IMG/VR virus record: IMGVR_UViG_3300021093_000051
Location: 1 to 64,000 of that record
DNA: 64,000 bases
Source: a virus
Strand: one strand, 5' to 3'
A program made the translations under genes and the position numbers. Shown piece by piece: positions 1 to 64,000 of this stretch. The notes under the pieces were generated by a model. It saw only the letters and a program-made list of their open reading frames with translations, was not told the origin of the DNA and ran no database searches. The first letter of the stretch is position 1, and the number at the start of each line of letters is the position of its first letter.

Positions 1-2374
1 AAGTTGAACCGGCACCGCCTTGTCGTAATTGTACTTGCATCGAACTTGTACTCACATTAATTGAAGGATGATTTAGAGCAAGCTGCGCTCTAGTATAAGG
101 AGGCCCACCGCCAGAAGATCCACTTGAAGCATAACTTACTGAAAAGCCAGTAGGTAACGTATCCAAATCAATAAAGTATGCTCCTAAATGAATGTTATGA
201 TTGAATCCGAATCTAATAAGTCCATGCCAAACGTTTTTAACGTATTGTGTGCTTGCATTATCGTCATTGATTGAGACGGAACCGTTAAACCTAGACGCAC
301 CTTCTGCGTAGTTATCAGTTGCACCAACTACATGATAACCATACGTTTTTCCTCCAGCCGGGCGAGCTGTTCCCATTGTGATTTTAGAACCATATGAAGC
401 ATTAGGATGGAGTAAGCCGGTCGTATTTACATTAATTAGCTGACCAACAAGATCACTAGATGGTGAACTTGTTGAATTTACTTGTATGCTGGTTACGCTA
501 CCGTAAGTTATGCCTTGAGCATTAGCAAGAGGTTGCTCAATTGTTGTCTGGGTACCTCGAATTTCAGTAGTAGCATTCGGTAAATAATCAGTGATCTCTA
601 TTTGATTACCTCTAATTGTTCCTCCACTTCCCGAACTTAAATCTGGTGCAAGTTGAAAATAATTACCAAATACTTGTCTACTTGATCCAAGAAAATCCGA
701 AGAACTATCTAGCTGTATCCTATTTCCATAGAAATTTCCATTATGTGATATGTTGGTAGCTAAAGTTAAATCTAAATCTATTCCTGTAAAATTTCCATTG
801 ATAGTTGATGTGCCAGTAAAAGAGGTTGAGCTTCCTTTAAAACTGCTCATGGTATTAGTTCCAGTAAACTGAAGGTTATTACCTGTAAAAAGACTCATCT
901 TATTCGTTCCAGAAAATGCACTACTTTGTAAAACAACAGCTGGTGTGTGCGCTGAAAAAAGATCATTGATTGTGGTGGCATTGACTGCAAGAAAACCAAT
1001 GGATCCAAAAGAAAGATTATCAAGCTGAGAAAGAGAAACTATTTTTAGTGCAGCAGAGCCAGTTTCGTAAATGTGATGAGTTGTATTAGCATCTGGTGTA
1101 GCTATCCCTATTCCTACTTTACCCTCAACGATCAGTCCATTTGCTGGAGCAGTCAGGTCCTCAAATCCTGAACCGATTGCTAGCCCGTCTACTACGTTAG
1201 CATCACCATTGATGAATGCTCCTTTATTAAGAAGAATCACACCGTCTACGCCAGAGTTTGAATCTAACATAAGATGATTCTTGCCGCTAAGCTTAGCGTT
1301 TAAGCTTGAATAGTCTAGAGCCAAACCTAGAGTCGCATTGATAGATGAATTAGTAGTCGAAACATGAATACCGTCGGCTACGATATGCGTGTGAGCTGGA
1401 CTACGCTCGACAATGGCGTCAGCCGATGCTAACACTACCGATAACTCTTCTCTTATTGGAGACATGCCCTCATTATTCCACTTAGGAAATAGGAACTCAA
1501 ACGCTCCATTCTGATCGATGTCTAAAATAGATTGGCTCTCAGTATAGGATAGAGAAAATCTTGCAGTATTGATCCATGAATTGGTCGCCGGTAAATACGG
1601 AGGTAATATCGGATCGATATATTGTTTGTAAAACTTTACCTTTAGGTTATGTTTAAGGTCGCTGTATTTAATGGTACCGATCGGAATCACGTCGTTGTCC
1701 ATATAGAGAGAACCGAGTTCAAGATGATATCGACCGGTCTGTGCCTTTCCTGAAAGCTGAGTATCTTCGTGTGCAGGAACAATGGATAATAAAGAATTGT
1801 ACTGAGATTGACCTAAGGTCGGATAAAGCAGATCCGCTTCATCAAAATTATTTAAGAACAATATATTATTTAACGAAGTATTTGCCGCTCCTCTAGTAGT
1901 ATCGACTAGCGAGTTATCACGTTTATCAAATAGGATAAACTTATTAACGGCAGTTGAACCAGGATTCTGGGTAGTAGTGACTGTCTCAAATGGAACGGAC
2001 GATAAGCTAGTAAGATATGCGTTTACGATGGCTGCAATGCTTACGACTTGTGTCCAAATACTGGTTCCATCATCGTATTTCCACACTTGAAAGACGTTGG
2101 ACGTCTGATCAAGATAGAGATCGCCATCGATCAATCCGGTAAAAGTAAGAGTGTTTGGATCTCCAGAATCAACCCACCAAGTAGCTCCACGATCTCCTTG
2201 CGGACCGAGCAGTCCGACTGGTCCGGCTGGACCCTGTGGGCCAGTTAGTCCGATTGGGCCAGGCGAACCTACTCCAAGCTCAAGTAATTTATTATAATTG
2301 AAGTTTAACTTATCAACTAGTATTTCTTGAGGGTCTGATGAAAATATTTCCTTTAGGTTTATTCTAATTGGCAT
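1..2374 (-). CDS. Collagen-like tail fibre protein (C-terminus beyond window)
   Basis: An open frame of about 791 codons runs from an ATG at 2374 leftward to the window edge with no stop, so the protein is incomplete. After about 33 residues comes a collagen-like Gly-X-Y stretch (roughly residues 34-63, such as GPQGPAGPVG), then a WW-containing segment and a long region rich in Asn, Thr, Ser and Gly typical of beta-structured fibre shafts (many N-G-N and F-x-G repeats near residues 460-560). Gly-X-Y repeats are common in phage fibres, where they drive trimerisation. It is the last gene seen in the leftward baseplate/fibre run and starts 1 nt after the stop of the 1896-residue gene, implying cotranscription. 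Host-recognition fibre is inference; the receptor-binding tip would be outside the window. Confidence 0.75.
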   Translation of the reverse strand, partial: MPIRINLKEIFSSDPQEILVDKLNFNYNKLLELGVGSPGPIGLTGPQGPAGPVGLLGPQGDRGATWWVDSGDPNTLTFTGLIDGDLYLDQTSNVFQVWKYDDGTSIWTQVVSIAAIVNAYLTSLSSVPFETVTTTQNPGSTAVNKFILFDKRDNSLVDTTRGAANTSLNNILFLNNFDEADLLYPTLGQSQYNSLLSIVPAHEDTQLSGKAQTGRYHLELGSLYMDNDVIPIGTIKYSDLKHNLKVKFYKQYIDPILPPYLPATNSWINTARFSLSYTESQSILDIDQNGAFEFLFPKWNNEGMSPIREELSVVLASADAIVERSPAHTHIVADGIHVSTTNSSINATLGLALDYSSLNAKLSGKNHLMLDSNSGVDGVILLNKGAFINGDANVVDGLAIGSGFEDLTAPANGLIVEGKVGIGIATPDANTTHHIYETGSAALKIVSLSQLDNLSFGSIGFLAVNATTINDLFSAHTPAVVLQSSAFSGTNKMSLFTGNNLQFTGTNTMSSFKGSSTSFTGTSTINGNFTGIDLDLTLATNISHNGNFYGNRIQLDSSSDFLGSSRQVFGNYFQLAPDLSSGSGGTIRGNQIEITDYLPNATTEIRGTQTTIEQPLANAQGITYGSVTSIQVNSTSSPSSDLVGQLINVNTTGLLHPNASYGSKITMGTARPAGGKTYGYHVVGATDNYAEGASRFNGSVSINDDNASTQYVKNVWHGLIRFGFNHNIHLGAYFIDLDTLPTGFSVSYASSGSSGGGPPYTRAQLALNHPSINVSTSSMQVQLRQGGAGST

Positions 2375-2375
2375 A

Positions 2376-5300
2376 TTAGATGAATTTAATTTTTATCTTT
2401 GGACTTATCGATAGACCTGAACCCGGTTTCTTTAAGAAACTAAATTGAAGTATCAACTTATCTTTTTTATTTATTTGCAATGACTTTAGTATCTCGTATC
2501 CTTGAGTAAAGCGTTTCTTGTCGTCTAGGAACACGAATTCTATTGCATTGGGATTTGAACTAGCTTGTTGATTGGTTGCAACCAGTGAGGCGTCTTCCTT
2601 TGCATACAAGGCATTTATATCAATATCATACAACTTTAAGATATTAAGTTTTATGTATTCTCTGACGTATGAAGAAACATTTATGTCAGGATCTGATATG
2701 TTGGTAAAATTACCGATGTATTGGTTTGAGTTTATCAAGTACTCATTGAATTTTTCAGCGATGCCGTCTTCGATCAGGAATCGAGTAAGCACGTTATTTA
2801 CGTTAATGATTCCTTCAACCGCGGTCGGAGTCTCCTTCGCAACGATCTCAACTTTAGAAACGTCGACTGATTTGAACTCTACTGAAGGATCTATGAATTG
2901 AATCTTAAAATCATTAAGTTCTATGATCTCAGGCAGAGTGATCAATTTAGCTAAGAATGAATCGTCCTCCTCTATTCGTAGTGCTCCAGAAACCGGCGAG
3001 TACTGCTCTTTGTTTGAATATCGATAATGAAAGCCCCAGTCCCAGTTTCCTCTAAGTAAGAAATAATCTGCTTGACCAATTGCTACTTCGCTGATTTTAG
3101 GATAGATCGGTAAGTATGATTCGTCTGATTCTAGCACTAGGACTTGAGTGTCTGCAACCTTGATATGATTGAAGTTTTGGATAGTCAATAGATTTGAGAT
3201 ATCTGAATTTATCTTAGTGTTACTTAATGAAAGGTCATTGATTAGATTCTTTTTAAATTTATAGTTTGATTTATACACTGAGTAGTTTCGAATGATTGGC
3301 TCGTATTCTCCTTTGTATCGATTTAATTCGTATTTTACAGGAAGATTTGCGACTTCATAGTCAGTGCCGATTTCTTCCTGACCAGAAAACTGAATAGGAA
3401 TGCTTGTTGTATAATTGGTGATCAGCTGATTTTGCTTTTCAATTGAGCTTAAGTCTAGAATTTCTAGATAAAAATTAGGATCAGTATTAAGTACTGAAGT
3501 ACCGGTTTGATCAAGAGAATACGATGAGTATTCTATGATAATATCTAGAGAATTAACGTATTGTTTAAACTTAGCAAAGGATATTTTTTCAAATAACTTT
3601 TCAAAGTAGCCTTCTCCACCAGTTAAAACTTTAAATACAAAGTTTTGATTGATGAATGCGGATGTGCTAGTTGGTAAAATTCCATATATAGTTAAGGAGG
3701 GTAGAACAAGCCCTACGTTATAATTGATTCCATCATAGTGGACAAACTTTTCTAAAGAATAGTCAATTGGATTAATTAACGGAACAGTCGGCACGAACCC
3801 AACAAACCCACACATAAAAAGATCAAAATTAGTGCTAAGGTCCTTCATAAAAACTAGGGTCGAGCTCTTAGGATTGATGATGTCATCAGTAAGAGAACCT
3901 AAATAATTTGGAGTATTTAGATTGGGCAGGGCCTTTATCGTGTAATCTGAACCGTTAAATCCAGTAGAACTAAAGTTGAGCTTGGTTCCCATCTTAACGT
4001 TTGAAAAGGAATCAAGTACAGTGTTGTATTTTTTATTCTTTAGAGAATAGAGTAGGGTGTGAGTTAGGTTAGATACTTGACCGAATTGAATTCGATAATC
4101 TCCGTTAATGCTATCATAATATTCGGTTAGAAAAGGAGTCAATGCAACAAAGTTTGATGGACTTACTTGAGTGGTGCCAGATAAGGTGGAATCCAGCCAA
4201 TAGCCGTCTATTTCAGAAAGGTTTCCTATGTAAACTTCAATGATGACTACGATAAATCGATAATCAGTGTGTTCGATCACTCGATATCTAATTGGCGGTT
4301 CATCATTAGAATTAATGTCCTCCATTATCGGCTTTAAGATACAGCTAAATCGGTATCCCTCAAATCGAGTAGTTATTTCCTTGGCCACAGGCTTACCGTC
4401 CGACCCTAGGACATCTGGATCAGTCACGTCCTTAAACGTTAGTTTAAATCCTTTGAAAAAAGCCTCGTATTGATCAGCTGAATTCTTGTACACCTGAGCA
4501 TATCTAAATTGAGTGTCAGCAACTTCTTTTCCAGTAGCAGAAGTTGGAGTATAGGTAAAATAATTGATGAAATAGTCTGGATCAGAAAGAAGGGCTACTT
4601 CATCTAATGGAGTCTCAAAGTAATTTGTGTTTTGAGCTATTAAAGTCTCATCGTTAGTATAGTTAAATTCGCTCTCAATATAGAACCATTCATGGGTAAA
4701 ATTAATTGGATTTTGAGATCGATCAATATGATCTGGTGAAAAGTTATTTCTACCAAAGATCAATTCAGTATTTAAACGATATGGATTATCTCTAGAATCT
4801 CGACCGTTCTTGATTCCCCATTTAGTAATATATGGAATGATTTTGGATCTTAGCGCAAAGTCCAAGCTCTCATTTTCTTTATAATAATCATATTCCGTTT
4901 CAGTAAGACCGTTTAAGTATTTTGTTCTTAGTTCATACTCGTTACTTGTATCTTGAGATACTACTTTACTTGGGTCTTTTAAGATAGAAAAACCCTCAAA
5001 ACCTTTAAGCTCTTTGTTTGCATCATTGATTGGAATGGCTGAGCTTGTAGTAGAAGGATCGAATGTTACAAGCGGTGAGCCACTCACTGTTGAATAGTGA
5101 GTAGTAGTAGAAACGCTAAAACTGGATCCGGCTAAATATGTGGTTCCTTCAGTTAAGATTGATCCATTATACACGATATAATCTATTCCTGGTTCAAGTA
5201 TCGTCTTGCCTTCTGGAATAAAATAATGCTGATAAAGATCAATGTTTGGAAAGTTTGTATAAGTACTTGAATAAAAATCAAGATCAAGATCCTTAATCAT

Positions 5301-8066
5301 ATAGAATGATAAAAGACCAAAGGAAGGTCTAAACTTAGGCTTCATTAAGAACTCCTTATTTAAGATCGTCGGAGTTTCGTTTTCATCTAGGACGACTGCT
5401 ATTTTATTATCGTAATTAGATAGAGTCTTTGATCTTAACGCTGGTGTAGTAGAATTAGTCTCCGTGATCTCATCCACCCATTGAGAAACTTTTCTAATCT
5501 TTGACCAGCTATCTGAAGATTTTACTAGGATTGAATCGAAGTTTGCTTCTATTTTACTAAGGTGGCCGGCATCAATGATGAGCCTATTTCCAGCCTCCTT
5601 TGATCCTCCCATAAAAGAAAAGGTGGAACCGATTAGAGAATTTCCAGTATAGATCGAATTAATCGTGATTACTGAGTATTCGTTTACTGGAGAAAAGAAG
5701 GAAACTTTGTGTAACTGATCAAAGTCACCTGGTGAATTGGCTTTGATAAATACTCGGTCGTCGTATTGATATGCCGTGAAGGTTCGATTTCTAATACCGT
5801 TGATACAGCCGGTCAGAGCGCTTGCTATTTGACTTGCTGTCCCTCCGCCATTCATGTAGAACTCATCGTATCCAAGTATGTTATCATAATCATTATAGAC
5901 ATAATATTCTCCTGGATTAGGAATCAGTGGGTATAGTTGAGTTGAGATAATCAGGTCAAACTTACCTATTGAATCTATTTGGGTTCCGTTTGGATGATAG
6001 ATCTTGATTTCATCATAGTTATCTAGTGAGGCATTAATCACTGATGCGATAGTTATAGTCGCATCACTGTTACCTCCATCTATAGTAACGATATCGCCGA
6101 CTTGATAACCAGAGCCAGGGTAATTTACTGCAACTGATAGTATTCCGCCTGACCCATTATCTGTGACATCAAGAGTTAGACCAGACCCACTTCCACCAGT
6201 CGTAGTAACACCGGTCGCACTAGTATAACTTGTTCCAGGTGAAGAAAGATTAATTAGGTCAGCTCGACCCGCGTAATTTATTTTTATTACCGCGTGTGAA
6301 TGTCCAGGAACTCGAGTTGCAGCCCCTAAGTCTTGTAGAAAATTATTTCGACTTTGTCCAAAAAATAGGCCTAGATCAATTTTAGTATTTGCAAACCTAA
6401 ACTGACCGGTTGAGAGCTCTTTTCTGCATGTACCAAGAGCAGTACCATTAGTTGGGCTAGTCTCTACCCGGTATTCAAAATTATCGGTATCGACAACTGT
6501 TATTAGGTATTCACCCTCATACGCTACATCAGAAGATGAAATGATTACGATATCACCTGTCGAGTATCCATGGGATAATATATTAGCATTAACTGTGGTA
6601 TTACTTAAGACGAATGATACTTGTAGGACTGCATCAAATCCTCCACTGTTTACTGTGATAAGATCTCCACCTGAATAGTTTACACCTCCATTGACGATTA
6701 CGATTGAGGCAATTCCGCCAAATCCATCGTCAGTTAGATTAACAATTAGGCCAGATCCTCCTCCAGTCAGTGCAGTAGTAGTTACGTTATTTTGAGTAGA
6801 ATAACCAGATCCAATTGAATTGACAGACACTAATTCTACCGCATTAAATATGGTTAGGGATAGGTTTACTGGTGTATGATTTGAATAGTCTATCACAAAA
6901 GGATCAGATAATTTAGGCATGTATAAATTAGAATCCTTATCGCTAATATAATTTATAAAAAGACTATCTGAATCGACGAATGTTCTACTAAATTCAGAAA
7001 CATTTATTTCTGAACTCTTATACGGAACGATGACTCCATCTGGATTAGACTGAGTAAGGAATACTTCATCTGTCTCTAAGAATCTTTTTCTAAAGTGTGG
7101 ATCGTTTTCCCAAGTACCGCGATTTAAGTATGCTCGATCCAAGTCGATATCTAATTTAGTAAGCTCAATCGCATTAACATATACTCCTAAATATCGATTA
7201 AAATCATATTTGTTTGAACTATCGTCATTAAATACAAATTCTAAATTTAAGATGTTTGGAAAGATCACCCCGTTTCTTGAAAACCCATTGGTGATATTTT
7301 CTTCAAAAAACTTTAGTGGCTGAGATGAAGTATAAAAGTTATTTAATGATTCGCCTCTGCTTCCAAATATTCCCTCATTTATCAATATTCCATTCCACGT
7401 GGTAAATTCGCCCTCTTCATAGAGAACGGTGAGCGGACTTGTTGGAAAATTTACGTTATTTATGTAATCCCTTAGGTATTTTCCAGGAGTAGTCTCTGCC
7501 CTAAGATCAAATGTCTGGATGATGGATGCTTTATTGAATAAGTCGATTAAATATTCGGTCTTGGTCTCTCCAGCATCATATTTTTGTTTTACTTGATCAA
7601 GAGGAAAATTAGCTGGGTCGTTTATCTTAAATATGATGAAATAATCAGGTACCTCTTCTTTAAGATAAAGCGGTGCAAAATACGACATTCGTTCAGTATA
7701 CTTGTTTGAAGCTAAGTATTTTACGCCACTAAAATAGTGAGAAAAATCGTACTGATCCTTAAAGTTCTTGGAAGTCTTAGTTGAATCTACTTGTTCATTA
7801 AGATCAAAGATAATCTCATTTGGAGTAGATCCATTATTAAAAAATCTAAGAATGTTTGCAGGATGAGACTGAGTAACATTAATCGGAACTTTAGAATAGA
7901 GATCCTTTGAGAGTTCAGGGTTAGCTTTTATTGATTCTAGCCACATGTAACCCGAATCATTTATCGCGATCTTAACATTTCCAGTAAGCTTGGGATTGGT
8001 CCTAACTAATTGAAAACTACTATCTTCAGTTAATAACTTAACGTAGTTTATGTCGCGATTACTCAT
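2376..8066 (-). CDS. Giant baseplate/tail structural protein (1896 aa)
   Basis: I do not recognise a specific T4 counterpart. The protein is very long, has no membrane segment or obvious enzyme motif, and is rich in Asn, Ser, Thr, Tyr and Asp like virion fibres. It contains two copies of an approximately 73-residue Gly-rich domain (about residues 412-485 and 603-675; each begins with a G-x-G/S-Y motif and ends with a G-D-x-I/V-T-I/V motif), and a third copy lies in the tail sheath protein. It lies in a tight leftward run of large structural genes with gaps of 1-19 nt, which supports a baseplate or tail-fibre assembly role. A position equivalent to T4 baseplate wedge/fibre-connecting proteins is inference from context only. 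Confidence 0.6.
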   Translation of the reverse strand: MSNRDINYVKLLTEDSSFQLVRTNPKLTGNVKIAINDSGYMWLESIKANPELSKDLYSKVPINVTQSHPANILRFFNNGSTPNEIIFDLNEQVDSTKTSKNFKDQYDFSHYFSGVKYLASNKYTERMSYFAPLYLKEEVPDYFIIFKINDPANFPLDQVKQKYDAGETKTEYLIDLFNKASIIQTFDLRAETTPGKYLRDYINNVNFPTSPLTVLYEEGEFTTWNGILINEGIFGSRGESLNNFYTSSQPLKFFEENITNGFSRNGVIFPNILNLEFVFNDDSSNKYDFNRYLGVYVNAIELTKLDIDLDRAYLNRGTWENDPHFRKRFLETDEVFLTQSNPDGVIVPYKSSEINVSEFSRTFVDSDSLFINYISDKDSNLYMPKLSDPFVIDYSNHTPVNLSLTIFNAVELVSVNSIGSGYSTQNNVTTTALTGGGSGLIVNLTDDGFGGIASIVIVNGGVNYSGGDLITVNSGGFDAVLQVSFVLSNTTVNANILSHGYSTGDIVIISSSDVAYEGEYLITVVDTDNFEYRVETSPTNGTALGTCRKELSTGQFRFANTKIDLGLFFGQSRNNFLQDLGAATRVPGHSHAVIKINYAGRADLINLSSPGTSYTSATGVTTTGGSGSGLTLDVTDNGSGGILSVAVNYPGSGYQVGDIVTIDGGNSDATITIASVINASLDNYDEIKIYHPNGTQIDSIGKFDLIISTQLYPLIPNPGEYYVYNDYDNILGYDEFYMNGGGTASQIASALTGCINGIRNRTFTAYQYDDRVFIKANSPGDFDQLHKVSFFSPVNEYSVITINSIYTGNSLIGSTFSFMGGSKEAGNRLIIDAGHLSKIEANFDSILVKSSDSWSKIRKVSQWVDEITETNSTTPALRSKTLSNYDNKIAVVLDENETPTILNKEFLMKPKFRPSFGLLSFYMIKDLDLDFYSSTYTNFPNIDLYQHYFIPEGKTILEPGIDYIVYNGSILTEGTTYLAGSSFSVSTTTHYSTVSGSPLVTFDPSTTSSAIPINDANKELKGFEGFSILKDPSKVVSQDTSNEYELRTKYLNGLTETEYDYYKENESLDFALRSKIIPYITKWGIKNGRDSRDNPYRLNTELIFGRNNFSPDHIDRSQNPINFTHEWFYIESEFNYTNDETLIAQNTNYFETPLDEVALLSDPDYFINYFTYTPTSATGKEVADTQFRYAQVYKNSADQYEAFFKGFKLTFKDVTDPDVLGSDGKPVAKEITTRFEGYRFSCILKPIMEDINSNDEPPIRYRVIEHTDYRFIVVIIEVYIGNLSEIDGYWLDSTLSGTTQVSPSNFVALTPFLTEYYDSINGDYRIQFGQVSNLTHTLLYSLKNKKYNTVLDSFSNVKMGTKLNFSSTGFNGSDYTIKALPNLNTPNYLGSLTDDIINPKSSTLVFMKDLSTNFDLFMCGFVGFVPTVPLINPIDYSLEKFVHYDGINYNVGLVLPSLTIYGILPTSTSAFINQNFVFKVLTGGEGYFEKLFEKISFAKFKQYVNSLDIIIEYSSYSLDQTGTSVLNTDPNFYLEILDLSSIEKQNQLITNYTTSIPIQFSGQEEIGTDYEVANLPVKYELNRYKGEYEPIIRNYSVYKSNYKFKKNLINDLSLSNTKINSDISNLLTIQNFNHIKVADTQVLVLESDESYLPIYPKISEVAIGQADYFLLRGNWDWGFHYRYSNKEQYSPVSGALRIEEDDSFLAKLITLPEIIELNDFKIQFIDPSVEFKSVDVSKVEIVAKETPTAVEGIINVNNVLTRFLIEDGIAEKFNEYLINSNQYIGNFTNISDPDINVSSYVREYIKLNILKLYDIDINALYAKEDASLVATNQQASSNPNAIEFVFLDDKKRFTQGYEILKSLQINKKDKLILQFSFLKKPGSGLSISPKIKIKFI
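6043..6258 (-). repeat. Gly-rich virion domain repeat, copy 2
   Basis: Second copy in the same protein (about residues 603-675). Key matches are SYTSATGVTTT, GSGLTLDVTDNG and GSGYQVGDIVTI, which align closely with the sheath copy at 38155-38376 (GYTTATGVATT, GTGLTVDIT, GTGYEVGDTITI). Boundaries are approximate. Confidence 0.65.
6615..6834 (-). repeat. Gly-rich virion domain repeat, copy 1
   Basis: Codes for about 73 residues of the 1896-aa structural protein. Shared pattern with copies 2 and 3: G-x-G/S-Y, a Thr-rich turn, G-G-G/S-x-G-L, a V/L-D/N-L/V-T strand, then I-V/A-V-N followed by G-x-x-Y and G-D-x-I-T. Boundaries are approximate. Confidence 0.6.
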
Positions 8067-8084
8067 ATTGATATATGCTCATTT

Positions 8085-11000
8085 TTAGAAGCTAGAAACT
8101 TTTCCTTTACTTTGAACTAGCGGTGCATCTAGAGTAGTCTCTTTGATATATTGTGCGCTTACTTGTAGATCAAATGAAAAAGGTGCATAGTCTTTTAGGA
8201 TGATGTCAATTCCTAATTTCTTTGAATATTTTATATTAGTTAAAGCGTCTCCGGTTCTTCTAAATCCTCCAATATATCCAAGTTTATCTGATGCTCTAAA
8301 TTGAAATAATACTGGGATATTTAAAGCATTCTCTGGACCAAACTTGACTGTTTTAGTTGATCTGGCTGGAAAGTTTCCTTCAACTGATACTGATTCATAA
8401 TTAGTTGGATACATGTAAAGATAAGCTCCACATGTATATTTTCCAATAAGATATTCATCATTCTTGGTAAAACCTAACTTGATCGGATAGTGAGAATCGT
8501 TTTTACCAGAAATAGTTGTATTATCTGATGGAGTCAATGGTGTAACTCGACTTGCTTGTTTATAGTATTCAACACTATATGCATTTGTTACTTCAGACAC
8601 AGCAGTCTCAAAATGAAGTGCATGAGCAAAGGGTAAATATTTTTGAAAGTCAGCAGCCGTAATGGAAGTACCAGCATTGAAATCTGGCCTAAATACTTCT
8701 GCGATATTTGCTACTGAAAATGACGGGCCACACAGAGTAGGAAGATCTGGGTGATCTTTACTTATACAAAATTCAGTAAGTCGACCGCCGCCGTTTGGAA
8801 CAGAGGAAGCATTAGTTGTTCCTGCCCATACCCTAGAATCAGTTGATGTCAATGGAATAGCAGTAGTTGGATTAAACGGTAGATAGTGACCCCAGTTTGC
8901 AGGAACAAATGACGTTGTTCCAACGGTTCGACCGCCATATGTATATGCTTGAGTATAATAAGGCACACTCGCATAAGTAGATGATGGAAAACTTGGTGAA
9001 TACATTTCCTCAGATAATCCATATTCTCTTACTCTAGAGTTAATGAATTGACTCTTTACTTGACCAGATTGTGTGCTGGCCTTTTGTTTAAAGTTAGAGA
9101 TTAATGGAACTGGATTTGAATTTACTCCAATTGGAACTATATCATATCTTCTATTTACATGATAATCATCATCCGGATATGCAGTAGGATTTGATGTAGT
9201 ATCGACTTCATTGATTCCTCCGAATAGAAGAGATATTAATTCAAGACTAGTAGCTGACGTATTTTGGATCGATATCGCATACTGCTTAGTTATGATTGCA
9301 CCTTCGTTATAGACAACAGTTCCGCCAGTCGTGTCTTTAATAAGATCTTTATAATATCCGGCAAATAATTGTATTGTATCTCCGTTTGCAACGTCTAATG
9401 AATTTCCATCAGAATCTATCACACTTACTTTGATTACACCACGATCAAGATTAATTGATTGTTGGATCGCATCCAAAGTAGTCTGTAAGCTTTTTAATTT
9501 TTGATATAAGTCTATTACATTTCCTTCATTAGTAAAGAATCCGCTAGAGATATCCTCGGCTATGTGAGAATAAAACTTATCACCAGACGTAAATTGATTA
9601 GCTAGATGATTGTCTAGACCTTTAGAATTTAAGCTGTTTTCAAAATCAAGCTTAGCCTTTTCAGTAAATGCTTTTTGTGAAGCTATCATACTGTCTTCTT
9701 GAGATTGAATGTTTTCTGGGAATCTTACTTGAATTACGTTTGACCATATAGATTCGGCCGCGTTGGAAGGCCAACCGGCTTCAGACAAAGATTTTACTTG
9801 AATCTCAACTAATTCTCCCTTTCTAATTGGTATGTTTAGCTGATTTGTGTTTACTACATCAGAATCAGTAAGAGTCTCTTCCGCCCATACATAGAGTCCA
9901 GTAGTCTCATCTAACACTTTTTGTCGAGGTTTTGTTAGTACTTCATTCCATGGAGAAAAAGTGGCAGTTTTAGTAGACCCATCAACATCAACGAATGACT
10001 GTTGTTGAGCATTGGGCTGAGTACCAGTTAAGCTTAAATATCGATATCGGTATTTGAATTGAACTACGTTTTGCGTCCCATACTTATCTAACTTAGGATT
10101 AGGTATCTGCCAAAATCCTCTAACTTCATACTTTTTATTAGTAACGAATTGTGGTGTAGTTGATAACTGTACTGTGATATTTGTAACTAGGGAGGTGAGA
10201 GCAGCAGTCTTTTCATTACGTGCAGTAAGGGATTCAGTAAGTTGCTTTTGTAAGCGCTTAGCCTCCTTTGGAGTCTTAGAAACAGTTGTGATGTTGGCTT
10301 TAATCGAATCAATCTTCTTATTTAATTCTTCGACCTCTTGTTGAAGAGCGGCTTTTTCCTTTACGTTATTATTTAATTCAGTTATGCTCGCATCATCTTG
10401 AATGTGTTGATCTATCTGGTATACTTTAAAACTAGTTTCATCTAGGACTGGAGCATCTGGCGTTATGGCTAAGATCGAAGGTAGGGTCTTTTCTTTAGCT
10501 AAGTTTAGAAGAATTAGTCCAAAGTCAGATACGAAATTGTTGTAATAATCAGCAAGAGTCGTAGTAGATTCATCTTGTAAAGGAATAGTCAACTCATTTG
10601 TATATAGAGCAAGCCCTTTAGAAAAATCATTGATTGTTAAGTTTTTAGATTTACTAACAGGCTTAATAAAGATTACTTCTCTTTCATTAAAACCAACGTT
10701 TACCTGTAACTCAGGTCGACGATACGGTACTGGTTTTAGCTTAAGCACGTCTGCACCTATCGTTAAAGGATCGTTTCCAAATATTCTTTCTAATACAACT
10801 TCAGTATCAGTAGAATTAATTGAGATAACTCGATACTCAGTGTCGTTTGCTGTGATTAAGACATCGCCTTCAGCTAGCGTCTTACTGTTCTGTACTCCAG
10901 ATAAAACATCTGTATAAACTAGTGTGCTTAATTTATATCGACGACGTAATGTAGAAACAGTTGCTCCACTATTTAGTGTCTGATTTCCTGTCTCTTCTAA

Positions 11001-11672
11001 TATATTTACGATATCGAATGTTCCTTGGAACCTATTGATTGACACTTCCATATCAACAACGGTATCGTCCTCAAAGAAATCGATCCCATTATCATTAAGC
11101 TCTTGTACTAGGCTTGAATATACAAGGTCATTTTGTCCTTTATAGTTTTCATCAAAAAATGCAGCAACATCATCATTGTTTACTGAGTTAACGATGATTC
11201 TCTTAACTATGAACTGATCAATATCCTCAGTTAATACTGACGAGATATCTAAGCTCACATAGAGTAGAGGATTTAGGAAAGACTCAAAAAACCAGTTATT
11301 TTTTACTTTAAATGAACTGGGAACAGTAAACGTAGAATTTTGAACGGTCTCAAGATCTTTAATTAATTGAGACGTCTTTTTTAATTCAAACTTTCTAAGA
11401 TCTCCGGTTGATGATTTTATTCCGATCACATCGCTATTTGCTGAGATCAAGGTATCGAATTTTGTGTTAATGTCTTCAATCTTACCCTTAAGATATCCAA
11501 AAGAGGGCACCGTGATATTAGTTGAAGTACCATCGACCTTGGTTTGGGACACAGTAACGTTTTCAGAACTTGATTCTAGAATATTCTGTAGACTAAATAA
11601 AAATTTATTCATGTTGTCAATGTCGACAACTAGTCTCTTTAAAACGTCAGATAGCGTATGTTTTGTTTCCAT
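8085..11672 (-). CDS. Large structural protein with central coiled coil (1195 aa)
   Basis: Not recognised by family. It has no enzyme motif. A strongly heptad-like, Lys/Glu/Leu-rich segment lies around residues 410-500 (for example KEKAALQQEVEELNKKIDSI) and predicts a trimeric or dimeric coiled coil; N- and C-terminal parts look beta-rich with many Tyr/Ser/Thr. It starts 12 nt after the stop of the 705-aa gene and is followed after 18 nt by the 1896-aa gene. No late-promoter-like element is visible upstream, so it probably depends on transcription from genes to its right. Baseplate wedge or fibre component is inferred from size and neighbours. Confidence 0.55.
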   Translation of the reverse strand: METKHTLSDVLKRLVVDIDNMNKFLFSLQNILESSSENVTVSQTKVDGTSTNITVPSFGYLKGKIEDINTKFDTLISANSDVIGIKSSTGDLRKFELKKTSQLIKDLETVQNSTFTVPSSFKVKNNWFFESFLNPLLYVSLDISSVLTEDIDQFIVKRIIVNSVNNDDVAAFFDENYKGQNDLVYSSLVQELNDNGIDFFEDDTVVDMEVSINRFQGTFDIVNILEETGNQTLNSGATVSTLRRRYKLSTLVYTDVLSGVQNSKTLAEGDVLITANDTEYRVISINSTDTEVVLERIFGNDPLTIGADVLKLKPVPYRRPELQVNVGFNEREVIFIKPVSKSKNLTINDFSKGLALYTNELTIPLQDESTTTLADYYNNFVSDFGLILLNLAKEKTLPSILAITPDAPVLDETSFKVYQIDQHIQDDASITELNNNVKEKAALQQEVEELNKKIDSIKANITTVSKTPKEAKRLQKQLTESLTARNEKTAALTSLVTNITVQLSTTPQFVTNKKYEVRGFWQIPNPKLDKYGTQNVVQFKYRYRYLSLTGTQPNAQQQSFVDVDGSTKTATFSPWNEVLTKPRQKVLDETTGLYVWAEETLTDSDVVNTNQLNIPIRKGELVEIQVKSLSEAGWPSNAAESIWSNVIQVRFPENIQSQEDSMIASQKAFTEKAKLDFENSLNSKGLDNHLANQFTSGDKFYSHIAEDISSGFFTNEGNVIDLYQKLKSLQTTLDAIQQSINLDRGVIKVSVIDSDGNSLDVANGDTIQLFAGYYKDLIKDTTGGTVVYNEGAIITKQYAISIQNTSATSLELISLLFGGINEVDTTSNPTAYPDDDYHVNRRYDIVPIGVNSNPVPLISNFKQKASTQSGQVKSQFINSRVREYGLSEEMYSPSFPSSTYASVPYYTQAYTYGGRTVGTTSFVPANWGHYLPFNPTTAIPLTSTDSRVWAGTTNASSVPNGGGRLTEFCISKDHPDLPTLCGPSFSVANIAEVFRPDFNAGTSITAADFQKYLPFAHALHFETAVSEVTNAYSVEYYKQASRVTPLTPSDNTTISGKNDSHYPIKLGFTKNDEYLIGKYTCGAYLYMYPTNYESVSVEGNFPARSTKTVKFGPENALNIPVLFQFRASDKLGYIGGFRRTGDALTNIKYSKKLGIDIILKDYAPFSFDLQVSAQYIKETTLDAPLVQSKGKVSSF

Positions 11673-11683
11673 GTATTCTTATG

Positions 11684-13801
11684 TTATCTTATTTGATCTA
11701 CCCTAAAGGTAAATGTAGTATCATCCATACAGATGATTTCAAAAATAGGTTTATTTAGTGATGGTGTAAAATCAAGATCATTAAAGAGTCCGATTACTAC
11801 TCCATACACACCAGTATTATTTCTATTTAATGCATCTGTGTATATCTTAAAGTCAAATGTTCCTGGAATGATTTCATCCTCTATCACCAATCGAAGGACC
11901 TGCCCTTTTTTCCATCTAACCATTGAATCATCTATGTATAATGATAGGTCCGATGTTAGAATAGTTGGAATGGTCGCGTTTTGATGAACAAAATAATTGG
12001 TAAATGTTCCTAGGGTTAAAGTGCTGTTCGTAGCAATATTAGTTAATGACCCATTTGCGATATTGTACTGCTGATTGATATTTACTACTCGTACCCTATT
12101 TGGTATGCTGCGATCAATCACGATACCTTCACCAGGTCGTATTCCGTCTAGGTCGTATGAGACTACGATATTTGTATCTCCAGCAATAATTGAGTTGATC
12201 TTAGAATTAGTATTATCAATCATTGCAACTAATTCTCCAGTGTTACTAAATATCGCTTGATTTGCGATTAGAGAAGTCTCTAGGTTTGATACCCTAGTCA
12301 AGATCTCGCTCGAATCAATTGAGTTTACTAGAAGATCTTTGATTGAGTTTACCTGCTGTTGTAGAGCTTCTAACTCAAGCAATTTATTTGAAAAAGTTGT
12401 CTGTAATTGGGTAAACTTGGTCAAGACATCAGTAAATAGTTCTAGTGAAAAAGTAGAGTAGTCATTTATTGATTTTTCGACCTTTGTGTCCTCAATTGAA
12501 GTATCTAATTTAAGATTTAACTTAAATGAAAAAGAGTTTCCATTGGTTTTACTTATTGGGTCTGGCTTGTATTTTGTGATCGGTGGGATCGCAAACTCAA
12601 GGCCGCTCTGTTGGATCTTATCTAGGAATAATACACCGTACAAGTTAGTCTTGAAATCGATTGGGTTTCCATTGGAGTCCAAGTTGTTTGGATCGTATGT
12701 ATCATAATAGACAAGCACAGCATTGAATTCAAAATCACGATTAGCTACGTAATCGTTAAATTGTGAAAATACTTTTATCTCTGGATTTTCACTAGCTAGT
12801 TTATAATTAGCTAAGTCAAAATCGATTGAGATACCATCAAGTGTGGATCTTTGATATTCAACTATAGTTGGTCCGAGAGTCTTTTTAATGAACTGATCAG
12901 AAGCAACGTAATATTGGTTTGAACCGTTATTATCAGTATAGTATGAGTTATTTATGGTACCAGTAAACCAATTACCTGGAGCATATGCTCCAGCCAAAGT
13001 ATTTTTGATTTGAGTGTTGACGCTCGCATCGTCTAGATCATAAAACGCTTTTAGCGTCAACCCAAAGGGATGGGTCTCGTTATAGTGACGACCGGAAAGA
13101 TATTCTACGTCTAGAGGAGCAGCTAAAGTATTAGCGATCGTCATTCCAGGTTTGTAGTTATCGTCCTTTATTGATTTAAACAAGACGTGTGGAGTGGTTC
13201 CTACATTTGTTGGAACGTGTATATACACTTCAGTGTAAGAGTTTTCGCTAGAAGAAAGAGTATTTACTACGTCGATATCGCCGACGTATTTTACTACTCG
13301 ATTATAGGTAGAATTGGTTTCTGGTTTTTCAACAAAGCGGTACTCAGTATGATCTACTGGATCGACTGGTAGATTGGCTGAGTTTTTTTCTAGGGCATTT
13401 GCGTCTTGAAATCGAATCGCACCAGTCTCCTTTAGCCATTTCCAAAAAACTCTCTCAGATACTGTTAGTCTCTCATTCTTTTTATATGTAGGTCGACTTA
13501 ATAATAATGCTTCTAGGTTTAGTGCATAGTTTTGAAAATTCTCCGCTAAGTTTACGTTATTATCAGGATTAAGACCCTCAATTATTGGCGATTCACCGGC
13601 TGCCGCGAACTGTATCTTATTGTCTGTCGCTAACGTGTTTGGAGTACCTATCTCAGGAATCCTAAGTAGCACAAACTTGGAAAATCTAACAGCGTTCTCG
13701 CTATTAGCTAGGGTGATATTTATGTCTTCAAGCGCGCTTTGGAAATTATAAAATATTCCTTTCTTGTCCTGAACTGGCTTAATTAACGGAGTTACTGCCA
13801 T
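11684..13801 (-). CDS. Structural protein with coiled coil (705 aa)
   Basis: Unrecognised virion-type protein in the baseplate/fibre run. A helical coiled-coil stretch with Leu/Ile heptads is visible around residues 455-530 (LELEALQQQVNSIKDLLV and following), flanked by beta-rich regions. No catalytic motif or membrane segment. It lies 18 nt after the 317-aa gene and 11 nt before the 1195-aa gene, so it is part of the same transcript. The proximity of two coiled-coil proteins suggests neighbouring positions in a fibre or baseplate, but this is inference. Confidence 0.55.
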   Translation of the reverse strand: MAVTPLIKPVQDKKGIFYNFQSALEDINITLANSENAVRFSKFVLLRIPEIGTPNTLATDNKIQFAAAGESPIIEGLNPDNNVNLAENFQNYALNLEALLLSRPTYKKNERLTVSERVFWKWLKETGAIRFQDANALEKNSANLPVDPVDHTEYRFVEKPETNSTYNRVVKYVGDIDVVNTLSSSENSYTEVYIHVPTNVGTTPHVLFKSIKDDNYKPGMTIANTLAAPLDVEYLSGRHYNETHPFGLTLKAFYDLDDASVNTQIKNTLAGAYAPGNWFTGTINNSYYTDNNGSNQYYVASDQFIKKTLGPTIVEYQRSTLDGISIDFDLANYKLASENPEIKVFSQFNDYVANRDFEFNAVLVYYDTYDPNNLDSNGNPIDFKTNLYGVLFLDKIQQSGLEFAIPPITKYKPDPISKTNGNSFSFKLNLKLDTSIEDTKVEKSINDYSTFSLELFTDVLTKFTQLQTTFSNKLLELEALQQQVNSIKDLLVNSIDSSEILTRVSNLETSLIANQAIFSNTGELVAMIDNTNSKINSIIAGDTNIVVSYDLDGIRPGEGIVIDRSIPNRVRVVNINQQYNIANGSLTNIATNSTLTLGTFTNYFVHQNATIPTILTSDLSLYIDDSMVRWKKGQVLRLVIEDEIIPGTFDFKIYTDALNRNNTGVYGVVIGLFNDLDFTPSLNKPIFEIICMDDTTFTFRVDQIR

Positions 13802-13819
13802 TTAATTTTTCTTTTTTTA

Positions 13820-14773
13820 TTAGAATATCGAAGTTCCGACTAGGCTAGTAGCAAGAAGACGGTCATCGTTATTTACATCAATTATGTAATTGAAAGTTAC
13901 GCTAGTTCCATAAGATTCAATCGTAGACGAGATGGGAACTCCAACTGAATTGACGTTATCATGTAGTACGATTGAGTTAGTAGTACTCAAGTTGGTTCCA
14001 GCAAGAAATTTTACTGGTATTGCTGCTGTCTGCACAGCTGGATTAATTATGGTTGAAAAAGCAAATGAATCAATCACGTCTGCTAAATAGATCGTAAACT
14101 TAGTATTTTGTGCTGGCGGATTTGTTGCATCAAAGTCAATGATCACGTTAAACTCACTGATGTTTGCGTCAATTGATCCGACGCCATCGTATACTGGAGT
14201 CGGATCCGGCGCAGTCGATGCTTTTAGAGTAAGAAATATGTTTTGTCTAGAAGTATCAGTCAGTGTGATCGTGGCTTCAGCTGGTGTACCGATTGTTCCT
14301 GTCCAAAGCAGGTCAGCTTGTACTAATTCCTTAGATTCAATTACGCTAGAATTAATTGTGACTGGTGCATTAAAATCAACAGTTCCGTTAATTGTTGCAA
14401 TAGTCGCAACAGTTAGGTCATTTAGAGTAACAATATCAAAACCGGCTGAGATGTTGGTAATCAAACGATCTACTGTAAGGATGGACTCGTTACTGATGTT
14501 TTTAGCGAGAGTAGCAATGATCGTTGGCGTCGGTGAACCCGTCTGGTAGATCAGGCCGGTGTCCTGTAAGATGACGGTGTCCGCTTTTAAATAATTGATT
14601 GGAGTGTCTGTGCCAATTGACTTATTTGTGACGTCTATTTCAAGATCATTTATTAGATCTTCAAGCTCAGCTTGAAGAAGCAAGGTGTTTGCGTTAGTTA
14701 TAGTAGCAATGTCGGTAACAAAATTAGTCAATAGCATCTGCTGAATGGGCAGCGAAATCGGCGTAAACGGCAT
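13820..14773 (-). CDS. Small fibre/baseplate protein (317 aa)
   Basis: Unrecognised. N-terminal 50 residues look helical (MLLTNFVTDIATITNANTLL), followed by a Thr/Ile/Asn/Asp-rich beta region with almost no Cys or Trp, as in phage fibre or spike domains. A clear late-promoter-like element lies at 14787-14802, 13 nt before the ATG, so this gene probably has its own late transcription start although it also follows the 1005-aa gene closely. Virion component by context. Confidence 0.5.
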   Translation of the reverse strand: MPFTPISLPIQQMLLTNFVTDIATITNANTLLLQAELEDLINDLEIDVTNKSIGTDTPINYLKADTVILQDTGLIYQTGSPTPTIIATLAKNISNESILTVDRLITNISAGFDIVTLNDLTVATIATINGTVDFNAPVTINSSVIESKELVQADLLWTGTIGTPAEATITLTDTSRQNIFLTLKASTAPDPTPVYDGVGSIDANISEFNVIIDFDATNPPAQNTKFTIYLADVIDSFAFSTIINPAVQTAAIPVKFLAGTNLSTTNSIVLHDNVNSVGVPISSTIESYGTSVTFNYIIDVNNDDRLLATSLVGTSIF

Positions 14774-14786
14774 AATTAATTAATTA

Positions 14787-14802
14787 TTTTAGTTATTTAT
14801 TA
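14787..14802 (-). promoter_or_regulatory. Late-promoter-like element
   Basis: Reads TAATAAATAACTAAAA on the minus strand, 13 nt upstream of the ATG at 14773. Matches the window-wide late motif and resembles the T4 late consensus TATAAATA. Confidence 0.6.
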
Positions 14803-17800
14803 TTAGGCAACTGAGTTCTTTATTAAGTTGTTTTTCCTAACATTGAGACGATCTTCGATCTCAAGGGAATATTGCACTTTATTTAAAACTCTGATAAAAT
14901 TTTGTACTGAGTTTTCGTAATTTGTTTCACGATTATCAGTCACAGTCACTTTAAGTGAAAAATTGCCAATGTCCTTGAACTTCCAAATAAAGAAAGGAAC
15001 TGATTTTACTCTAATGACTTCTTCACCAGTCACGACATTAGTTAAAGACCAGATAAAATCGTTTTTTCCATCTAGGTTATTAATAACGAAAAAGACTATT
15101 CCGTTCTCAGGCACGGCAAAGGTGTCTTTAAATAGCTTGATGTCGTTGACATTAAACACGTTTTGATCAATAGTAGTCGGTATGAATCCATATTGTGTGT
15201 TATTATCAAAATACCAATAATCGTCTACCCAAAAGTTAGGATTTTGCATGTTTCCAGAGAGAACATCACCAGTCTTTGCGAAAACAAAGAGGTTTTCTTC
15301 CTCAAACGAGGGATAATTAGCTATTAGATGATTGACTAAGCTTTGCGAAAACACTTTTTTAGGAGTAAAATAGGTGTATGCATCGCCGGTCACAGTTGCA
15401 CCAGAATAGCTGATCGTGTGATATAGTTCCTTGCTTAAGAACTTTGCTTGAGCATGGATGTCAGTTCCGTCAATAACCGCATATCTAAATAGACTTATTC
15501 CAGGATGAATGCTTGCATTCATGATGGTACAAAGGTCATCAAGACTAGTAAATGCAGGTATCACGTATGGAGTAAATAATGAGATCTTAATAGTATCACC
15601 AGCAGTAGGAGTAAAGAAGTAGAAACCGGCTTCAAAATCATCAACGTGCACAAAGCTATTTAGTCTCATCCAATAGAGTGAGCCTACTTCAATGTCTCTA
15701 AAATCCTTTAGTGTGATTGGAGTATCGTTTTCACCAAGGCCCCAATATCTTTTTTTAGGATGATTCTGTAGAGGATCGGTGTATGCAACATATGCTGCAG
15801 TGTCTACATCATAGAGATCAGCATCATAGATGTTTTGGCCCAGTCCGTATTGATTTGAGAAAAAGGCTCCCCATTCAGTAAGATTCTTGTATAAGTTTAT
15901 CTTTATTGCAGAATCCTCGTTATCAAGCACGTTTATTTTTGGATAGTAAAGCGGTGATGCGCCGAAATCTCTTAACTGTACGTTACTTAAGTTTTTAATT
16001 GAGTATTCAAACTTGTCCTCTAGTCTAGAAAAGGCCACTATTTCAGGTCGCATCTGATCAGAGACTTGGACGAAATTTGAAAAGACGCTCACATTACCGC
16101 AAAAGTCATATAGCTCAATCGTGATGCGATACTTGCCAGCAAATGGTAAAAAATGAGGCAGCTCGTATAGGTCAACTGTGCGTCCCCTGTGTTCAAAGTT
16201 ATAGGGGTTTGGTCCAGGTTTAGTTATCTTCCAGTTGATCTCATAATAGTTTCTAAAATCTATATTCTCAAGGGTCCAATATGGGCCTATTCCTGGCGCA
16301 ATCTCATCCAGATCATCTAATCTTACTCCCCTAACATCATTTAGGGTAAGCTTATCGATATTTGCACTAAGTACCACTGGTGCTGCTATCACTCGTTGAG
16401 GATCGTCACCGTATTCCCAGCTCAGTCGAGCATTCAGGTTTGGAAATCTCTGATCCCTAATGTTTTCATAGAATTCGGTGATGTAGTCAATCATGCCTGG
16501 AATCTCAGGTCGAGAATAACGCTGTTGATTTGAAAACGGATTGGTCTCAGTATCATTGAATCTGACCACTCCAAAGTCTACACCATTGGGATCTGCTTGT
16601 CGATACAGTGGATCTAGTGACCTAAGCACAAGATTGGTGTTTTCTCCTGGATACACCCCTATCTCTACTGACTCATTAAGCTGATAGTCTCGAATTATGG
16701 TAGAATCAGGCCAGTAATTAATAGTTAGTTTTTGAAAATAGATGAATTCTCCGATCACGTCCTTTATCTTAACGTTAATCGGAAGGATCTCATTCTTTAG
16801 TTTTTTCTCAAGCAAGTTTAACTTGTAGAATATCTCGTTTACAGTAAAATCAGTAGTCTCCTCTATTAAGGGTATTCCATCATCATCAAACTCACCGGTA
16901 ACCCGAGTAAACTCGTAAACTAGAGCTAGAAATTCAGTCTTTTTAAATTGCTTACCCGACTTAAGGTTGCTGTTTCGATCGACTAGGTCCAACGACTGAA
17001 TCTTACCGTCGTCTAGATAGTCGGTGATATCCACCATTGCTAGTTTGTTAAAGTATGCTGAGCTCGAATTGATGTTTTGCCAGTATTCCTTTACTTTTAG
17101 CAGGTCTCGGTATCCCAACATGTTAACAAAATTAATGAGTCCGCGATAAGTACCTATGTATGGATAGATCTCTTCCTTAGTGACTAGAAGCTGTTTTCTT
17201 GCCTTGTTTAAGGCATCCATGTCGGGAAATGCCTCCTTAATATCGTAGTTTTTAAGGATATTCGCGTCCTCCCGTAAGAACCTGATTCCAAAGTTTTGGG
17301 CCCATACTCTAAACCTGTCCTCCTCTTCAATCCCTTCACCATACACGTCAAGCATGGCGATGGTGGTCTCAGTTGACCCATCGACAAGTTTGATTAAGAG
17401 TCGTCTTTCGTATGCGATCTCAGTGGTTGGACTAAATGCGATGTTTACTTGTAAAGGTAATTTTATGTCTAACGGAGCTGGGCTATTTGAAAGATCAGAA
17501 TGGGAAAAAGTTACTAAGTCTGTCTTATTAATGAAATTTTCAAGTAGAGTGGTGTCTCGGACAACGTCATAGAAAAATACTTCATCGCTGTTCTTAGCGT
17601 CCTCCCAAACAAACTTTAGGGATTCTCCTTGAGCAAGGGTAGGAAACTTATAGTTATTTGCGGAGATCTTTTCAAGCAAAAATAGGTTTTCGTTATCGAA
17701 AAGATACACTGAGATGTTTTTAAAGAATATCCTACCTTTCCATACTGAATCAGTATTATCATGTAGAAAGTTTAAGTTCTTTCCAAACTTATCGAAAAAG

Positions 17801-17820
17801 TTTAAATTTTGAACATTCAT
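14803..17820 (-). CDS. Baseplate-type structural protein (1005 aa)
   Basis: No exact family recognised. Near residues 215-250 the segment IGTYRGLINFVNMLGY followed by a KVKEYW motif resembles the conserved region of phage tail/baseplate proteins of the P2 gpI type (a T-x-x-x-L-x-x-x-L-G-Y pattern followed by a V-x-E-W motif), a weak hint. The rest is mixed alpha/beta and rich in aromatic residues, with no enzyme motif. It heads the leftward run of giant tail genes, directly downstream of a late-promoter-like element at 17835-17850. Baseplate wedge subunit is the most economical inference. Confidence 0.55.
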   Translation of the reverse strand: MNVQNLNFFDKFGKNLNFLHDNTDSVWKGRIFFKNISVYLFDNENLFLLEKISANNYKFPTLAQGESLKFVWEDAKNSDEVFFYDVVRDTTLLENFINKTDLVTFSHSDLSNSPAPLDIKLPLQVNIAFSPTTEIAYERRLLIKLVDGSTETTIAMLDVYGEGIEEEDRFRVWAQNFGIRFLREDANILKNYDIKEAFPDMDALNKARKQLLVTKEEIYPYIGTYRGLINFVNMLGYRDLLKVKEYWQNINSSSAYFNKLAMVDITDYLDDGKIQSLDLVDRNSNLKSGKQFKKTEFLALVYEFTRVTGEFDDDGIPLIEETTDFTVNEIFYKLNLLEKKLKNEILPINVKIKDVIGEFIYFQKLTINYWPDSTIIRDYQLNESVEIGVYPGENTNLVLRSLDPLYRQADPNGVDFGVVRFNDTETNPFSNQQRYSRPEIPGMIDYITEFYENIRDQRFPNLNARLSWEYGDDPQRVIAAPVVLSANIDKLTLNDVRGVRLDDLDEIAPGIGPYWTLENIDFRNYYEINWKITKPGPNPYNFEHRGRTVDLYELPHFLPFAGKYRITIELYDFCGNVSVFSNFVQVSDQMRPEIVAFSRLEDKFEYSIKNLSNVQLRDFGASPLYYPKINVLDNEDSAIKINLYKNLTEWGAFFSNQYGLGQNIYDADLYDVDTAAYVAYTDPLQNHPKKRYWGLGENDTPITLKDFRDIEVGSLYWMRLNSFVHVDDFEAGFYFFTPTAGDTIKISLFTPYVIPAFTSLDDLCTIMNASIHPGISLFRYAVIDGTDIHAQAKFLSKELYHTISYSGATVTGDAYTYFTPKKVFSQSLVNHLIANYPSFEEENLFVFAKTGDVLSGNMQNPNFWVDDYWYFDNNTQYGFIPTTIDQNVFNVNDIKLFKDTFAVPENGIVFFVINNLDGKNDFIWSLTNVVTGEEVIRVKSVPFFIWKFKDIGNFSLKVTVTDNRETNYENSVQNFIRVLNKVQYSLEIEDRLNVRKNNLIKNSVA

Positions 17821-17834
17821 TAGGACCGGATGAC

Positions 17835-17850
17835 TTTAGGTTATTTATTA
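17835..17850 (-). promoter_or_regulatory. Late-promoter-like element
   Basis: TAATAAATAACCTAAA on the minus strand, 14 nt before the ATG at 17820 of the 1005-aa structural gene; same pattern as other late elements here. Confidence 0.6.
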
Positions 17851-17862
17851 GATTGGATAACT

Positions 17863-18261
17863 TTATATGCTATATACTGAATTTTCTCCGCTAGTACTTA
17901 TTGAGATGAATTCTAGAGTATCGTCTGCGTCAAGCCCAGTCTTTTTGTGGATCTTTTTCCACTCTTTAGCATAACCGTTTTTGCAGATCTGGGTAAAATA
18001 AGCGAAAGCGTTTGGAGAGATCATCTTGGTCTCATCAAAGCTCTTCCAATACTTTAAGCAGTCTAGGATAGCTGACTGGATGCAGTCTTCCCGATCTCGA
18101 TAATCCTTAAAGTAAAGTCGATCCGCTGCTCGGTTTGCAAGAGAGATAAAACAGTCTACTGAAAATTTTGAGAGCTCACCCGTCTTTTTACACTCAATGA
18201 TGTCTGCTGTGAATTCTCTATTATTGATATAATGGGTGTCCCCTTTCTTTTTTCTAGCCAT
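17863..18261 (-). CDS. 55: T4 gp55-like late sigma factor
   Basis: A 132-residue protein resembling T4 gp55, the small sigma-70-related factor that directs host RNA polymerase to late promoters. Matching segments are INNREFTADIIECK near the start (T4 VNNKELLQAIIDWK) and FDETK..NAFAYFTQICKNGYAKEWKKIHKK in the second half (T4 FDETK..[24 protein letters not shown]), corresponding to sigma region 2. At 132 residues it is shorter than T4 gp55 (about 185), lacking much of the C-terminal tail that in T4 contacts the clamp-linked machinery. It follows the RuvC-like gene by 10 nt. Many TATAAATA-like elements before virion genes in this window support the assignment. The co-activator gp33 and clamp gp45 were not recognised here. 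Confidence 0.8.
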   Translation of the reverse strand: MARKKKGDTHYINNREFTADIIECKKTGELSKFSVDCFISLANRAADRLYFKDYRDREDCIQSAILDCLKYWKSFDETKMISPNAFAYFTQICKNGYAKEWKKIHKKTGLDADDTLEFISISTSGENSVYSI

Positions 18262-18271
18262 TTATGCTTGA

Positions 18272-18931
18272 TTATTTTGAAAGCTGATAGATCTTTACTA
18301 TTCCTAGCACAGAGTCTACCATGTCAATTACGGGAGAGAGTATTTTGTCTCCCTGGACTATCCATTTCTCAGTATTTACTGCTTGATACAAGTCAGAGCT
18401 CTTTATTGATTCTATTTGGGGCTCGCTCTTAAATTGATTAAATACGTCCATTTTATTAGAGTTACCCTTGCAGCCAATAGCGTTTTTAAGCTCGCTAGGA
18501 CTAAAGATAAAGAGTCGGTCTGCGCTGTTTTTTAGCACCCGAGTTAAGAGTTCATGTTTTAAGATTCCTGTTGATTGTGAGATATCGACTAGTGAGTTTC
18601 CTTTTGATCCAAATGAGATTCCTTCGATTGCAACGATGACTTCATCGTCGCCTACTTCAAGTAAAAGTTCAGTAATGATTTTAGAGATTAGTTCTTGATA
18701 ATTTATCAGTTTTACACGTTCTGTTATGTGATACTCTGGATGAGTCTTTCTGACCGTGTCAGTCTTTTCAATTTTTATGTTAGGGTAGTTCCTTACAAGA
18801 TAGTCTAGGTTTTCTTGATCCGCTTTTCTGATCTTGGTGTTTACTACCGAGAGCCACTTAAACTCTTTAAAATCCTTACAAATACAAATACCCGGATAGA
18901 GTATTGAAAAATCGATACTGACAATGGTCAT
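18272..18931 (-). CDS. RuvC-like Holliday junction resolvase
   Basis: 219 residues with an RNase H-fold, RuvC-type layout: Asp7 in the first strand (VSIDFS), Glu103 in AIEGISFGSKGN, and a C-terminal block SPSELKNAIGCKGNSNKMDV (about residues 144-163) that matches the RuvC P-x-x-x-K-x-x-x-x-G-x-G-x-x-x-K motif with a final acidic residue. RuvC enzymes cut Holliday junctions symmetrically; T4 uses the unrelated gp49 (endonuclease VII) for junctions and for debranching DNA before packaging, so this may be a functional replacement. It is the first gene of the leftward unit, followed by the late sigma factor. A promoter-like element at 18964-18988 precedes it. A role in recombination intermediates is well supported; a role in packaging is inference. 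Confidence 0.75.
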   Translation of the reverse strand: MTIVSIDFSILYPGICICKDFKEFKWLSVVNTKIRKADQENLDYLVRNYPNIKIEKTDTVRKTHPEYHITERVKLINYQELISKIITELLLEVGDDEVIVAIEGISFGSKGNSLVDISQSTGILKHELLTRVLKNSADRLFIFSPSELKNAIGCKGNSNKMDVFNQFKSEPQIESIKSSDLYQAVNTEKWIVQGDKILSPVIDMVDSVLGIVKIYQLSK

Positions 18932-19393
18932 TCATGACTGATAATTTTTAAAACCTGATAGTATTGTACTTAGGATCCTTTAAGAGTTTTTACCTGCTAG
19001 ATAATATTTATCTAGAATTCAAAACCAAAATTAAGTAACATGATTCGAAATTTTCGACCCTCTATCTTAAAAGATAAATTAAGTTCTAATTCAAATACAG
19101 TTATCTTACCTAATCGTACAGTTATGTTATACTTTCTCTTTTTATTACCACTCTTCCAAGAATTTATCCAATTAACCATCTTAATTTATTATTTTCTATT
19201 TTTTTTTATTTATTCAATAAAACCCATTAGCTTTACGCAAGTATAATAGGGATGGTGGGTGGGAGTACTTTATAGTACTATCATAGTAAATATTACTTCT
19301 ATTCTTACTTACTTAATTACTATAAAGATACTTTAGTAGTACTCGCGCACGGAAAATTTTTAAAGTAGGAAAAAAAAAGAGTACTATAACCCT
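18932..19393 (+). promoter_or_regulatory. Divergent intergenic control region
   Basis: A 462-bp gap between the leftward RuvC/sigma/baseplate unit and the rightward UV-endonuclease unit, and the only long non-coding stretch in the window. It is very A+T-rich, includes a promoter-like element for the leftward genes, and its right part carries clustered AGTACT hexamers (19264, 19274, 19338, 19380; a fifth just inside the next gene at 19445). A 68-codon frame at 19040-19246 exists but looks like low-complexity T-rich DNA, not a gene. It may hold operators for both directions; an origin of replication is possible but nothing specific shows it. Confidence 0.45.
18964..18988 (-). promoter_or_regulatory. 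Early/middle-type promoter-like element
   Basis: On the minus strand AACTCT, 13 nt, GTACAA, upstream of the RuvC-like gene. Same hexamer spacing as the elements before gp32, uvsX, the S1-like gene and the ThyA-like gene. Confidence 0.4.
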
Positions 19394-19450
19394 ATGAGAC
19401 TAGGATATTGTTGTATAAATCTAAGCCTGAAGGATCAGGGAATTAGTACT
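19264..19450 (+). repeat. Cluster of AGTACT palindromes
   Basis: Five AGTACT hexamers in 187 bp: 19264-19269 and 19274-19279 separated by TTAT, 19338-19343, 19380-19385, and 19445-19450 inside a perfect 12-bp palindrome ATTAGTACTAAT. A random hexamer is expected about once per 4 kb, so the cluster is unusual. Operator sites for a dimeric regulator of the uvdE unit are one explanation. Confidence 0.4.
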
Positions 19451-20341
19451 AATCGAGGTATGATACGTAAGACTTTTGATGAAAAAGGGCTTAACTATGT
19501 CAGCGAGCTCATCATACAGAACCTATCGGACTTGATCACAATACTTAATTGGAATTGGTCAAATGGGATTTTTGTGTATCGTATGTCAAGCGATCTCTTT
19601 CCATGGATGAGCGAGTATCAACTTGAAGAACTTCCTAAGTATGACGTGATCAGCAAGCTTGCAGCGGTCGTTGGCGAAACTGTCTCCATTGCAGGCATGC
19701 GGATCTCCTTTCATCCAGGACAGTTTGATGTGTTGGCTTCACCGAATCCAAACGTGGTCGACAAGACCATCTATGACTTGGATCAGCACGCTCGTATCAT
19801 GGATCTTATGGGTTTACCTCAAGACCATCGAGCTCCGATCAATATTCACGTCGGCGGTTCGTATGGTGACAAGGTGACTGCAATGGAACGTTTTTGTGAA
19901 AACTTCAAAAGCCTTGCCCCCTCTACTCAAGCTAGGTTAGTGGTCGAAAACGACGATAAGGCTAGTCAGTTCTCAGTAAAAGACCTTTATTATGGCGTCT
20001 ATCGAGTTGTGGGGTGCCCAATCACCTTCGATCACCTACACCACCGTTTCTGTACAGGCGATCTTACAGCAAGCGAGGCCGCTCATTTAGCCGCCTCTAC
20101 ATGGCAAGGCTTCGTTCCAGTACAACACTATTCAAGTTCCAAAGCCTTATATGAGGACTCTACTGTGATCAATCGTTCCCATGCGGACTACGTATACGAG
20201 ACTATTCCAGACTATGGCTTTGAAGTAGACGTCGAAGTTGAGGCTAAAGCCAAAGACTTAGCTGTGTTACGTTACCTTGCTGGAGAAGGAATAGTAGAGG
20301 AAGAACTTAAATTTCAATTTGAAGAAAATAAAAAAACCTAA
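19394..20341 (+). CDS. uvsE: UV damage endonuclease (UvdE/UvsE family)
   Basis: 315 residues with the features of the UVDE TIM-barrel nucleases: start RLGYCCINLSL, the FVYRMSSDLFPW segment, ISFHPGQFDVLASP with metal-ligand His, INIHVGGSYGDK, RLVVENDD with acidic ligands, FDHLHHRF and the Lys/His-containing VQHYSSS. Family enzymes nick the strand 5' of UV photoproducts and some abasic sites using divalent metal, starting excision repair. Length is normal for bacterial UvsE. T4 itself uses the unrelated glycosylase DenV, so this is a different solution to UV repair. It is the first gene of the rightward unit and has the AGTACT-rich leader. Start ATG at 19394 is preceded by no Shine-Dalgarno sequence. 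Confidence 0.93.
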   Translation: MRLGYCCINLSLKDQGISTNRGMIRKTFDEKGLNYVSELIIQNLSDLITILNWNWSNGIFVYRMSSDLFPWMSEYQLEELPKYDVISKLAAVVGETVSIAGMRISFHPGQFDVLASPNPNVVDKTIYDLDQHARIMDLMGLPQDHRAPINIHVGGSYGDKVTAMERFCENFKSLAPSTQARLVVENDDKASQFSVKDLYYGVYRVVGCPITFDHLHHRFCTGDLTASEAAHLAASTWQGFVPVQHYSSSKALYEDSTVINRSHADYVYETIPDYGFEVDVEVEAKAKDLAVLRYLAGEGIVEEELKFQFEENKKT

Positions 20342-20376
20342 TTTTTATTTTTAGTTATAATAAAAAAAAACATAAA

Positions 20377-20685
20377 ATGAAAATAATCATACTGGTAGCC
20401 TTAATTTTTACTTCTTGTGGAATTAATAAATCGATAACTTGTAAACAAGATAGTTTTGTTTTAATTAAGTGGAAAAAAGCAAATAGCACGTTTGACGTCT
20501 ACTTAGAAGACTCTCTAGTCGTACAGAATATACCTTGTGACGGAACAAATAACTTATATTTACATAATTATTCTGAAGGAGAATATCTTTTCATCTTTAA
20601 AAAAGACGGGAGAGTCAACGAAAAACGAATAATTAATATTTCTTCACAGATTGACGATGAAACGAGTAGTTTGCATAAACGATAA
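20377..20685 (+). CDS. Small predicted lipoprotein
   Basis: 102 residues. N-terminus MKIIILVALIFTSCGIN has a short hydrophobic signal peptide ending in a lipobox-like TSC, so Cys14 is probably lipid-modified and the protein membrane-anchored facing the periplasm or outer membrane. The remainder is a small beta-rich domain with no recognised motif. Phage lipoproteins can act in superinfection exclusion, but nothing specific shows this. Its leader is A-rich without Shine-Dalgarno. The 3' end overlaps the next gene by 29 nt. Confidence 0.55.
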   Translation: MKIIILVALIFTSCGINKSITCKQDSFVLIKWKKANSTFDVYLEDSLVVQNIPCDGTNNLYLHNYSEGEYLFIFKKDGRVNEKRIINISSQIDDETSSLHKR

Positions 20686-20905
20686 GAACCAGCCCGAGGG
20701 AGCCTGTGTAGTTGAAGGAGCCGAATACCTCGTGGAAAAAGAGTACCATAATGCTCTAGACCAAAGGGTTTATATCATTAGCGGAATCAACAACGAGGGT
20801 ATCACTAAGATGGGTATGCGGTGGATCGGATATGATTCATCCAGGTTTAGAGTAACAGAAGACTCTAAATCAACTAAGAAAGAATATGAATTTGCATTAA
20901 ATTAA
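20657..20905 (+). CDS. Small conserved-type protein of unknown function (82 aa)
   Basis: Starts MKRVVCINDKNQPEGACVVEGAEYLV, a style seen in many small phage proteins that look like compact beta-barrel (SH3-like) domains; no function is known to me. ATG at 20657 is preferred over an in-frame TTG two codons earlier. Overlaps the lipoprotein gene by 29 nt and is followed after 3 nt by the next gene, so it is in an operon. Confidence 0.5.
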   Translation: MKRVVCINDKNQPEGACVVEGAEYLVEKEYHNALDQRVYIISGINNEGITKMGMRWIGYDSSRFRVTEDSKSTKKEYEFALN

Positions 20906-20908
20906 AAA

Positions 20909-21418
20909 ATGGGAACCAATTATTACAGAATACCAAAGGTCGCTGAGATGGAGGCTAAAAAAGAAAAGCTTGCTCAGCGATTACAAGAACTAGACATGAG
21001 TCTAGGAACGATTGAGAGAGGCTTTTGCACTTTAGAAAATAGTGAATCTTCCTGGAGCCATCACTCACCGTGGTCAGAGTTTTTAGAGGACACAAGCATT
21101 CACTTAGGTAAAAGAAGCATGGGTTGGAAGTTCTGTTGGAACTTTCACAATAAGAAATACTATGGAAACAGGGACGAACTATTAGATTTTATTCGTACCG
21201 GTCGAGTCGTAGACGAATACGGAACGGAACAAAAAGTTGAAGAATTCATTAAGATGGCTCTTGAATGGGGCCAACCTGATGGATTCATCAATGGTCCTGA
21301 ATACATCAAACACATGAAAAAAGAAGGTTACTATCGAGACTATGGATATGATGTCACAAAACATTTTGACCAGCTCATCGATGGGCTTAGAGTATCGTCC
21401 TCAACTGAATTTAGCTAA
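20909..21418 (+). CDS. Hypothetical protein MGTNYY family (169 aa)
   Basis: Starts with MGTNYYRIPK and contains a WxxxGWKFCWNFH-like core (LGKRSMGWKFCWNFHNKKYYGN) plus a C-terminal FINGPEYI...FDQLIDGLRVS. Similar small proteins occur widely in phages and some bacterial genomes with unknown function. No signal peptide. The stop at 21416-21418 is followed at once by the next ATG (21420). The role is unknown. Confidence 0.6.
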   Translation: MGTNYYRIPKVAEMEAKKEKLAQRLQELDMSLGTIERGFCTLENSESSWSHHSPWSEFLEDTSIHLGKRSMGWKFCWNFHNKKYYGNRDELLDFIRTGRVVDEYGTEQKVEEFIKMALEWGQPDGFINGPEYIKHMKKEGYYRDYGYDVTKHFDQLIDGLRVSSSTEFS

Positions 21419-21419
21419 G

Positions 21420-21569
21420 ATGGCACACATTAGTTTTTTAGCATATAAGTTAGCATCAATCACTGATTATCAGATCACATCGCTTAAACCAACTTCTGTT
21501 GACCTTGATCAAGCCCAAAGGATGTTTGATTTACATGTCGATAAAAATTACAAAGAAAATGGAAATTAA
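21420..21569 (+). CDS. Small hypothetical protein (49 aa)
   Basis: ATG at 21420 lies 1 nt after the stop of the previous gene; a longer upstream frame is overlapped by that gene and unlikely. Product starts MAHISFLAYKLASITDYQ. No motif. Overlaps the next gene's preferred start by 11 nt, a typical phage operon arrangement. Confidence 0.35.
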   Translation: MAHISFLAYKLASITDYQITSLKPTSVDLDQAQRMFDLHVDKNYKENGN

Positions 21570-22167
21570 GTTTACCGACGGTTTTTTTGACTTAGTACAA
21601 AAGATAATTAATCGTCAACTATGGTACTGGAAATTATTGGACTTTTTTCGATATGACCTAGTACAAGGAATCAAGAATATCTTTTTTTTCTGGAATGTGA
21701 TCTGGAGATATCGATCTTGGGATTCCAGTTTTCAGATGAGGCTCTTAGCTAAATCACTAGAGCCTTTAGCTCATACATTAGAACACCACGGTAACGAAGT
21801 AGACGGGCCTAGAATGAAAAAAGTAGCCGCGATTAAGAGGGCAATCGAGATACTTAATAGGCAATCAAACGATGATTATCTTGAATTGGCTGAAAAGGAA
21901 TTAGGGTATAAAGTAAACCTAAATTATGGTATTACTGGTGATGGTGAACCCAAAGTCATCACTGAGAAAAACCGTAAGCTCTTTGATCTTTCTCATGAAT
22001 TAGAAGATAAAGAATGGAAGGAACTTTGGAAGATATTTGAAGGCCAAGAACACACTCACTATATCATGCTCCTAGATAAAGCAAAATCCGAAAATAGTAG
22101 CACTGGGTCAGAGGACATTTGGAATCAGTGGTTTAACGGAAGCGGCATGAAACACTGGTGGGATTAA
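21559..22167 (+). CDS. Hypothetical protein (202 aa)
   Basis: The preferred start is the ATG at 21559 (MEIKFTDGFFDL), because the in-frame start 20 codons earlier lies deep in the preceding gene. The protein has an aromatic-rich first half (RQLWYWKLLDFFRYDLVQ, FFFWNVIWRYRSWD) and a charged helical second half ending in HTHYIMLLDKAKSE...GMKHWWD. Proteins ending this way are frequent in large phages and unassigned. The function is unknown; it is not an obvious membrane protein. Confidence 0.55.
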   Translation: MEIKFTDGFFDLVQKIINRQLWYWKLLDFFRYDLVQGIKNIFFFWNVIWRYRSWDSSFQMRLLAKSLEPLAHTLEHHGNEVDGPRMKKVAAIKRAIEILNRQSNDDYLELAEKELGYKVNLNYGITGDGEPKVITEKNRKLFDLSHELEDKEWKELWKIFEGQEHTHYIMLLDKAKSENSSTGSEDIWNQWFNGSGMKHWWD

Positions 22168-22181
22168 AAAAATAGAAGATA

Positions 22182-22301
22182 GTGAAAACATTAGGTATCA
22201 TTTCTGCGGCATGCATAATTACTTTCTTAGTAATCGTTCTAATAATTGAAATAGTTAGAAAGATCTACGATGAGGCAGACGACTTGGATAATAATCAGTA
22301 A
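22182..22301 (+). CDS. Predicted single-pass membrane peptide (39 aa)
   Basis: A GTG-initiated frame, KTLGIISAACIITFLVIVLII then EIVRKIYDEADDLDNNQ: one hydrophobic helix of about 19 residues followed by an acidic tail. It fits exactly between the flanking genes (14 nt and 11 nt away). Start codon and expression are uncertain; the clean membrane helix and operon fit argue for a real gene. Confidence 0.4.
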   Translation: MKTLGIISAACIITFLVIVLIIEIVRKIYDEADDLDNNQ

Positions 22302-22312
22302 AAATAAAAACA

Positions 22313-23030
22313 ATGTATACACCAACTGACTTAACAAAAATCGTGTTCTTTGATTTGGAAACAGCATCCGAATACGAATCCCTAGATCAATTAGCCTTTA
22401 ATAAACCTAAGATGGCTGAATTATGGTCTAAAAGATGTGAGTATCTTCGCTCTAGATTTGAAGAAAATAAAGACATGACAGACGAGGAGCTATATCAAGC
22501 AAAAGCTGCCTTGACTCCAGAGTTTGCCAGAATAGTATGTGCTACATTCGGTAGAGTCACTTTTATTGGAGAGGATCCTAACGTGATCGTCAAGAGTTAT
22601 TGTTCTCAACAAGAAGATGAGGTTTTAGACGGAATCCAAAAAGTGTTTGACAAGTTTGCCTCTCTTAAGTTTTCAGGCCATAACATTAAGCGTTTTGATA
22701 TTCCAATGATGTGCAAAAGACTCTTGATTCATGGGCGATCCTTACCTAAAGGATTACAGATTCAAAACCTAAAACCTTGGGAGATGCCATTTATCGATAC
22801 TTCTGAACTATGGAGCTTTGGTGCTTGGCAGGAAGGATTTGTTTCTCTTGAGCTATTAGTAACTGCAATCGGTCTTGAGACACCTAAGGGAGACATTAAA
22901 GGCGAAGAGGTGAGCCGATTTTTTTGGCAAGATGAGGATACTCAACGTATTGCTGAATACTGTCAGCGAGATGTTTTTGCTGGAATTCAAGCTCTCTTAA
23001 AACTTTCAGGACTTACCGTAGTAGAAGAAT

Positions 23031-23047
<17 letters not shown>
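22313..23047 (+). CDS. DEDD-family 3'-5' exonuclease (DnaQ/PolB-exo like)
   Basis: 244 residues with the three exonuclease motifs: Exo I with Asp14 and Glu16 in VFFDLETAS, Exo II in FSGHNIKRFDIPMM (Asn and Asp), and Exo III in AEYCQRDVFAG (Tyr-x-x-x-Asp). The arrangement resembles the stand-alone exonucleases related to family-B polymerase proofreading domains. Such enzymes remove 3' nucleotides from DNA or RNA. The phage polymerase at 40320 carries its own proofreading domain, so this is additional. It overlaps the PD-(D/E)XK nuclease gene by 17 nt, suggesting joint action in DNA processing. Confidence 0.75.
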
Positions 23048-25432
<2,385 letters not shown>

Positions 25433-25453
25433 GACTGACCAAGATTAAAAGTG

Positions 25454-25479
25454 AAAAGAGATAGGAAACTATCTCTTTT
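25454..25479 (+). terminator. Rho-independent terminator after groEL
   Basis: Perfect 11-bp stem AAAAGAGATAG / CTATCTCTTTT with a GAAA tetraloop, running into a T tract. Ends the UV-endonuclease-to-GroEL unit. Confidence 0.85.
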
Positions 25480-25493
25480 TTATTTTTATAAAA

Positions 25494-25518
25494 AACTTTA
25501 TTCTTTAAATTTGTATAA
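25494..25518 (+). promoter_or_regulatory. Early/middle-type promoter-like element
   Basis: AACTTT (25494-25499), 13 nt, GTATAA (25513-25518), 19 nt before the S1-like gene and just after a terminator, where a new promoter is required. It also contains TAAATTTG (25506-25513), which fits the Bacteroidetes -7 consensus TAnnTTTG. Confidence 0.55.
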
Positions 25519-25537
25519 ATTATAAATTAATCTAAAA

Positions 25538-26701
25538 ATGACAACACCAGATCCATTTAAAATTGTAAGTAAATACAATACTGAGGTAACTCTCACGCCA
25601 GATGACAAGAACTCTGGAGTAAAGATATATTGCCAAGAAGACTATGCTCAAGAGCTATATGATCGAATGAATAAACTTGAGAGCACCGGACAGTTGCACA
25701 CAGCCAATAAGGATCTTGAAGAAAACGGAGTATATCGAGTAAAAGCAAATCTAATCTCATTTGAGGATAAATTAATCCACGCAGAAGAAATTGGATCCAA
25801 GACTCCAGTAATAATTCCATTTAGAGAGTATTCAAAGGATCTTGAAGTTCTTTCTAGAGGCGAAGGCCGAGAGTTCTTAATCATGGTTTATAAATCAACT
25901 AAACACGGAGAAAATTATGGATCTGAAAGAAAAGCTATCTCCATCTCGTATAAACAAGAATTGTTTGACCACCTTAAAGAAAACACTTGGTTTGATGTTA
26001 CCATCACAAAACTAATAAAAGGAGGATATTTAGCAGTCTATAAAAAAGAGATTGAATGCTTTATACCTGGATCACATGCAGCAGCAAATGTCGTTCATAA
26101 CTTTAATGACATGTTAAACAAGACTCTAACTGTCATGGTGGACAACTACGATCAAACTAATGATCTATTCATACTTTCATACAAAAAATACGTAACTCAA
26201 TCCATGCCAACCATGATTGAGAACCTAGAATTTAATCGAGAATATCAAGGAGTTCTTACTAATAAACCATACGATTTTGGAGTGTTTGTTGAGATCGACG
26301 GCTACTTTACTGGTCTAGTTCACCAGACCGAATTTGAAAATTACGATGTTATCAGAAAGACCCTAAAGACCGGTGATAAATTAAACGTGTTTGTAAAAGA
26401 TATCACCACAAAAGGTGGTCAGTTTAGAGTAGTTCTTACCCTAAATTCTAAAAGCGTAAATGCTGAAAAACTTGCATGGCAAAAACTTAGAGAAAAGACA
26501 GAGACTAAAAGCTTTGCATACGATGTTGATCCTAAGAAAAATTCAATTTCAATCTATATCGATGGTGAAAACTATGAAGTCTCCCTAAAAAGAAAAGATC
26601 TTGAAAAGAACTTAAGTCGATTCCCATATGTTAAGGTTTCTAAAGTAGATGTCTTAAATAAGAGCTTAAAGTTTGAATTTGTTGAGGACTCTGAAAATTA
26701 A
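25538..26701 (+). CDS. Ribosomal protein S1-like RNA-binding protein
   Basis: 387 residues with two clear S1 (OB-fold) domains, about residues 149-216 (WFDVTITKLIKGGYLAVY...CFIPGSHA) and 233-303 (YQGVLTNKPYDFGVFVEIDGYFTGLVHQTE), and a probable third, degenerate one at about 62-138 (VYRVKANLISFEDKLIHAEE...FREYS). The C-terminal 80 residues are a separate small domain. Bacterial S1 binds mRNA leaders on the 30S subunit; a phage copy could favour phage transcripts, which here mostly lack Shine-Dalgarno sequences. It has its own promoter-like element and follows a terminator, so it is independently transcribed. An alternative is an RNA-stability or replication role; S1 domains alone cannot decide. 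Confidence 0.8.
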   Translation: MTTPDPFKIVSKYNTEVTLTPDDKNSGVKIYCQEDYAQELYDRMNKLESTGQLHTANKDLEENGVYRVKANLISFEDKLIHAEEIGSKTPVIIPFREYSKDLEVLSRGEGREFLIMVYKSTKHGENYGSERKAISISYKQELFDHLKENTWFDVTITKLIKGGYLAVYKKEIECFIPGSHAAANVVHNFNDMLNKTLTVMVDNYDQTNDLFILSYKKYVTQSMPTMIENLEFNREYQGVLTNKPYDFGVFVEIDGYFTGLVHQTEFENYDVIRKTLKTGDKLNVFVKDITTKGGQFRVVLTLNSKSVNAEKLAWQKLREKTETKSFAYDVDPKKNSISIYIDGENYEVSLKRKDLEKNLSRFPYVKVSKVDVLNKSLKFEFVEDSEN

Positions 26702-26796
26702 TTTCTAAAAGAGCTCTCATCCAAATGGAGGTCAAGATAAATAACTTAGAACTAGTTCAGTTCAATCTAGATTAACGACGCGACATTAAAAAAATT

Positions 26797-26821
26797 AACA
26801 ATTAGCCCAGCTGATGTATAG
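26797..26821 (+). promoter_or_regulatory. Weak early/middle-type promoter-like element before nrdB
   Basis: AACAAT, 13 nt, GTATAG; spacing fits the other elements but both hexamers diverge. It lies 33 nt before the nrdB ATG. The 152-bp gap also holds a late-like GATAAATAACTTA at 26736-26748, too far from any start to match the usual late spacing. Confidence 0.35.
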
Positions 26822-26854
26822 GCTGATCTGTCTAAAAAAAACAAGTAAAAGAGT

Positions 26855-27862
26855 ATGGTAAGTTCACTTTTTAAAGAGCGAGTAGAGTATAAACCGTTTG
26901 AATATCCAATATATTACACAGAAGGATGGCTTAAACAGGCTCAAGCCTTTTGGTTGCACACTGAGATCTCAATGCAAGGGGATCTTAAAGACTGGAATGA
27001 AAAACTAAGCAAATCAGAAAAAAACCTAGTCGGTAACATATTATTAGGTTTTGCTCAAACTGAGTGTGCAGTATCAGATTATTGGACTAGCATGGTGACT
27101 AAATGGTTCCCTAAGCATGAGATAAAGCAGATGGCCATGATCTTTGGTTCTCAGGAAACAATACATGCAACCGCTTATTCATACCTAAATGAGACTCTTG
27201 GCCTAGAAGATTTTAAAGGATTCTTACACGAACCGACAATCGCTAATAAATTCGAATTTCTTCTTTCAACAGCTAATGATTATACCAATATCGATTTATG
27301 TGAATCATCAGATGCCCGCAGAGATGCGGCAAAGTCTCTTGCTATATTTTCCGCATTTGCCGAAGGAGTATCCCTCTATTCGTCCTTTGCAGTTCTCTAT
27401 TCTTTTCAAATGAGAGATCTCTTAAAAGGAATAGGCCAACAGATGAAATGGTCAGTTAGAGACGAGTCACTACACTCAAAGATGGGTTGTCAGTTATTTC
27501 GACACATGTGTGAAGAATATCCTGAATTAAAGGATTCAGTTCAATCACAAGTCGAAGAGGCTGCCTCTTTAATGGTAGACATGGAACTTCGATTCATCGA
27601 TAAGATGTTTGAAATGGGAGATCTAGAAAACTTAAAAGCCGATCATCTTAAAGAATTCATTAAGAAAAGAGCAAACGAGAAGCTAAATGAATTGGGTTAC
27701 GAATCCATCTTTCACTACAGCGAAGACCTAGCATCTGAACTGGACTGGTTTTATCATCTTACTGGAGGTGTGACTTGGACAGATTTCTTTGCAATAAGAT
27801 CAACTGATTATTCTAAAGCTGGAGAATCAGAGGACTGGGACGAAGATTCACTTTTTAGTTAA
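26855..27862 (+). CDS. nrdB: Ribonucleotide reductase class I, small subunit (NrdB)
   Basis: 335 residues of the ferritin-like R2 family, which builds the radical cofactor used by NrdA. Metal ligands can be placed by spacing: Glu70 (QTECAVSD), Glu101 and His104 (QETIHATAY), Glu170 (FAEGVSLY), Glu204 and His207 (DESLH). The radical tyrosine is present at 108, four residues after His104. The first ligand is Glu, where E. coli has Asp84. The acidic C-terminus WDEDSLFS is the kind of tail that docks on NrdA. It is upstream of nrdA with one small ORF in the 123-nt gap. It supplies dNTPs for phage replication. Confidence 0.93.
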   Translation: MVSSLFKERVEYKPFEYPIYYTEGWLKQAQAFWLHTEISMQGDLKDWNEKLSKSEKNLVGNILLGFAQTECAVSDYWTSMVTKWFPKHEIKQMAMIFGSQETIHATAYSYLNETLGLEDFKGFLHEPTIANKFEFLLSTANDYTNIDLCESSDARRDAAKSLAIFSAFAEGVSLYSSFAVLYSFQMRDLLKGIGQQMKWSVRDESLHSKMGCQLFRHMCEEYPELKDSVQSQVEEAASLMVDMELRFIDKMFEMGDLENLKADHLKEFIKKRANEKLNELGYESIFHYSEDLASELDWFYHLTGGVTWTDFFAIRSTDYSKAGESEDWDEDSLFS

Positions 27863-27873
27863 TCTAAGCAAGC

Positions 27874-28014
27874 ATGAAAGAATTAATCAATCGATTACAC
27901 AAAGCCGGAACAAACGGTAATTCTAACTATATTATAGTCAGCCCTGAATTAGCACTTAAAATAAAAGAAGAAAACAAAAAGAAAAATGGAAGAAAAAGAA
28001 ATAAATCACGGTGA
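27874..28014 (+). CDS. Small basic hypothetical protein between nrdB and nrdA (46 aa)
   Basis: MKELINRLHKAGTNGNSNYIIVSPEL then a Lys/Arg-rich tail (NKKKNGRKRNKSR). ATG lies 11 nt after nrdB and the frame overlaps the nrdA start by 29 nt. The G-N-x-N-Y-I-I-V-S-P-E stretch is reminiscent of a motif in T4-like capsid proteins, which could be chance. Function unknown; real-gene status moderately uncertain. Confidence 0.35.
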   Translation: MKELINRLHKAGTNGNSNYIIVSPELALKIKEENKKKNGRKRNKSR

Positions 28015-29791
28015 GCCTCAAGGCTGGGAAATAGGAGTACACTTTCCAGTCTGGGCAAACACTGAAGTATACGTTAAAACAGTTTCTAGAGGATACTTAC
28101 TAGAGGGAGAAACACCAAAGGATGCATACTGGAGAGTATCAACAGCCGTTGCTAAAAGACTTAGAAAACCCGAACTTGCCTCCAAGTTCTTTGATTATAT
28201 GTGGAAAGGATGGTTAAACTTAGCCACCCCAGTATTTTCTAACACCGGCACTGAAAGAGGTTTACCTATCTCCTGTTTTGGAATAGACGTCGCCGATTCA
28301 ATAGCAGACATTGGAATTAAAAACCTTGAACTTATGCTCTTAGCTAAACACGGTGGAGGAGTAGGAATAGGCATCAATCAAGTTCGACCAGCCGGTTCTA
28401 AGATATCTCAAAACGGTACTTCAGATGGTGTCGTTCCCTTTTGTAAGATCTATGATTCAGCAGTATTAGCTACTAATCAAGGGAACGTAAGAAGAGGTGC
28501 TGCCTCAGTCAATATTGATATTGAACATGGAGACTTTTGGGATTGGTTAGAGATTAGGGAACCTAAAGGGGATGTTAATCGTCAATGTTTAAACCTTCAT
28601 CAATGCGTGATAGTATCAGACGATTTTATGCAAAGACTCGAACACGGCGATAAGGAAGCTCGACGCAGATGGGCAGCAGTGTTGAGGAAACGCAAGGCCA
28701 CTGGCGAGCCATATATCATGTATAAAGGAAACGTTAACCGTCAGAGCCCAGAAGCCTATAAAAAGAACGGGCTTAAGGTATACATGACCAATATCTGTAG
28801 CGAGATCACTCTACATACTGATGAGAACCACTCATTTGTTTGCTGTTTATCTTCGCTAAACCTAGCAAAATACGATGAGTGGAAAGACACCGATCTGATC
28901 TATACTGCTACTTGGTTTCTGGATGGAGTCTTGGAAGAGTTTATCCAACGTGCTAAATACATGAGAGGATTTGAAAACTCAGTAAGATCTGCAGAAAAAG
29001 GTAGAGCTCTAGGCTTAGGCGTCCTAGGTTGGCACACTTATCTACAAAATAAGAATATCCCGTTTGATTCTCTACCTGCTCAGTTTGAGACCAGAAAGAT
29101 CTTTTCTCAATTAAAGATTGAGAGCGAAAGAGCAAGTAGAGACATGGCTAGAGAATTTGGAGAGCCCCTATGGTGTGTTGGTACTGGAATGAGAAACACT
29201 CACTTAAGAGCCATCGCGCCCACCGTTTCTAACTCAAAGCTTTCAGGTAATGTTTCAGCGGGTATCGAGCCTTGGGCAGCAAACGTCTTTACCGAACAGA
29301 CTGCAAAAGGAACCTTTATTCGTAAGAATCCATCACTAGAAAAAGTTCTTGAAAAGATTGGACAAAACACTCGAGAAGTTTGGGATCAGATCTTAATTGA
29401 CGGCGGTTCTGTTCAGGGACTAGATTTTATGGATAACTATCGAGTAAAACTTGGAGAATCTAGCAACCCTATCACACTTAATAAGTTTTCTAAGCTTCCT
29501 GAAATTGAACAAAGTCAATATGTTCCTCTAAAGGAAGTATACTTAACATTTAAGGAAATAAATCAACTTGAATTAGTTCGTCAAGCCGGGCTACGACAGC
29601 AATATATAGATCAAGCAGTTTCCTTAAACCTAGCATTTCCGACTGACGCTGAGCCCAAGTTTATTAATCAAGTTCACCTAGAAGCATATCAATCAGGCAT
29701 CAAGACCCTTTATTATATGCGAACTGAATCTGTTCTTAGAGGAGATATTTCTGCCAGAGCAATGGCCGATTGTTTAAGCTGTGATGGGTAA
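27986..29791 (+). CDS. nrdA: Ribonucleotide reductase class I, large subunit (NrdA)
   Basis: 601 residues, shorter than E. coli NrdA (761) mainly because the N-terminal ATP-cone domain that mediates dATP inhibition is missing. Catalytic features are present: LPISCFG (first redox Cys), NICSEI (Asn, thiyl-radical Cys and Glu of the active site), FVCCLSSLNL (second redox Cys), paired tyrosines in TLYYMRTES for radical transfer, and a C-terminal CLSC pair for re-reduction. It reduces ribonucleotides to deoxyribonucleotides with NrdB. Loss of the ATP cone would make it insensitive to shutdown by dATP, useful during phage replication (inference). Ends before an imperfect terminator hairpin at 29816. 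Confidence 0.93.
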   Translation: MEEKEINHGEPQGWEIGVHFPVWANTEVYVKTVSRGYLLEGETPKDAYWRVSTAVAKRLRKPELASKFFDYMWKGWLNLATPVFSNTGTERGLPISCFGIDVADSIADIGIKNLELMLLAKHGGGVGIGINQVRPAGSKISQNGTSDGVVPFCKIYDSAVLATNQGNVRRGAASVNIDIEHGDFWDWLEIREPKGDVNRQCLNLHQCVIVSDDFMQRLEHGDKEARRRWAAVLRKRKATGEPYIMYKGNVNRQSPEAYKKNGLKVYMTNICSEITLHTDENHSFVCCLSSLNLAKYDEWKDTDLIYTATWFLDGVLEEFIQRAKYMRGFENSVRSAEKGRALGLGVLGWHTYLQNKNIPFDSLPAQFETRKIFSQLKIESERASRDMAREFGEPLWCVGTGMRNTHLRAIAPTVSNSKLSGNVSAGIEPWAANVFTEQTAKGTFIRKNPSLEKVLEKIGQNTREVWDQILIDGGSVQGLDFMDNYRVKLGESSNPITLNKFSKLPEIEQSQYVPLKEVYLTFKEINQLELVRQAGLRQQYIDQAVSLNLAFPTDAEPKFINQVHLEAYQSGIKTLYYMRTESVLRGDISARAMADCLSCDG

Positions 29792-29815
29792 CCATCAATA
29801 AAAACATAATATGAT

Positions 29816-29843
29816 GCAGCAAATAACTTTTACTGCTTTTTTT
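29816..29843 (+). terminator. Terminator after nrdA, paired with a late promoter
   Basis: GCAGCAAA / TTTACTGC stem with one mismatch, loop TAACT, followed by seven T. Nearly the same sequence recurs at 30487-30513, each time just before a late-promoter-like element. Confidence 0.6.
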
Positions 29844-29844
29844 A

Positions 29845-29858
29845 AATAAATAATAAAA
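29845..29858 (+). promoter_or_regulatory. Late-promoter-like element
   Basis: AATAAATAATAAAA, 11 nt before the ATG at 29870. It is part of a duplicated leader (also before 30544) that includes the identical AATCTAGTCTC up to the start codon. Confidence 0.6.
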
Positions 29859-29869
29859 AATCTAGTCTC

Positions 29870-30484
29870 ATGCTTAAGTCATTCATTCAATTTATAAATG
29901 AGAATAAAAAAGATAATGAAGTTGACCCTTCTTTAAGTAAAAAATTTAATTTCTATTCTATTCCTGGAGGTAAGGGTAACTATAGATCAGCACAAATTAC
30001 TATGGATGATTACCCTGGAATAATTACAAAATATGGGATTAAAAACATTATTAGAATGAATGGAGATGGACACGATTCTAAACACAGAGGAGCATATCCG
30101 GAAACTTCTAGAAGGGAGGAAGAAGAGATGTGTAAAAAATTAGGTTGTACCTTTAATTTTATAAATGCCCATGAAGGATATTTATCTGGAAAAGGGTATG
30201 TGGGGTCATTGAAAAAAATATTACCTATTCTAAAGAAAGGAAATACATTGGTTCATTGTGCACATGGGGCGGATAGGACAGGGTATGTAGTTGCTTCCCA
30301 CCTTCGGGATATTGGAGTGATGGTGGATAAAGATAAATTGTGGGAATATACAACTCAATATAATGGTTGGCAAAATATGGTAAATAAAGGAAATTTTTTC
30401 GGAACTGGATATGCTAAATATGCTGATGCTTTTTACCCTATACAAGAATTAAAAAAGAAACATAAAATAATTAAAAAAATATAA
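29870..30484 (+). CDS. Protein tyrosine/dual-specificity phosphatase with capsid-targeting-like N-terminus
   Basis: 204 residues. The phosphatase P-loop is clear: LVHCAHGADRTGYV, with nucleophile Cys130 and Arg136 in HCxxGxxRTG. The fold layout (SIPGGKGNYRSAQ early, IIRMN strand, then the P-loop) fits the cysteine-dependent dual-specificity/tyrosine phosphatases. The first 11 residues, MLKSFIQFINE, recur almost identically in two neighbours and resemble the T4 capsid-targeting peptide (MKTYQEFIAE) that the prohead protease cleaves after Glu. So the enzyme may be packaged in the head and injected. The gene looks more A+T-rich than its neighbours, suggesting acquisition. Substrate (protein, RNA 5' end or phosphoinositide) is unknown. 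Confidence 0.75.
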   Translation: MLKSFIQFINENKKDNEVDPSLSKKFNFYSIPGGKGNYRSAQITMDDYPGIITKYGIKNIIRMNGDGHDSKHRGAYPETSRREEEEMCKKLGCTFNFINAHEGYLSGKGYVGSLKKILPILKKGNTLVHCAHGADRTGYVVASHLRDIGVMVDKDKLWEYTTQYNGWQNMVNKGNFFGTGYAKYADAFYPIQELKKKHKIIKKI

Positions 30485-30486
30485 AA

Positions 30487-30513
30487 CAGTAAATACCTTT
30501 TACTGCTTTTTTT
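30487..30513 (+). terminator. Terminator after the phosphatase gene
   Basis: CAGTAAA (30487-30493), loop TACCT, TTTACTG (30499-30505), then C and seven T. Separates two late cassettes. Confidence 0.7.
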
Positions 30514-30518
30514 GTTTA

Positions 30519-30532
30519 GATAAATAATAAAA
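30519..30532 (+). promoter_or_regulatory. Late-promoter-like element
   Basis: GATAAATAATAAAA, 11 nt before the ATG at 30544; the leader is a near copy of that at 29845-29869. Confidence 0.65.
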
Positions 30533-30543
30533 AATCTAGTCTC

Positions 30544-30777
30544 ATGCTTAATTTCAATCAATTCATAAATGAGAGTAAAGACAATGAATTTGAATCTATC
30601 GAAAAAGGAGACACCATTCGCTGGATGGGAACTCGGTGTCAAGTTAAAAGAGCAACTGACGGTGTGATCACGATCGCTGGAAAAAACAAAGACATCCAAA
30701 TAAATCGAGGAATGTGGAAGGAGAGAGGAGGAGTCATTATCGAAAAAAAGAAAGATTCTAACAAAGATGAAAAATAA
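30544..30777 (+). CDS. Small protein with capsid-targeting-like N-terminus (77 aa)
   Basis: Starts MLNFNQFINESKDNEF, matching the targeting-like peptide of the genes at 29870 and 31279; the predicted prohead protease cut follows Glu10. The remainder is a small basic beta-rich domain (GDTIRWMGTRCQVKRAT...GVITIAGKNKDIQI) resembling an SH3-like or DNA-binding barrel, ending in Lys/Asp. It overlaps the next gene by 11 nt. Packaged internal head protein is inferred from the N-terminus and late promoter; the function after entry is unknown. Confidence 0.55.
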   Translation: MLNFNQFINESKDNEFESIEKGDTIRWMGTRCQVKRATDGVITIAGKNKDIQINRGMWKERGGVIIEKKKDSNKDEK

Positions 30778-31279
30778 ACACATTAAAGGATATTCTGATT
30801 TTTTATTTGAACAGGACACGGCAGCCCCACCACCAATGCCTGGAGCTCCACCGATGCCTGGAGCACCTGGAGCACCCGGTGCAAAACCAGTGGAATATAA
30901 ATTCATATTTATGACTGGCCCAGAAGATGCAGGTACTTCTCGAAGAAAATATCCAGACGGTAGTGTAGTTATCGAATATCCATGCTATTCTATTAAAAAA
31001 GATAAATTACAAGCTTGGATCAAGGAAAACATCATTTCTTCAGAAAAAAATGAGTTGAACAAGCCCGAAATAGAGATTCGTCAGAAAAGCTTAGAGGACA
31101 TAATTAAAGGAGATCGTACTAATATCTCAAGCGACGATCTTCCATTTATTGAAAAGTTAAAAAACGCAGTGTCAGCCAACCTAATTGCTAAAAAATTATC
31201 AGACGTTACTGTTGTTTTCTCAAACAGTACCCCGACCACTGATGAGATTGAGGTGACTTTTATAAAACATAAGAGATAA
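30767..31279 (+). CDS. Proline/glycine-rich protein, candidate internal head protein (170 aa)
   Basis: N-terminus IKGYSDFLFEQD again has the aromatic-x-x-F-x-x-E form, with a possible protease cut after Glu15 (L-F-E). Residues 19-40 are a Pro/Gly/Ala low-complexity linker built from PMPGAP and GAPGA units. The rest is a folded-looking domain (YKFIFMTGPEDAGTSRRKYPDG and following) not recognised. It overlaps both neighbours (11 nt upstream, 1 nt of TAATG downstream), so the three genes are translated together. Membership of the packaged-protein cassette is inference. Confidence 0.5.
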   Translation: MKNKHIKGYSDFLFEQDTAAPPPMPGAPPMPGAPGAPGAKPVEYKFIFMTGPEDAGTSRRKYPDGSVVIEYPCYSIKKDKLQAWIKENIISSEKNELNKPEIEIRQKSLEDIIKGDRTNISSDDLPFIEKLKNAVSANLIAKKLSDVTVVFSNSTPTTDEIEVTFIKHKR

Positions 31280-32028
31280 TGCTTAAATCGTTCATTCAAT
31301 TCATAAATGAGAGTGTGGAGAGCAAGGAAGAGTTTGTCAAGAGATTAGCTCAGACTCTAATCACCAAGATTCGTACCTCTTCAATGGAAGAGAGTACCGA
31401 ATACTCTGTTTTTTCTGGAATGGAATTTATTGAACCATTTACGTTTGACCTAATCATAAACGTTCGTCGAGACTCTTCACCCGACTTTGAAGAAGACAGC
31501 CACTTTGAGGATTTACCCTGGGAAAAGCTAAACTATGATAAGCTAGGCTACAGCATAGATGCTAATACTCGAATGAGTCGTGATCAGTCAAGCGTGCCAA
31601 AAATCATATTCCATATCATCTTAAATCCTAGAAAGGAACCTCTTTTATACAGCAAACTACAGTATCGATTAATCGATATCCTAGCGCATGAAACAAATCA
31701 TCTAGATCAGTTAGGAATGAATCGTACTCCTTTTAATTCTCACGTAAGCAGTAAAAGTGAACGTGAAGGAGCTAAAAAAAGTTATCGATACTTTTTACTA
31801 ATGGATGAAATAGAATCGATGATTGAAGGAATGTATCAAAGTTCAAAGGAACAGGGTTGTCCAATCGATCAAGTATTCGATGACTACCTTCTACCGTTTA
31901 TTGAATCTGGATATATGAGCGAGTCAGAATACAAACACGTAATGGAAGCATGGGTTACCCGAGCAGTAGAATTATATCCAGACGCTACTTTTTCAAGTAA
32001 AGTAGACGATATCGTTAACTCAATATAA
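31279..32028 (+). CDS. Putative zinc metallopeptidase with capsid-targeting-like N-terminus
   Basis: 249 residues starting MLKSFIQFINES, 11 of 12 residues the same as the phosphatase gene. A zinc-peptidase motif lies in the middle: IDILAHETNHLDQLG (HExxH), with an acidic helix LLMDEIESMIEGM about 50 residues later that could provide the third ligand. No signal peptide beyond the targeting-like segment. If packaged, it could act on host proteins after DNA entry or inside the virion; this is inference. HExxH alone can occur by chance, but its position after a helix-forming LIDIL segment is typical of real sites. Translationally coupled to the preceding gene through TAATG. Confidence 0.55.
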   Translation: MLKSFIQFINESVESKEEFVKRLAQTLITKIRTSSMEESTEYSVFSGMEFIEPFTFDLIINVRRDSSPDFEEDSHFEDLPWEKLNYDKLGYSIDANTRMSRDQSSVPKIIFHIILNPRKEPLLYSKLQYRLIDILAHETNHLDQLGMNRTPFNSHVSSKSEREGAKKSYRYFLLMDEIESMIEGMYQSSKEQGCPIDQVFDDYLLPFIESGYMSESEYKHVMEAWVTRAVELYPDATFSSKVDDIVNSI

Positions 32029-32029
32029 A

Positions 32030-32055
32030 AACCAAATCCATCTTATTAAGTATAA
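32030..32055 (+). promoter_or_regulatory. Possible promoter before the H1-like gene
   Basis: AACCAA, 14 nt, GTATAA, 21 nt before the ATG at 32077. The right hexamer matches the early/middle motif exactly, the left one poorly. Confidence 0.3.
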
Positions 32056-32076
32056 TACTCTAAAAAAGTATTAAAT

Positions 32077-32346
32077 ATGAACGATTTTGAAAAATTAAAA
32101 GCGGAGATTGCATCAGCACAGTCTGCAATCTTTGAACCTATTGTTTCTCTTGTATCAGCCGCAGAAGACGATGCTGATAAGTATTATGGAAAAGGCGTAA
32201 AAAGCGCTGGAAACAGACTTAAAAAGAAAATGCAAGAGATCAGAAAAGCAATCAAGCATCCAGCAGTTAAGGCTGAGATGACCAAAATTCAAGAAGGAGC
32301 AAAAAATCTTCGTCAGACTTTGACCGACGAAATCTCTTCTAAGTAA
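32077..32346 (+). CDS. Histone H1-like DNA-binding protein
   Basis: 89 residues. The core, DADKYYGKGVKSAGNRLKKKMQEIRK (about residues 44-69), closely resembles the histone H1-like (Hc1) proteins of Bacteroidetes, whose hallmark is D-K-F/Y-x-x-K-G-x-x-x-A-G-x-R-x-R/K-K-x-M-Q. Those proteins bind and compact DNA. Here the Lys-rich helix lies between an acidic N-terminal helix and a basic C-terminal helix. It is a strong host-lineage marker and could reorganise host or phage DNA. It has its own leader and terminator, so it is transcribed alone, probably at high level (inference). Confidence 0.75.
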   Translation: MNDFEKLKAEIASAQSAIFEPIVSLVSAAEDDADKYYGKGVKSAGNRLKKKMQEIRKAIKHPAVKAEMTKIQEGAKNLRQTLTDEISSK

Positions 32347-32370
32347 TTTACTCCCCCAACCTATAAACAA

Positions 32371-32399
32371 AAAAAATGCCTCTTTTTGAGGCATTTTTT
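32371..32399 (+). terminator. Rho-independent terminator after the H1-like gene
   Basis: Perfect 12-bp stem AAAAAATGCCTC / GAGGCATTTTTT with a TTTTT loop and a T tract. It can work in both directions. Confidence 0.85.
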
Positions 32400-32411
32400 T
32401 TGTTTTTTAAA

Positions 32412-32436
32412 AACTTTTATCGAATTACCAGTAAAA
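32412..32436 (+). promoter_or_regulatory. Early/middle-type promoter-like element before gp32
   Basis: AACTTT (32412-32417), 13 nt, GTAAAA (32431-32436); 22 nt before the gp32 ATG and directly after a terminator. Confidence 0.5.
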
Positions 32437-32458
32437 GAATATAAAAATAACAAAAATT

Positions 32459-33493
32459 ATGACAGATTTTTTTGATTTACCAGAAGAGAGCTTTTCAAAG
32501 AAACCTCAGGCTGGTGGCAGTAAAAAAGTGGATCCAAACATCTATGATCCAGATCCAAATGCGCACAGCGGTTCGTATAAATCAGTTTTTCGATTTATCC
32601 CGTATGTGTTTGACAAAACCAAGAGCAAGTACACCAAGTACACTGCTAAGTTTTGGAATCCTTTAACTAAGGAATCCGTAATCGTTGATTGTCCATCAAA
32701 CGTTGAAAAACCATCAATTCTTTGGACGATGGAATCCGTTCTTCGTTCTCTAAAGAAAGAGGAACCTGAAATCGTTGATGAAATCGGCAAAAATTTCTCA
32801 AGATGGAATACTAGCCATTCAGCAGTATACATCAAGAAAGATCCACAAAGACCTGACCTAGAGGGCACGATCAAGATCTTTAAGTTTAGAAATCAGATCG
32901 GAATGTTGATCGATCAGTTAGTAAATCCTGAAGAATTAGAAGGTCTCTCTACTGGAAAAAAGGTAAATCCTTATCACCTATTAGAAGGAAAAGATTTCCT
33001 TTGCGTTGTAGGTAAAAAAACCAAGGACTTTAGAGATTGGTCTAAATGTAAATTCATGGACGAGGTAACTCCATTCATGTTTAAGATCGGTGACACTCAA
33101 GTTCAAGTTAAGAATGATGAAAAATCAGTTAAGCTTGTGACTGAGTTCATGACTAAAAACACTCCAAAAATAGATGAGTATTTTCACCAAGAGTGGACCG
33201 AGGAAACTTTTTCTAAAGTCGCGGAAGCAATCATTGCAGCAGTTCCTCAAAGAGAAGTATTGGAGATGATACTTGAAAAGAGTAAGGATACTAAGATGAA
33301 CGATCTTATCAGAGCTAAAATGAAACCTGGAAAATCAAACGCTTCTAAAGCCAGCGTTAATGATGACCTTGAGTTTAAGAGCTCCACTGCAACTAAATCT
33401 ATTTTTGAAGAGGAAAATGGAGTTGATACAGCAGTAACAACTTCTGCTGATTCTGAAGATGACGAGTACGATTCATTATTCTCAAATCTATAA
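32459..33493 (+). CDS. 32: T4 gp32-like single-stranded DNA-binding protein
   Basis: 344 residues; T4 gp32 has 301. N-terminal basic segment, then an OB-fold core with YKSVFRFIPYV, YTAKFWNPLTKESVIVDCP, KNFSRWNTSHSAVYIKKDPQRPDLEG and the KIFKFRNQIGMLID helix, which are the gp32 family blocks. The T4 zinc site (His plus CxxC) is not visible: only isolated Cys occur. The C-terminus is acidic and ends DEYDSLFSNL, as in SSBs that recruit partners by the tail. It coats ssDNA in replication, recombination and repair, and in T4 autoregulates its translation. Placed between its own promoter and RNase H, as in T4 where gene 32 is near rnh. Confidence 0.9.
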   Translation: MTDFFDLPEESFSKKPQAGGSKKVDPNIYDPDPNAHSGSYKSVFRFIPYVFDKTKSKYTKYTAKFWNPLTKESVIVDCPSNVEKPSILWTMESVLRSLKKEEPEIVDEIGKNFSRWNTSHSAVYIKKDPQRPDLEGTIKIFKFRNQIGMLIDQLVNPEELEGLSTGKKVNPYHLLEGKDFLCVVGKKTKDFRDWSKCKFMDEVTPFMFKIGDTQVQVKNDEKSVKLVTEFMTKNTPKIDEYFHQEWTEETFSKVAEAIIAAVPQREVLEMILEKSKDTKMNDLIRAKMKPGKSNASKASVNDDLEFKSSTATKSIFEEENGVDTAVTTSADSEDDEYDSLFSNL

Positions 33494-33508
33494 AAATAAT
33501 AACAACGC

Positions 33509-33796
33509 ATGGAAAATAATAAAGAAACTTCAGTTACTATCGAAAAGGAGAACAGACAGACCTCTGAAAATCCTCAAAATATCCTATTTGGATCAATTAC
33601 ATATGCTGATGATCAAGCATATGAGGATTTTATCAGCGGAATGAATATTAGCCAAGCTTTATTTGTTTTAATCGCATCAGCTAACTATTCTCAAGCAAAA
33701 GGAGGATTCAACCTATTAGAATCTGAGACTCTTTCTGCAGCAATTAGAGCAATTCGCAAGACCAGCGAGAAAAACGAATCACAAGATAAAAATTAA
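33509..33796 (+). CDS. Hypothetical protein between gp32 and RNase H (95 aa)
   Basis: Charged ends and a hydrophobic helical middle (DDQAYEDFISGMNISQALFVLIASANYSQAKGGFNLLESETLSAAIRAI). No family recognised. In T4 the corresponding interval between 32 and rnh holds 59, 33 and dsbA, so a replication or late-transcription accessory role is possible by position only; I see no sequence match to gp33 or gp59. Confidence 0.5.
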   Translation: MENNKETSVTIEKENRQTSENPQNILFGSITYADDQAYEDFISGMNISQALFVLIASANYSQAKGGFNLLESETLSAAIRAIRKTSEKNESQDKN

Positions 33797-33805
33797 AAAG
33801 TTAAC

Positions 33806-34945
33806 ATGGACTTAATCATAGACGGAAACGCCTTTATTAATGTCGCGATCAGCGTCACCAAGTCTCTATCTTTCAAAGATAAAAGGACCGGTGACGCTTA
33901 TTATGTTAATGATCTTTTTAATGATGATGGATTTATACTAAAGGAACACGTAAGAGTGACCTTTAGAAATTTCTGTTTTACTTACTTAAATTCCCTAATC
34001 ACACCGATCTCCTCTCATCCAGAAAGAGTTCATATCGTGTTTGATTCAACTAGTTGGAGAAAAGAGTATACTAATGAGTTTTTTAAAAACTCTGACTTTA
34101 AGACTTCTTCCGCACCAGCTGAGTTTAAATACAAGGGAAATCGTAAGTATGACGACCATCAATATCTCTTCTTTGATTATTTTCAACAAGCGATCATGCC
34201 TCAATTGGTAGATCGAGCTGGAATAAATCAATATAAGTTTAGAGGTACTGAAGGAGATGACATCATTGCATATCTGTGTGACATAATTAACGACGATATT
34301 CTGATCTACTCAGTCGATCAGGATTTAAAACAATTGACAGGTACACCCAATAAAAACGTGCTACTTATCACACCTAAGCAAATGGCTAAAAGTAAGAGGC
34401 TATTTGTCCCGACACAACTTGTTCCAACCGCAGCTGAAGAAGAAGTCGATAACTTCTTTTCTATAAACGATGCTCACATCACTGGCGCAACCATTGAAAA
34501 GACGATCCTAAATCTTACCGGAAAGGACTATGTTGAACATAAAGTAGATTTAGTTGAAGACATATTAAGTAAGATATTATTAGGTGATAAGTCAGACAAT
34601 ATTCCAAAGATAACTAGCGTGTCCCCGGCAAAAGCCAAAAAAGTGATTACTGCAGTACAGGAAAAGTTCGGAGAAAGCGTCATTTCTCTACTAGATGACT
34701 TGAATGAATCTGTCATCAGTGGAGTAGTTGAAGAGATTCAAATAATCAACAAGATTAAAGACCAAGATAAAATAGATGAGATCAGAGAACACCTATTGTT
34801 TAACATTAGATTAACTCGTCTCTCCATTAAAGTTTTCCCAGATGAGATCCTAGAATCTCTAGTTGAATTCTTTAACAATTATCAGATTTCTAGATTTAAT
34901 TTTAGAGAATTTACTAACTTAAAAAATAATTTATCATCATTATGA
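33806..34945 (+). CDS. rnh: T4 RNase H-like 5'-3' nuclease (FEN family)
   Basis: 379 residues (T4 RNase H has 305). Acidic metal-site motifs of the 5' nuclease family appear in order: LIIDGNAF (Asp6), VHIVFDSTSWRKEY, FRGTEGDDIIAYL, IYSVDQDLKQL and ILLGDKSDNIPKI, the last starting the helix-hairpin-helix region that binds the template. The enzyme removes RNA primers and flaps on the lagging strand, stimulated by gp32 in T4. It overlaps the GroES gene by 4 nt (ATGA). The extra length is mostly an insertion around residues 190-235. Confidence 0.85.
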   Translation: MDLIIDGNAFINVAISVTKSLSFKDKRTGDAYYVNDLFNDDGFILKEHVRVTFRNFCFTYLNSLITPISSHPERVHIVFDSTSWRKEYTNEFFKNSDFKTSSAPAEFKYKGNRKYDDHQYLFFDYFQQAIMPQLVDRAGINQYKFRGTEGDDIIAYLCDIINDDILIYSVDQDLKQLTGTPNKNVLLITPKQMAKSKRLFVPTQLVPTAAEEEVDNFFSINDAHITGATIEKTILNLTGKDYVEHKVDLVEDILSKILLGDKSDNIPKITSVSPAKAKKVITAVQEKFGESVISLLDDLNESVISGVVEEIQIINKIKDQDKIDEIREHLLFNIRLTRLSIKVFPDEILESLVEFFNNYQISRFNFREFTNLKNNLSSL

Positions 34946-35241
34946 AGCCTCTATATGAAAGAGTATTAGTTAAACCTAAAGATAAGGAGACTAGAACAAA
35001 ACAAGGAATCATGCTTCCAGAAAAAGCAGTTAAAAAACCAAATATTGGAGTTGTTATTAACTGCGGCGACGGGACCAAGCATAACGAAATGGTAGTTAAA
35101 CCTGGAGACCAGATCCTATTCAATAGATATGCTGGACTGGAGTTATTCTATAAAGGAGAAAAACATTACGTCATTATGGCAAATGAAATCATTGGAATCT
35201 TAGATGATCCGAATGATATTTCTCTCGAAGAATTTAACTAA
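34942..35241 (+). CDS. groES: GroES-type co-chaperonin
   Basis: 99 residues with the GroES layout: MKPLYERVLVKPKDKE at the start, a mobile-loop segment TRTKQGIMLPEKA whose hydrophobic I-M-L triplet would contact GroEL, then GVVINCGDGT, VKPGDQILFNRYAG and HYVIMANEIIGIL. T4 gp31 has the same role but is far more divergent; this one is close to normal GroES. The partner may be the phage GroEL at 23807 or the host's. Overlaps rnh by ATGA and ends at a terminator. Confidence 0.9.
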   Translation: MKPLYERVLVKPKDKETRTKQGIMLPEKAVKKPNIGVVINCGDGTKHNEMVVKPGDQILFNRYAGLELFYKGEKHYVIMANEIIGILDDPNDISLEEFN

Positions 35242-35245
35242 AAAG

Positions 35246-35270
35246 AAAGAGGAGCTAACTGCTCCTCTTT
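35246..35270 (+). terminator. Terminator between convergent genes
   Basis: 10-bp stem AAAGAGGAGC / GCTCCTCTTT with TAACT loop, followed by T. It lies between the converging GroES gene and the leftward gene ending at 35272, so may serve both. Confidence 0.8.
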
Positions 35271-35271
35271 T

Positions 35272-35880
35272 TTATTTTATATCAGTTGATTCAATTAAAG
35301 TATAAGAAAATTTATTTCCGTGAATCTTAGAAGCCTTTCTACATATTGCCATAAAAGCATCAAAGTCTTTTACTCTCTTGAATACTTGACATCCTTCTGA
35401 CCAATTTTCAACCCAAGTTGAATCTTGACCTGCCTTGTGAATATTAATACCAAACATGCCAGTATCTGTCACAGTCTCTTCAAAAATAAGATCTCTATTA
35501 CCGTCTCTCCATACTGTAACATTATCATTTCTTTGACAAAGGGCCGAATATTTACCTTGATGTAAATCTATTTTATAAACACTTCTATATTGTCCCGGTA
35601 CTAATCTTGCCACCCCCTTTTTATTATGAAACTGTTGAACTCCTTTTTTACCAGGATCACAAGTGGCCAGCCAACAATAAAATTGCCATACTCCTTTTTC
35701 ATCCTTAAAAGATATTGTAAGACAATCATCAAAAACATTTGTAACTTTTTTATAGACTGCAGGTGAAGTATTTCTCACACCTACAATATTCACATCATAA
35801 CTTTTGTTTGACGTGTCTTCGAACCATTTATAACCTTTAGATTTAACAGCCCTTTCTATTTGTTCTTTAGTGTAACACAT
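35272..35880 (-). CDS. YkuD-like (L,D-transpeptidase-fold) protein, possible lysis enzyme
   Basis: 202 residues. The C-terminal half carries GMFGINIHKAG followed about 15 residues later by NWSEGCQVF, matching the H...S-x-G-C pattern of YkuD-like peptidoglycan enzymes, with candidate catalytic Cys in EGC. Upstream are beta strands with YKIDLHQGKY and VTVWRDGNRDL. Phage proteins of this shape occur next to tail or lysis genes in Bacteroidetes phages. It is preceded by a late-promoter-like element and looks A+T-rich. Endolysin is a reasonable inference because no other lysis gene is visible, but YkuD domains usually cross-link peptidoglycan instead of cutting it. Confidence 0.45.
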   Translation of the reverse strand: MCYTKEQIERAVKSKGYKWFEDTSNKSYDVNIVGVRNTSPAVYKKVTNVFDDCLTISFKDEKGVWQFYCWLATCDPGKKGVQQFHNKKGVARLVPGQYRSVYKIDLHQGKYSALCQRNDNVTVWRDGNRDLIFEETVTDTGMFGINIHKAGQDSTWVENWSEGCQVFKRVKDFDAFMAICRKASKIHGNKFSYTLIESTDIK

Positions 35881-35890
35881 AATCTTTATT

Positions 35891-35904
35891 TTTTATTATT
35901 TATG
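35891..35904 (-). promoter_or_regulatory. Late-promoter-like element
   Basis: CATAAATAATAAAA on the minus strand, 10 nt before the ATG at 35880. Confidence 0.5.
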
Positions 35905-35907
35905 ACT

Positions 35908-36156
35908 CTATTCAAAGCCCAATCCCCAATTGTGATAGAAGTCGCCTATCTCTGAAAAGCCGTCTTCGTTCTTAGTCTTACCGCGACCATTATCTTTAAA
36001 GAGCCAATTACAGAGCTCAGCGTCGACTCTTATATCTCCTATGAGAGAAGAAATAGTCAACAAGTTTTCTTGAACTGGGTTTAGGATTGGATCGTGATAG
36101 GCACGGTTTCTGTGTTGGTCTGCATCGAATCCCCAGTCTGATGGTCTATATGACAT
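35908..36156 (-). CDS. Small hypothetical late protein (82 aa)
   Basis: MSYRPSDWGFDADQHRN at the start and a C-terminus ending in WGLGFE; acidic and aromatic, with no motif recognised. Two late-promoter-like elements lie upstream (36167-36179 and 36241-36253), so it is probably a late, possibly virion, protein. Confidence 0.5.
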   Translation of the reverse strand: MSYRPSDWGFDADQHRNRAYHDPILNPVQENLLTISSLIGDIRVDAELCNWLFKDNGRGKTKNEDGFSEIGDFYHNWGLGFE

Positions 36157-36166
36157 AATTGGATTT

Positions 36167-36179
36167 TCTTTTATTTATC
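36167..36179 (-). promoter_or_regulatory. Late-promoter-like element
   Basis: GATAAATAAAAGA on the minus strand, 10 nt before the ATG at 36156. Confidence 0.5.
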
Positions 36180-36240
36180 CCCTGGACCCGGATCAAATCG
36201 GGCGTTATTGATGGGCCTGTTAAAATACTATAAACTTATT

Positions 36241-36253
36241 TTAGTTATTTATC
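36241..36253 (-). promoter_or_regulatory. Second late-promoter-like element upstream of the 82-aa gene
   Basis: GATAAATAACTAA on the minus strand, 84 nt before the ATG at 36156. I see no open frame starting between it and that ATG, so it may simply add a second start site. Confidence 0.4.
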
Positions 36254-36256
36254 AAA

Positions 36257-36285
36257 AAAAAAGGACCCCAGTGAGGTCCTTTTTT
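36257..36285 (-). terminator. Terminator after the tail sheath gene
   Basis: A/T-extended stem AAAAAAGGACC / GGTCCTTTTTT with a 7-nt loop, 20 nt beyond the sheath stop codon. Symmetric enough to act in both directions. Confidence 0.8.
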
Positions 36286-36304
36286 GTGTAGATATGCCTA
36301 GTTG

Positions 36305-39300
36305 TTAGAAGCTTGGAATAAATCCAGTAGACTCTGAACTCAATGTTCCTCCAACTCTTGTGATAGTGATTCGGTTGATGAATTTTTGAATTCCTCTTGG
36401 GAAATCTACTCGAATATCTATGATCGCTGCGTTTGCTGAAATCACTTCATTCGTATTATTTGAAGTATCGAAGATCACTTCATATGTAGAAATACCTTGA
36501 GCATTAACTACAGCGTTAAGATAGTTTTCAACAATCGTTCTTACTCGTAATCTTGTGATCTCATCATTAAAATCAAATAGGAAGTTAAATAAGATCTTTT
36601 CAATATCTCTTTCAATCGTAGATAAGTTATCTCTAACGTGCGCGTTATTAAGAGCCGAATTAATTCTCTGGTATGCAGTATTATTAGAGAATAGAATAAT
36701 TCCAAATCCTCTACGCTTAACCGTTAAGTTAAATCCTAATGGCTCTAAGAAATCTCTGTCTTCGTCAGTAAGATCGTATTCTAATCCTACTATTTCTGGA
36801 TCTCTAAGAGCTCCACGTTTTCCACCAGCTACGATTAAGAATGGCGTACTGTTCTTGAATTTTCTAACATATAAGTTAGAAATATATCCAGCCTGAGGAA
36901 CCGATATGTTTCGGCTTCCGCTTCTTACAATCAAGTTAGGGAAGTGATATGATGCATATGAAGATAGTGGAACTCCACGTACATCCTCTTCCGCGAACTT
37001 ATATAAGAAGCTTGGATTTAATGCTGCATTTCCTCCTTGTGAAATATATTCAGTAGAAACTAATCTAGTCGAAGTATTGATGAAGCTTGGATCCACTGAT
37101 CTTTCAAATTGCTGCATTGATGGAGCATTTAGGATAGCCATTGCCTGACCATTGAGAGCAGCTAGCTTAGCTAATTGATATTTTGAAGAACTTGAAATGG
37201 TTCCAGCATAAGAATCAATAACGTATCTAAAGTCAACTAATTCTCCATTTTCTAAAGCTTGTGGAATAAGAGTATAAGCAAAAAGATAATCTAAGATTCC
37301 TCCAGTACCCTCTAATCTCTCAGCTGTTCCATCAGGCAAAAGATCGTTTCTTAACTTAAATCCAGCTAAGTTTTGACCTTTTAAACTTGTTACAAAGTTA
37401 GGGATTCCTAAATATACTTGAATCTCGTTTCCAGTAACATCTAATCCAGTTACCTCCTCTGCTGAAGGTGCCATTGTAGTCACCTTAATTGTATCTGGCG
37501 CAGTTAATGGATTTGGAGTAAGAACCGATACTATTTTTAATAGTCTAGATCTACCGTCAGTCACATTAGCTTTAATATAACTATTTGCTTTAATGTATTT
37601 ATTGACAAGCGCCTTATTTTGAGCGGTGATTGCGCCATCTAATTCAAGAGTCAATACATTCGGCTGAGAAATAGAGTAGCTTGCAAAAAAGTTGGTATCC
37701 GTCAAGTCAAAAGTATGAGTAAAATCGTCACCGTCAGCCAATATTACTTTAAGATAATCATTACCCAAAACAGTATATGTGTTTTCGTTCACCAATGTAG
37801 TTAAACCAACGTTGGCATATACTTCGATCTTAATGTATTTTAGAGTAACTGGGCCAACCGTTACTGTCAAGTTATCAATTACTTTTAAATATCGATCAGG
37901 GTTAAGTCCACCGTCTGAACTAATATCTCCAGTCTTTAAGAAACCGTTTTCATACGCCTCATATAACTTACTTCCTTGCACTGCAATTAGATAGTCAGTT
38001 GCCGCGTTGATAATATAAGTGTCACCAGTTGCCGCATTAGTTAGAAAACTTGCTTCAGTCTCAGTACTAGTAATCTTAAAGACTAATTCAGCATCGACCG
38101 GTTTTTTGTAACTGATTGTATCGATTAAAGGAGTTGGATCGGCTACTGGATTAAGATATGTTACTGCAGTTACCGTCATGACTTCCGGGTTTATACCTCC
38201 AGTTATTGTGATAGTATCCCCAACCTCATATCCAGTTCCAGCGTTATTTATCACGATTGCAGTAATTGCACCAGCAGCTGCCGTGATATCAACAGTTAAG
38301 CCAGTACCGCCACCTGCACTTGTTGTAGCTACACCAGTTGCAGTAGTATAACCAGTACCTAAACTATTTGTTGTAAAAGTAGATACTCCTCCAACATACA
38401 CGTTATCAAAACCTCCATTGTCTGCATAATAAGCCAATTCATCGAATCCATAACCGATAATATCGACCCTATGTGTAGCAACATCAGTATCAATAAAGTT
38501 ATCATCTGTTAAATCAATTAGGTCTAATTTTTCAGCGTCTAATGAACAGATCAATCCAGTAGTAGGGAATGCTCTATTTACTAATCGATCTATTGATACT
38601 GTAACTCCGCTTTGATCTCTAAAATTAGGAATCAAGCAACCAATCGTTCTGTTAATTACTGTAATCTCTCTTGATGCAAAGAAATTAGCAGCGTTTGCTA
38701 TTTTTAGACCTACTTCATCAAAATAAGCCTTATAGATAGGGTCCTTTGATAATTTTAAGTAATTTGTCCAATCTCCATTTACTACGATTACCTCAACAAA
38801 ATAATCAGAGATAAAATCGTCTGGGTGAACAAAGCTAGGAAATTCAACGTTTCCTCCACCAACACTTGCATACCACTCTTTAGCAGTAACATCAAATCCA
38901 GTGACATTAGCTTTTCTAACCCAAACCGTCATGTTAAATTGACCTAGGTTAGCAAATGAGAGCACCTTATTTGATTCAGAGGTAGTTATACCAAATCCTC
39001 CAGGGTTAGTGATATAATCGTCCCCTAATGCTAGGTTTTTAGATTTGTTTAGTTTAGCAGTATCCGCAAACCATAGTCGTTGACGATTAAAGAATTCAAC
39101 GATCGGATATTGATTTTTCCCATCATTTTTTGAAGCAGATTCAGTATTAAAAGTAGTGAATGCTGCCTGGTCTAAGTTTATTGAAGGTGTTGTGATATCA
39201 GTGTCCAATGGTAAAACATTCATCGCGAAAACCGGACCTTCTCTTAAAGCGACCTCAATCGTTCTGTGGAAGAAGCTTCCTGCTTTTTCTAGTTTTGGAT

Positions 39301-39496
39301 CAATTTCTCCAAACACCGCTCTTAAAGTTCTAATATCGTTAATCAATACTACTGTATTGAAAGGACCTATTCTACTTGATCCTACAATTAAACGACCGGT
39401 CGTAAGAGGTAGAACTACGTTCTCACTTGCATCGATCTCAACTGTGTAAACACCACTAGACTTGTAATTATTTAAGTTTATCCTTGGTTCAGCCAT
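36305..39496 (-). CDS. 18: Tail sheath protein (gp18-like)
   Basis: 1063 residues; T4 gp18 has 659. The N-terminus (YKSSGVYTVEIDASENV...TGRLIVGSSRIGPFN) and C-terminus (NFLFDFNDEITRLRVRTIVENYLNAV...VDFPRGIQKFINRITITR) are the conserved sheath core that forms the contractile tube around the tail tube. The extra length is in the middle and includes a Gly-rich domain at about residues 374-447 that also occurs twice in the 1896-aa baseplate protein. Inserted domains in sheaths sit on the outer surface in known structures. A late-promoter-like element at 39511-39525 precedes it and a terminator follows, so it is a single-gene late unit. Confidence 0.9.
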   Translation of the reverse strand: MAEPRINLNNYKSSGVYTVEIDASENVVLPLTTGRLIVGSSRIGPFNTVVLINDIRTLRAVFGEIDPKLEKAGSFFHRTIEVALREGPVFAMNVLPLDTDITTPSINLDQAAFTTFNTESASKNDGKNQYPIVEFFNRQRLWFADTAKLNKSKNLALGDDYITNPGGFGITTSESNKVLSFANLGQFNMTVWVRKANVTGFDVTAKEWYASVGGGNVEFPSFVHPDDFISDYFVEVIVVNGDWTNYLKLSKDPIYKAYFDEVGLKIANAANFFASREITVINRTIGCLIPNFRDQSGVTVSIDRLVNRAFPTTGLICSLDAEKLDLIDLTDDNFIDTDVATHRVDIIGYGFDELAYYADNGGFDNVYVGGVSTFTTNSLGTGYTTATGVATTSAGGGTGLTVDITAAAGAITAIVINNAGTGYEVGDTITITGGINPEVMTVTAVTYLNPVADPTPLIDTISYKKPVDAELVFKITSTETEASFLTNAATGDTYIINAATDYLIAVQGSKLYEAYENGFLKTGDISSDGGLNPDRYLKVIDNLTVTVGPVTLKYIKIEVYANVGLTTLVNENTYTVLGNDYLKVILADGDDFTHTFDLTDTNFFASYSISQPNVLTLELDGAITAQNKALVNKYIKANSYIKANVTDGRSRLLKIVSVLTPNPLTAPDTIKVTTMAPSAEEVTGLDVTGNEIQVYLGIPNFVTSLKGQNLAGFKLRNDLLPDGTAERLEGTGGILDYLFAYTLIPQALENGELVDFRYVIDSYAGTISSSSKYQLAKLAALNGQAMAILNAPSMQQFERSVDPSFINTSTRLVSTEYISQGGNAALNPSFLYKFAEEDVRGVPLSSYASYHFPNLIVRSGSRNISVPQAGYISNLYVRKFKNSTPFLIVAGGKRGALRDPEIVGLEYDLTDEDRDFLEPLGFNLTVKRRGFGIILFSNNTAYQRINSALNNAHVRDNLSTIERDIEKILFNFLFDFNDEITRLRVRTIVENYLNAVVNAQGISTYEVIFDTSNNTNEVISANAAIIDIRVDFPRGIQKFINRITITRVGGTLSSESTGFIPSF
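38155..38376 (-). repeat. Gly-rich virion domain repeat, copy 3 (in the tail sheath)
   Basis: About 73 codons whose product aligns with copies at 6043-6258 and 6615-6834: GYTTATGVATT, GTGLTVDIT, IVINNAGTGYEVGD. Boundaries approximate. Confidence 0.65.
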
Positions 39497-39510
39497 CTCT
39501 GTATAGATAT

Positions 39511-39525
39511 TTTTAATTATTTATC
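39511..39525 (-). promoter_or_regulatory. Late-promoter-like element before the sheath gene
   Basis: GATAAATAATTAAAA on the minus strand, 14 nt before the sheath ATG. It lies in the 115-nt divergent gap shared with the dUTPase gene. Confidence 0.65.
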
Positions 39526-39611
39526 TCAAATCGTATCAATAAATCTAAAAAAATAGAAAAATTAAGATCCGAGCTAAGTTTTGCAGTATAAGATATAAAA
39601 AATAGATAAGA

Positions 39612-40079
39612 ATGGCAAATACCGATAACCCGTGTGCTGACCTTAAGATCGAAGATTTATATTCAAAAAGCACAGATACTTTAGGTGATATTATGGAAGT
39701 CCAACGGGACACTCAATTAAACGTTTACGGTTATGATTTTTCAAAAATGAGTCTTAGGGAAATCATGTTCTTTTGGCATGCAAACAATCACGCTCTTACT
39801 GATGAATTACATGAAGCAACTGACGCGCTTGGCGGAATCAAAGATGGCAACGGAAATGCTATCTGGAAGTATTGGAAAGCAGACTATTCAAAATATGAAA
39901 ACATGAAGTTTTCAGATCTTTCTGAATCAGACCAATTAGAGTGCAAGTTTGAAATCATCGATGTTCTTCACTTCTTCCTAAACATGGCAATATCAATCGG
40001 CATGACTCCACAAGAGATGTATAATATGTACATGAGCAAGAACCAGGAGAATCGTGACAGACAAAAACGCGGATATTAA
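39612..40079 (+). CDS. dut: Dimeric dUTPase (all-alpha NTP pyrophosphatase)
   Basis: 155 residues of the all-alpha NTP pyrophosphatase fold. Metal-binding helices are visible: LTDELHEATDAL (E-x-x-E type) and CKFEIIDVLHFFLN (E-x-x-D), followed by the C-terminal signature KNQENRDRQKRGY typical of dimeric dUTPases. It converts dUTP to dUMP, keeping uracil out of DNA and feeding the ThyA-like enzyme at 50561. It begins the rightward replication block. A MazG-like dCTPase is an alternative, which in T4 (gp56) removes dCTP and dUTP in phages with modified cytosine. Confidence 0.75.
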   Translation: MANTDNPCADLKIEDLYSKSTDTLGDIMEVQRDTQLNVYGYDFSKMSLREIMFFWHANNHALTDELHEATDALGGIKDGNGNAIWKYWKADYSKYENMKFSDLSESDQLECKFEIIDVLHFFLNMAISIGMTPQEMYNMYMSKNQENRDRQKRGY

Positions 40080-40095
40080 AAAAAGTATAATCAAT

Positions 40096-40323
40096 ATGAA
40101 TCTGATACAAGGTGGAGACCAGCCTCAATTAAACATTAACTTAGCAGATGCTCCATACATGGAATGTGAAGAGTGTCAAGGAAAGATCTTTGAAGAAAAG
40201 ATGATGATTAAAAAAGTTTCAAGATTTATGACTGGCTCTGATCAAGACTCGATCGTGCCTATTCCAGTTATTTGTTGTGCAAAGTGTGGACATGTAAACA
40301 AACTATTTAAACCAAAAGTATGA
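40096..40323 (+). CDS. Zinc-ribbon protein (75 aa)
   Basis: Two Cys pairs, MECEECQGKIF and VICCAKCGHVNKLF, form a CxxC...CxxC zinc ribbon. The ATG at 40096 has an A-rich leader like other genes here; an in-frame GTG at 40054 would extend it by 14 residues into the dUTPase gene. It overlaps the polymerase start by 4 nt (ATGA). Small zinc ribbons can bind nucleic acid or polymerase; its place between dUTPase and polymerase suggests a replication link, otherwise unknown. Confidence 0.6.
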   Translation: MNLIQGGDQPQLNINLADAPYMECEECQGKIFEEKMMIKKVSRFMTGSDQDSIVPIPVICCAKCGHVNKLFKPKV

Positions 40324-41738
40324 TAATTGGTGCAGAAGTACTTAATGATAACACTCTAACCATCTCATATTATAATGAGAACGGAAAGATTGAATTTATT
40401 AAAAAAAGATTAGCTGATCACGAAATGTATAATTGGGTAGAATCGCAAACTCCGACTGCTACCAAAAATTGGAACGGCAAATACGTAAAACGTGGTCCAA
40501 CTCAAGGTCAATATGTAAATCAGTTCAGAGTTCAAGAGTTAATTCAAGAAAAATTAACAGCTGACGAGCTTGAACGAGTTTATAATTTTGATAACTTTCC
40601 CAAGAAAACTTATCTTGATATTGAGATCAAGTTGATCAATGACTCTTTTCCAGAACCAGACAAAGCTAGAATGCCAGTCGGGCTAATTTCATTCTGCAAT
40701 GAGGACAACGTGACCTACATTCTTTCTATCCTAAATTCTGATGAGCAGCCTGAAGGTCTTACTCAAGAACAGATTACTAAAATGGAAAAAGAAGTAAATG
40801 AATATTTTAGAAAGACCGTTCCTAAAAAACCAGAAGATGCTCGATTATTCAATCAAGAATTTAAGATAAAATATAAATTCTTTAAGAGCGAGGATGAGTT
40901 AATGGAGTTTTATTTCCATAAGATCATGCCTCATTTTAATTTTGTTACCGGATGGAATGTTACTGAGTTTGACTGGAAGTACTTGATGAATCGCGGTAAA
41001 AACTTGAAAATTGACATGATGCAAAACATGCCAACTCGATCAACTGTTTCTAAAATAAAGATCCCAACGCATTTAGGAGTTCTTGATTACATGCAAGTTT
41101 TTGAAAAAATGAAGCCGTACAAAGTAGTTGAAAACTATAAATTAGACTATATTGCAGACTTAGTATTAGGTACAGCTAAATTACACCATGATTATTCATC
41201 ATTCATGGAATTCCAAAAAGACACTTATCTTTTCACCATGTATAACGTGATTGACGTTATTCTAGTTAAATTAATCGAAGATAAGCTTGCTTTACTTGAT
41301 GTTGCTTTTGCGATGTCAAATGTTGCCCAAGTAGAAGTAAACAAAGTATTTAGTCCAGTATACATCGCTGAGATCCTAATGTGTCGTGAATTCTTAAACA
41401 AGAATCTCAAAATGATGAAGCTTCCTTGGGGTGAAGAAGTAGAAGACGGTACGTATGCAGGTGCTTATGTGAAGGATCCTACTCCAGGATATTATGGAGC
41501 AGTTGCCTGCTATGACTTTTCTTCAATGTATCCAAACATTCAGATTCAATTCAATATTTCTCCAGATACCTATCTTGGTAAGACTGATAAAATCAAACGC
41601 GATGGCACTGAGATTCACACTAAGAATAACACATTATTTTCAACTAAGACCGACTCGGTAGCTCGAACCATCCTTACTAGACTTTATGATGAGAGAATCA
41701 GAACTCAAGGAGAAATGAAAAAACTAAAAAGCTCATAA
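40320..41738 (+). CDS. 43: Family-B DNA polymerase, N-terminal part only (gp43-like)
   Basis: 472 residues matching the first half of T4 DNA polymerase (898 aa). Proofreading motifs are intact: Exo I Asp100/Glu102 in YLDIEI, Exo II in GWNVTEFDWKYL (Asp218), Exo III in YNVIDV (Asp312). Polymerase motif A is present (Asp399 in YDFSSMYPN). The frame ends after RLYDERIRTQGEMKKLKSS, before motif B (K-x-x-x-N-S-x-Y-G) and motif C (D-T-D), so this chain alone cannot polymerise. No frame in the window encodes the missing fingers/palm/thumb. The next gene starts in the stop (TAATG), so it is not a simple sequencing frameshift. A second gene elsewhere is likely, as in Aeromonas phages with split gene 43. 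No intein sequence is seen at the end. Confidence 0.9.
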   Translation: MIIGAEVLNDNTLTISYYNENGKIEFIKKRLADHEMYNWVESQTPTATKNWNGKYVKRGPTQGQYVNQFRVQELIQEKLTADELERVYNFDNFPKKTYLDIEIKLINDSFPEPDKARMPVGLISFCNEDNVTYILSILNSDEQPEGLTQEQITKMEKEVNEYFRKTVPKKPEDARLFNQEFKIKYKFFKSEDELMEFYFHKIMPHFNFVTGWNVTEFDWKYLMNRGKNLKIDMMQNMPTRSTVSKIKIPTHLGVLDYMQVFEKMKPYKVVENYKLDYIADLVLGTAKLHHDYSSFMEFQKDTYLFTMYNVIDVILVKLIEDKLALLDVAFAMSNVAQVEVNKVFSPVYIAEILMCREFLNKNLKMMKLPWGEEVEDGTYAGAYVKDPTPGYYGAVACYDFSSMYPNIQIQFNISPDTYLGKTDKIKRDGTEIHTKNNTLFSTKTDSVARTILTRLYDERIRTQGEMKKLKSS

Positions 41739-41968
41739 TGGCAAAACCTATACTTGTAATCGCTTTACCCGAGGATTCAATAACTAAATTACAGCCCGTT
41801 AATGAATCCATTGCTCAATTGGAAAAAAAATTGACTGATTATCATGTGATAGCCTATCGAGCCAGTGACATAGAAAAATTGACCTTGAATGTACTAAACG
41901 CAGATGAGGCTGACGATCTAGACATTGAAAAACTAAAAGAAGAGATAAATTTTAAAATAACCAAATAA
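41738..41968 (+). CDS. Hypothetical protein downstream of the polymerase half (76 aa)
   Basis: MAKPILVIALPEDS at the start, then a charged helical protein ending EEINFKITK. It starts within the polymerase stop codon (TAATG). It shows no polymerase motif, so it does not continue gene 43. No family recognised. Confidence 0.5.
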   Translation: MAKPILVIALPEDSITKLQPVNESIAQLEKKLTDYHVIAYRASDIEKLTLNVLNADEADDLDIEKLKEEINFKITK

Positions 41969-41969
41969 T

Positions 41970-42302
41970 ATGGACACAACACAAGACTTTGTAAACTGGT
42001 TAGAGGGGTTTCTGGACGCATGTAAGAATACACCCTCTCCTCAACAAGTAAAAGAGATCAGAAAAAAAATCTCTGCTCTACCTAAATCAAAGGATAGATT
42101 TCAAGTAAACCGTGCATCAGGTGAAGTTTATACTCCATTATGGAATTCTAATTCTGGTCCAGTACCAGCTGATCACTTTTCAACGATCACACTGGTTCAA
42201 CCGGATTCAGATCGTCCAAATAACGGTTCACTTGATGAAGAATTTATTAAAGCAGTTAATAACAATAAAACTGCCTCAACTATGGAAGAGCTTAACTCTT
42301 AA
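41970..42302 (+). CDS. Hypothetical protein (110 aa)
   Basis: The first 45 residues, DFVNWLEGFLDACKNTPSPQQVKEIRKKI, form two amphipathic helices in a pattern I have seen at the start of other phage proteins of unknown role. The C-terminal half looks disordered (Pro, Ser, Asn rich). It starts 1 nt after the previous stop. Confidence 0.5.
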   Translation: MDTTQDFVNWLEGFLDACKNTPSPQQVKEIRKKISALPKSKDRFQVNRASGEVYTPLWNSNSGPVPADHFSTITLVQPDSDRPNNGSLDEEFIKAVNNNKTASTMEELNS

Positions 42303-42318
42303 AAAAAATCAAGACCAG

Positions 42319-42951
42319 ATGCAGTTTGATGAAAATAAATTAATCTCCTTAATGGAGAACTTTTCTGGAGCAAAGTTTCAATGGATCAAAACAAATCGAC
42401 CTGAACTGTTAGGTAAAGTCGTGACTTGTAGAAACATTGAACCTCGCGGAGATCGATTCTTTGCTCTATTTGATGATGGGTCAAGCGTAGACACCGCTCA
42501 GCTTAATACAAGTTTACTTATGATACATGGAGACATGCAACCTTTAAGCAAAGCCGAGGTCGAATCCATCGCTGGCCCAAGACGACCTTCTCCACAGCCG
42601 ACCGTTAAACCTAACTCTACCTCAGCTGGACCAGATCCAGCAGATACTCTTGAGCCTCGTCATTTTCAACCAGCTCAACCTCAAACTAACATGTTTGAAA
42701 TGTTTAATTCTGAGGAACGTAAGATTGATCTTCAAGTAACTATGAATTTACCTGAGAAAGATTTCTTAAAGATGATGTACAGCAATGCTAAAGACAAGGA
42801 AAAGTTTTTAAGTGAGTTATCTGATTATGTTTTTCGAGCGATAAATAAAACTGTAATACAGTCAGCTATCTCAGACATGGTGGTTCCACCAAAAACTCAG
42901 AGAAGCAAATCTGGACCTACTGTAAATATCACCGAGATCCATGAAGAATGA
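42319..42951 (+). CDS. Hypothetical protein with Pro-rich linker (210 aa)
   Basis: The ATG at 42319 is chosen because the longer frame from 42112 overlaps the previous gene out of frame. The N-terminal domain (about 1-90: KLISLMENFSGAKFQWIKTN, GKVVTCRNIEPRGDRFFALFDDGSSVDT) looks beta-rich; residues about 95-145 are a Pro/Ser/Gln linker, and the C-terminal helical domain begins NMFEMFNSEERKIDLQVTMN. The combination of a folded head, linker and MFxMF helix suggests an adaptor. The function is unknown. It overlaps the next gene by 11 nt. Confidence 0.5.
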   Translation: MQFDENKLISLMENFSGAKFQWIKTNRPELLGKVVTCRNIEPRGDRFFALFDDGSSVDTAQLNTSLLMIHGDMQPLSKAEVESIAGPRRPSPQPTVKPNSTSAGPDPADTLEPRHFQPAQPQTNMFEMFNSEERKIDLQVTMNLPEKDFLKMMYSNAKDKEKFLSELSDYVFRAINKTVIQSAISDMVVPPKTQRSKSGPTVNITEIHEE

Positions 42952-43498
42952 TCAGTTTAATCTAAAAGAAGAATATTCAGACGATAAGTTTAAAATTCTT
43001 AGTTTTACCGGAGAAAAGGGAAGCTTTAAAAGAATCTCATCATCAAGGGAAGCAATTTGTTTGCTTCCTTTTGATGTTAATGAAAACGATCAAATAAAAA
43101 ATGTATACTTAGCCAAGTATCATGACTATGTGCTAGACGGAGAAAACCATCGATGTATCACTACTACTCTTGAACCAGACGAGTTTAATACTTATCATGA
43201 ATCACTATCTCAGTGTATCGATCAGGAATTAGGATTAAATGATATCAATGTAAACGATATCTTCTACTTAGGTCAGATTCAACACACCGTGCCCTTTACT
43301 AAGACATATAAATGTTATGCAGTTAACTTGACTAATTATAGTGAGGATCCCACAGGGTTTACTGCAAAGCTGCTTAATCCTGAATCAAAGCTTCACTCGA
43401 TAGATAAAGTAAGATTTAGCAGAGTTATGAGAGGAGAAATATGTGATACTTTAACTCTTTCTTGTTCTATTTTATTACTCTCGTATATCTCTGAATAG
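42941..43498 (+). CDS. Protein with degenerate Nudix-like features (185 aa)
   Basis: Segments SREAICLLPFDVNENDQIKNVYLAKYHD and FNTYHESLSQCIDQELGLND resemble the strand-helix order of Nudix hydrolases, but the Nudix box is degenerate: the R-E-x-x-E-E catalytic core is replaced around C-I-D-Q-E-L-G. If it is Nudix-derived it may be inactive or have altered chemistry. The assignment is tentative. It is the last gene before the promoter-like element of uvsX. Confidence 0.35.
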   Translation: MKNDQFNLKEEYSDDKFKILSFTGEKGSFKRISSSREAICLLPFDVNENDQIKNVYLAKYHDYVLDGENHRCITTTLEPDEFNTYHESLSQCIDQELGLNDINVNDIFYLGQIQHTVPFTKTYKCYAVNLTNYSEDPTGFTAKLLNPESKLHSIDKVRFSRVMRGEICDTLTLSCSILLLSYISE

Positions 43499-43523
43499 AA
43501 CTTTTGCCCATTCTCTAGTAGAA
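43499..43523 (+). promoter_or_regulatory. Early/middle-type promoter-like element before uvsX
   Basis: AACTTT (43499-43504), 13 nt, GTAGAA (43518-43523), 20 nt before the uvsX-N ATG. Confidence 0.5.
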
Positions 43524-43543
43524 TATATTAAAACCGATTAATT

Positions 43544-44443
43544 ATGGCAAAGTCAACAAATGACGCAATCAACGCTTTTAATAAATTCAATGATCTATTA
43601 GAGAAAAAAGTAAAATCCAAAGTCACCCTAATGGGATTTTCCGACATTGATGATTATATTCCTACCGGTAATTATCTCCTAAATGCTCAGATCTCAGGAT
43701 CAGTCTTTGGAGGATATCCAAATACCAGAAGCATTGGAATCGCTGGAGATTCTGGAGCAGGCAAAACGTTTCTTTGTTTAAACGCAGTACGAGAACTTCA
43801 AAAGAAAAACTATTTTGTTTTCTATATCGACACTGAGGGTGCAATCGATCGTTCTGACTATACTAAATTTGGCGTAGACTTAGAGAAATTAAAATACCTT
43901 CGTATGGGTCTAATTAGCGATGTTAAGTTCTTTATCAATGACTTTATTGAAACGATGAGAGAGAATCCAGGATTAAAAGCTGCTATTTTTGTTGATTCAG
44001 TTGGGATGCTTGATACTGATAAGAGCAAGAGAGATATGGATGCCGGTAAAAACGCATCTGACATGGGACTTCGTTCTAAAGAGATGAGATCTCTATTCAA
44101 ATCATTTACTCTTGAATTATCTAACTTAAAGGTTCCATTCATCTTCACAAACCACACTTACGCCTGCTTTCCAGGAGAACAGTTAATTATTACTGAAAAC
44201 GGAACCACTAGAATAATGGATTTAAAAATAGGAGATCTAGTTGATACTTTAGAAGGATTTAAACCAGTTGAAAATATTTTTACATATGATAATGCTAATC
44301 TTCTAGAAATAGAATTTGAAGATGGGACAATAGTTAAATGCACACCAAATCATAAATTCTTAGTAAGCGAAGACTGGGAAAATGAAGAATCTTGGGTAGA
44401 AGCAATGGATTTAATTGAAGGTTCTGAAATAACCTGTAAATAA
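43544..44443 (+). CDS. uvsX: UvsX recombinase N-terminal part fused to the N-half of a split intein
   Basis: 299 residues. Residues 1-207 are the N-terminal half of a T4 UvsX/RecA-type strand-exchange protein: Walker A GIAGDSGAGKT (68-75 core), Walker B AAIFVDSVG (Asp151), and the chain stops at FIFTNHTYA, the conserved NHTY just before DNA-binding loop L2. Residue 208 is Cys, and 208-299 are an intein N-half: block A CFPGEQLIITENGTTRIMDL, block B GTIVKCTPNHKFLV with the T-x-x-H motif. The frame ends in TAA at 44441. The partner with the C-half follows at 44461 in a different reading frame, so the active recombinase needs two proteins and protein trans-splicing. Confidence 0.92.
   Translation: MAKSTNDAINAFNKFNDLLEKKVKSKVTLMGFSDIDDYIPTGNYLLNAQISGSVFGGYPNTRSIGIAGDSGAGKTFLCLNAVRELQKKNYFVFYIDTEGAIDRSDYTKFGVDLEKLKYLRMGLISDVKFFINDFIETMRENPGLKAAIFVDSVGMLDTDKSKRDMDAGKNASDMGLRSKEMRSLFKSFTLELSNLKVPFIFTNHTYACFPGEQLIITENGTTRIMDLKIGDLVDTLEGFKPVENIFTYDNANLLEIEFEDGTIVKCTPNHKFLVSEDWENEESWVEAMDLIEGSEITCK
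44165..44440 (+). other. Split intein, N-terminal half
   Basis: 92 codons, from Cys208 of the upstream chain to the stop. It has intein blocks A and B and no homing-endonuclease domain. By hand count G+C is about 30 %, lower than the adjoining uvsX sequence, consistent with an inserted element. Confidence 0.9.
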
Positions 44444-44460
44444 AATAACATTTAAAAGAT

Positions 44461-44574
44461 ATGAAAAAGTTAAAAGTTAAATCAATTAAGAAAATCGAAT
44501 CAAGTAAAGTATATGATATTCAAGTAAAAGATGTACATCATTTTGTCTTAGATAACTCAGTAGTGACTCATAAT
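44461..44574 (+). other. Split intein, C-terminal half
   Basis: 38 codons ending His-Asn, with Ser as +1 residue. G+C by hand count is about 24 %, against about 47 % in the first 66 nt of the following extein, so the intein boundary is visible in composition. Confidence 0.9.
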
Positions 44575-45156
44575 TCAATGGATCAATATACTCCAAAGGG
44601 AATGTCTGGCGGCGGAGGTCCTGAATTTTCTGCCTCAATCATCTTAATGTTGAGTAAAGGTACGCTAAGAGACGAGGCAAAGACTACTACTGGAATCATC
44701 GTAAGATCCAAGACCAGAAAGAATCGTTTAGCTAAACCAATCGACATTGAATTCCACATCTCATTCCATAAAGGTATGAATCAATATGTTGGTCTTGAAC
44801 AATTCGTAAATTGGGAAAACTGTGGAGTCGGTCGAGGAAATAAACTTACTGAAAAAGAGTTTTCTAAATTAAAAGCAGATGAGCAATCTCTCTGTTCAGA
44901 GTTTGAGGTAGAAGGCGAAAAATTTTATTTTCTACCTAAAAAGCTTGGAAAAAATTACGTCATTCGACATAATGGTGACCTAGTACCAATAAAAGAATTT
45001 TTCTCAGCTAGATTATTTACACAAGAGGTTCTAATGGAACTTGATGAAAAAATAATTAAACCGACCTTTAAATTTCCAGAAACTCAAGACGAGATCGATC
45101 TATTGGAGACTAGTGAACTTAACGACCTAAATGACGATGATGACTCTACGTTCTGA
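44461..45156 (+). CDS. uvsX: C-half of split intein fused to UvsX C-terminal part
   Basis: 231 residues. Residues 1-38 are an intein C-half: block F KVYDIQVKDVHHFVL and block G NSVVTHN, ending in the His37-Asn38 pair needed for cleavage, followed by Ser39 as the first C-extein nucleophile. Residues 39-231 resume UvsX with MDQYTPKGMSGGGGPEFSAS (loop L2 and onward) and end in an acidic tail, NDLNDDDDSTF, as in T4 UvsX. Splicing would give 207 + 193 = 400 residues, close to T4 UvsX (391). The gap to the upstream gene is 17 nt and the frame differs, so read-through cannot rejoin them. Overlaps the next gene by 26 nt. Confidence 0.92.
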   Translation: MKKLKVKSIKKIESSKVYDIQVKDVHHFVLDNSVVTHNSMDQYTPKGMSGGGGPEFSASIILMLSKGTLRDEAKTTTGIIVRSKTRKNRLAKPIDIEFHISFHKGMNQYVGLEQFVNWENCGVGRGNKLTEKEFSKLKADEQSLCSEFEVEGEKFYFLPKKLGKNYVIRHNGDLVPIKEFFSARLFTQEVLMELDEKIIKPTFKFPETQDEIDLLETSELNDLNDDDDSTF

Positions 45157-45472
45157 TCTTCCAATAAAATACTATTTGAATCTATATAATGAGGAGGGAC
45201 TAAGCGACGAGTTTACCCTCCTTTTTGAGATCCTACAGTACATAATAAAAGTCGCAAATTCTAAAGAAAAATCAATTGAACTAAAGACTCTTAAGTTTTC
45301 TTCTAAATCCTTAAAATATGTTTTTGGTGACAAAATTAAGGACGAAACCTTTAAAACATTTTTAGTTAAATCTTTAAAAAGTATGATCGGTGACGAATAT
45401 CTCATGGCTGAAGGTGACTTCATCTACTTTACAAAAAAAGGATTAACCCATTTTTACTTAACGAATGATTGA
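45131..45472 (+). CDS. Hypothetical protein between uvsX and helicase (113 aa)
   Basis: No family recognised. Lys-rich and helical with a C-terminal YLMAEGDFIYFTKKGLTHFY that looks like the wing of a winged-helix domain. T4 has gene 40 (about 114 aa) at exactly this place between uvsX and 41, so it is a positional counterpart, but I cannot confirm sequence similarity. Starts at 45131, 45137 or 45140 are all possible. Overlaps uvsX-C by 26 nt and the helicase by 8 nt. Confidence 0.5.
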   Translation: MTMMTLRSDLPIKYYLNLYNEEGLSDEFTLLFEILQYIIKVANSKEKSIELKTLKFSSKSLKYVFGDKIKDETFKTFLVKSLKSMIGDEYLMAEGDFIYFTKKGLTHFYLTND

Positions 45473-46949
45473 TTTTACAGAAAACATTGACTCTCTTGAA
45501 AAGATGGTTTGGAATTTTATCTTAAGTTCCGAAAATGACATAAATGACTTGCGTCCATCTAATCATGATTCGTTAAGAAGAGAGGAGCTGATCACCATGA
45601 TGAAGCCCAGTTATTTCAATGAAGACGATCGTCAAGAATCATTTAAAGCGGCAGCTAAGTTTTTTAAAGAATACGAAAAGATTCCAAATCGAAAGGAACT
45701 AAAGAGCTACTTGGAAGTTAGCAATATAAGTCTAAATGACGATGAGTTTGATGAATTGTATGCAGTTAGCTTAACTGAATACAATTATGACTATCTCTAT
45801 AAATACGTTAGATCATTTATTCTCTTAAGAAACCTAAACCTAACAGTCTTTGACTTGTTAACCTATTTAAAGACTACTCCAATCGATCCAGGGAACATCG
45901 ATAAGATCTCTGAAAAGATTAGAAACGATATAAGTAATAAGTTAGCACTAAACTTTTCTAGTGCGGATACTGGCCTAAATTTCTTTAATCCTGAATCTCA
46001 CATCCAGATCTCTAAGACGGGCAGCCCGACTGGCTTTCCTTTCTTAGATAAGGTACAGGGCGGTGGCTGGAATTCAAAAGCGCTAGTCGTTTTTCAAGGT
46101 CGACCTAAAGTCGGTAAGTCAATGGTTCTTGGAAATATTGCAGCCCGATCATTCTTAACCGGCAATGCGACCGGTTTAGTGACAGTTGAGTTAGCTGACC
46201 GCGCCTATATGAAACGAATCGGCTCAAATATTCTAAATATTAAATCTGAAGATTATTCTAGGATCACAGATGAGCGAGCTGCTCAACTGATTCAAAGCAA
46301 GATTCAAGAACTTAAGGACTCTGGCCAAACGGTCGGCGAATTAATTGTAAAGGAATTTCCGACCGGCGGTGCTACTGCCATTGACATTGAAAACTACTTT
46401 GTTCGACTTGAACAAAAAATGAATAAGAAATTTAAAGTGATTGTAGTAGATTACTTAAATCTCCTAAAACCAATCAATTCTCAAAATGGTCTATACGAAA
46501 AGATTAAAGCCATCTCTGAGGAACTTAGAGGAGTGGCAATGAGAAATGAATGGTGTATCGTTAGTGCAACTCAAATTCGTAGAGAAGATATTGATAACTT
46601 TGACCTAGGCATGGATTCAGTTGCTGAATCATTTGGTCTCATTCATACGGTTGACTCTCTATTTGGGCTTATGCGAAGTCCGCTTGAGAGTAGAATGAAG
46701 ATTAAGGTGATTGCTAATCGAGATAACGGCTATGAAGAGAGCTATAAGTTCTATACGATGCACAAAGACTATTTTAGGTTATCTGAGGAAGTCGGTCAAA
46801 ACAGTGAATTCTATAGCGACGATGAGGAAGTAAGCCGAATGGCCGATGAATTGAGATCAGAGTATTCTGAGATAAATAAAGCATCAGCTGAACCCGTGTC
46901 AAGCATTCCAATTGAAGACGATTATGACGCTCTCTTCAATTCAATATAA
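45465..46949 (+). CDS. 41: Replicative DNA helicase, DnaB/T4 gp41 family
   Basis: 494 residues (T4 gp41 has 475). The N-terminal helical domain covers about 1-150, and the RecA-like motor has Walker A VFQGRPKVGKSMVLGN and Walker B FKVIVVDYLNLLKP, then the VSATQIRRED motif 3 region and IANRDNGYEESYKF. The hexamer moves 5'-3' on the lagging-strand template. The last residues, EDDYDALFNSI, closely resemble the tail of the phage gp32 (DEYDSLFSNL). Order uvsX-(40-like)-41 is as in T4. The primase gp61 and loader gp59 were not recognised in the window. Confidence 0.9.
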   Translation: MIDFTENIDSLEKMVWNFILSSENDINDLRPSNHDSLRREELITMMKPSYFNEDDRQESFKAAAKFFKEYEKIPNRKELKSYLEVSNISLNDDEFDELYAVSLTEYNYDYLYKYVRSFILLRNLNLTVFDLLTYLKTTPIDPGNIDKISEKIRNDISNKLALNFSSADTGLNFFNPESHIQISKTGSPTGFPFLDKVQGGGWNSKALVVFQGRPKVGKSMVLGNIAARSFLTGNATGLVTVELADRAYMKRIGSNILNIKSEDYSRITDERAAQLIQSKIQELKDSGQTVGELIVKEFPTGGATAIDIENYFVRLEQKMNKKFKVIVVDYLNLLKPINSQNGLYEKIKAISEELRGVAMRNEWCIVSATQIRREDIDNFDLGMDSVAESFGLIHTVDSLFGLMRSPLESRMKIKVIANRDNGYEESYKFYTMHKDYFRLSEEVGQNSEFYSDDEEVSRMADELRSEYSEINKASAEPVSSIPIEDDYDALFNSI

Positions 46950-46963
46950 AATAATGATTATGA

Positions 46964-47503
46964 ATGAGTCAGGAAGAAATAGAAGAACAGTTCGAAGATC
47001 AGGTCAGAGAGGACAAGATCTTCAATAATAGTTACTATAACGGTGATAAATTAAAAGATTCTGAAGACTATGAGTTTTCAAAAAAGATATCGGTCTCTGC
47101 TGATTACTCAGATAACTATCTAAAGGATCTATATGATTATGAGGAACAACTAGATTCAAAGTTTATATTAGACATGATCTTTGATTTTTTAAAAACCGAT
47201 GAAGTATTAAGTAAATACGTTACTAACTTGACCAGTGATTCGTCTGTGTCTAAAGTAAAGTTTTCAAAGGAGGACATTAACCTACTTTTTAATCGAGTTC
47301 ATGAAAACATAGACCTTGCCAATCAAGGAATAGCTTTTTATAGTCCTATTTATATTCTTGAAGTGATCTCATCGATTTCTTCGATGGAATATAAAAAGAT
47401 CTTTGATTCACTGGAAACAGATGTTCAGGAGATCCTGATCCTTGAATTAAATAAGAAGTATAAGTTTCTAGAAGGAAAAATGAATAAAAAAAGAATACAC
47501 TAA
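46964..47503 (+). CDS. Acidic hypothetical protein (179 aa)
   Basis: Acidic N-terminal 60 residues (EEIEEQFEDQVREDK...) and a helical C-terminal part (FYSPIYILEVISSISSMEYKKIF) ending in Lys/Arg. No motif recognised. Lies between the helicase and gp47 and overlaps the next gene by 1 nt. A primosome or recombination accessory is possible by position only. Confidence 0.5.
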   Translation: MSQEEIEEQFEDQVREDKIFNNSYYNGDKLKDSEDYEFSKKISVSADYSDNYLKDLYDYEEQLDSKFILDMIFDFLKTDEVLSKYVTNLTSDSSVSKVKFSKEDINLLFNRVHENIDLANQGIAFYSPIYILEVISSISSMEYKKIFDSLETDVQEILILELNKKYKFLEGKMNKKRIH

Positions 47504-47727
47504 TGGTTTGGATTAAATTTTCACACTCCAGTGGAGCAGCTCACATTAATCTTGAGCAAACATATTTGATCACTAGAAATAGCTCAACTCAAATACAGTT
47601 CACCGACTCTGCCTCAAACAATACGATCTACTCCTTTTCAACATCCGCTGATGCTGATCTTCTTCTAAAAAAGATAAATCGGGTTGCTAAAATAATAGAT
47701 ATTGACCAGCTAGCTAATCAGGGATGA
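47503..47727 (+). CDS. Small hypothetical protein (74 aa)
   Basis: A small beta-sheet-like protein (VWIKFSHSSGAAHINLEQTYLITRN...YSFSTSADADLLLKKINRVAKII), of the kind found as unassigned small domains in phages. It overlaps the upstream gene by 1 nt and gp47 by 4 nt (ATGA), so it is translated with them. Confidence 0.5.
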   Translation: MVWIKFSHSSGAAHINLEQTYLITRNSSTQIQFTDSASNNTIYSFSTSADADLLLKKINRVAKIIDIDQLANQG

Positions 47728-48833
47728 AATTAGAAGGAATTAGGAGAATATTTGTCCTAGGAGATCTCCATTTAGGAGTAAGAAACAATTCAGTAGAGTG
47801 GTCAGAAATACAATCTGACTTTTTAATAAAGGAATTCTTAAATAAGATTAACGAAGAAGAATTTGATCCTAAGACTGATATACTTGTACAAGTAGGAGAT
47901 TGGAACCACGTCAGAGAATCAACAAATGTTCGAATATATAAGCTTTCTCTAAAAATAGCCGAAGAACTCACTAAAAAGTTTAAAAGAGGAGTTTTTGTGA
48001 TCTTAGGTAATCATGACGTATATTATAAGGACAGAACTGATACTCACTCTTTGGAAGGATTTAGCAAAATCTATCCAAACTTTCAAGTTTATGAAAAACC
48101 TGAGATCCTTACCATTAATTCCCATAAGTTCTTAATGCTTCCTTGGATCGAGAATCTAAATGAACTTAAGTCTCAAGTAAAGTCTTATGGCTCAGCAAAA
48201 TATGCTTTTTGTCATGCGGATTTCAAGGGATTTAATTTCAATAAGGTTCAAAAGCTTGAACATGGGTTGGAACAAGAGGACATTCAATCATATAAAAGAA
48301 TATACTCTGGACATATTCATATTCGACAAGAGAAGGGAAACGTTCTCTATGTCGGTACTCCATATCAAATGGATCGTGGAGACAGGGGTAATGACAAAGG
48401 ATTCTATGTGTTAGACGTTAGTGGAGCCGATGTGCAAGAAAAATTCGTGCTCAATACGTTTTCACCAAAGTACGTAAAGTTTGATGTCACCGATCTCTTG
48501 AATCTTACGTCAACTGAGATAACCTCACTATTCCATAATAATTTTGTTGACATCTTACTTGAGTCTGATTTTTCAAAAAAGTTTCCAATCTCTCAGTTTA
48601 CAGAATTGGTAAAAAAGTTTGGACATCGTCATCTTGAGTTCGGCTCCTATTCAAAAGAACAGTTAAAGGAACGTAGTGAGATAGAAATCAATTCAAACTA
48701 TGAATATAACGTGTTTACGATACTTGATGAAAGAATAAAGAGCATGAATCTGCCTTTTATTCAAGCCAAGGAGATAACCGACAGATTTAAAGAGATTTAT
48801 GATTCACTAAGAAATACCAAACAATACGACTAA
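47724..48833 (+). CDS. 47: gp47-like recombination nuclease (SbcD/Mre11 family)
   Basis: 369 residues. All calcineurin-type phosphoesterase motifs are visible in order: VLGDLHLG (Asp, His), VQVGDWNH (Asp), VILGNHDVYY (Asn, His, Asp), FCHADF (His) and YSGHIHIRQ (His pair). T4 gp47 is 339 residues. With gp46 it resects double-strand breaks to give the 3' ssDNA used by UvsX and helps host DNA degradation. The stop overlaps gp46 start by 1 nt, and both genes are next to the uvsX/41 block, so the recombination-dependent replication set is together. Confidence 0.92.
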   Translation: MKLEGIRRIFVLGDLHLGVRNNSVEWSEIQSDFLIKEFLNKINEEEFDPKTDILVQVGDWNHVRESTNVRIYKLSLKIAEELTKKFKRGVFVILGNHDVYYKDRTDTHSLEGFSKIYPNFQVYEKPEILTINSHKFLMLPWIENLNELKSQVKSYGSAKYAFCHADFKGFNFNKVQKLEHGLEQEDIQSYKRIYSGHIHIRQEKGNVLYVGTPYQMDRGDRGNDKGFYVLDVSGADVQEKFVLNTFSPKYVKFDVTDLLNLTSTEITSLFHNNFVDILLESDFSKKFPISQFTELVKKFGHRHLEFGSYSKEQLKERSEIEINSNYEYNVFTILDERIKSMNLPFIQAKEITDRFKEIYDSLRNTKQYD

Positions 48834-50503
48834 TGAGACTGACTGAATTTTCATATCGCAACATCTTATCATACGGCAATAAAATACAGACATTTAAGTT
48901 TGATGATAATCCAGGACTCATCTTAGTTGAGGGAGAAAACGGTGCCGGTAAATCTTCCATTAAGGAAGCACTAACCGTTTCAGTATACGGCCGATCAGCT
49001 ATTCGAAAAATAAAAGACATTCCCAATTGGATCAATCGTAATGCATACACAAACGTAAAGTTTGTGACTAATTCTGGTGAGCAGATTGAGCTGACTCGAG
49101 GAATAGATCCAAACTTTAGCGATATCAAGATAAACGGTGCTCAATTTAACTTGCCCGATAAGAGAAAAGTAGATGAGTTTATCGAAGACGAATTAGCTAG
49201 AATACCTTTTACAGTCTTTTGTAATACCATAAGTCTTTCGTTTGATGATTTTAAATCATTCGTCAGTCTAAGCAAAGACGATAAGCGAAAAATAGTAGAT
49301 CGAATATTTGGCATTGACATACTATCTGACATGAGATCCAAAGTTAAAGAACAACTTCGAGATAATAAATCAGAAATCGATATAATTTCAGCAACTCTAA
49401 AAACTGGTCAAACTAACTTAGACTCGTATGCGACCCAATTAGCTTCTTTAAAGGAAAAATTAGCTAAAAAGAAGGAAGAGATCACCGATCGACTTATTCT
49501 CGATATTGAGAGTAAGAAGAAGGAGGTTGATTCTGCTCTACTTACTAAAAATGAATATCGAGAAAAGGTTTCAGCAAAGAGTAAAGAGAGCACCGTTGCA
49601 CAACAGGAATTAGCCAAAACAAAATCAGATATTCGAGACCTTAATACTAAGCTTTTAATCTATGCTAAGAATAGGTGTCCTCACTGTTTAAATGATCTAA
49701 AATCTGATTCTTCAATTGAGATAAAAGAAAAAATTAAGTCTAAAATCAAGAGTTTAGAAACAAGCCTAGAAGATCAAAAAAAGGTCGCTGACTCTCTAAA
49801 CGAAGAATCTACTCTACTCTTACTTGGTCAGAGCGACATTGACTCCAACTATTCTGATCTCAAAGCAGAATTACAATCTCTTGAAAGAGAACTTAAGTCT
49901 GCCCAACAAAATGATGATTCTGATGAAATAGATTCTGTCTCTTCGATAATCAGTAGCCTGACTTCTCAAATAGAGCAAGAAGCGATTCAGCTTTCTAAAT
50001 TAAATGAGACTCGATCCATCTACCTAAGTCTAGACGATCTTCTTTCTGATTCTGGAATAAAAAGAGACATGATCGATAAAATCATTCCTACTCTAAACGC
50101 AAGGATACTTGATATTTCTGAAAAACTAGAATTTAAGTTTTCATTTGAGTTCGATAATGAGTTTGATCCTCACATCACATACTTAGGCATGCAGATCTCC
50201 CCAGAAAGTCTCTCTAGCGGCCAGCGAAAAAAGATGAACTTGATCGTGCTATTGGCTTTTATCGAAATAATCAAGATGAAACACAGTACCATAAATGTGA
50301 TGTTCCTAGATGAGATTTTTAGTTCATTAGATAAAACAAACGTGTATCGTGCCATCTCAATATTAAAAGATTATTCTACAAAATATGGCTTGACCATCTT
50401 TGTGGTCTCACATGAGGCTCTGCCAGAAGAATTATTTGACAGTAAAGTTCAAGTCTCTCAAAAGGATCACTTTTCAGAGATGACTATCATCAAATCCTCT
50501 TAA
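48833..50503 (+). CDS. 46: gp46-like recombination ATPase (SbcC/Rad50 family)
   Basis: 556 residues (T4 gp46 has 560). Walker A VEGENGAGKSS at about 32-42; long coiled coil from about 170 to 400, interrupted by the zinc hook CPHC at residues 282-285; ABC signature LSSGQRKKMNL; Walker B VMFLDEIFSSLD; and the H-loop FVVSHEA near the end. It forms the ATP-driven clamp that controls the gp47 nuclease. The hook is intact, so tethering by zinc is expected. It ends the cluster before a new promoter-like element at 50520. Confidence 0.93.
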   Translation: MRLTEFSYRNILSYGNKIQTFKFDDNPGLILVEGENGAGKSSIKEALTVSVYGRSAIRKIKDIPNWINRNAYTNVKFVTNSGEQIELTRGIDPNFSDIKINGAQFNLPDKRKVDEFIEDELARIPFTVFCNTISLSFDDFKSFVSLSKDDKRKIVDRIFGIDILSDMRSKVKEQLRDNKSEIDIISATLKTGQTNLDSYATQLASLKEKLAKKKEEITDRLILDIESKKKEVDSALLTKNEYREKVSAKSKESTVAQQELAKTKSDIRDLNTKLLIYAKNRCPHCLNDLKSDSSIEIKEKIKSKIKSLETSLEDQKKVADSLNEESTLLLLGQSDIDSNYSDLKAELQSLERELKSAQQNDDSDEIDSVSSIISSLTSQIEQEAIQLSKLNETRSIYLSLDDLLSDSGIKRDMIDKIIPTLNARILDISEKLEFKFSFEFDNEFDPHITYLGMQISPESLSSGQRKKMNLIVLLAFIEIIKMKHSTINVMFLDEIFSSLDKTNVYRAISILKDYSTKYGLTIFVVSHEALPEELFDSKVQVSQKDHFSEMTIIKSS

Positions 50504-50519
50504 AGTTATAAAATATCGA

Positions 50520-50544
50520 AACTTTTTAATCATTACTTGTATAA
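50520..50544 (+). promoter_or_regulatory. Early/middle-type promoter-like element
   Basis: AACTTT (50520-50525), 13 nt, GTATAA (50539-50544), 16 nt before the ThyA-like gene. Identical hexamers and spacing to those at 25494-25518. Confidence 0.55.
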
Positions 50545-50560
50545 AAATAAAAACTAAGTT

Positions 50561-51430
50561 ATGGTAATAATTCAATCTGAGACATTTGCAGCAGTCTATG
50601 AAGAACTGTTGCATGAATTAATCAATGAACCCGAATATGTGACTCAGCCTCGGGACATGAAGATCAATGAGATCTGTGATGTTGCTCTAGTTATCGAAAA
50701 TCCTCTTTCTTGTCTCTATACTAATGAATTTAGGTCTTCTCAATTCAAGTACATTGCTGCTGAATTCTTATGGTATTTCATGGGTAGAAACGACGTTGAA
50801 TATATCTCAAAATTTGCAAAGTTTTGGGAATCCATTAAAAACGATGATGATACAGTAAACTCATCATACGGTTACCTTCTCTTTAATAACAAGAATGAGC
50901 ATGGTGTTACCCAATACCACTGGGCATTAGAATCATTAACACAAGATAAAGATTCACGACAGGCTGTCCTGCACTTTAATCTGCCCATTCATCAAAGGTC
51001 AGGCAATAGGGATTTTGTGTGCACAATGTATGGCATCTTTCAGATTAGAGATAATCGACTTAATTTCACTGTAAGCATGCGAAGTAATGACGTCATTCTA
51101 GGGCTACCGACAGATATCGCATTTTTTGCAATCTTACAATCGCAGATGCTTAATCATCTTCGTCACAATGCAGGTTATCCTGAATTGGAATTAGGTACTT
51201 ATACTCACATCTCTAATTCCTCCCACATCTATGAACGTCATTTTGATATTGCAAAAAAGATGATTACTCGTAAATTTGAGTCAGTAGAGATTCCTAAAGT
51301 TGACTTAGACTTAATTAATATTAAAGGCACCCCGACTCTAAACCTTAAGTCCCTATTCGATAGTCAAGACGAATCTGTCGAATTGACTGATCCGTTATAT
51401 GACTGGATTCTTAAAAACATAAATTTATGA
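50561..51430 (+). CDS. Thymidylate synthase-fold enzyme, possibly dCMP hydroxymethylase
   Basis: 289 residues of the ThyA superfamily. The catalytic Cys154 is in RDFVCTMYGIFQIRDN, followed by SMRSNDVILGLPTDIAFF (172-189), which aligns with the ThyA block R-S-x-D-x-x-L-G-L-P-F-N-I-A. The Asn of ThyA (177 in E. coli), which reads uracil, is replaced by Asp185. The same Asn-to-Asp change marks T4 dCMP hydroxymethylase. So this enzyme may make 5-hydroxymethyl-dCMP or otherwise act on dCMP instead of dUMP. dCMP deaminase lies 193 nt downstream. A plain thymidylate synthase remains possible. It is coupled by ATGA to a membrane protein gene. Confidence 0.75.
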   Translation: MVIIQSETFAAVYEELLHELINEPEYVTQPRDMKINEICDVALVIENPLSCLYTNEFRSSQFKYIAAEFLWYFMGRNDVEYISKFAKFWESIKNDDDTVNSSYGYLLFNNKNEHGVTQYHWALESLTQDKDSRQAVLHFNLPIHQRSGNRDFVCTMYGIFQIRDNRLNFTVSMRSNDVILGLPTDIAFFAILQSQMLNHLRHNAGYPELELGTYTHISNSSHIYERHFDIAKKMITRKFESVEIPKVDLDLINIKGTPTLNLKSLFDSQDESVELTDPLYDWILKNINL

Positions 51431-51618
51431 AAAAAACGATACCGCCTATCATCCTAGCTGTATTTAAGTTACTTGTAACTGCTCTTGTTTGTTATTTCCT
51501 ATATGATTGGAATGAATTATCAAAAGTATTCGGTGCACCAATTAATTACAATCAATGGGTAGCAATAGTTGCGATCGCCAACCTATTCATGCCAGACATG
51601 CTTAATAAATCTAGATAA
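51427..51618 (+). CDS. Small membrane protein (63 aa)
   Basis: One strong membrane helix (PPIILAVFKLLVTALVCYFLY) and a second weaker one (WVAIVAIANLFMP), with a short basic end. It overlaps the ThyA-like gene (ATGA) and precedes dCMP deaminase by 4 nt. The function is unknown; its place between two nucleotide enzymes is probably an operon effect. Confidence 0.6.
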   Translation: MKKTIPPIILAVFKLLVTALVCYFLYDWNELSKVFGAPINYNQWVAIVAIANLFMPDMLNKSR

Positions 51619-51622
51619 CAGG

Positions 51623-52042
51623 ATGACGAATAAGGATCTTAAATATCACATCACCTATCTAAAGATGGCAACTGAATGGTCTAATCTTTCTTGTTGTAAA
51701 CGTAAGAAGGTAGGTGCGTTAATCGTTAAGGACGGTACAATCATCTCAGACGGGTTTAACGGCACCCCAAAGGGTTTTCCAAACGATTGCGAAGACGCAA
51801 ATGGAGACACCAATTGGTATGTGCTACATGCTGAGGCCAATGCAATGATGAAGGTGACTCGATCCACACAGAGCACAGATGGTGCCACTCTCTATGTGAC
51901 CTATTCTCCATGTAAAGAGTGTTCAAAACTAATCATTCAAGCTGGCATAAAACTAGTAATTTATCGTGAAACATATAGGGATGTTTCCGGTATCACGATA
52001 TTACGCGCAGCTAACATCGACGTGGTAAAATTAGACATATAA
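51623..52042 (+). CDS. cd: Deoxycytidylate deaminase (dCMP deaminase)
   Basis: 139 residues from the ATG at 51623; the longer upstream frame overlaps the membrane gene and is rejected. Zinc-site motifs are clear: VLHAEANAMM (HAE, His ligand and catalytic Glu) and YSPCKECSKL (P-C-x-x-C). The N-terminal CKRKKVGALIVKDGTIISDGFNGTPKG is the family's substrate loop. It converts dCMP to dUMP. Working beside dUTPase, it feeds dUMP to thymidylate synthesis, or balances dCMP if the neighbouring enzyme is a hydroxymethylase. Confidence 0.9.
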   Translation: MTNKDLKYHITYLKMATEWSNLSCCKRKKVGALIVKDGTIISDGFNGTPKGFPNDCEDANGDTNWYVLHAEANAMMKVTRSTQSTDGATLYVTYSPCKECSKLIIQAGIKLVIYRETYRDVSGITILRAANIDVVKLDI

Positions 52043-52441
52043 ATGGAAAAGAGAAAGATATCGATCGTTTTTGTTAAGGACTATAAAAGCTTTATCTTGA
52101 CATTTAGTCGAAAGGATCGTAGCGATTATATTCTAAACGTAAGCAAGCTAATCAAAGATAAGTTTAGTACAAAATTTATTGTTCCAAATAAGGTGCAGTC
52201 TTTCCTGCTAAATTATGAGATCAAGAAACTATTAGACAAGGCGATTAGCGTAAAAAACGAAAAATACGGTCGAATAATCTACTTAAACTCAAACCTTTCT
52301 AAATCAGCTGTCTTAAATACGATAGATTTTATCACTAGCGAATATCCAGAATTTGAATTTAAGTATAGCATAATCCTCTCGCCAAACGATCCGGACCCAT
52401 TAGACCTTCCTATTGATATTGTCTCAACAATAACTATATAA
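52043..52441 (+). CDS. Hypothetical protein (132 aa)
   Basis: Starts directly after the deaminase stop. Alternating beta/alpha pattern (KISIVFVKDYKSFILTFSRKD ... GRIIYLNSNLSKSAVLNTIDFI ... YSIILSPNDPD), Rossmann-like in outline but with no catalytic motif. No family recognised. Last gene before a convergent terminator. Confidence 0.5.
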   Translation: MEKRKISIVFVKDYKSFILTFSRKDRSDYILNVSKLIKDKFSTKFIVPNKVQSFLLNYEIKKLLDKAISVKNEKYGRIIYLNSNLSKSAVLNTIDFITSEYPEFEFKYSIILSPNDPDPLDLPIDIVSTITI

Positions 52442-52447
52442 AACAAA

Positions 52448-52471
52448 AAACCTCATATTGCTATGAGGTTT
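52448..52471 (-). terminator. Terminator between convergent genes
   Basis: 10-bp stem AAACCTCATA / TATGAGGTTT with loop TTGC. The T tract is strong only on the minus strand, so it mainly ends the leftward unit at 52476. Confidence 0.7.
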
Positions 52472-52475
52472 GTAA

Positions 52476-53138
52476 TCAATATCCTTCGGAATCTTCGGGA
52501 TTTTGATTTAACTCTTTTACCCAGTCAGGTACCTCTCCAAACGGGCTCTCTTCGTCCTCCATCGGATTCATACCAAACGCCTCTTCTTCAAACTCTTCTC
52601 CATTTTCAAATCTTCTAAGCATTGCCTCGATCTGACGCAAGTCTGACGCCGTATTATTGAAAGCAGTTGCCTCTTGACGATATTCATCTTCGCTCCAATC
52701 ATTTGAGTCTTTTTCATACTCTCCTTCTAACTCATCTTCTAATTCAGCATCCAATTCGTCTTCTAACTCATCATCTACCTCTTCGTTAATGAATCTAGTA
52801 AATGAAGAATAGGCTCTGCCCTCTTCTACCGGTTCGATCTCCACTACTGGAATTCCAGTGATTCGATCGTCATAGGTAAACGGCTTCTTCTTTTCTTGCT
52901 TGTATACAAGATCTCCGGTCATTGCCTTGTAAGTAGGATCGTATACTGGATGAGAAAAAGCAGGGTCTCTCTCAACTGTTCGTCTAAACCCTTTAAGTTT
53001 AGGATCACGATCATTCATATTACCTCGAGCATCTCTTAATTCAATCGCAGAGCTGGGTCCACCGAATCCAGGTTTCTTAAGGTCCATATAATTATCGAAA
53101 TTTAAGATATCTCGACGGTGTGTATCAAACATTTCCAT
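52476..53138 (-). CDS. Acidic-repeat virion-associated protein (220 aa)
   Basis: N-terminal half is basic and Pro/Gly-rich with many Asp-Pro and Tyr; residues 113-119 read FTRFINE, followed by a highly acidic repeated stretch made of ELEDELDAELEDEL-type units (about 120-142), then a Gln/Glu helix. FINE is the same residue pattern as the N-terminal targeting-like peptides of the 29870-32028 cassette, here internal, so proteolytic maturation after Glu119 is conceivable. It lies 15 nt downstream of the tail tube gene. Function unknown; structural or assembly role inferred. Confidence 0.5.
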   Translation of the reverse strand: MEMFDTHRRDILNFDNYMDLKKPGFGGPSSAIELRDARGNMNDRDPKLKGFRRTVERDPAFSHPVYDPTYKAMTGDLVYKQEKKKPFTYDDRITGIPVVEIEPVEEGRAYSSFTRFINEEVDDELEDELDAELEDELEGEYEKDSNDWSEDEYRQEATAFNNTASDLRQIEAMLRRFENGEEFEEEAFGMNPMEDEESPFGEVPDWVKELNQNPEDSEGY

Positions 53139-53153
53139 TTTTATCTCGATTTT

Positions 53154-53729
53154 TTATACGTTAATCTGACCTATTCTGGTTTCCACCCAGTAGTCTGATC
53201 GATATTTCATCTGTACATCATAAATACCGTTTTCAGTATAATTTAGTGAAAGTTCAGTTAATTTATCGTTTGGAATAACCGATTGAAAATTCCACTCTCT
53301 AAAGATCTCACCAGTCTTATTAGCCACGTGAACTGACATCGAACCCACATAGTCTCTTTTTAATCCCTGACTACCCGTTTGAGGATTGTAAACGATATCG
53401 TTCCATGCTCTAAGGATATTATAAACGTATGCGTCATTCTCTTCATTTAAGTTGACTGTGAACTTGATAGTCAAGTCAGCAGTTGTGGTGTCTGGAATTC
53501 CTCCAGCAAAGGATCTTTTTGCAAACTTGTAAGTCTGTTCAACTAACGTTCCGCTAGAATTGATTTCAGGCAGACCTGAAATCTCGGTCACGTGCTCCAC
53601 TAAAAGAGCTACATTGCTACCGGAGATTACTGTCGGTGGGTTCAAGATCACCTCAAACTGATTCTTATAGATCGGTTCATAGTATGATCGAGCCGCGGCT
53701 GAATTGGTCCAATATGGTAAACCTGCCAT
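53154..53729 (-). CDS. 19: Tail tube protein (gp19-like)
   Basis: 191 residues, near T4 gp19 (163). Features of the family: early YKNQFEVILNPP, then HVTEISGLPEINSSGTLVEQTYKFAKRSFAGG (the conserved loop after the first sheet), DLTIKFTVNLNEENDAYVYNILRAWNDIVYNPQTG, and the C-terminal strand block YDVQMKYRSDYWVE. It stacks as hexamers to form the inner tube within the sheath. A late-promoter-like element at 53743-53757 lies inside the end of the upstream gene, 13 nt before the ATG, giving strong independent late expression. The sheath gene is not adjacent (about 14 kb away), unlike in T4. Confidence 0.85.
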   Translation of the reverse strand: MAGLPYWTNSAAARSYYEPIYKNQFEVILNPPTVISGSNVALLVEHVTEISGLPEINSSGTLVEQTYKFAKRSFAGGIPDTTTADLTIKFTVNLNEENDAYVYNILRAWNDIVYNPQTGSQGLKRDYVGSMSVHVANKTGEIFREWNFQSVIPNDKLTELSLNYTENGIYDVQMKYRSDYWVETRIGQINV

Positions 53730-53742
53730 TGTGTATCGATTA

Positions 53743-53757
53743 TTTTAGTTATTTATT
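53743..53757 (-). promoter_or_regulatory. Late-promoter-like element before the tail tube gene
   Basis: AATAAATAACTAAAA on the minus strand, 13 nt before the ATG at 53729; embedded in the last codons of the 377-aa gene. Confidence 0.6.
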
Positions 53758-54882
53758 TTGCGGTTGAGCAATATTTTTTTCGGGCACCCTTGGTTCCTGT
53801 GTTTCTTCAGTATTCTCCTGTTCAAGATCCTCTCCCTCTTCAGTGTCTATTATTTCAGAAGCAGGCGCCTCCTCAATGTTAAATAGGTTTTCAAAATCAA
53901 TGTTAGATCTGATCGATACTTGAGAAGATCGGTTTGAGTAGTTATCTATCTGTACTCGGTCTCCCTTGAATTCCAATACTAAGGAAGGTAAGATAGTTCT
54001 AAAAATCAGCTCATTCACGTTTTCGATAGGATCGTATACCATGATCTCAGAGATCTTGGGTTCGGTCGTGTTGTCTATCGTTAAAGACTCGTTATTGATT
54101 AGGGTGTTTTTACCCGACACCTTTACCTTAAATCCGTCCCAGCTATTGATTGCCTTGCCGTCAAGCGTGTCCACCATGCCAGTAGATAACTTAAGAGTCA
54201 CGTTAGGTGAACCTGTATCAAGCCCGCTGGTCGAGACCTCACGTAAGACCATTCGATCTACCGTAAACCTTACCTCATAGTGTGTGTTGCTAAAATACTT
54301 ATCGTTGATCGCCTTGATCTGAGCAGAAGTCAGCTTTGTGGTAAATAAAACCTCGTCCACTCTTGATTCAGAAGTTGCCTGTGGAAGACCGAGTGGAGCA
54401 GGCGGCCCTGAAGGCAGAGACACTTGACCTTGACCGATTCTCTTTTGCGGTTCAGGTAGCCCCAATGGAGGATTTGGACCAGCCGGTAATAGATTGTTCC
54501 AATCGTCGTCAGTCAGGTCAGTCTCAACCGGTTTAGGGGTCTCTTCTTCTGGCGTCACCTCAGCAGGTAAACCGTCCATCTCTCGAGCATAGTCCGGATT
54601 GAGTAGTCTCTTGATCGCCTCACTGGCAAGCTCAAACTTTCTTTTAAGTAGATTTACTTCACTTAAGATGACATAAGTAAGAGTGGCATGGCCCTCTTCA
54701 AAACGCATGTCTGGAAAGACGTCTACCTGTTTAAGCCAGCCCTGGATATTTTTTTGATCGAGCGCAGTCTCACCGTTGACGATTGACCACGAAAGGTCGT
54801 AGTTTAGGATTGCTTGAAAGATGAAACCTCCGTCTTTTGAACTAGCCTCATCAGAATACGCCTTTTCAAAAATTTTATCCAT
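53749..54882 (-). CDS. Hypothetical tail/baseplate-type protein (377 aa)
   Basis: Starts MDKIFEKAYSDEASSKDGG. A helical N-terminal domain (to about residue 100), a Pro/Leu/Gly-rich linker (LLPAGPNPPLGLPEPQ and LPSGPPAPLGLPQA, about 130-165), then a beta-rich domain, and an acidic disordered end (TEEGEDLEQENTEETQ). Not recognised. It lies directly upstream of the tail tube gene, so tail tube terminator, baseplate hub or chaperone are possible. Overlaps the 85-aa gene by 1 nt. Confidence 0.5.
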   Translation of the reverse strand: MDKIFEKAYSDEASSKDGGFIFQAILNYDLSWSIVNGETALDQKNIQGWLKQVDVFPDMRFEEGHATLTYVILSEVNLLKRKFELASEAIKRLLNPDYAREMDGLPAEVTPEEETPKPVETDLTDDDWNNLLPAGPNPPLGLPEPQKRIGQGQVSLPSGPPAPLGLPQATSESRVDEVLFTTKLTSAQIKAINDKYFSNTHYEVRFTVDRMVLREVSTSGLDTGSPNVTLKLSTGMVDTLDGKAINSWDGFKVKVSGKNTLINNESLTIDNTTEPKISEIMVYDPIENVNELIFRTILPSLVLEFKGDRVQIDNYSNRSSQVSIRSNIDFENLFNIEEAPASEIIDTEEGEDLEQENTEETQEPRVPEKNIAQPQNK

Positions 54883-55139
54883 TAGTCTTTTTTACGATCT
54901 CTCGTTCGTTTATAGTTCTTCCAAAGCTCGTTATAGATGTTACATGAAGCCCCTAAAAAGTTGATGATACCGACGTATTTTTTCTTGTCCTCTCCTTCCA
55001 TATTAGCGACCTTGACACCAATCTTCTTGGCATCATTGATCGTAAGCTCTTCATCCTCGTCCTTACCGACTAGCTTCTTAAGATCGCCCTTCTTTTCAAG
55101 TAGAGCGTATTGCTCAAATCTCATGATAGCTCTATTCAT
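54882..55139 (-). CDS. Small protein with targeting-like N-terminus (85 aa)
   Basis: N-terminus IMRFEQYALLEKKGD has the F-x-x-Y/F-x-x-x-E form of T4 capsid-targeting peptides with a possible cut after Glu15 (L-L-E). The remainder is Lys/Glu-rich and helical (KDEDEELTINDAKKIGVKVANM..., ending YKRTRDRKKD). Not recognised. Sits between the 77-aa and 377-aa genes in the tail-tube unit. Internal head or scaffold protein is a hypothesis. Confidence 0.45.
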   Translation of the reverse strand: MNRAIMRFEQYALLEKKGDLKKLVGKDEDEELTINDAKKIGVKVANMEGEDKKKYVGIINFLGASCNIYNELWKNYKRTRDRKKD

Positions 55140-55158
55140 TGGTCTTAGATTTTATTAA

Positions 55159-55392
55159 TTACTTCTTCTTACCTACCACGTTCTTGTTCTTTGCAGTAGT
55201 CATGTATTGTTTAGTATACTTATCAAGTTGAGGAGTTCCTTTTCCCTTAACTGGACCTTCAACTAAACCTTGATTGATCTTCATCGAACCCGATCTATCG
55301 TTTGCCGCAACGTTAGCTTTTCCACGGTATCCCGCTTCAGCCTTTTTGAATGCTGCCATAAACTGGTTATAGTTCATAACTGGATTTGCCAT
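55159..55392 (-). CDS. Small basic hypothetical late protein (77 aa)
   Basis: Starts MANPVMNYNQFMAAFKKAEAGYRG, then a Lys/Gly/Asn-rich, probably disordered basic region ending in KKK. A late-promoter-like element at 55406-55419 precedes it, and it heads the leftward unit containing the tail tube. A DNA- or virion-associated small protein is plausible; no family recognised. Confidence 0.5.
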   Translation of the reverse strand: MANPVMNYNQFMAAFKKAEAGYRGKANVAANDRSGSMKINQGLVEGPVKGKGTPQLDKYTKQYMTTAKNKNVVGKKK

Positions 55393-55405
55393 TATACTTT
55401 TATTT

Positions 55406-55419
55406 TTTTATTATTTATC
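55406..55419 (-). promoter_or_regulatory. Late-promoter-like element
   Basis: GATAAATAATAAAA on the minus strand, 13 nt before the ATG at 55392. Confidence 0.65.
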
Positions 55420-55477
55420 TTTTTAATCTTAAAGAATTTTTTGTATATTAGCTATATAACCAATTAAATTTAAAGCC

Positions 55478-55930
55478 ATGAAAAAGTTAATTTTAACCCT
55501 ATCGATCATCGGAGGAATATTTACCTCTAACGTATCATTATCTAACGAGTTAGATTCTACCGAAGTTAAAGATAAGTCTGAAAGGATTGCACGTATCAAG
55601 TACTCAATCGATTCCTTAATTAAGGCTGAGCTTGGCAACATTGAACTTACTAGTTCCTTTGACTCTAATTGTCATGATTATGCAATAAAGAAAATTCAAA
55701 AGAGCGCAGATGCTGATTCATATAGTGGAGTTCAGTTTCGAACATTAAACTCAGTACCAAATGATCAAGTATCAATATGTGATCTTCCATTATCTCACTT
55801 GATCTCAAGAGTCAAGGCGAACCTTATCAATGAGAAAATGGACATTAAGAGTTGGGAGTTTACTAAATACTCAATAGTATTTGGTGACTTTGGCGGAAAG
55901 AGCTACATGGCAATCTCAATGGATTATTAA
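55478..55930 (+). CDS. Small exported protein (150 aa)
   Basis: A signal peptide is visible (MKKLILTLSIIGGIFTSNVSLSN, cleavage probably near residue 20-23), followed by an acidic helical domain with a single Cys pair region (SNCHDYAIKKIQKS, SICDLPLSHL) and a C-terminal IVFGDFGGKSYMAISMDY. No family recognised. It is a single-gene rightward unit with its own leader and terminator, inserted between two leftward late units, so it may be a moron acting on the host envelope (inference). Confidence 0.55.
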   Translation: MKKLILTLSIIGGIFTSNVSLSNELDSTEVKDKSERIARIKYSIDSLIKAELGNIELTSSFDSNCHDYAIKKIQKSADADSYSGVQFRTLNSVPNDQVSICDLPLSHLISRVKANLINEKMDIKSWEFTKYSIVFGDFGGKSYMAISMDY

Positions 55931-55947
55931 TCTAGCCCATCTTCATA

Positions 55948-55976
55948 AAAAAACCCATCTAAAAGATGGGTTTTTT
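55948..55976 (+). terminator. Bidirectional terminator
   Basis: 13-bp stem AAAAAACCCATCT / AGATGGGTTTTTT with an AAA loop, between converging genes at 55930 and 55996; both strands have T tracts. Confidence 0.85.
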
Positions 55977-55995
55977 GTTTAACTAATTATTAGAT

Positions 55996-57765
55996 CTAGA
56001 TGTTATCTTCTCCAGCAGGGGTTGCTTTTTCAATATGAGTAACGTATCTTTCTTCTGGTATGTCTACTTCCTTTATTAATTTAGGATTATTAGGATCAGT
56101 ATAATCCATTAATTTGACTTTCATCGTGCCTTTTTCTGTTCCAGGTCCAACTACGAATATTTTTTTCGTATCAGTTCCCCCTACTTCATTCGGTGGAGTC
56201 GATTTGTCAAATATTACGATCTCTTGTTCAGGCTTTAATTCCTTAAACTTGATTCGGTTTTCCTTGACTGCACGATTTGCCTTTTTCTCAGCCTTTGCTG
56301 CCGCTTTTTCTTCAGCTTTACCTTCTCCTTTTCCCCAACCAATTGACGTAACTAGTCCAGGCGATTTCCAACTAGCTGCGACCGTATACTCTTTTATTGT
56401 AAGCGCATCGTAGTTTAGAGTAACCTCACCAGTCTCAGTCACATTGATCCATTTAGTAGGTAGTTTTCTTTTTTCAACCCTGTCTCCAGTTATAAAGAAG
56501 TTAACTACCCTCCATTCAGGTGCAGTATTTACATTATTATCTGGTTGAACTACTGCCGGTGTCCCAGCCAATGAGACCTGTACGCCCTTCGGCGCTCCAA
56601 TTTTTGTAACAAACCATTGGGCTCGTCTTGTTGCAAGTGCCATGTTCTGTTTATCATCTCTTGCGCCAGCAGTCCATTCCCACGATGCGGATCCTTGAAC
56701 CTTAATCGAAGTTATTTTTGAATACTGTCCAAGGATCTGGTTCAATGCTTCAAGGATAGCTTTTTCCTTTGTTGGATCTGGTTTATCCTTTCCTTGACCA
56801 AATAGTGCATCTAATCCGGGCAATGATGTCAATTCATCAGTTACTTGAACTGCCTCTTCTCCTCCTTCTATTGGAACGCTTACCGTAGTCGTTGTAAATT
56901 CTGTATATGGCTGGCCTCCTCCTTTAACAAAATCAGTCACAGTATAGAAAACAAACTTCTTCGTAAGGCTTTCATTCAGCAATCGTTTCGGGTCCTCTGG
57001 GAAATCCTTAGGTGTAAGTCCTCCCCCAAGTGAACTTGATGCTGGAGGAGAGCTCATATTATACTTTAAGTTTGATCCGTCCCACATAAGAATTGTTTGA
57101 CTCAAATTAGCTCCATTTATATAACTGGCCCGATATGGCCAGTACGCTTTTCCCATAGTTTTTTTGGTTTCGTCCATATCAAAAGCCGGCTTATCGTTTA
57201 ATTTCATATCCTTCATCCTCTCAATCGTCAATCCATCCGCATAAACCTTCGAAGTTACTGTTTCAAGTTGTTTAAACATTTCCTGATGATTTAGTGCGCT
57301 TATTGATTTACATATAGCTGGAGCGGACGTCCATATTACCTCAGTTTTATTTAACGTCGGAACCTTTAAACCTTTAGCCGTTTTTATTTGAATCGATTTA
57401 ACTGTTGTATTAAACGTTGGCTTTATGTATTTTTCGTTAGAATTAGTTTTAGTAAATTCAGCTACCGCCGATCCAACGTCAACAGTTAAGCTACTTGTAA
57501 AATGATTTTTTGTAAGGTTGTCAGTCGATGCCGTCATCCAACCGACCTTAGCATTCTGTTTCCATTCATTAATAAATGTAGCATATGCTTCTCCCATTGC
57601 TGTAGCTATGTCCCCCATTTTACTAACCAGTGATTCAATGCTAGTTTGTGAATTCACTAAGTTTGCAACAGTCTGCTCATTGACCGCTTCTCGGTATCGT
57701 TCATCATTCACAACTGATTCGTGAAGAGTTCTCCACATATTATAGTTTAATAAATAACCACCCAT
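55996..57765 (-). CDS. OmpA-like-domain virion protein with targeting-like N-terminus (589 aa)
   Basis: Residues 1-17 (LLNYNMWRTLHES) resemble the targeting-like peptides, with a possible cut after Glu16. Residues about 340-430 look like an OmpA-C type peptidoglycan-binding domain: ITSIKVQGSASWEW, then NMALATRRAQWFVTKI (the conserved N-x-x-L-x-x-x-R-A-x-x-V helix), then a V-S-L-A-G strand and WRVVNFFI. The region about 440-520 is Lys/Ala/Glu-rich helix (KAEEKAAAKAEKKANRAV). A late-promoter-like element at 57779-57793 is upstream and a terminator follows. A cell-wall-contacting virion protein is inferred; the OmpA match is moderate. Confidence 0.5.
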   Translation of the reverse strand: MGGYLLNYNMWRTLHESVVNDERYREAVNEQTVANLVNSQTSIESLVSKMGDIATAMGEAYATFINEWKQNAKVGWMTASTDNLTKNHFTSSLTVDVGSAVAEFTKTNSNEKYIKPTFNTTVKSIQIKTAKGLKVPTLNKTEVIWTSAPAICKSISALNHQEMFKQLETVTSKVYADGLTIERMKDMKLNDKPAFDMDETKKTMGKAYWPYRASYINGANLSQTILMWDGSNLKYNMSSPPASSSLGGGLTPKDFPEDPKRLLNESLTKKFVFYTVTDFVKGGGQPYTEFTTTTVSVPIEGGEEAVQVTDELTSLPGLDALFGQGKDKPDPTKEKAILEALNQILGQYSKITSIKVQGSASWEWTAGARDDKQNMALATRRAQWFVTKIGAPKGVQVSLAGTPAVVQPDNNVNTAPEWRVVNFFITGDRVEKRKLPTKWINVTETGEVTLNYDALTIKEYTVAASWKSPGLVTSIGWGKGEGKAEEKAAAKAEKKANRAVKENRIKFKELKPEQEIVIFDKSTPPNEVGGTDTKKIFVVGPGTEKGTMKVKLMDYTDPNNPKLIKEVDIPEERYVTHIEKATPAGEDNI

Positions 57766-57778
57766 TTTTAAATAAGTT

Positions 57779-57793
57779 TTTTAGTTATTTATC
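57779..57793 (-). promoter_or_regulatory. Late-promoter-like element
   Basis: GATAAATAACTAAAA on the minus strand, 13 nt before the ATG at 57765; the clearest match to the shared motif. Confidence 0.65.
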
Positions 57794-57828
57794 TTTTAAA
57801 AAAACCTAATTTTTAGTATCTTAATACC

Positions 57829-58620
57829 ATGCCAGAACTTGCAGAGATAAAAATAATGGCGGATTTCATAAATCTGGCCAGTAGAGAAAAGAGTTTTACT
57901 ACCGTTGCCTTTTCAGAAAGCGCTATGAATAGAAAACTAGGTATAGTCCAGCCGACTGACCTTCAGATATTCAGAATCACAGCTGAGTCTCGGGGCAAGG
58001 AACTCATGCTCTCCTTGATCCAGGGAGATCAGGTTTTCATGAAGATCAGCTGCTCGATGGGCATGTCCGGCCATTGGGCGATGTGTCACCGAGATGATGT
58101 GCCCAAGCACACCCACATGAAATTTAATACGACCGATCAACTCAGTCTCTGCCTGGTCGACACTCGTCGATTTGCTAGGTGGAAGGTCGCATCCGACTGG
58201 TCCCAAAATCGTGGGCCCTGCCCAGTACACGAACCTAATCCTTTTAGGGAGAATATCCTCGCTAACCTAGGCAAGAAGGAATTCGATAAACCGATCCACC
58301 TGGTGCTCATGAACCAACAATATTTTAATGGAATCGGCAACTATCTTAGATCCGAGATTATGTTCCATGCCTCACAAGATCCTTTTGCTGATGCCCGTAC
58401 TGCACTCACACGAAATCCTTCAATACTCGATCTTTGTGAAAGGTTACCTAGGGAAGCTTACTTCCTAGGTGGAGGTCAGCTCAAGGACTGGCAAAACCCG
58501 TTTGAGGTTCCTGAAGGAGGATTTGACGAGTGGATGCAGTGTTACGGCAAGGGCAAATGGTTTACCGACAAGAACGGTCGACGTATGTGGTATCATCCCA
58601 TCCAGCTTGAAACCAGTTAA
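57829..58620 (+). CDS. Fpg/Nei-family DNA glycosylase (MutM-like)
   Basis: 263 residues. The mature N-terminus would be Pro2-Glu3 (MPELAEIK), the catalytic pair of the family. Further family blocks are KISCSMGMSGHW (the G-M-S/T-G motif) and LVLMNQQYFNGIGNYLRSEIMF, the helix-two-turn-helix region. The C-terminal finger reads QCYGKGKWFTDKNGRRMWYHP and has only one Cys, so the usual four-Cys zinc finger is replaced by a zincless-type finger, as in NEIL1. The enzyme would excise oxidised bases. Codon use here seems more G+C-rich than neighbours. Start ATG has an A-rich leader. Confidence 0.85.
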   Translation: MPELAEIKIMADFINLASREKSFTTVAFSESAMNRKLGIVQPTDLQIFRITAESRGKELMLSLIQGDQVFMKISCSMGMSGHWAMCHRDDVPKHTHMKFNTTDQLSLCLVDTRRFARWKVASDWSQNRGPCPVHEPNPFRENILANLGKKEFDKPIHLVLMNQQYFNGIGNYLRSEIMFHASQDPFADARTALTRNPSILDLCERLPREAYFLGGGQLKDWQNPFEVPEGGFDEWMQCYGKGKWFTDKNGRRMWYHPIQLETS

Positions 58621-58662
58621 TAAATTTGAGTTTTATTAATGTAACCTCATAAATCACGAAAG

Positions 58663-58845
58663 ATGTTAAGAAAAATACTTGGCCCCAAGCTTTCAAAAAG
58701 GGAACTCGCAATAATCAGGGAATGTTGTCGGCAAGTCTCTACCTCCATGGATAAAGCAGATTTTCAAAATAACTTGGATCCTGAGATAAAGGAGATCCAC
58801 CAAGACATTAAAAAGATCATAAAAAAACTAGAGACCACTACATGA
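58663..58845 (+). CDS. Small helical hypothetical protein (60 aa)
   Basis: MLRKILGPKLSKRELAIIREC at the start and a Lys/Ile-rich helix at the end. It overlaps the helicase gene by 4 nt (ATGA), so it may be a helicase partner. No family recognised. Confidence 0.45.
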   Translation: MLRKILGPKLSKRELAIIRECCRQVSTSMDKADFQNNLDPEIKEIHQDIKKIIKKLETTT

Positions 58846-60434
58846 GAGATATTCCTCTTGAGTTTTCACCAAGACCTCAACAGGTCCAGATCTTGGACTT
58901 CGTAAAGTCTTCCATTAAGGAGGGTAAAAAATTCATCATGGTGGATGCCCCTACTGGAGTAGGTAAATCCTATGCGGCGATCATGATCGCTGAGTGGTAT
59001 AGAAACGAACACTCAAAAAAGGCCAAGACTGACATCATCACCAACACCAAGATCTTACAGGATCAATATGTGAAAGATTTTAAGTTCGCAGCTAATCTAA
59101 AGGGAAAGAACAATTACTGGTGTCGTCATCAAGGAATGGGATGCGGTGATGCCCAGGTGCTCAATAAGGCCAGTGGTAAAAGATGCAATGTCTGCCCACA
59201 CAAGATCTCTCAGACCAAATTCCTGAAGAGCCCAGTGAGCTTGGCAAATTTTCACCTGGTGACTGCATACTCAATGTATTCTCCAGACATGTTGGCAGAG
59301 CGTAGTTCTAAGCTACTCATAATCGATGAGGCACACGCCTTTGAGGAGACCTTTTGTGATTTTATTCTCTCTACCTATTCCGAACGTAGCCTAAAGATAT
59401 TGGACGTTTGGCACGATTGGATGGAAAGGGACCTTGATAACATCTCTAGCCTGACTGAACTTTCAGATTGGACTAAAGACGTATTGGTTCCCTTGCTTGA
59501 TAAAAAAGCACACGATCTGCTTGACGAGGCCAAGGAGACTCGACAAAAAAAGAAAAAGGTAGACCTAATTAAAAAAGCAGACCACGTCGATAAGTCAATG
59601 TGTAAGTACAATCGATTCGTCAACGACCGTGAAAACTACAAGACTAATTGGACCTTTGAAAAAGATCTAGACCAGTGGGGCAAGACCAGAATCCTAGTCG
59701 AACCTATTTGGGGCAACCTATACCTAAAAGAACTTTTTTGGGACCAATACGATCATGTGATCATGATGTCGGGTACACTATTGGATCGAGAGCTCTTCTC
59801 CTTCATCATGGGAATAGACGAGACCGAGTCAACTTACCTCGCCCTACCGTGTCCGTTTGAGGCAGCTAAACGACCGGTAATCTATGTAAAGTTCGGTAAG
59901 ATGTCCTATTATAATAAAAAGGAGACCTTTACCAGAGCAGTACCGATCATCGGCAAGATCTTGGAGAAGAATCACGAACATAAGGGCATTATTCATACTG
60001 CCAATTATGAGTTTAGCAAGTGGATTCAACAGACCATTCAGGATTCACGTTTAATATTTCATGATTCAGCAAGCCGAGAAAAATCTCTTGAAGATCATCT
60101 TACTTCTAAGATGGAAACCGTCCTAGTCTCACCATCGATGATCAATGGAGTCGACTTAAAGGATGAGCTTTCACGATTTCAGGTGATCCTAAAAGTACCT
60201 TTTCCTAATCTTGTTAGTACAAAGATAAAGAAGAGACTCGATACTCGTCCAGAATGGTACAATTGGAAGACCCTGGTGGATCTTTTACAGGCATACGGTA
60301 GATCAATAAGAAACGATGATGACTGGGCTGAGACCTACATCTTAGACGAGTGCTTCGATCAAATATTAAATAACAAAGGCGTGCCTAAGTATTTTTTAGA
60401 CGCGTTGAAAGTAAAAAAATTAGCAAAGAAATAA
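58842..60434 (+). CDS. XPD/DinG-like SF2 helicase with Fe-S cluster
   Basis: 530 residues. Motif I VDAPTGVGKSYA (Lys42), motif II LIIDEAHAF (DEAH at 162-165), and late motifs VLVSPSMINGVDLKD and LLQAYGRSIRNDDD (motif VI). Between I and II lie four Cys, C94, C101, C115 and C118, in the spacing expected for the 4Fe-4S cluster of the XPD/DinG/FancJ group. These enzymes unwind 5'-3', often at forks, R-loops or damage. It takes the place of the T4 helicases UvsW/Dda in this window. The stop is followed directly by the gp39 start, linking it to the topoisomerase genes. Confidence 0.85.
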   Translation: MRDIPLEFSPRPQQVQILDFVKSSIKEGKKFIMVDAPTGVGKSYAAIMIAEWYRNEHSKKAKTDIITNTKILQDQYVKDFKFAANLKGKNNYWCRHQGMGCGDAQVLNKASGKRCNVCPHKISQTKFLKSPVSLANFHLVTAYSMYSPDMLAERSSKLLIIDEAHAFEETFCDFILSTYSERSLKILDVWHDWMERDLDNISSLTELSDWTKDVLVPLLDKKAHDLLDEAKETRQKKKKVDLIKKADHVDKSMCKYNRFVNDRENYKTNWTFEKDLDQWGKTRILVEPIWGNLYLKELFWDQYDHVIMMSGTLLDRELFSFIMGIDETESTYLALPCPFEAAKRPVIYVKFGKMSYYNKKETFTRAVPIIGKILEKNHEHKGIIHTANYEFSKWIQQTIQDSRLIFHDSASREKSLEDHLTSKMETVLVSPSMINGVDLKDELSRFQVILKVPFPNLVSTKIKKRLDTRPEWYNWKTLVDLLQAYGRSIRNDDDWAETYILDECFDQILNNKGVPKYFLDALKVKKLAKK

Positions 60435-62297
60435 ATGGCTAAGAAATCGATAGAAACAAAGTATCAGAAACTGACTGACGTTGAACACGTTTTACTCAGA
60501 CCCTCAATGTATATAGGGTCAGTCGCAATCCATACTGGAGATCAGTATCTCTATGATGGCCAAAAGGTCACAATTGAAGAAGTTCACTACAATCCAGGAT
60601 TCATTAAAATCTTTGACGAAATTATTTCTAATGCAGTCGATGAACATCGGCGAAATCCTAAGCTGAATGAGATCCGAGTAACTATTAATCTTGACACTAC
60701 TGAGATCACAGTATGGGATAATGGTGGAATTCCAGTAGAAAAACATCCAATCCATAAAGAGTGGATTCCTGAACTAATATTTTCAAACTTGAAGGCTGGC
60801 TCCAATTTTGATGACTCAGAACAGCGTACTGTCGCAGGAACAAATGGTGTTGGTAGCAAGGCAACCAATATTTTTAGTAAAAAGTTCTCAATTTCAACCT
60901 GTGATGGTAAGAATCGATTCGATCAGGTTTTTACTGAAAATATGAAGGATAGAACTAAAGTTAAAATTACCCCAGCTAAGAGAGGATTCACTGAAATCTC
61001 ATTTTTTCCCGATCTAGAAAGGTTTAAGATGCGATTAATTGACGAAAAGTCCTTTCAGATCCTATTTAAACGTTGTTTGGACCTAGTTGCATGTAATAAT
61101 AAGCTTACTCTAAAGCTAACTAAGATCAAGGAGAGTAAAAAAGAGGAATTTGTGCTTAAATTTAAGAGTTTTGAAGAATATATTCAGCTCTATGCTCAAG
61201 AATATTTCTTTGAGGAGACAAAAGACTGGAAGATAGGCTTTGCAAAGTCGGAAAAAGGATTTCAGAACGTAAGTTTCGTCAATTCTGTCTATACGATGGA
61301 CGGCGGAACTCACGTAGAGTACATTACTAATCAGCTAATCTCACAATTAAGGGAAATGATTAAGAAAAAACACAGAGTTGACGTAAAACCTAGCGATATC
61401 CGTAACCATTTATACGTTTTTATCGATTCTACCGTAGTAAACTCATTTTTTAGCTCACAAACTAAGGAAAAATTGATCACCGAGGTCAAAGATTTCGGTA
61501 CCAAGCACGAAGTTACTGATAAGATCGCAAAACTAGTGTTTAAATCTGAAATAATTCAGTCAGTTTTAGATTGGATCGAGAAAAAAGCCCTTGTACAAGA
61601 GCGAGCAGAGCTCAGAAAGTTAAATAAGGACTTGGACAAGACCAAAATACCTAAATTGATCGATGCTCAACGAAAAGGAGATCGTGGAATATGCATTTTA
61701 GGAATTTATGAGGGGCTAAGTGCAGTTTCAGCAGTTCGTAAGTTTCGAGATACTCAAACGATCGGCGCATTCCCTCTAAAGGGTAAGTTCATCAACGTAA
61801 GTGAGATGAAACCTTCTGAAATCGCTAAAAACGACGAAGCTGTGCAACTAATGGCCTCTCTGGGACTAAAGCTAGGCGAAGAACCCAAAGGATTGCGATA
61901 CGGTCGCATCTACATCTATACAGATGCCGATCCGGACGGTAGTCACATCGCAGCTACCCTAATTAACTTTTTTAATCGCTTCTGGCCCGAACTTTTTGAT
62001 CAAGGTAGGGTATATAAGGTAATGACTCCGCTTGTAGTAGCTAAAAAAGGCAAAGAATCCATCAATTTTTACACCAACGATGAGTTTGATGCCTGGTTGA
62101 GGAAGAATAAGGCCACCTCTTGGGAAATCGAATACAAGAAGGGATTGGGTGCACTCGAGGATACTGAATACGAAGAAATAATCAAGAATCCATACCTTGT
62201 ACAGATCAAGAACGATAAAGACTATCGGGACTCACTTGAATCGTGGTTCGGTAAGGACTCTCAACCTAGAAAGGACCGAATCCTTGGAAATAATTAG
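60435..62297 (+). CDS. 39: Type II topoisomerase large subunit (gp39/GyrB-like)
   Basis: 620 residues, GyrB-like as one chain (in T4 the equivalent is divided into gp39 and gp60). ATPase (GHKL) motifs: IISNAVDEHRRN, VWDNGGIPV, GTNGVGSKATNIFS. Toprim domain: CILGIYEGLSAVSAVR and YTDADPDGSHI (DxD). The canonical E-G-D-S-A is E-G-L-S-A here. The ending GLGALEDTEYEEIIKNP matches the large-subunit C-terminus. With gp52 at 62770 it relaxes or decatenates DNA ahead of forks. It follows the helicase without gap. Confidence 0.92.
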   Translation: MAKKSIETKYQKLTDVEHVLLRPSMYIGSVAIHTGDQYLYDGQKVTIEEVHYNPGFIKIFDEIISNAVDEHRRNPKLNEIRVTINLDTTEITVWDNGGIPVEKHPIHKEWIPELIFSNLKAGSNFDDSEQRTVAGTNGVGSKATNIFSKKFSISTCDGKNRFDQVFTENMKDRTKVKITPAKRGFTEISFFPDLERFKMRLIDEKSFQILFKRCLDLVACNNKLTLKLTKIKESKKEEFVLKFKSFEEYIQLYAQEYFFEETKDWKIGFAKSEKGFQNVSFVNSVYTMDGGTHVEYITNQLISQLREMIKKKHRVDVKPSDIRNHLYVFIDSTVVNSFFSSQTKEKLITEVKDFGTKHEVTDKIAKLVFKSEIIQSVLDWIEKKALVQERAELRKLNKDLDKTKIPKLIDAQRKGDRGICILGIYEGLSAVSAVRKFRDTQTIGAFPLKGKFINVSEMKPSEIAKNDEAVQLMASLGLKLGEEPKGLRYGRIYIYTDADPDGSHIAATLINFFNRFWPELFDQGRVYKVMTPLVVAKKGKESINFYTNDEFDAWLRKNKATSWEIEYKKGLGALEDTEYEEIIKNPYLVQIKNDKDYRDSLESWFGKDSQPRKDRILGNN

Positions 62298-62303
62298 CAA
62301 TCG

Positions 62304-62414
62304 ATGAAATATTACAACGAGTTTGAAAGAAGACCAAAGATCGTCTTTATTTGGATGATTATAATGGGATCCATAATAGGTCTCATTTCATGGGTTGTCA
62401 AAACTTTGGCTTAG
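62304..62414 (+). CDS. Small membrane peptide (36 aa)
   Basis: ATG at 62304, 6 nt after the gp39 stop. MKYYNEFERRPK, then a hydrophobic helix IVFIWMIIMGSIIGLISWVV and a short end. A basic-before-helix layout predicts the N-terminus inside. Small, but the clean membrane segment and tight position suggest a real gene. Confidence 0.4.
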   Translation: MKYYNEFERRPKIVFIWMIIMGSIIGLISWVVKTLA

Positions 62415-62446
62415 CTCAAAGTAAAAGATAAGAAAATCCCATTTTT

Positions 62447-62788
62447 ATGACATTTGAGCGCTTTAAATTTATCACTGGCCTAATGGTCCAAAATTCATCT
62501 CGAGTAGACAAATCATACGACCAAGGAATAGACCTTGTAGAGTTTGTTGAAGGATATAATGTCGTAACCGAATATCTTTGGGGAGAGATATTGACCATTG
62601 AAGGATTAGACTGGTTCAACTGGTTCATGTACGAAAAGAATTATTTGCAAGACGGAATAGGCAATCCAGAAATGAATGCATATCATAAGATAAACGATGG
62701 AGAACAGGTAGAAATAGTCAAAGACCTAGAAGGTCTACATCAATATTTAGTAGAAAACAATTATTTTAAATGCGAAAGCCAGAAATAA
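62447..62788 (+). CDS. Hypothetical protein between topoisomerase subunit genes (113 aa)
   Basis: Contains RFKFITGLMVQNSSRVDKSYDQGIDLVEFVEGY and LTIEGLDWFNWFMYEK, patterns found in small unassigned proteins of several T4-like phages. No enzymatic motif. It overlaps gp52 by 19 nt, so it is cotranslated in the topoisomerase operon; the link to topoisomerase is positional only. Confidence 0.5.
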   Translation: MTFERFKFITGLMVQNSSRVDKSYDQGIDLVEFVEGYNVVTEYLWGEILTIEGLDWFNWFMYEKNYLQDGIGNPEMNAYHKINDGEQVEIVKDLEGLHQYLVENNYFKCESQK

Positions 62789-64000
62789 AGACGGTCACAG
62801 ATTACCTGGACAACGACTATAAAGAGTACGCAGTATACGTAGTTGAGGAACGAGCGATACCTTCCGTTATAGACGGGTTTAAGCCAACTCAACGTAAGGT
62901 GATATTCGTAGCTAATAAAGTTTGGAAGAACGGCTCTGAAAAACCAATGAAGATCTTTCAATTAGCCGGTAGAGTAGCGGCAGACGCTTTTTATCACCAT
63001 TCAGACGGCTCGCTTAATTCTGCAATCATCGGCATGGCACAAAAGTTTAAGAACTCAATGCCAGTATTAGAAGAAATTGGGCAATTCGGTTCCCTACGTT
63101 CACCAGAAGCAGCCGCTCCTCGTTATATTGCAACCAAGTTACATAAGAACTTTAGATTGCTTTACAAGGATTTTGAGCTACTCGAGCCTAGGTACGAAGA
63201 GGGTAATGAGATCGAGCCCAAATATTTTCTACCAATCATTCCGACCGTCCTCCTGAATGGCGGTAGCGGGATCGCAGTAGGCTTCGCAACAAACATATTA
63301 AATCGCAATCCAATTAGCCTAATAGAGGCTTGCCTAAAATCATTAGACGGAAAGAAATACTCTGAACCCACTCCATGGAACCGAGAGTTTTCAGGCGAAT
63401 GCTCGCTAATTGATTCAGAAAAGTTTTCCTGGATATTTAGCGGCAAGTATGATGTTAAAAACACGTCTACTGTTACCATTACTGAATTACCTCCTTCAAT
63501 TACTTATGAGAAATTCGATCAGCATCTAATAGATCTTGAGGACACTCGACGAATTGCTAGTTATGAAAATAACTGCAAGTCTAATATCAGTTACACCATC
63601 AAGTTTAGACGAGAAGATCTCAAGATGCTTGCTGATTCGACCAGACTAAAGAGATTGTTAAAGATGGAAGAGCGTCAGACTGAGAACTTTACGGTACTTG
63701 ATGAACATGGTAAACTTAAGATATTTGGTTCTGCCAGTGAGATCATCGAGTATTTTGTGCAGTTTAGGCTCTCTTTCTATGATAAAAGAAAGCAATTTAT
63801 CATCGATACCCTAAACCAGGAACTTACCCTTCTCTCAAATAGGGCCAGATTTGTGAAATCCATCATCGGCGGTAAACTAAAGATCAATAACGTGCCTAGA
63901 AAAGAGATACTTCTCTATCTACAAACTGCGGATTTTGATGAGATTAATGGATCATATCAATATCTACTCTCAATGCCCATTCATTCCCTAACTAAGGAAA
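62770..64000 (+). CDS. 52: Type II topoisomerase medium subunit (gp52/GyrA-like), partial
   Basis: ATG at 62770; the frame is open to the end of the window (about 410 codons), so the C-terminus is missing. GyrA-like breakage-reunion domain: YAVYVVEERAIPSVIDGFKPTQRKVIF, AGRVAADAFYHH, QFGSLRSPEAAAPRYIATKL, whose Tyr after Pro-Arg is the catalytic residue for DNA cleavage, and NGGSGIAVGFATNI. T4 gp52 has 442 residues, so only about 30 are probably lost. Works with gp39 upstream. Confidence 0.92.
   Translation, partial: MRKPEIKTVTDYLDNDYKEYAVYVVEERAIPSVIDGFKPTQRKVIFVANKVWKNGSEKPMKIFQLAGRVAADAFYHHSDGSLNSAIIGMAQKFKNSMPVLEEIGQFGSLRSPEAAAPRYIATKLHKNFRLLYKDFELLEPRYEEGNEIEPKYFLPIIPTVLLNGGSGIAVGFATNILNRNPISLIEACLKSLDGKKYSEPTPWNREFSGECSLIDSEKFSWIFSGKYDVKNTSTVTITELPPSITYEKFDQHLIDLEDTRRIASYENNCKSNISYTIKFRREDLKMLADSTRLKRLLKMEERQTENFTVLDEHGKLKIFGSASEIIEYFVQFRLSFYDKRKQFIIDTLNQELTLLSNRARFVKSIIGGKLKINNVPRKEILLYLQTADFDEINGSYQYLLSMPIHSLTKE

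What the first reader, a model, noticed from the sequence alone, without database searches (positions are those of the whole stretch)
43544..45156. UvsX recombinase gene broken into two genes by a naturally split intein
The upstream gene ends in an intein N-half starting at Cys208 (blocks A and B, T-x-x-H), and the downstream gene begins with an intein C-half ending His-Asn before Ser39. The two frames differ and are separated by a stop and 17 nt, so only protein trans-splicing can restore a 400-residue UvsX. The break lies after NHTY, next to DNA-binding loop L2, where a defect would abolish strand exchange. The intein parts are about 30 % and 24 % G+C by hand count, against about 47 % in the first 66 nt of the C-extein. 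Split inteins in phage-type recombination and replication genes have been described from environmental sequence, so the class is known; the combination with this phage may be new. A split intein could also gate recombinase activity.
Basis: partly seen in the sequence, partly recalled or inferred. Interest (0 to 1): 0.92.

Follow-up and report, generated by a model that had tools for sequence, protein, structure and literature searches.

The report
Split intein in phage recombinase gene
An uncultured phage makes its DNA-recombination protein UvsX from two separate genes that must be joined by a self-removing split intein, and next to the break lies a short fossil of the DNA-cutting gene that once helped this element spread; the class is known, this one is a new and well-documented member.

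Summary
UvsX residues 1-207 plus a 92-aa intein N-half (43544-44443), a TAA stop and 17 nt are followed in another frame by a 38-aa intein C-half plus UvsX residues 208-400 (44461-45156). Both halves pass NCBI's intein splice-region models. Relatives have intact, intein-free uvsX joined exactly at the predicted junction, including two pairs 99.4-99.6% identical with and without the intein. A second contig repeats the junction, and no other uvsX lies in the 74.6-kb record. Trans-splicing is the best explanation (not shown experimentally). The window's spacer still reads, in that gene's frame, NKITFKRYEKVKS* against NKIKFKRYENVKS* in a relative. So this is a 'fractured gene' that has lost its endonuclease. 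Split uvsX inteins also sit mostly unrecognised in deposited T4-like phages (HY03, TG1, Pm5461) at a neighbouring site, where the endonuclease gene often starts in an I-TevI-like hairpin. Verdict: real; new member of a known kind (naturally split inteins of fractured genes), interesting mainly as an evolutionary series.

The parts
43544..44443 (+). Upstream gene: UvsX N-extein (207 aa) + intein N-half (92 aa), TAA stop 44441-44443
   Evidence: ORF; PF00154 RecA E 1.2e-13 and intein/Hint models; phrog_97 UvsX-like recombinase E 1.7e-41
43544..44164 (+). N-extein, UvsX residues 1-207 (...FIFTNHTYA)
   Evidence: 99.5% identical to intein-free uvsX of L005/L007/L009/L010, joined there without gap to the C-extein
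44165..44440 (+). Intein N-half, Cys1 (44165-44167), block B TPNH (44342-44353)
   Evidence: TIGR01445 32.0 bits, cut-off 24.5; best solved relative by sequence gp41-1 intein 6qaz, E 9.8e-7; dN/dS 0.13 to L003
44444..44460 (+). 17-nt spacer between stop and start: remnant of the 3' end of the deleted endonuclease gene
   Evidence: 13/17 identical in register to the endonuclease tail of L003; 135 of 100,000 shuffles reach this
44439..44480 (+). Fossil endonuclease C-terminus in its own frame, NKITFKRYEKVKS*, overlapping the start of the intein C-half
   Evidence: L003 endonuclease ends NKIKFKRYENVKS*; 8-nt AAATAAAA at both deletion ends in L003, positions 2914 and 3978
44461..45156 (+). Downstream gene: intein C-half (38 aa) + UvsX C-extein (193 aa)
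   Evidence: ORF; TIGR01443 intein_Cterm 26.3 bits, cut-off 15.6; phrog_18112 'recombinase' E 1.3e-10
44461..44574 (+). Intein C-half, ends ...VVTHN (His-Asn 44569-44574)
   Evidence: splice residues invariant in split relatives; dN/dS 0.05 to L003
44575..45153 (+). C-extein, UvsX residues 208-400, +1 nucleophile Ser (44575-44577)
   Evidence: 98.4% identical to the intein-free allele L005/L007, which has the same Ser at the junction

Best explanation
uvsX of this uncultured, T4-like phage is a fractured gene. Two separately translated precursors (UvsX 1-207 + intein-N; intein-C + UvsX 208-400) associate through the intein halves and splice in trans, with Cys1 and Ser+1 as nucleophiles and Asn38 cyclising, giving a seamless 400-aa UvsX. 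The element is a former mobile split intein: ancestors carried a free-standing DUF7487/PD-(D/E)xK homing endonuclease gene between the halves that cut intein-free uvsX and spread the insertion. In this phage that gene was deleted, perhaps between 8-nt repeats, leaving a 17-nt remnant and an immobile, still-required split intein. Shown here: gene anatomy, splice motifs, empty-site alleles, endonuclease-bearing relatives, remnant. Inferred: actual splicing, cleavage by the endonuclease, order and mechanism of the deletion.
For: Anatomy and frames. Intein models above cut-off on both halves. Most related loci carry uvsX with exteins joined without gap at A207|S. Near-identical pairs with and without the intein: L003/L062 99.4%, L019/L102 99.6% of extein nucleotides. 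Same split with an intervening 350-352-aa ORF in L003/L004, L019 and L036; it is DUF7487, E 2e-38 to 2e-40, with conserved PD...ExK residues, PHROG 'homing endonuclease' E 2.5e-16. That family is absent from the window's record. Remnant peptide and 8-nt repeats. Only one uvsX in the record. L002 repeats the junction without a mismatch over 4886 nt. Purifying selection on both halves, dN/dS 0.13 and 0.05. Synonymous codons differ less in the intein than in the exteins (33 of 105 against 129 of 284, p 0.015), as expected if it arrived after the exteins diverged.
Against: No splicing was shown. The record is a 74.6-kb fragment of a genome whose relatives reach 270 kb, so another uvsX elsewhere is not excluded. 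L002 is 100% identical and may be the same virus, so the endonuclease-less junction has no divergent replicate. The remnant is short and AT-rich; its last part overlaps the intein-C start and is constrained anyway. AT-richness can also lower synonymous divergence in the intein. The endonuclease fold match is weak (no hit at E <= 0.001).
Confidence: 0.88

Rival explanations
1. The two polypeptides work as a two-chain UvsX without splicing, the intein halves being dead leftovers (as in the genes-in-pieces ribonucleotide reductase created by a homing endonuclease insertion).
For: Genes-in-pieces ribonucleotide reductase exists in a phage (Friedrich 2007, cited in PMC10448857). DNA polymerase B of this phage group is split in two genes with no intein seen.
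Against: All splice residues are kept and dN/dS is 0.05-0.13. The break lies inside DNA-binding loop L2, so retained intein tails on both chains would sit in the DNA-binding centre.
Confidence: 0.05
2. A contiguous intein recently broken by a frameshift/stop or by assembly error.
For: Only a stop and 17 nt separate the halves; frames differ.
Against: The split point is the same in relatives that have a whole gene between the halves. The intein-C has its own ATG. L002 repeats the junction. The spacer matches an endonuclease tail, not intein linker.
Confidence: 0.04
3. An inactive pseudogene pair in a defective or UvsX-independent phage.
For: The genome is a fragment; UvsX loss reduces rather than abolishes T4 growth (own knowledge).
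Against: Exteins are 98-99.5% identical to intact alleles and their dN/dS is 0.014 against L003. The neighbouring replication genes are open.
Confidence: 0.03

Closest known systems
Fractured genes with split inteins and a free-standing endonuclease gene (Dassa et al. 2009, gkp095; full text not held, known through citing papers PMC7090010 and PMC10448857 and my own knowledge)
   Same: Conserved phage-type gene broken by a typically split intein; close relatives keep an endonuclease gene between the halves.
   Different: In the window the endonuclease gene is gone and only its 3' tail remains; I could not check whether uvsX is among the 2009 loci.
gp41-1 split intein (PDB 6qaz)
   Same: Best solved relative of the intein N-half by sequence, E 9.8e-7; typical split, N-half about 100 aa and C-half about 40 aa (PMC11923092).
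   Different: Sits in the gp41 helicase; the window's phage has an intact DnaB/gp41-type helicase gene (45465-46949).
Split uvsX of deposited T4-like phages: Escherichia phage HY03, Yersinia TG1, Proteus Pm5461, Enterobacter EnC07, Shewanella Thanatos-1, Vibrio vB_VmeM-32
   Same: uvsX in two genes with intein-N and intein-C tails and a gene between, mostly annotated homing endonuclease.
   Different: Insertion after ...GG, about 12 residues further on; different (GIY-YIG-type) endonuclease, still present; of those read, only VmeM-32's record notes a Hint domain.
Aes123 PolB1 split intein of T4-like Aeromonas phages (PMC11923092)
   Same: Naturally split intein in a T4-like replication gene, halves 120 and 39 aa.
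   Different: Different extein (DNA polymerase), cysteine-less.
Cyanobacterial DnaE split inteins (Npu DnaE)
   Same: Split intein without an endonuclease gene, obligate trans-splicing; C-half weakly similar.
   Different: Host genes lie far apart there (own knowledge); here they are adjacent, with an endonuclease remnant between.

Membership tests
Naturally split intein | N-half with Cys/Ser1 and TxxH at the end of one ORF; C-half with HN before Ser/Thr/Cys+1 at the start of another | tested here: met
   Cys1, TPNH, THN|S; TIGR01445 and TIGR01443 above cut-off
Naturally split intein | Exteins together make one known protein, with an intact intein-free allele | tested here: met
   Gapless joined alleles in most related loci
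Naturally split intein | Trans-splicing activity | not testable with these tools
   Needs co-expression of the two genes
Fractured gene (Dassa type) | Free-standing endonuclease gene between the intein halves | tested here: not met
   Only 17 nt between the halves; family absent from the record. Met in the closest split relatives L003, L004, L019, L036; remnant present in the window
Mobile (homing) intein | Presence/absence between near-identical alleles | tested here: met
   L003/L062 and L019/L102, i.e. for the endonuclease-bearing relatives; the window's own nearest empty allele is 87.2% identical
Mobile (homing) intein | Active endonuclease cutting the empty site | not testable with these tools
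   Nuclease residues conserved in relatives; fold match weak; no endonuclease in the window
UvsX/RecA recombinase | RecA-type ATPase core over the joined exteins | tested here: met
   Intein-free homologue aligns with phage UvsX 9gbg (E 1.4e-38), 3io5 and RecA over residues 33-285
I-TevI-like regulation of the endonuclease gene (relatives only) | Hairpin over the start region and a late promoter in it | tested here: inconclusive
   Hairpin z about -5 to -7 in L003, L036, L216, L317, L157, L225, weaker in HY03, TG1, EnC07; none in L019, Thanatos-1. Exact TATAAATA only in TG1, PspYZU05 and L305; motif not enriched in the window

The most novel reading that the evidence does not exclude
The split intein outlived its endonuclease because it became useful: splitting UvsX inside its DNA-binding loop makes active recombinase depend on co-expression of two genes, or on a signal such as ssDNA, so splicing times recombination-dependent replication, as reported for the RadA intein.
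Probability: 0.08. Interest if true: 0.8.

Novelty: new member of a known kind. Interest (0 to 1): 0.5.

Why it matters
It catches a selfish split intein after loss of its endonuclease, with the fossil still readable. Relatives supply other stages at the same gene: empty sites, split with a separate endonuclease, endonuclease fused to the intein C-half, and decayed endonucleases. It shows uvsX as a repeated target of split inteins, also in deposited T4-like phages whose records mostly do not say so, which makes splicing and homing in a recombinase gene testable in the laboratory. It also offers new typically split inteins for protein joining.

Tried and rejected
TnpB inside a split intein (L316) looked like an RNA-guided homing intein. 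No match of 10 nt or more links the region around its end to the insertion junction, and an endonuclease-like tail (IIEVKSKYF...) follows TnpB, so I read it as an insertion into the old endonuclease gene. Lak-B first looked like the same site; alignment shows a different one, and its TAG codons must be read as Gln. T4-type late promoters in the window: TATAAATA is depleted, not enriched. Structure: the endonuclease model (mean pLDDT 84) gave no significant PDB match, best hits PD-(D/E)xK nucleases at E 7e-3; the N-gene model is of low confidence (pLDDT 62) and was not searched. Rfam found nothing in three loci. Papers: none in the held library has both 'split intein' and 'uvsX', but Dassa 2009 and Carvajal-Vallejos 2012 are not held, so priority cannot be judged.

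Full report
Observation. The stretch 43544-45156 holds two adjacent ORFs on the + strand in different frames. The first encodes 207 residues of a UvsX/RecA-type recombinase followed by 92 residues of intein; the second 38 residues of intein followed by 193 residues of UvsX. A TAA stop and 17 nt lie between them. Both intein parts pass NCBI's curated cut-offs for splice regions; Pfam's intein and Hint models match below their cut-offs, as expected for halves. The 400-residue sum equals the intact protein of relatives.

Empty sites. Two scans of viral contigs, with the C gene and with the N-extein, returned 80 loci each. In most of them the exteins are joined without any gap exactly where the intein would splice; the nearest by protein sequence (L005, L007) is 99.5% and 98.4% identical in the two exteins. 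At the nucleotide level the window's nearest empty allele is only 87.2% identical, but two endonuclease-bearing relatives have almost identical empty partners: L003 against L062, 99.4%, and L019 against L102, 99.6%. The insertion is thus a recent, removable addition in those lineages, and its exact splice product is a natural protein.

Reality of the junction. Contig L002, under another metagenome number, is 100% identical to the window over 4886 nt and covers the stop, spacer and restart; it may be the same virus, so it argues against an assembly error rather than giving a divergent replicate. The split point is the same in L003, L004, L019 and L036. No other uvsX is in the 74.6-kb record, which is a fragment.

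The missing endonuclease. In L003, L004, L019 and L036 a 350-352-aa ORF lies between the halves; its 3' end overlaps the start of the intein C-half. It belongs to Pfam DUF7487 (E 2e-38 to 2e-40), matches a PHROG named homing endonuclease and keeps residues of a PD-(D/E)xK nuclease. The window's record has no member of this family. But its 17-nt spacer is 13/17 identical, in register, to the end of the L003 endonuclease gene (135 of 100,000 shuffles reach this), and the endonuclease frame reads NKITFKRYEKVKS* against NKIKFKRYENVKS*. In L003 the octamer AAATAAAA occurs at the end of the intein N-half and again in the endonuclease tail, at the two places where the window's deletion would have ended. 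I infer deletion of the endonuclease gene, possibly by recombination between these repeats.

Selection and age. Against L003, dN/dS is 0.13 in the intein N-half and 0.05 in the C-half, 0.014 in the exteins, so the intein has been kept functional for most of the divergence. Codons for unchanged residues differ in 33 of 105 cases in the intein and 129 of 284 in the exteins (p 0.015); this suggests that the intein is younger than the split of the exteins, with the caution that AT-rich sequence limits synonymous change.

Place in the protein. The alignment of the intein-free homologue to RecA puts the site within loop L2, four residues past the conserved Asn of TNH. The L2 limits in E. coli RecA are from my own knowledge.

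Translation of the second gene. None of 31 genes checked in the window has a Shine-Dalgarno-like motif; upstream sequences are A-rich, as is that of the C gene. The only relative found in cellular genomes, a contig carrying a uvsX C-part 75% identical, is in a Bacteroidetes MAG, so a Bacteroidota host is plausible.

Wider picture. Scans with the intein halves and reading of the loci show other states in more distant phages: endonuclease fused to the intein C-half (L216), an independent split without endonuclease and with a second, contiguous intein in the same gene (L314), a 97-aa ORF resembling a truncated endonuclease (L317), and a TnpB gene next to an endonuclease tail (L316). At a second site about 12 residues further on, split inteins occur in Lak-B phages, in L305-L312 and in deposited T4-like phages including HY03, TG1, Pm5461, EnC07 and Thanatos-1. 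In many of these the endonuclease gene begins in a strong predicted hairpin, in TG1 with the exact late-promoter motif TATAAATA in it. This resembles the arrangement described for I-TevI and other T4 endonucleases (PMC2988022), but hairpins are absent in some loci and there are no transcript data.

Verdict. A real, very probably working split intein in uvsX. By anatomy it is a fractured gene that has lost the endonuclease that defines that class; by mechanism it is an ordinary naturally split intein. New member of a known kind. The evolutionary series and the laboratory-accessible relatives give it moderate interest.

Noticed in passing
window 40320-41738: DNA polymerase B is truncated to its N-terminal 472 aa; in six relatives the C-terminal part is a separate gene tens of kb or more away, with no intein seen. 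The C part is not in the window's record.
   Followed up: partly
L216 4353-5297 and 5354-7288: Distant uvsX with the same insertion site in which the endonuclease is fused in frame to the intein C-half and C-extein (644 aa), so trans-splicing would release the endonuclease.
   Followed up: partly
L314 2616-3512 and 3539-4645: Independent split uvsX intein without endonuclease (genes about 26 nt apart) plus a contiguous mini-intein at the second site in the same C gene.
   Followed up: partly
L316 2536-3780: A TnpB gene (PF07282 E 1.9e-21) lies between split intein halves, followed by an endonuclease-like tail; probably an insertion into the endonuclease gene.
   Followed up: partly
L317 2408-4705: uvsX apparently in three pieces: an intein C-part before the Walker A motif, a second split intein in loop L2, and a 97-aa ORF that looks like a truncated endonuclease between its halves.
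   Followed up: no
L157 4950-8030 (Prevotella phage Lak-B2): Split uvsX intein at the second site in a TAG-recoded megaphage, with an ORF of no recognised family between the halves.
   Followed up: partly
L319, L320, L322, L324-L328: Split uvsX inteins in deposited T4-like phages annotated mostly as two recombinase genes; hairpins over the endonuclease start in several, with TATAAATA in TG1 and PspYZU05.
   Followed up: partly
L312 3788-3953: Split uvsX intein at the second site whose 165-nt spacer reads as a possible endonuclease tail (NERIEAIKRLRNFKVFIVWESE); a likely second case of endonuclease loss.
   Followed up: partly
L225 3552-6897: Ribonucleotide reductase gene split by an intein with a 358-aa ORF between the halves and a strong hairpin at its start.
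   Followed up: partly
L321 186-2156 (Salicola phage SCTP-2): One uvsX ORF that appears to carry two contiguous inteins, at Walker A and at the second site; annotated hypothetical.
   Followed up: no
window 23807-25432: The phage encodes a GroEL chaperonin (phrog_5725, E 1e-155).
   Followed up: no
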